From assembly GCA_022709105.1 (NCBI GenBank), contig JAKIXL010000011.1, positions 1-13,841 of the forward strand: a stretch of DNA of 13,841 bases, given 5' to 3'. How positions within the stretch are numbered: position 1 is the first letter of the stretch; every line of letters starts with the position of its first letter. A program made the translations under genes and the position numbers. The notes under the pieces are model-generated. The model worked only from the letters and a program-made list of their open reading frames with translations. It searched no databases and was not told where the DNA came from. Positions 1 to 13,841 of this stretch are shown one piece after another. This DNA is from Thermoplasmatota archaeon. Its GTDB lineage: Archaea; Thermoplasmatota; Thermoplasmata; Methanomassiliicoccales; Methanomassiliicoccaceae.

Positions 1-216
1 CAGGTCCTGCAAGACGCTCATCCCGTCCTTGATGACCCTCGAACGCACCGATTCGTTCCTGGATCTGACCACGTACATTATGAAAAGCTTCGAGGAGGCC
101 AACTGGGCCATTTCCATCGCGAGCTCGATGGCCTTGGCCGAATGAGGCTTCCCGTCCGTGGCCAGAAGCAAGTTCCTTCCCTGCACCTGACCCTCCCGCG
201 CCGGGGTTCCCTCCAT
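1..216 (-). CDS. Universal stress protein (UspA family), C-terminus cut by window edge
   Basis: Reading the minus strand from an ATG at 216 gives 72 residues running off the left edge. The stretch NLLLATDGKPHSAKAIELA (from residue 15) is the typical UspA first strand and helix, with the conserved Asp21 of the nucleotide-binding fold, followed by a second hydrophobic strand KLFIMYVV. The C-terminal glycine-rich ATP motif would lie outside the window, so ATP-binding and non-binding types cannot be told apart. A TATA-like TTTTTA (plus-strand 240-245) sits about 27 bases before this ATG, which fits a leaderless mRNA. An in-frame GTG at 186 with a GGGAGG just upstream is an alternative start. Usp proteins are usually small cytoplasmic dimers linked to stress or energy limitation. 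The gene is divergent from the hydrogenase operon and shares its upstream region. Confidence 0.85.
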   Translation of the reverse strand, partial: MEGTPAREGQVQGRNLLLATDGKPHSAKAIELAMEMAQLASSKLFIMYVVRSRNESVRSRVIKDGMSVLQDL

Positions 217-239
217 GTAGCCGACATTGGCGACCGAGG

Positions 240-245
240 TAAAAA
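240..245 (-). promoter_or_regulatory. TATA-like box of the usp gene
   Basis: The minus strand reads TTTTTA here, centred about 27 bases before the ATG at 216. This is the archaeal TATA-to-start distance expected for a transcript beginning at or next to the start codon. Confidence 0.4.
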
Positions 246-306
246 GACATCGTTCTCCGGCCCAAAGGCCTGGAAGCGCCGCATCGTTCCAATGATAATC
301 AATGAG

Positions 307-315
307 TATAATAAT
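307..315 (+). promoter_or_regulatory. TATA box of the ech operon
   Basis: TATAATAAT stands out as an AT-rich block in a GC-rich genome, centred 29 bases before the echA ATG at 340. It predicts a transcript with almost no 5' leader. A GAGGCGG at 330-336 could still serve as a ribosome binding site if transcription starts further upstream. The 217-339 gap therefore holds divergent promoters for usp and ech and no gene. Confidence 0.5.
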
Positions 316-339
316 CCTGGAATGGAATAGAGGCGGACG

Positions 340-2220
340 ATGAGCGCGGGAGAGCTGTTAGCAGTATTGCTTTTCCTTGTCCCCATGATCGGAGCGGTGG
401 TCGTCCTGGTAGGCAGGAGCGTGCCGGTCATCAAAGTTACCGTGGCAGCGGTCACGGTGGTGCTGGCCTTATCTTCCGTCGGCCTCCTGCTCGTTCTCGC
501 GTCCCGCTCCTTCGCCCCATTGGCCATCGAGGCACAGGCGCTCTACCCCTTGTCCCCGGTCCTGATCGTGGCCGACCTGGCGCTCACCGCGCTGTTCATC
601 ATCATAGGGTGGAGGCTGAGGAGCATGATCATCGCTGCGGCGGCCGCTCTTAACCTGGCGCTGACGGTGCTTCTCGGAGCATGGACCGGGTTCTCCGAGT
701 CCGATCCGGCGATGCTGATCGACAATCTCGCACTTATCATGGCCCTTATCACCTCCCTCGTCGGCTCGGTGATCGCCATCTATTCATTTAGGTACATGCG
801 CGAGGACCCCAGACAACCAAGGTTCTTCGCGGTGACCCTGCTCTTCCTGGGCGGCATGAACGCGGCGGTGTTCTCCAACGACCTGCTGTGGCTGTTCCTG
901 TTCTGGGACGTGACCACCCTGTGCTCCTTCCTTCTCATCGCGCACGATGGCACAATGGAGGCCAGGGATGCGGCGAGGAGAGCGTTGGCCATCACCCTGG
1001 GCGGGGCCACGGCGTTCATCATCGGAGCGGTGCTCGCTCTGGAGCAGTACGGGACACTGTCCATCTCTGATTTCCCGGTGGCGGGACTGGGCGGCCTGGC
1101 CCTCCTCCCCCTGTCCCTGCTGGCGATAGCGGCGTTCACCAAGTCCGCCCAGCTTCCGTTCCAATCCTGGCTCCTGCGCGCCATGGTCGCGCCGACCCCC
1201 GTATCGGCGCTGCTCCACAGCGCCACGATGGTCAACCTCGGGGTCTACCTTCTGCTTAGGATATCGCCGAGCATCGTCAATGCGGCAGCCATTAATTGGC
1301 TGGTCGCCTTGATCAGCGGGGCCACCTTTCTCGCCTCCAACATACTGGCCATGACCCAGAGGAACGCCAAGCGGGTGCTGGCGTGGTCCACCATCGGGAA
1401 CCTGGGGCTGGTGGCGATGTGCGTCGGCATATCGACCTCGCTGGCGATCGCCGCCGGGGTTATACTGCTCCTCTATCATTCCATATCCAAGGCGCTTCTG
1501 TTCCTGTCCGTGGGCGCGGCCAAGGAAGGCCTTGGAAGCGAGGACATCGAAGCCATGGAGGGCATGCGGGCCAAGATGCCGTTCGTATCCGCGGCCCTTT
1601 TCATCGGCATCTTCACCATCGTCCTGCCGCCGTTCGGGATGTTCGCCTCCAAGTGGATCATCAGCTCCGCGGCGTTGACGTTCCCGTTGCTCATATTCCT
1701 CCTGGGGGTAGGCTTCGCGAGCACGCTGGTCTACTATTTCAAATGGGTCGGCAACATCCTCTCGGCCGCTCCGGGCAGCCGGCGGGTGACGCTAAGGGCC
1801 GACCCCCTGCCCGCCAACTACAAGTGGACGCTCGGCTCGCTGATGGGCGGAGCGATCGTTCTTTCGGCCCTTATCGGACCGGTGATACGGTATCTCGTGC
1901 AGCCGTTCATCGATCGGCATTTCATCCTGCCAGTTGGAACGAACGACCTTAACATCTTCACTTCGTCCGGGGAGTTCCCTGTGCTCGTGCTCCTCCTGCT
2001 CGTCGGACTGATCTTTGCCGGTCTGGCGATCATAGTACGTCCAGGAGAGGAAGAGATGTCCAAGCCATATGCCAGCGGGGAGGACTTTGATTTCGAGTCC
2101 CGGGGCAACTATTTCGCCTCCGAGGCCGCGGTGATGCAAGGCATCAAGGTATCCGAGGGGGCGGGGGTCCTTCTCGTGGTCCTGCTCATTGCCTTGCCGA
2201 TCGCTCTGGAGGTGATGTGA
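340..2220 (+). CDS. echA: Ech hydrogenase subunit A, antiporter-like membrane subunit
   Basis: The 626-residue, almost entirely hydrophobic protein belongs to the NuoL/MrpA/HyfB proton-antiporter family and has about the length expected for EchA. It would form the distal ion channel of the membrane arm, using energy from electron flow between ferredoxin and protons to move H+ or Na+. Family hallmarks are visible: TKSAQLPFQSWL with channel Lys268, then APTPVSALLHSATMV with His293, and FLFWDVTTLCSFLL at 186-199. In the last motif Asp190 replaces the glutamate common in this family (WE). The hydrophilic C-terminal part (about 565-600) precedes a final membrane helix. A TATA box lies at 307-315. 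The stop codon lies within the overlap with echB, where a GGAGGTGAT embedded in the last codons serves the next gene. Confidence 0.93.
   Translation: MSAGELLAVLLFLVPMIGAVVVLVGRSVPVIKVTVAAVTVVLALSSVGLLLVLASRSFAPLAIEAQALYPLSPVLIVADLALTALFIIIGWRLRSMIIAAAAALNLALTVLLGAWTGFSESDPAMLIDNLALIMALITSLVGSVIAIYSFRYMREDPRQPRFFAVTLLFLGGMNAAVFSNDLLWLFLFWDVTTLCSFLLIAHDGTMEARDAARRALAITLGGATAFIIGAVLALEQYGTLSISDFPVAGLGGLALLPLSLLAIAAFTKSAQLPFQSWLLRAMVAPTPVSALLHSATMVNLGVYLLLRISPSIVNAAAINWLVALISGATFLASNILAMTQRNAKRVLAWSTIGNLGLVAMCVGISTSLAIAAGVILLLYHSISKALLFLSVGAAKEGLGSEDIEAMEGMRAKMPFVSAALFIGIFTIVLPPFGMFASKWIISSAALTFPLLIFLLGVGFASTLVYYFKWVGNILSAAPGSRRVTLRADPLPANYKWTLGSLMGGAIVLSALIGPVIRYLVQPFIDRHFILPVGTNDLNIFTSSGEFPVLVLLLLVGLIFAGLAIIVRPGEEEMSKPYASGEDFDFESRGNYFASEAAVMQGIKVSEGAGVLLVVLLIALPIALEVM
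2208..2216 (+). promoter_or_regulatory. Strong ribosome binding site fixing the echB start
   Basis: GGAGGTGAT is a full-length match to the usual archaeal 16S rRNA 3' end. It ends directly before the GTG at 2217, too close for that start, and three bases before the ATG at 2220, which is therefore preferred. It lies inside the last codons of echA. Confidence 0.6.
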
Positions 2221-3080
2221 TGGACCTACTTGCCTACGCCCTTCAGGTGCTGACGGTGATCGTCGCGCCCTTAGTGGTCGGTCTGGCGATGGGAATGGAC
2301 AGGAAGATTACGGCCAGGATGCAGAACCGCCGTGGTCCGCCGGTGCTGCAGCCGTTCTATGATGTTGGGAAGCTGCTGTCGAAGCGCCCCATGCTGCTCT
2401 CCGAGCTACAGGCGACGTTCGCAGGCGCAGCCCTTCTTTTCCACGCCGCCGCTCTGGCCCTATTTGTTTCGGGGAGCGATCTGCTGGTCACGTTCTTTGT
2501 CTCCGGCACGGGCTCGGTGTGCTTGGTCATGGGTGCGTTCTCCGCGCGCTCGCCCTACTCGTTCATTGGAGGGCAGAGGGAGCTTCTGGCGATCCTGGCC
2601 TATGAGCCAGTGCTGTTCCTGGTCGTCCTGTCCATAGGCATGAGGTCATCGTTCCTGGTCGGCGACATACAGGGAGGTCTGCTCCATGACCTGCCCCTGG
2701 TGCTTCTGGCCCTGGTCCCTGTGCTGGTGGTCCTTCTGGAGAAGTCTCCGTTCGACGTCCCCACCGCGCACCAGGAGATCATCTCCGGCCCGTACGTGGA
2801 GTACTCCGGCCCTTACTTGGCCATCCTGGAGGTGGCCAGGTGGTTCCAGTTGGCGTTCGTGTTCGGAATGGTCACGCTGTTCTTCTGGAGCGGTGACGCC
2901 GTGATATCGATCGCGGGCAAGCTTGCTCTGGCCTTCGCGGCGCTGTTCGCCACCATCGTCATTGACAACGCCTCCGCGAGGCTTACCAGGGAGAACATGG
3001 TGAGCTTCATGCTGATCGCAGGCATCGGGCTGGTGGCCATCAATCTGCTGGTATTGTTCATCCTTAAGGGGTCGATATGA
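2220..3080 (+). CDS. echB: Ech hydrogenase subunit B, NuoH-like membrane subunit
   Basis: The 286-residue integral membrane protein matches the NuoH/HyfC/EchB family, which anchors the soluble hydrogenase arm to the membrane and forms the link near the quinone-site equivalent of complex I. Two family signatures are clear: RMQNRRGPPVLQPFYDVGKL near residue 33 (compare the NuoH RxGPxxxGxxQPxxDxxKL motif) and the loop SPFDVPTAHQEIISGPYVEY near residue 179, equivalent to the acidic DxPEAExELVxGxxxEY loop. About eight membrane segments are apparent. The ATG at 2220 overlaps the echA stop by one base; a GTG at 2217 is the only near alternative. It overlaps echC by four bases, which suggests translational coupling. 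Confidence 0.94.
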   Translation: MDLLAYALQVLTVIVAPLVVGLAMGMDRKITARMQNRRGPPVLQPFYDVGKLLSKRPMLLSELQATFAGAALLFHAAALALFVSGSDLLVTFFVSGTGSVCLVMGAFSARSPYSFIGGQRELLAILAYEPVLFLVVLSIGMRSSFLVGDIQGGLLHDLPLVLLALVPVLVVLLEKSPFDVPTAHQEIISGPYVEYSGPYLAILEVARWFQLAFVFGMVTLFFWSGDAVISIAGKLALAFAALFATIVIDNASARLTRENMVSFMLIAGIGLVAINLLVLFILKGSI

Positions 3081-3532
3081 TGACGTTGGAGAGCAAGATG
3101 AGGATCAGGTCGCCGTGGATCATGCATTTCGATACCGGCTCATGCAACGGCTGCGATATGGAGGTCTGGGCATTGCTCACCCCTCGCTATGACATTGAGA
3201 GATTCGGAGCGATGAACCGGGCGAACCCTAAGCAGGCCGATATACTCCTTATAACGGGGCCGGTGACCAAGAGGTGCGAGGACCGCCTGAGGAACCTATA
3301 CGAGCAGACGCCGGAGCCCAAGCTGGTCATAGCCTGCGGGGACTGCGCATCGACCGGCGCGCCGTTCCATAACTGCTACAACGTCAACGGTGGTGTGGAC
3401 AAGGTGATCCCGGTCGACGTCTATGTGCCGGGATGTGCCTGCCGCCCGGAGGTCCTGATCGATGCCCTGGTGCTCGGACTGTCAAAGTGGAGGGAGAAGG
3501 CCGCTGGGGCTGACAAGGAGGCCGAGGGATGA
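3077..3532 (+). CDS. echC: Ech hydrogenase small subunit (Fe-S, NuoB-like)
   Basis: The 151-residue protein is the small subunit of a group 4 [NiFe]-hydrogenase, homologous to NuoB. It carries the 4Fe-4S cluster nearest the NiFe site and passes electrons between it and EchF. The likely ligands are Cys23 and Cys26 in GSCNGCDMEV, Cys90 in ACGDCASTG, and Cys120 in VPGCACRPE. The usual GCPPRP sequence is GCACRP here, so one extra cysteine (122) sits next to the cluster. Like other group 4 small subunits it has only one cluster, no twin-arginine signal and no C-terminal two-cluster domain. AAGGGG about five bases before the ATG at 3077 supports that start; the ATG at 3080 is equally readable. It overlaps both neighbours by four bases. 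Confidence 0.95.
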   Translation: MMTLESKMRIRSPWIMHFDTGSCNGCDMEVWALLTPRYDIERFGAMNRANPKQADILLITGPVTKRCEDRLRNLYEQTPEPKLVIACGDCASTGAPFHNCYNVNGGVDKVIPVDVYVPGCACRPEVLIDALVLGLSKWREKAAGADKEAEG

Positions 3533-3909
3533 ACGAGGCGGGACCAAAGATCGAACGCAATGCGTGCCTGGAGGTACGGAAGAGGACCAAGGAGATGGTC
3601 GAGGCCGGGGCGAGGATGATAGCCATAGTGGCCCTCGAGCGCGAGGACGGCTCGATCGAGCTGATATATAGCTTCGACCGTCAGCCCGGGATAGTCGACT
3701 TCCGGTTCCAGATCCTTCCGGAATGGGAGGTCGATTCGGTCGCCGACATCTTCACTGGTGCTCTGACATTGGAGAGGGAGGTGGTCGACCTGTTTGGCCT
3801 TAAGTACAAAGGGATCCCTCCCGGGCTCTTTCTCGAGGCGGGCAAGAGCCCGGTCGCGCCGCTGCGCCGAAGGCCCGCTCCGGCCAAGGGGGGCGATGAG
3901 GATGGGTAG
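3529..3909 (+). CDS. echD: Ech hydrogenase subunit D, NuoC-like
   Basis: The 126-residue soluble protein matches the 30-kDa (NuoC) subunit family in the short form found in Ech complexes. The diagnostic segment LEREVVDLFGLKYKGIP (about residues 82-98) is the NuoC core motif ERExxDxFG. Its usual role is structural: it packs against EchE and EchC in the peripheral arm and binds no cofactor itself. The ATG overlaps the echC TGA as ATGA. The C-terminus is basic and proline-rich (APLRRRPAPAK), as in other EchD tails that contact the large subunit. The gene ends in TAG and overlaps the start of echE by 14 bases. Confidence 0.92.
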   Translation: MNEAGPKIERNACLEVRKRTKEMVEAGARMIAIVALEREDGSIELIYSFDRQPGIVDFRFQILPEWEVDSVADIFTGALTLEREVVDLFGLKYKGIPPGLFLEAGKSPVAPLRRRPAPAKGGDEDG

Positions 3910-4978
3910 GGCCACGACGATCCCGTTCGGCCCACAGCATGCCGCCTTCCTCGAGCCGCTCAACGTGACGCTGACCCTGGAGGAGGAGAAGGTGGTTGGA
4001 GCGGTGCTGAACCAAGGGTACAACCACCGGGGCATGGAGCACGCCCTCTCGCTGGACTACAGGAAGTCACAGTACATATCGGAGAGGGTCTGCGGAATCT
4101 GCTCGTTCCATCATTCCACCGCATACTGTCAAGGGTTGGAGTCCATCTATGGCATCGATGTCCCGGAGCGCGGGAGGTTGATACGCACCATCATGATGGA
4201 GTGCCAGCGGCTGACCTCTCACCTGCTGGCGCTGGGGCACATCGCCGAGTCGGTAGGCTACGAGAACCTGTTCATGCAATGCTTCCGGGAGCGTGAGCTC
4301 GTCATGACCCTGGTCAACCGCATCTCCGGGAACCGGGTGCACTACAGCATGAACGTGGCTGGCGGGGTCAAGCGGGACATATCGCCGGAAGGGCTCAAGG
4401 ACATCCAGGCCACCATGTCCCGCCTGAGGCCTCGGCTTCGAGAGCTGCACCGTGTGTTCAGCCGGGACAGGACCCTGTCCAAGCGCACCAAGGGCATCGG
4501 CGTGCTTTCGAACCAGGCGGCCCGGGAATGGGGCAACGTCGGCCCGGTGTCCCGGGCGTCCGGGATACCCCGGGACATCCGGCAGGACGGTTTCGCCGCT
4601 TACTCTATGGTCAAGTTCTCCCCTATCGTCAGGGAGGAGGGCGACTGCTATGCCCGCATGATGGTACGCATGGACGAATGCCTGCAGTCGATGGACATCA
4701 TTGAGCAGTGCCTTCCCCTGATAAAGGACGGGCCGGTGGCGATCCAGATGAAGGGGCACCCCAAGGGCGAGGCGTACTCACGGGTGGAGGCGCCCCGGGG
4801 GGAACTGGTGTACTTCATCAGGGCCAACGGGAAGACCGCCCTGGAGCGCATCAAGCTCCGGACCCCTGCGCTGATGAACGTGGCGTCCCTGCTGGCCATG
4901 CTTCCGGGATGCCAGTTGGCGGACGTGCCTACCATCACAGTGTCGGTCGATCCCTGCATATGCTGCACGGACCGGTGA
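3896..4978 (+). CDS. echE: Ech hydrogenase large subunit (NiFe active site)
   Basis: The 360-residue protein is the catalytic large subunit of a group 4e-type [NiFe]-hydrogenase, related to NuoD, and interconverts 2H+ and H2. Both nickel-binding cysteine pairs are intact: Cys66 and Cys69 in ERVCGICSFHH, and Cys354 and Cys357 in DPCICCTDR at the extreme C-terminus. The N-terminal IPFGPQHAAFLEP is the standard opening of this family. The protein ends directly after the arginine of DPCxxCxxR, so there is no C-terminal peptide for a maturation protease to remove, a feature reported for some group 4 enzymes. The ATG at 3896 follows a G-rich stretch and gives the family length; the ATG at 3902 is an alternative. 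An upstream in-frame ATG at 3794 would duplicate echD coding and is rejected. Confidence 0.95.
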   Translation: MRMGRATTIPFGPQHAAFLEPLNVTLTLEEEKVVGAVLNQGYNHRGMEHALSLDYRKSQYISERVCGICSFHHSTAYCQGLESIYGIDVPERGRLIRTIMMECQRLTSHLLALGHIAESVGYENLFMQCFRERELVMTLVNRISGNRVHYSMNVAGGVKRDISPEGLKDIQATMSRLRPRLRELHRVFSRDRTLSKRTKGIGVLSNQAAREWGNVGPVSRASGIPRDIRQDGFAAYSMVKFSPIVREEGDCYARMMVRMDECLQSMDIIEQCLPLIKDGPVAIQMKGHPKGEAYSRVEAPRGELVYFIRANGKTALERIKLRTPALMNVASLLAMLPGCQLADVPTITVSVDPCICCTDR

Positions 4979-4982
4979 TCCA

Positions 4983-5372
4983 ATGTCGATGCTCACATCA
5001 TCAATAAAGAACCTGTTCAGCAGGCCGTTCACCACCAGATATCCAAAGGTCCCGGCCGACCTGCCTCCCGGCAATCGGGGAAGGGTCCTGTATGACATGT
5101 CCAGATGCATATTCTGCCGGAAGTGCGAGCGAAGCTGTCCCACGGTCGCCATCATCACCGATAGGGATGCCAAGACCCAGACGGTGATCCGCCACCGGTG
5201 CATCGGGTGCAACACCTGCGTCGAGGTCTGCCCTACGGAAACGATAACCATGGTCCAGGAGTACTCGCGCCCGGATACCGCCCCCACGGTAAACGTGTTC
5301 TCCCTGGACCTGCCGAGGCATGAGTATCGCATCGAGCATCTCCCTCGGCACGATGGAAGGAAGAAGGACTGA
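4983..5372 (+). CDS. echF: Ech hydrogenase subunit F, 2x[4Fe-4S] ferredoxin-like
   Basis: The 129-residue NuoI/HycF-like polyferredoxin subunit accepts electrons from, or donates them to, soluble ferredoxin. It carries two complete CxxCxxCxxxCP motifs: Cys42, 45, 48, 52 (CIFCRKCERSCP) and Cys73, 76, 79, 83 (CIGCNTCVEVCP). This gives two 4Fe-4S clusters that feed the EchC cluster. The N-terminal 35 residues contain the basic, hydrophobic segment that usually docks this subunit on EchB and EchD. GGTGAT at the echE stop serves as ribosome binding site; ATGs at 4983 and 4989 are both possible. Four bases separate it from echE, and it is the last gene of the operon, followed by a terminator hairpin. 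Confidence 0.95.
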   Translation: MSMLTSSIKNLFSRPFTTRYPKVPADLPPGNRGRVLYDMSRCIFCRKCERSCPTVAIITDRDAKTQTVIRHRCIGCNTCVEVCPTETITMVQEYSRPDTAPTVNVFSLDLPRHEYRIEHLPRHDGRKKD

Positions 5373-5402
5373 CACCGTTCATCAAGTCCCCGCTTTCCGG
5401 CG

Positions 5403-5475
5403 GAGGGCCGGAGATGCCGGGACAAGGACCCGGCGGCCCTCGAACCCCTTTATCATGTTGATTTTATTCTTATTC
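5403..5475 (+). terminator. Hairpin plus T-rich tract ending the ech operon
   Basis: A two-part stem is formed by GAGGGCC (5403-5409) with GGCCCTC (5435-5441), enclosing GCCGGG (5416-5421) with CCCGGC (5429-5434). It is followed by CCCCTTT and a T-rich run at about 5456-5475. Archaeal termination mostly needs only the T-rich tract, but both elements are here, 30 bases after the echF stop. The rest of the gap to 5555 is AT-rich promoter sequence, including a palindrome ATCATGAT at 5481-5488. Confidence 0.65.
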
Positions 5476-5531
5476 AACGAATCATGATTATAACTGGCAT
5501 CAAGGAAAAGGCTTAACTTAGCCGTCCCTCC

Positions 5532-5540
5532 ATTATATAG
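5532..5540 (+). promoter_or_regulatory. TATA box of the methyltransferase gene
   Basis: ATTATATAG lies about 20 bases before the GTG start at 5556, which suggests a leaderless or nearly leaderless mRNA. A weaker AT-rich GCTTAACTTAG at 5511-5521 is a possible second element. Confidence 0.5.
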
Positions 5541-5555
5541 CCTGCGAGGTCGGAC

Positions 5556-6608
5556 GTGGATTCCAAGGTATGCCCGGACTACAGCAGCAGGAGGTACCTG
5601 TCGGCCGCGGAGGCAGCGCGCTATCTCGGGACATCGGTCCGAGAGCTCCATCGCTTGGTCCGAGAGGACAAGGTGCCCATGATGATATCAGGAAGCGGTC
5701 AGCAGCGGTTCGACCTGGCTGCCCTGGGAGGAGCGGCCGCCGGGGAGGTCCGCCCCGCGATGGCCGGTGGGAGAGAGATGATATATATCCATGGCACCGG
5801 CCAAGAGGTCGTCTGCTCGACCTCGGCGGACATGCGCGGGATCGAGGACGGAAGCATTAACCTCGCGCTCACCTCCCCACCTTACTTCAATACCAAGATG
5901 TATTCCCCACATCCTCTGCCAGGCGACCTGGGCGATGTCCACTCGATGGAGGAGTGGTTCGAGCAGATAGGGAAGGTCTGGGCCGAGGTGCTCCGGGTGC
6001 TCCAGCCCGGTAGAAAGCTTTTCATCAACATCATGAACCTTCCAGTGCGGTTGGAGGACGGGAGCTTCCGGACCCTGAACCTGGTCGGCCGCACCGTGCA
6101 GCAGTGCGAGGACATTGGCTTCATCTTCAAGCGGGACATCGTGTGGCAGAAGACCAACGGGGTCCGCGCACCGTTCGGCACATATCCCTATCCGGGAGGC
6201 ATATTGCTGAACAACATGCACGAGTTCATCCTGGAGCTGGAGAAACCCTGCACCCGGGCAGAGCGGTCCCGCAAGTATGCCCACATCTCCCCCGAGGACC
6301 GCGAACTGTCCAGGCTGGAGAAGGATTTCTAGCTCATGGCCCCTCGGGGAAGCGGGGACCGGAGAGACCATGTGGCGCCTTTCCCCATGGAGCTGCCTTT
6401 GCGGCTGATACGGGCGTACAGCTACCGGAGCGAGAGGGTCCTCGATCCTTTCCTTGGTTCGGGGACCACCCTTCAGGCCGCGGCGGCGACCGGCCGCAAC
6501 GGGATTGGCTTCGAGATAAGCCCCTCGATCGCCGCCGAGGCCGTCAGGTCCTTGAGGGCCCTTGGTGCCGAGGCCGGCATGTCCTCCGGAACGGGGGGAG
6601 TCGGCTGA
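5556..6608 (+). CDS. HTH-fused DNA methyltransferase, interrupted by an in-frame TAG
   Basis: One reading frame encodes a MerR/excisionase-type helix-turn-helix (about residues 15-60, YLSAAEAARYLGTSVRELHR) joined to a beta-class N6_N4_Mtase domain. Motif IV is TSPPY at 106-110, a form common in N4-cytosine enzymes. The SAM-binding motif I, VLDPFLGSGTT, is at 295-305. Codon 259 (6330-6332) is TAG, and the frame resumes at once with LMAPRGSGDRRDHVAPFPMELP, so the C-terminal SAM-binding part is lost unless the TAG is read through. With the TAG counted the product is 350 residues. From recalled family members the TAG aligns with a tryptophan before the HPAPFP region. No restriction endonuclease lies nearby, so it is an orphan. 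GTG is the only suitable start. It is either a recent nonsense pseudogene or recoded. Confidence 0.8.
6330..6332 (+). other. In-frame amber codon inside the methyltransferase
   Basis: TAG follows LSRLEKDF and is followed without frame change by LMAPRG. A single G-to-A change from TGG (Trp) explains it. If the host encodes the pyl system it could also be decoded as pyrrolysine. The base is seen in the sequence; its decoding is inference. Confidence 0.7.
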
Positions 6609-7945
6609 GCGGCAAAGGCCCCCTTGGCTCGCCTTGGACCGAAGAGCGTCCCCGGACCCGTCCGGTCACCAAGCTCAAGGAGGACCTCGAAGCAGATGTG
6701 GCGATAATCGGCGGTGGCATATCTGGCCTGGCCACCGCTTACATGCTGATGAGGACCAGCGATCTGCGGGTGGCGGTCCTGGAGGCCGGGCTGGCCGGAC
6801 ACGGCGCCACCGGCAACAACGGAGGCCAGGCGGTGGAAGGCACGGAGGCAGGGTTCAGGGAGATAGCATCGATCGTGGGGGAGGAGAGGGCGGTGCAGGG
6901 ATTCAGGGAACTGGCCGGGGCGATGGATGAGCTCGATAGAATGGTAGGCAAGGTCGGCCCTCCCGGCATGCTCGCCAAGGTCGCGGGCAGAATGGGCATC
7001 GCTGACCAGGGGCTGCTCGAACAGAGGATCGAGGACCTCAGGGCAAGGAGGGCCGCGGGGCTGGACAGCGGCAAGGTGCATTTCGCCGACGATGCCCTCA
7101 TCGGGCTGCAGGCGGAAGGGCCTCGAGAACCACGGGCCCTGCTCGCTCGGCAGTTGTGGTCCAAGGACCAACGGTACATCGCATTCATTGAGATGAGGAT
7201 GGGCCTCATCAACACCTGGGACCTGGTAGAGAAGATAGCGTCCCATCTAAGGTCCGAGGCCCCGGAGCGGTTCAGTATCTATGAGCGTTCCCCGGCCCGC
7301 CTTCTGAGGCTGAGCGAGGAGGACGTGACCATAGGTTGCAACGGCAGGATCATGGTTGCCAGCTCAGCAGTCCTGTGCACGAACGGCTATCTCTGCCCGC
7401 GCATCGAGGCATGCTCGCCCCCGTTCGTCAAGGGCAAGGTCAAAGGTGTCGTTGGCTACATGGTGGGGTTCGAGGATGGCAGCGGCCCTGAGGGGGCAAG
7501 AGCGTACTTTCCGGGCGGTAAGGACTATTATTACCTATCCAGGAAGAAGACCCGTACAAACTGGCTGACCGCGGTCGGAGGGCCCGAGGGGTCGATCAGC
7601 GGCGAGTACGATGAGGGTACGGTCTACCATCCGGACGCCTATTCGCAGCTGGGGTCGTTCATCTCGTCCACCCTCGGCCTCTCATACCCTCCCGCCAGAA
7701 GGTGGCAGGGGCTGATGGGTTACACCTCGACGGGCATCAGGATCGCTGGGCAGGACCCGCGGCTGCCCGCTCTTTATTACAACATGGGGTGCAACGGAAT
7801 AGGCATACTTTCTGCCCTGGCCGGGGCCAGGAGGCTCGCGGACGATATGGGCGGAGAGGACCAGGAGCCAAGCATGTTCGACCCTGAGGCCATGGCCGGG
7901 GCCAGGATCACAATGGACGGTCACGAACGGGCGCATCGTCCTTGA
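6605..7945 (+). CDS. FAD-dependent oxidoreductase, DAO (glycine/D-amino acid oxidase) family
   Basis: A DAO-fold flavoprotein of about 446 residues. The Rossmann FAD site is ADVAIIGGGISGLATAYML (from residue 30) followed by the acidic end of strand 2, VAVLEAG, then GATGNNGGQ, equivalent to the GASGRNGG loop of DadA/PuuB-type enzymes. The C-terminal RRWQGLMGYTSTGIRIAG and YNMGCNGIGI segments close the FAD site as in this family. Substrate is unknown; amines, amino acids or their N-methyl forms are typical. The start is unusual: coding-like N-terminal sequence (SPWTEERPRTRPVTKLKEDLEADV) lies upstream of the first standard start, GTG at 6698. A CTG at 6605 sits in a CTGA overlap with the methyltransferase stop, preceded by a G-rich GGGGGGAG. 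I therefore place the start there, tentatively; GTG 6698 would give 415 residues. It overlaps the convergent gene by 38 bases. Confidence 0.82.
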   Translation: MSGKGPLGSPWTEERPRTRPVTKLKEDLEADVAIIGGGISGLATAYMLMRTSDLRVAVLEAGLAGHGATGNNGGQAVEGTEAGFREIASIVGEERAVQGFRELAGAMDELDRMVGKVGPPGMLAKVAGRMGIADQGLLEQRIEDLRARRAAGLDSGKVHFADDALIGLQAEGPREPRALLARQLWSKDQRYIAFIEMRMGLINTWDLVEKIASHLRSEAPERFSIYERSPARLLRLSEEDVTIGCNGRIMVASSAVLCTNGYLCPRIEACSPPFVKGKVKGVVGYMVGFEDGSGPEGARAYFPGGKDYYYLSRKKTRTNWLTAVGGPEGSISGEYDEGTVYHPDAYSQLGSFISSTLGLSYPPARRWQGLMGYTSTGIRIAGQDPRLPALYYNMGCNGIGILSALAGARRLADDMGGEDQEPSMFDPEAMAGARITMDGHERAHRP

Positions 7946-8201
7946 ACAGTATGACCAGGCCAACCGTCATGAGGCCTACATCGGCCACCACTGCCAGGGA
8001 CAGGCCTAGGCTTAGAGGCTGGAAGACCGCGGTGCTTGTGGACGAGGCGTCCTGCACCTCGGCCAAGGTCCGGGGCCCATCCGCCTGCCGGTCCGCGGAA
8101 GCCTGCACCATGAACATGGCCATTGCCCCCACCGCCACGATAGCCAGTATGCAGATGGCATTGAAGGTTCGCGCTCTCAATGATGTCCCCGAAGGTTCCA
8201 T
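7908..8201 (-). CDS. Small two-helix membrane protein, unknown function
   Basis: A 97-residue protein with two hydrophobic segments, FNAICILAIVAVGAMAMFMV (about 12-31) and SLGLSLAVVADVGLMTVGLV (about 62-81), separated by a polar, Ser/Thr-rich loop and ending in a short charged tail. No family is recognised. The overlapping plus-strand frame is arginine and threonine rich and looks like a shadow. A TATAAT-like sequence lies immediately before the ATG at 8201, which would put the transcription start inside the gene; GTG 8255, ATG 8243 or TTG 8180 are alternative starts. It lies downstream of the rhodanese on the same strand and its last 38 bases overlap the convergent oxidoreductase. Confidence 0.55.
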   Translation of the reverse strand: MEPSGTSLRARTFNAICILAIVAVGAMAMFMVQASADRQADGPRTLAEVQDASSTSTAVFQPLSLGLSLAVVADVGLMTVGLVILFKDDAPVRDRPL

Positions 8202-8267
8202 ATTATAAGAACGTGGCCGTCCGGTTCTCACCTCGAGCTGCATCTGGCCATCCACGCCGGCCTAGCG

Positions 8268-8648
8268 TTAGAAACGTCCAGAGAGGCCCGATGCGCTCCA
8301 AGCGAGGTATCCGCCGTTGAGGACACGCACATCCCGAAATCCCATGCCGATCAGGCCCTCCGCGCATCTCTTGCTCCTGTTGGTCGTCCGGCAGTACAGG
8401 ATGAGCGGGCGGTCCCGGTCCAGCTCTTTGGACCATTTGCCCGCTTGGGAAAGTGGCAGGTTCACCGACAGCGGAATGTGCCCGGCCTCGTGCTCATGCT
8501 TCTCCCTCACATCCACGAGCAGGCACCTACCCTCGAGCAAAGCGGCCTCAAGGCCCTTCAACGCATCCGGGGTCAGCATGCCCACCGAGCTCACGAAGGG
8601 GGTGTGACGCCGGAGGGACATAAGTATTTGGCGCCAATTCCCGCTCAT
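8268..8648 (-). CDS. Single-domain rhodanese-like sulfurtransferase
   Basis: The 126-residue protein is one rhodanese domain. It shows the CH2A-like LLVDVREKHEHEAGHIPLSVNLP (about 43-65), the active-site loop RPLILYCRTTNRSKR with Cys86 followed by RTTNRS, and the closing VRVLNGGYLAW. Such proteins carry sulfur as a cysteine persulfide or act as sulfur donors; the catalytic cysteine is present, so it is probably active. No signal peptide is seen, so it is cytoplasmic. The ATG at 8648 overlaps the stop of the upstream ATPase gene as ATGA and has GGAG about eight bases upstream, which indicates translational coupling. ATG 8621 is a weaker alternative. The stop is TAA. Confidence 0.92.
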   Translation of the reverse strand: MSGNWRQILMSLRRHTPFVSSVGMLTPDALKGLEAALLEGRCLLVDVREKHEHEAGHIPLSVNLPLSQAGKWSKELDRDRPLILYCRTTNRSKRCAEGLIGMGFRDVRVLNGGYLAWSASGLSGRF

Positions 8649-9538
8649 CCTCGTATCTCCAGCTCTTTGTCCACCCTCCCGGTGGCCCTCAAGGCGTCGA
8701 TGTCCGCAGGGTCCGAGAGCAGGAGAACGACCTGCCTCTTCCTTAGGAAGTCCAGCATAGCTGAGAAAAGGCCGCCCCGCTCGATGCTTCCAGCACCCTC
8801 CAAAGGATCATCGAGGAAGATCGGGCAAACGACCGCGCCCTCCCCGGCGAAGGCGATCGCATGGCTAAGGACCGCCATGCGCACCTGCTCCGGGGACAGG
8901 GGGCCTTCGACGGAGATCTCGGGGCGCCCTTCCGGATCATAGCCCAGTGTTCCGATCTGGGCGCTGGGACACATCTCAAGGAACAGGGAGGTGGCGGCAA
9001 ACGAGCATCTGATGCTAAGGTCACTGGTACACCAGGAGCCACTGCACCTTATGGCCCTTTCCGGCCCGCAGGTCCCTCCTCTGGCCACGCCTGCAAGGGA
9101 GCTTCCACTGATGAGGCCGGCGTGCACGCAGGCCTCAGGGAACAGCCTCTCTGCCTGCTCGGAGAACGCCTCGGCGTCATCACCCTCTGCAAGAACCTCC
9201 CCGTTGCTGCCGGTGAGCCGCCATCCCCATCTCTGCCTCTCCGCCCGGTCTTCGGCCAAAGAGAACAGGGCGTAGCGCTCCAGCCGCTCCCCGTTGATGA
9301 AGGTCAATGCCACCAGGACCTTCGTCATGCCCGTGCCAAGGGCCTCGCGGTTGGGCACCAGGGCAGGGTCCGCCACCATATCGTTTCCCAGCAGGCACCA
9401 GGAGATGGCTTCGAGAACGGAGGTCTTTCCCATGCCGTACGGAACGACCACCAGGTTCACCCCTGGGTCAAGGGGCAGCTCGATCTCCCCGGCGAAGCGG
9501 CGGTAGTTGACGAGGGTCACAGAACGAAGCTTGGCCAT
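8645..9538 (-). CDS. Short SMC/Rad50-like ABC ATPase with a cysteine cluster
   Basis: A 297-residue head-type ATPase. The N-terminal MAKLRSVTLVNYRRFAGEIELPL is the typical first strand of Rad50/RecF/AAA_23 proteins. Walker A is VVPYGMGKTS (31-40), lacking the usual first glycine. LSPEQVRMAVLSHA (214-227) is a degenerate ABC signature, PIFLDDP (239-245) is Walker B with Asp-Asp instead of Asp-Glu, and VVLLLSDP follows as the switch strand. Rad50, SbcC and DndD have hundreds of residues of coiled coil between the lobes; here only about 170 residues separate Walker A from the signature. They contain Cys157, 165, 170 and 178 (spacing 7, 4, 7), possibly a metal site. DNA binding is inferred from the family. 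The ATG at 9538 has no ribosome binding site, but TATTAAT lies about 28 bases upstream, fitting a leaderless mRNA. Confidence 0.82.
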   Translation of the reverse strand: MAKLRSVTLVNYRRFAGEIELPLDPGVNLVVVPYGMGKTSVLEAISWCLLGNDMVADPALVPNREALGTGMTKVLVALTFINGERLERYALFSLAEDRAERQRWGWRLTGSNGEVLAEGDDAEAFSEQAERLFPEACVHAGLISGSSLAGVARGGTCGPERAIRCSGSWCTSDLSIRCSFAATSLFLEMCPSAQIGTLGYDPEGRPEISVEGPLSPEQVRMAVLSHAIAFAGEGAVVCPIFLDDPLEGAGSIERGGLFSAMLDFLRKRQVVLLLSDPADIDALRATGRVDKELEIRG

Positions 9539-9562
9539 GGCCCGTACTATGCGCGGGAGCGA

Positions 9563-9569
9563 TTAATAG
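9563..9569 (-). promoter_or_regulatory. TATA-like box of the ATPase-rhodanese pair
   Basis: The minus strand reads TATTAAT here, centred about 28 bases before the ATG at 9538, in a GC-rich surrounding. No ribosome binding site precedes that ATG, which agrees with leaderless transcription. Confidence 0.45.
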
Positions 9570-9640
9570 CTTCAGGTGGGTTGCGGGCCTTGACCGTACG
9601 CCTGGCATCCTCCAAGCCACCGGTGTGAACAGGGACCATA

Positions 9641-9742
9641 AGCGCCGCCCTGCGGCGCCTAGACCTCGCCCAGGCCGTCTTACGACGGCACGGTCGTTCG
9701 GCCTAGACCGCGCTCCCCCTCCGGACTCCGCGCTCAGAGGGG
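9641..9742. other. Hairpin-rich intergenic segment, possible structured RNA
   Basis: This part of the 441-base gap between two divergent genes has three successive stems: GCGCCGC/GCGGCGC (9642-9648 with 9652-9658), CCGTC/GACGG (9675-9679 with 9684-9688) and CGGTC/GACCG (9691-9695 with 9706-9710). A weaker CCCCT/AGGGG pair is at 9716-9742. A 9-base direct repeat GCCTAGACC occurs at 9657 and 9701, and CCGCGCTC at 9708 and 9728. No ORF with protein-like composition was found. It may be a non-coding RNA, a regulatory region or only GC-rich sequence; strand is undetermined. I see no tRNA. Confidence 0.3.
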
Positions 9743-9794
9743 ATAAAAGGGTCGTCAGGTCCTATACATGGCCCCTGTCTCCTTCCCCCAAAGA

Positions 9795-9802
9795 CATATA
9801 TA
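9795..9802 (+). promoter_or_regulatory. TATA box upstream of the NYN gene
   Basis: CATATATA is the strongest TATA element in this gap. Transcription is expected about 22-26 bases downstream, at roughly 9821-9825, leaving about 155 bases of transcript before the NYN ATG at 9980. A second AT-rich block, GATAAAAG at 9742-9749, is a weaker candidate. Confidence 0.55.
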
Positions 9803-9820
9803 CCCCGGTCCCGTGTTCCA

Positions 9821-9898
9821 ATGCAGTACGGTCGGGACGACCGGAATTTACGCTTGGCTGACATCATGCAAGGCCTCTTGGAGGCGTTTGGTGGATGA
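9821..9898 (+). CDS. Possible leaderless 25-codon upstream ORF
   Basis: An ATG at 9821 lies about 22 bases after the CATATATA box, so it would be at or next to the 5' end of the transcript. It opens a 25-codon frame that begins MQYGRDDRNLRLADIMQGLL and ends in TGA at 9896-9898. The frame is the same as that of the NYN gene starting 81 bases later, and no other stop lies between. It could be a short leader peptide that tunes translation of the NYN gene, or the start of a formerly longer N-terminus cut by the TGA. Function is unknown. Confidence 0.3.
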   Translation: MQYGRDDRNLRLADIMQGLLEAFGG

Positions 9899-9979
9899 AG
9901 CAAGAAGCCTCGGCCGCCAGAACGGAGCGGTCCAACAATCGAAGGGTTCTGGCGATATCAACAGAACGGAGATTTTAAC

Positions 9980-11419
9980 ATGGACGAGAAGCGCATCGAG
10001 GATAGGCAGCTTGCCTTCCTGGTCGATGGAGACAATGCCCAGGCCACGATGATCGAGGATATGCTGGCGGAAGCGTCGAAGTACGGCTCGGTCATCATCA
10101 GGCGTGTCTATGGAAATTGGACCGCGGGCGGGCAGGTCAATTCCTGGAAGACGAAGCTGAAAGAGTATGCCCTCTCCCCCTACCAGCAGTTCCCCAACAT
10201 CTCCAATCGGCATGTGACCAAGAACGCGACCGACATTGCCCTGATCATAGATGCCATGGACATACTTCATGACGGGATAGTCAAGGGGTTCGTCATCGTA
10301 TCCAGCGATTCTGACTATACATCGCTGGCGATCAAGATACGAGAGCATGGGCTGTTCGTTATCGGCATTGGCAAGAAGGACACCCACGATTCCTTCCGGC
10401 GGGCATGCGACGTGTTCGTGTCGACGGAGAACCTCGGCAAGGAGGTCGAGGAGAAAGAGGCCCCCAAGGCCCCCAAGGGAAGCGCCCGGCCAAGAAAGAC
10501 CCCGCGGGACGCGATCGAGATCCTTAATCGAGCGTTCGACTACGCCGTCAACGACGATGGTCGGGCCCTCAACGGGGACATCGGGGCTGCGCTGCGGCGC
10601 TTGGACCCGGCCTTCGACACCAGGAGCTATGGCAAGGCCTCCCTGCTAAACCTTATCGAGGAACTGGACGACCTGTTCGAGGTCGAGCGCGCCGACCACG
10701 GAGCGATCTATGTGCGCCGCAGGGACGACTACCTTAGCGTCCACACAGAACAGCCGGCCTCCGTGCCGGCGAAGAAGGAGGCCGCGCCGCCTGCGAGCAA
10801 GGCGGCGGTCTGCACCTGCCGGACGCCAAGCGACGCGCTGCCCCTTCTTATGGAAGCGTTCCGCATAGTGGAGAAGAACAGCGACGGCACGGCCGATACT
10901 TTCAGGATGTTCAAGGCGGCAAAGAAGGTGGACCCCGCCTTTGACAGCGCCAACTACGGGAAGGAAAAGATCTCCCACCTGCTGGAAGCGCTGCCTGACC
11001 AGTTCGCACTTGTCAGGAAGGGCAAGAGCATGATGGTGCGCAAGGTGGAGCGGGCGGAGGAGGAGATCGAGGAGCCAATGGCGGCGGAGGAAGAGGCCAT
11101 GACCGTTGAGACGGAGGTCCCGGAGGGAACGGGCCCGCACGAGCCATCGCGCAGCGGCATCGATCTGCTGAAGGTGGTCACCGCGGCCTTCGACCGGGTG
11201 GTCAAGGACGACGGCCTGGCCTTCCTGCCCCAGCTGAGCAAGGAGGTCAAGCGAGAGGACCCCGAACTGGACTTCAAGGACTACGGCAAGCCCGGTCTCA
11301 GGCAGTTCTTGGAGGAGTTCGATGACGTGTTCACCCTACACAAAAAAGGCCGCAATGTTTACGTGAGCAAGCGGAAAGGCAAGCGGCCCGCCCGTCATAT
11401 AAGCGAGCTTGTGAGGTAG
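9980..11419 (+). CDS. NYN-domain putative RNase with three LOTUS/OST-HTH repeats
   Basis: The 479-residue protein has an N-terminal NYN (LabA/DUF88, PIN-like) domain, about residues 8-150. Its acidic metal-binding residues are recognisable: LVDGDNA (Asp16, Asp18), KNATDIALIIDAMD (Asp85, Asp91) and VSSDSDY (Asp110, Asp112). Three OST-HTH/LOTUS repeats follow at about 174-246, 282-355 and 393-468. Each has the pattern DPxFDxxxYGK, then a leucine-rich helix and (L/P)DxFxVxxxGxxxYVRR. Lysine- and alanine-rich or acidic linkers separate them. NYN domains are usually RNases and LOTUS domains bind RNA, so an RNA-targeting endonuclease is likely; substrate is unknown. GGAG at 9968-9971, eight bases before the ATG, supports this start. 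It is monocistronic, with a long leader and a TATA box at 9795. The stop is TAG. Confidence 0.92.
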   Translation: MDEKRIEDRQLAFLVDGDNAQATMIEDMLAEASKYGSVIIRRVYGNWTAGGQVNSWKTKLKEYALSPYQQFPNISNRHVTKNATDIALIIDAMDILHDGIVKGFVIVSSDSDYTSLAIKIREHGLFVIGIGKKDTHDSFRRACDVFVSTENLGKEVEEKEAPKAPKGSARPRKTPRDAIEILNRAFDYAVNDDGRALNGDIGAALRRLDPAFDTRSYGKASLLNLIEELDDLFEVERADHGAIYVRRRDDYLSVHTEQPASVPAKKEAAPPASKAAVCTCRTPSDALPLLMEAFRIVEKNSDGTADTFRMFKAAKKVDPAFDSANYGKEKISHLLEALPDQFALVRKGKSMMVRKVERAEEEIEEPMAAEEEAMTVETEVPEGTGPHEPSRSGIDLLKVVTAAFDRVVKDDGLAFLPQLSKEVKREDPELDFKDYGKPGLRQFLEEFDDVFTLHKKGRNVYVSKRKGKRPARHISELVR

Positions 11420-11443
11420 AGCATTCTCTGCAAACCTCTCCGC

Positions 11444-11506
11444 GGAGGGGGTCTCCCCCTCCTTCACGCACCTCAGGCCGCCCCGGCCGCGGCCTCAATG
11501 CGTGAA
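11444..11506. terminator. Double hairpin between convergent genes
   Basis: The first stem is perfect, GGAGGGGG (11444-11451) with CCCCCTCC (11455-11462) and a three-base loop. The second is nested: TTCACGCA (11463-11470) with TGCGTGAA (11499-11506), enclosing AGGCCGC (11475-11481) with GCGGCCT (11489-11495). The outer arm contains the last codons of the minus-strand membrane protein gene. The position, right between the NYN stop and the convergent gene's stop, suggests a bidirectional terminator or mRNA end-protecting structure. No strong T-tract is seen on the plus strand. Confidence 0.5.
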
Positions 11507-11902
11507 CATCGAGATGGTCCAATTAACGCCCGCCACCACTAGGACGGACGCAAGGAAGATCCCCAGGTTCTCATAGAAGGTGAAGTCACCGGCGTAGAAG
11601 AACAACCAGATCACCAGGAAGGTGAGCCATGCGATGGCCGAGAGCCCACCTATCCCGGACCTGATCCTCGAGCGCACAGGATATGGCATATAGCCCGGGC
11701 CCTGCGGCGGCACAGGCCGGGGAAATCGAAGCGTCCATGTGACCCAAGTGACCAATAGCAGTGCCACCACTATCAGCAGGGACAAAATGAAGACCGCGAG
11801 GTTCTGGGCAAGCAGGAACCCGGAGGCGAGGAAGAACAGCCAAAGCACGAGGAACACCAACCATCCGAACACCGCCACGATGGACAGAACAGCTCTCCAC
11901 AT
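11495..11902 (-). CDS. Internally duplicated small membrane protein
   Basis: The 135-residue protein has four predicted membrane helices in two homologous halves: GWLVFLVLWLFFLASGF (from about 11) against AWLTFLVIWLFFYAGDF (from about 89). Each is followed by a similar (Q/E)NLxxFxxSxLxVxxxxxxW stretch. A linker rich in Pro, Arg and Gly (FPRPVPPQGPGYMPYPVR) joins them. This is an evident tandem duplication of a two-helix unit; no named family is recognised. The ATG at 11902 is chosen because AAGGGGG lies five bases upstream. ATG 11932 and ATG 11956 would add 10 or 18 polar residues; the latter has ATATTAAG (11973-11980) about 21 bases upstream and could be leaderless. It follows the MFS gene on the same strand. 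Confidence 0.75.
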   Translation of the reverse strand: MWRAVLSIVAVFGWLVFLVLWLFFLASGFLLAQNLAVFILSLLIVVALLLVTWVTWTLRFPRPVPPQGPGYMPYPVRSRIRSGIGGLSAIAWLTFLVIWLFFYAGDFTFYENLGIFLASVLVVAGVNWTISMFTH

Positions 11903-11992
11903 CAGTCCCCCTTCCCTATTGTCCAAGCGCATGGTCACAGCTTCCTTTATCGGCATGGGAGGCGGTTCGGCGCTTAATATCCTTTGTCCGGA

Positions 11993-13204
11993 CTATTCGC
12001 TCGGCTCCACGTTCCTGAACAGTGCGTAGAACAGGCCGACCGAGGCGACATAGAACAGGGCAGCGAGGTAGAACGGCTCAGAGTACAGCCCCATGCCTAA
12101 CAGGACGCCGCCTATGACCGTGGTAACGCTGTGAGGGAGCCTCCATACGATCGAGTTGATGGCACTGGCAAGCCCTCTCTCCTCCTTGGTGATGATCCCC
12201 ATGAGGAAGGCGTCCGAAAGCGGACTGGACATGTTCATAAGCATCGTCCGGACGACATAGAGGCCTCCGGCGGTGACAGGGTCGGGGGCGAAGGCCAGGG
12301 CCAGCATGAAGACCGTGGACGATCCCTGGCACAGCACGATGGCCCGCACCGTGCCGAAGCGGCGTGCAAGGCGGGTGCTGGCAATGGAGGCGAAGCCCAT
12401 GGTCAAGCTCGCCAGGGCCAGCAGGGGGCCGCTGTAGGTGTCCGCGATACCAAAACGGTTCAGCAGCCATAGCGGTATAAGCGGTATGATGAACCCCGCC
12501 CCCAGACCGATCAGGGAATTGAGGGCCGAGAACTTCAGCATCGGTCGGAGGTTGCGCCCCTTCTTAAGGGACAGTCCCTCCCCGACGATCTCGGAATGAT
12601 CCCTCAAGAGACGGGCCAGGGAGGCCGGCGTGATGAGCGACACCAGGGCGAGGATCACGAAGAAGACCTCATGCACTTGGTTCGTCGTCAACCCTCCAAG
12701 GCTGGCGATGGTGGGGAACGCGTAGGGCAGGGCGAAGCCGGCCCCGCTGGTGACCGCCATCACGATGAACGACATGGTGAACGCCTCTTTCCGCCCCTCG
12801 CCCGAGGCCATGTCCGCGATGAGCGCGTTCCAGGTGGTGAGGAAAGCGCCTTCGGCCGCTCCGGCGATCACTGAGGCCAGAACAAGGAACGGCAGGTCGG
12901 AGGTTAGTGCGTAGATGAGGAGGGCAGGAGGCATTCCCAATGTCCCTAAGATTAGGATGCGCTTCCTACCGACGCGGTCAGCGAGCATGCCCAGCGGCAC
13001 GGCCGCAAGTATGAACACGATGCCGTTGACCGACAGAAGCAGGCCGACCGATCCGCCTGGAACGCCGATCTCCGGCAGGTAAGCCGAGGTCGCCACCCAA
13101 TAGTACCCGGTCGCCAACGAGGAGAAGGACATGAGCAGCACCAGCCATTTCACCTTGATGGGCACCAGGCCGAAGGCGCCCCCTGACGACCGTCCGCTCA
13201 GCAT
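11993..13204 (-). CDS. Major facilitator superfamily transporter
   Basis: The 403-residue protein has about 12 hydrophobic segments in two six-helix halves and the MFS motif A, GMLADRVGRKR, at 72-82 between helices 2 and 3. A weaker copy, TRLARRFGTVRA, stands at the matching place in the second half. LPEIGVPGGSVGLLLSVNGI resembles drug- and sugar-efflux type members. The substrate cannot be told; a drug/H+ antiporter-like role is only a guess. The start at 13204 is preferred: a TATA-like CTTTTAATC lies at about 13235-13243, placing transcription near 13213, so the upstream ATGs at 13222 and 13315 would be outside the message. The last also runs into the TPR gene. The stop is TAG. Confidence 0.9.
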   Translation of the reverse strand: MLSGRSSGGAFGLVPIKVKWLVLLMSFSSLATGYYWVATSAYLPEIGVPGGSVGLLLSVNGIVFILAAVPLGMLADRVGRKRILILGTLGMPPALLIYALTSDLPFLVLASVIAGAAEGAFLTTWNALIADMASGEGRKEAFTMSFIVMAVTSGAGFALPYAFPTIASLGGLTTNQVHEVFFVILALVSLITPASLARLLRDHSEIVGEGLSLKKGRNLRPMLKFSALNSLIGLGAGFIIPLIPLWLLNRFGIADTYSGPLLALASLTMGFASIASTRLARRFGTVRAIVLCQGSSTVFMLALAFAPDPVTAGGLYVVRTMLMNMSSPLSDAFLMGIITKEERGLASAINSIVWRLPHSVTTVIGGVLLGMGLYSEPFYLAALFYVASVGLFYALFRNVEPSE

Positions 13205-13234
13205 GTTCCGACCCCGGAACATAGTCCGTTGTCG

Positions 13235-13243
13235 ATTAAAAGG
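13235..13243 (-). promoter_or_regulatory. TATA-like box of the MFS gene
   Basis: The minus strand reads CTTTTAATC, centred 35 bases before the ATG at 13204. It implies an independent promoter and a leader of roughly ten bases, and argues against the longer N-terminal versions. Confidence 0.45.
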
Positions 13244-13275
13244 TGCTCGAAGGGATTCCCGAACCGCTCCAAGGC

Positions 13276-13841
13276 TCAGGGCCGTTGTTCCTTGGCCCCC
13301 TTCAGGGCCTTCCACCGCCGGACCTCGAGGTTATGCTCCCGGACCATGTCCTGGGAACGATAGAGGGCCACCAGCCTCCGGTGTCCCTCACGGTCCCCGG
13401 GCTCCAGTTCCATCAGGGCCTCCAGTTCGCCGATGGCCGCCATGACCAGGCCTCGGGACTCGTACAGTTCGGCCTTTCTGAGTAACGCTGCCGGGGTCCT
13501 CGGCCGTATGGACAGCGATCGCTCGAACCACTCCAGGGCCTCGTCCGTCCTTCCTTGGGAAGCATGCTCCTCCGCTCTCTGCATGCTCTCCCTGAAGCAT
13601 GCCTCGGGGCCAGGAACCTCGATCGAACCGTCAGCCAGCGCCTCCAGGAGATGCTCCGTCTCGATCATGTCCGCCCCAGCATGCTCAGCGATGCGGAGCA
13701 TCGAGGAGGCATACTCGGCGTAGTCATGGGCCGGTTCCAGGTTCGAGACCTCTCCCCTGGAGCGCAGGAGACACATCGCCTTCCGGCTCACCATCGGCCA
13801 GGCATAAGGGTCCTGTATATGCCACAGGCAGGCGGCCAGCT
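13276..13841 (-). CDS. TPR-repeat protein, N-terminus cut by window edge
   Basis: The minus-strand frame is open from the right edge to TGA at 13276-13278. An ATG at 13794 exists, but the sequence before it, LAACLWHIQDPYAWPMVSRK, is protein-like and continuous, so the gene starts outside the window. Within the visible 187 residues, about 90-170 form two to three tetratricopeptide repeats (RTDEALEWFERSLSIRP, RKAELYESRGLVMAAIGELEALMELEP, followed by HRRLVALYRSQ), and an earlier helical part contains several Met and Cys residues. TPR proteins are protein-protein adaptors; no partner is evident. It lies 71 bases upstream of the MFS gene on the same strand. Confidence 0.82.
   Translation of the reverse strand, partial: LAACLWHIQDPYAWPMVSRKAMCLLRSRGEVSNLEPAHDYAEYASSMLRIAEHAGADMIETEHLLEALADGSIEVPGPEACFRESMQRAEEHASQGRTDEALEWFERSLSIRPRTPAALLRKAELYESRGLVMAAIGELEALMELEPGDREGHRRLVALYRSQDMVREHNLEVRRWKALKGAKEQRP

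Follow-up and report, generated by a model that had tools for sequence, protein, structure and literature searches.

A DNA methyltransferase gene with an in-frame TAG and a nine-codon loss, probably a recently disrupted allele, in a relative of Methanomassiliicoccus

Genes interrupted by TAG and predicted to encode pyrrolysine (Pyl) proteins have been described in the order Methanomassiliicoccales. In Candidatus Methanomethylophilus alvus, where TAG makes up 1.6% of stop codons, 16 further TAG-interrupted genes are predicted as Pyl proteins, and in M. luminyensis, with 11.3% TAG stops, the methylamine methyltransferases are the only predicted Pyl proteins (PMC4153887). The locus analysed here likewise belongs to this order and shares with the Ca. 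M. alvus genes a single in-frame TAG that homologues do not have. It differs from them in also lacking nine residues; TAG often serves as a stop here, and searches of the assembly found no pyl gene. The encoded enzyme is of the beta type, and its nearest solved fold is TTHA0409 (2zie, 2zif and 2zig); entries 2zif, 2zie and 2zig head a fold search with the intact near-identical protein P0002, and the best PDB sequence match is 2zie (E 1.5e-32). In contrast to PF01555 beta-type enzymes including TTHA0409, this allele is interrupted and nine residues short, and it has an HTH-like part before the catalytic domain.

The gene occupies 5556–6608 on the forward strand of the window, by which we mean the whole 13,841-nucleotide stretch under analysis. 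It forms one frame from a GTG at 5556 to a TGA at 6606–6608, with a sole internal stop, a TAG at 6330–6332. The initial annotation had described a methyltransferase frame split by a single in-frame TAG, and this description is borne out, since the Pfam profile N6_N4_Mtase (PF01555) is matched in both pieces. The separate pieces score 54.3 and 66.9 bits, and the read-through frame, designated P0001, scores 120.7 bits over residues 101–329 (cut-off 26.7), a significant match that places it in the beta-type DNA methyltransferase family. The upstream piece (5556–6329, forward strand, 258 codons), delimited by the ORF, Pfam and alignment with relatives, combines an HTH_17-like N-terminus (residues 14–50; 25.4 bits, slightly under the cut-off of 27) with the motif IV side, including TSPPYF, and covers profile positions 1–110. 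The downstream piece (6333–6608, forward strand), delimited by the ORF and Pfam, contains the HVAPFP region and motif I (DPFLGSGTT) before the terminal TGA and covers profile positions 159–219; a possible separate ORF of 90 codons starts in it at ATG 6336, three bases past the TAG. Although the motifs follow one another as TSPPYF, HVAPFP and DPFLGSGTT when the frame is read through, the stop and the nine missing residues mean that no single translatable frame holds the complete catalytic domain. A scan of the window with ARAGORN gave no tRNA. An oxidoreductase-like gene, labelled by eye, lies 3′ of the methyltransferase, both within window 5556–7945; its best match in genome G008 adjoins the methyltransferase of that genome (37% identical), and G011 and G013, both lacking the methyltransferase, have 33% matches only.

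Alignment at codon 259 with close homologues confirmed that the TAG falls at a conserved tryptophan, as the initial annotation had stated, and uncovered a loss that it had not seen: nine conserved residues (27 nt), directly before this Trp, are absent from the frame. P0001 was aligned with 121 proteins, namely the best 120 of 3003 from a protein search (E ≤ 1e-20) and P0122, drawn from the 28 additional proteins that a second search, with the upstream piece, listed. All 121 have a ten-residue block at full length. It opens with Trp in every case and closes with Trp in 120; P0122 alone differs, being out of frame there. An in-frame TAG is thus not conserved at this site in relatives. Where homologues have ten codons, our frame has one, the TAG (6330–6332, forward strand), at the place of the final Trp codon. 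The junction at which the nine codons are absent lies at 6329–6330 (forward strand) according to codon and DNA alignments with congeners, and it could equally be placed after the TAG, because relatives have a Trp codon on both sides. In the codon alignment, all ten loci L003–L012 have both Trp codons with the block between them and no stop there; L012 lacks the N-terminal part, and L013 and L014, two pieces on one G003 contig, were left out. One TGA was counted in L006, at residue 341, beyond the domain. The same 27-nt gap is seen in DNA alignments with L074 and L076. The simple substitution of TGG by TAG that had been proposed is therefore ruled out by the nine additional missing residues. 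A look for repeats bordering the loss showed that, in relatives, only a short word is common to the two Trp codons, and a repeat search of L003 gave nothing decisive.

The lesion is present in this assembly and absent from every aligned homologue, and the near-identical protein P0002 (359 aa, on a contig of 2821 bases, in a cluster of 14 sequences) is intact. Apart from the block, which P0002 has whole, a single substitution (A242T; Ala in our frame, Thr in P0002) separates it from the read-through frame. As in a recent pseudogene, a near-identical intact copy and the relatives (10 of 10 family loci) are free of the lesion, which, if not an artefact, must postdate the separation from P0002. 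Further disruptions of the gene had been named at the outset as evidence against the initial reading; this allele carries one, the 27-nt in-frame loss beside the TAG, and the near-identical protein is intact. The source genome, G000, contains no second copy of the methyltransferase, its only other match being 37% identical. At a threshold of E ≤ 1e-30 the gene has a match in 12 of the family's 15 genomes; the exceptions are G009 (67% complete) and the near-complete congeners G011 and G013 (99%). Since G011 and G013 are without a copy, loss of the gene is tolerated, and it seems dispensable within the genus. Relative to L003, dN/dS is about 0.16 for the upstream and 0.19 for the downstream piece, so both halves have a selected look, as would be expected alike of a very young lesion, of an artefact and of a gene that remains in use.

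Predicted structures were compared for the intact and the shortened protein. The AlphaFold model of P0002 (24-row alignment, mean pLDDT 77.9) has a helix at residues 256–263 and a strand at 267–269, and the missing residues, 259–267, make up most of this helix and the beginning of the strand. In the model of the read-through frame, with Lys set at the TAG (29-row alignment, mean pLDDT 73.5), neither the helix nor the strand appears, and the remaining listed elements follow in unchanged order. Local confidence at residues 251–260 drops from 88 in P0002 to 64 in the read-through model, in which residues 259–275 lie below 50. Going by these models, the read-through frame has likely lost its activity.

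The site has two further features. P0122 (236 aa, on a contig of 317,967 bases) loses its frame right after KNSDV, ending in the Val of the block, at the same Trp codon as our lesion and by a different change; its start falls after the HTH part. The upstream piece has 1037 homologues, and of the 120 listed only P0122 is clearly shorter at this end; in P0023 (287 aa) it is the N-terminus that is shortened. The TAG also creates a CTAG site (6329–6332). CTAG is scarce in the contig carrying the lesion, C22 (10 against 25.6 expected), as in L074 (4 against 14.0) and L076 (5 against 15.4), less scarce in L075 (19 against 27.7), and not scarce in the congener stretches L077 (34 against 34.9) and L078 (34 against 32.6). 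Orphan N4-cytosine methyltransferases specific for CTAG (M.MjaI, M.MthZI and HVO_0794) are likewise described as beta type with SPPY (PMC5867850). One homologue, P0082, has the name MjaI in its source.

These data make it probable that the locus is a very recently disrupted allele of an HTH-containing beta-type DNA methyltransferase gene, with a loss-of-function lesion, in a relative of Methanomassiliicoccus. The 27-nt in-frame loss and the TAG at the remaining Trp codon would have arisen in one complex event or in two, translation would end after residue 258, ahead of the HVAPFP and motif I part, and no active enzyme would be made from the allele. We infer that the lesion exists in the cell and abolishes activity. 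Of the three readings offered by the initial annotation, a recent nonsense mutation comes closest, with the 27-nt loss to be added to it. The main rival, possible though rather unlikely in our judgement, is that the metagenome-type assembly is wrong at this point, through an error of consensus or assembly or as a strain chimera, and that the living population carries the intact gene. The assembly of G000 comprises 319 contigs, is 80% complete and has 4.38% contamination. Runs of N lie inside genes, the frame break at the window end (13841) being a 10-N scaffold gap of this kind, and the mtmB piece near an end of contig C35 contains a change of frame. These properties speak for an error, as do the existence of the intact P0002 and the occurrence of two differences at one point. 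On the other hand, the lesion lies inside a contig, away from any edge or gap. Setting the N gap aside, comparison with two congener loci showed no further lesion in C22, and none was seen in the 13 L109 ORFs compared with contig C11. Assembly errors are therefore not frequent, which counts against a high general error rate. The tolerated absence of the gene from G011 and G013 and the second broken relative, P0122, also speak for a true lesion. When the window genes were compared one by one with congener loci L074 and L075, with wrong-frame ORF rows set aside by eye, no other in-frame stops or frameshifts were seen. Two apparent breaks against L108 on C11 turned out to be wrong-frame ORFs: at one of them L109 aligns in a single frame, and the other has a better match on the opposite strand (69% over 283 residues).

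To follow up the suggestion of pyrrolysine decoding, we searched the source genome and its family for the pyl system. Profile searches and a pylT probe found no pylS, pylB or pylT in the 80%-complete G000, while all six congeners were positive. PylS_Cterm exceeded its cut-off in the six congeners and in 7 of 8 other family members, PylB did so in 12 of 15 genomes including the six congeners (in G003 it was in two pieces, below the cut-off), and the pylT probe matched in 13 of 15, the same six among them; in each search G000 and G002 were without a match. PylS_Nterm (TIGR03912) was found in 0 of 15 genomes, which says little here because Methanomassiliicoccales are known for a PylS without the N-terminal part. 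With a DNA probe that spanned pylC and pylD, G000 gave a match to the probe's ramA part only, and beside a ramA-like gene on contig C5, examined as a pyl-cluster flank, no pyl gene was seen. MtmB is present in 15 of 15 genomes. In G000, mtmB is represented only by a C-terminal stretch (C35:8–621, L080) that lies where contig C35 begins and shifts frame once, and the region holding the TAG in relatives falls beyond the contig end; the MttB and MtbB families had no match in this genome. At 80% completeness, an unassembled pyl island looks the same as a lost one. Genome G002 (98% complete) has an mtmB with an in-frame TAG (C16:26432–27781), yet none of the searches for pylS, pylB and pylT matched there; in this family, then, not finding these genes in an assembly is no safe sign.

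The use of TAG as a stop was assessed with our own gene finder, based on codon usage, on 149,903 bases of contigs of this genome. It predicted 141 genes, 127 with their stop inside the contig, ending in TGA (88), TAG (26) or TAA (13). One TAG is the site under study, and TAG thus terminates 25 of the 126 other genes (about 20%), far from the proportion in Ca. M. alvus and above that in M. luminyensis. Routine suppression is therefore unlikely. The earlier observation that TAG ends the genes it labelled echD, NYN and MFS was correct for all three. No other convincing TAG-interrupted gene was found in this 150-kb sample, judged by codon usage alone, without homology support.

Insertion of pyrrolysine or another residue at the TAG, yielding a shortened methyltransferase, is accordingly improbable to a high degree. 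It would accord with the pyl matches in all six congeners, the mtmB piece in the genome itself, the downstream frame that is still open and the further Pyl genes predicted in Ca. M. alvus (PMC4153887). The proposal nevertheless lacks a clean Trp-to-TAG swap, nine conserved residues being gone beside the TAG; pylS, pylB, pylT and the MttB and MtbB families were not found in G000, TAG is a common true stop, and Trp occupies the position in all of the 121 homologues but the frame-broken P0122. M. luminyensis, whose TAG stops come with no predicted Pyl protein outside the methylamine methyltransferases, also weighs against it (PMC4153887). What leaves pyrrolysine a small share of probability is the presence of pylS and pylB in all six congeners, together with the 80% completeness of the assembly and the position of the mtmB piece at a contig end. 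Our literature search found no work joining pyrrolysine, Methanomassiliicoccus and DNA methyltransferase. We give hardly any credence to a fuller version, in which a shortened and active enzyme would tie DNA modification to methylamine-driven pyrrolysine supply; if it were true, the break in P0122 would mark the spot as a recurrent switch-off point of the enzyme. A natural two-chain enzyme, with a stop at the TAG, a restart at ATG 6336 and assembly of the two chains, is also very doubtful. Methyltransferases of two chains are known and the ATG opens an ORF directly past the stop, but at the break the block is absent, not just split, and among the listed upstream-piece homologues only the frame-broken P0122 is clearly shorter at this end.

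In a known kind of enzyme, the disrupted allele would represent one more lost dispensable methyltransferase, or else an assembly error. For pyl-bearing lineages, the case indicates that a lone in-frame TAG should be aligned with close relatives before pyrrolysine is called; here a deletion beside the TAG, invisible without such an alignment, alters the reading.
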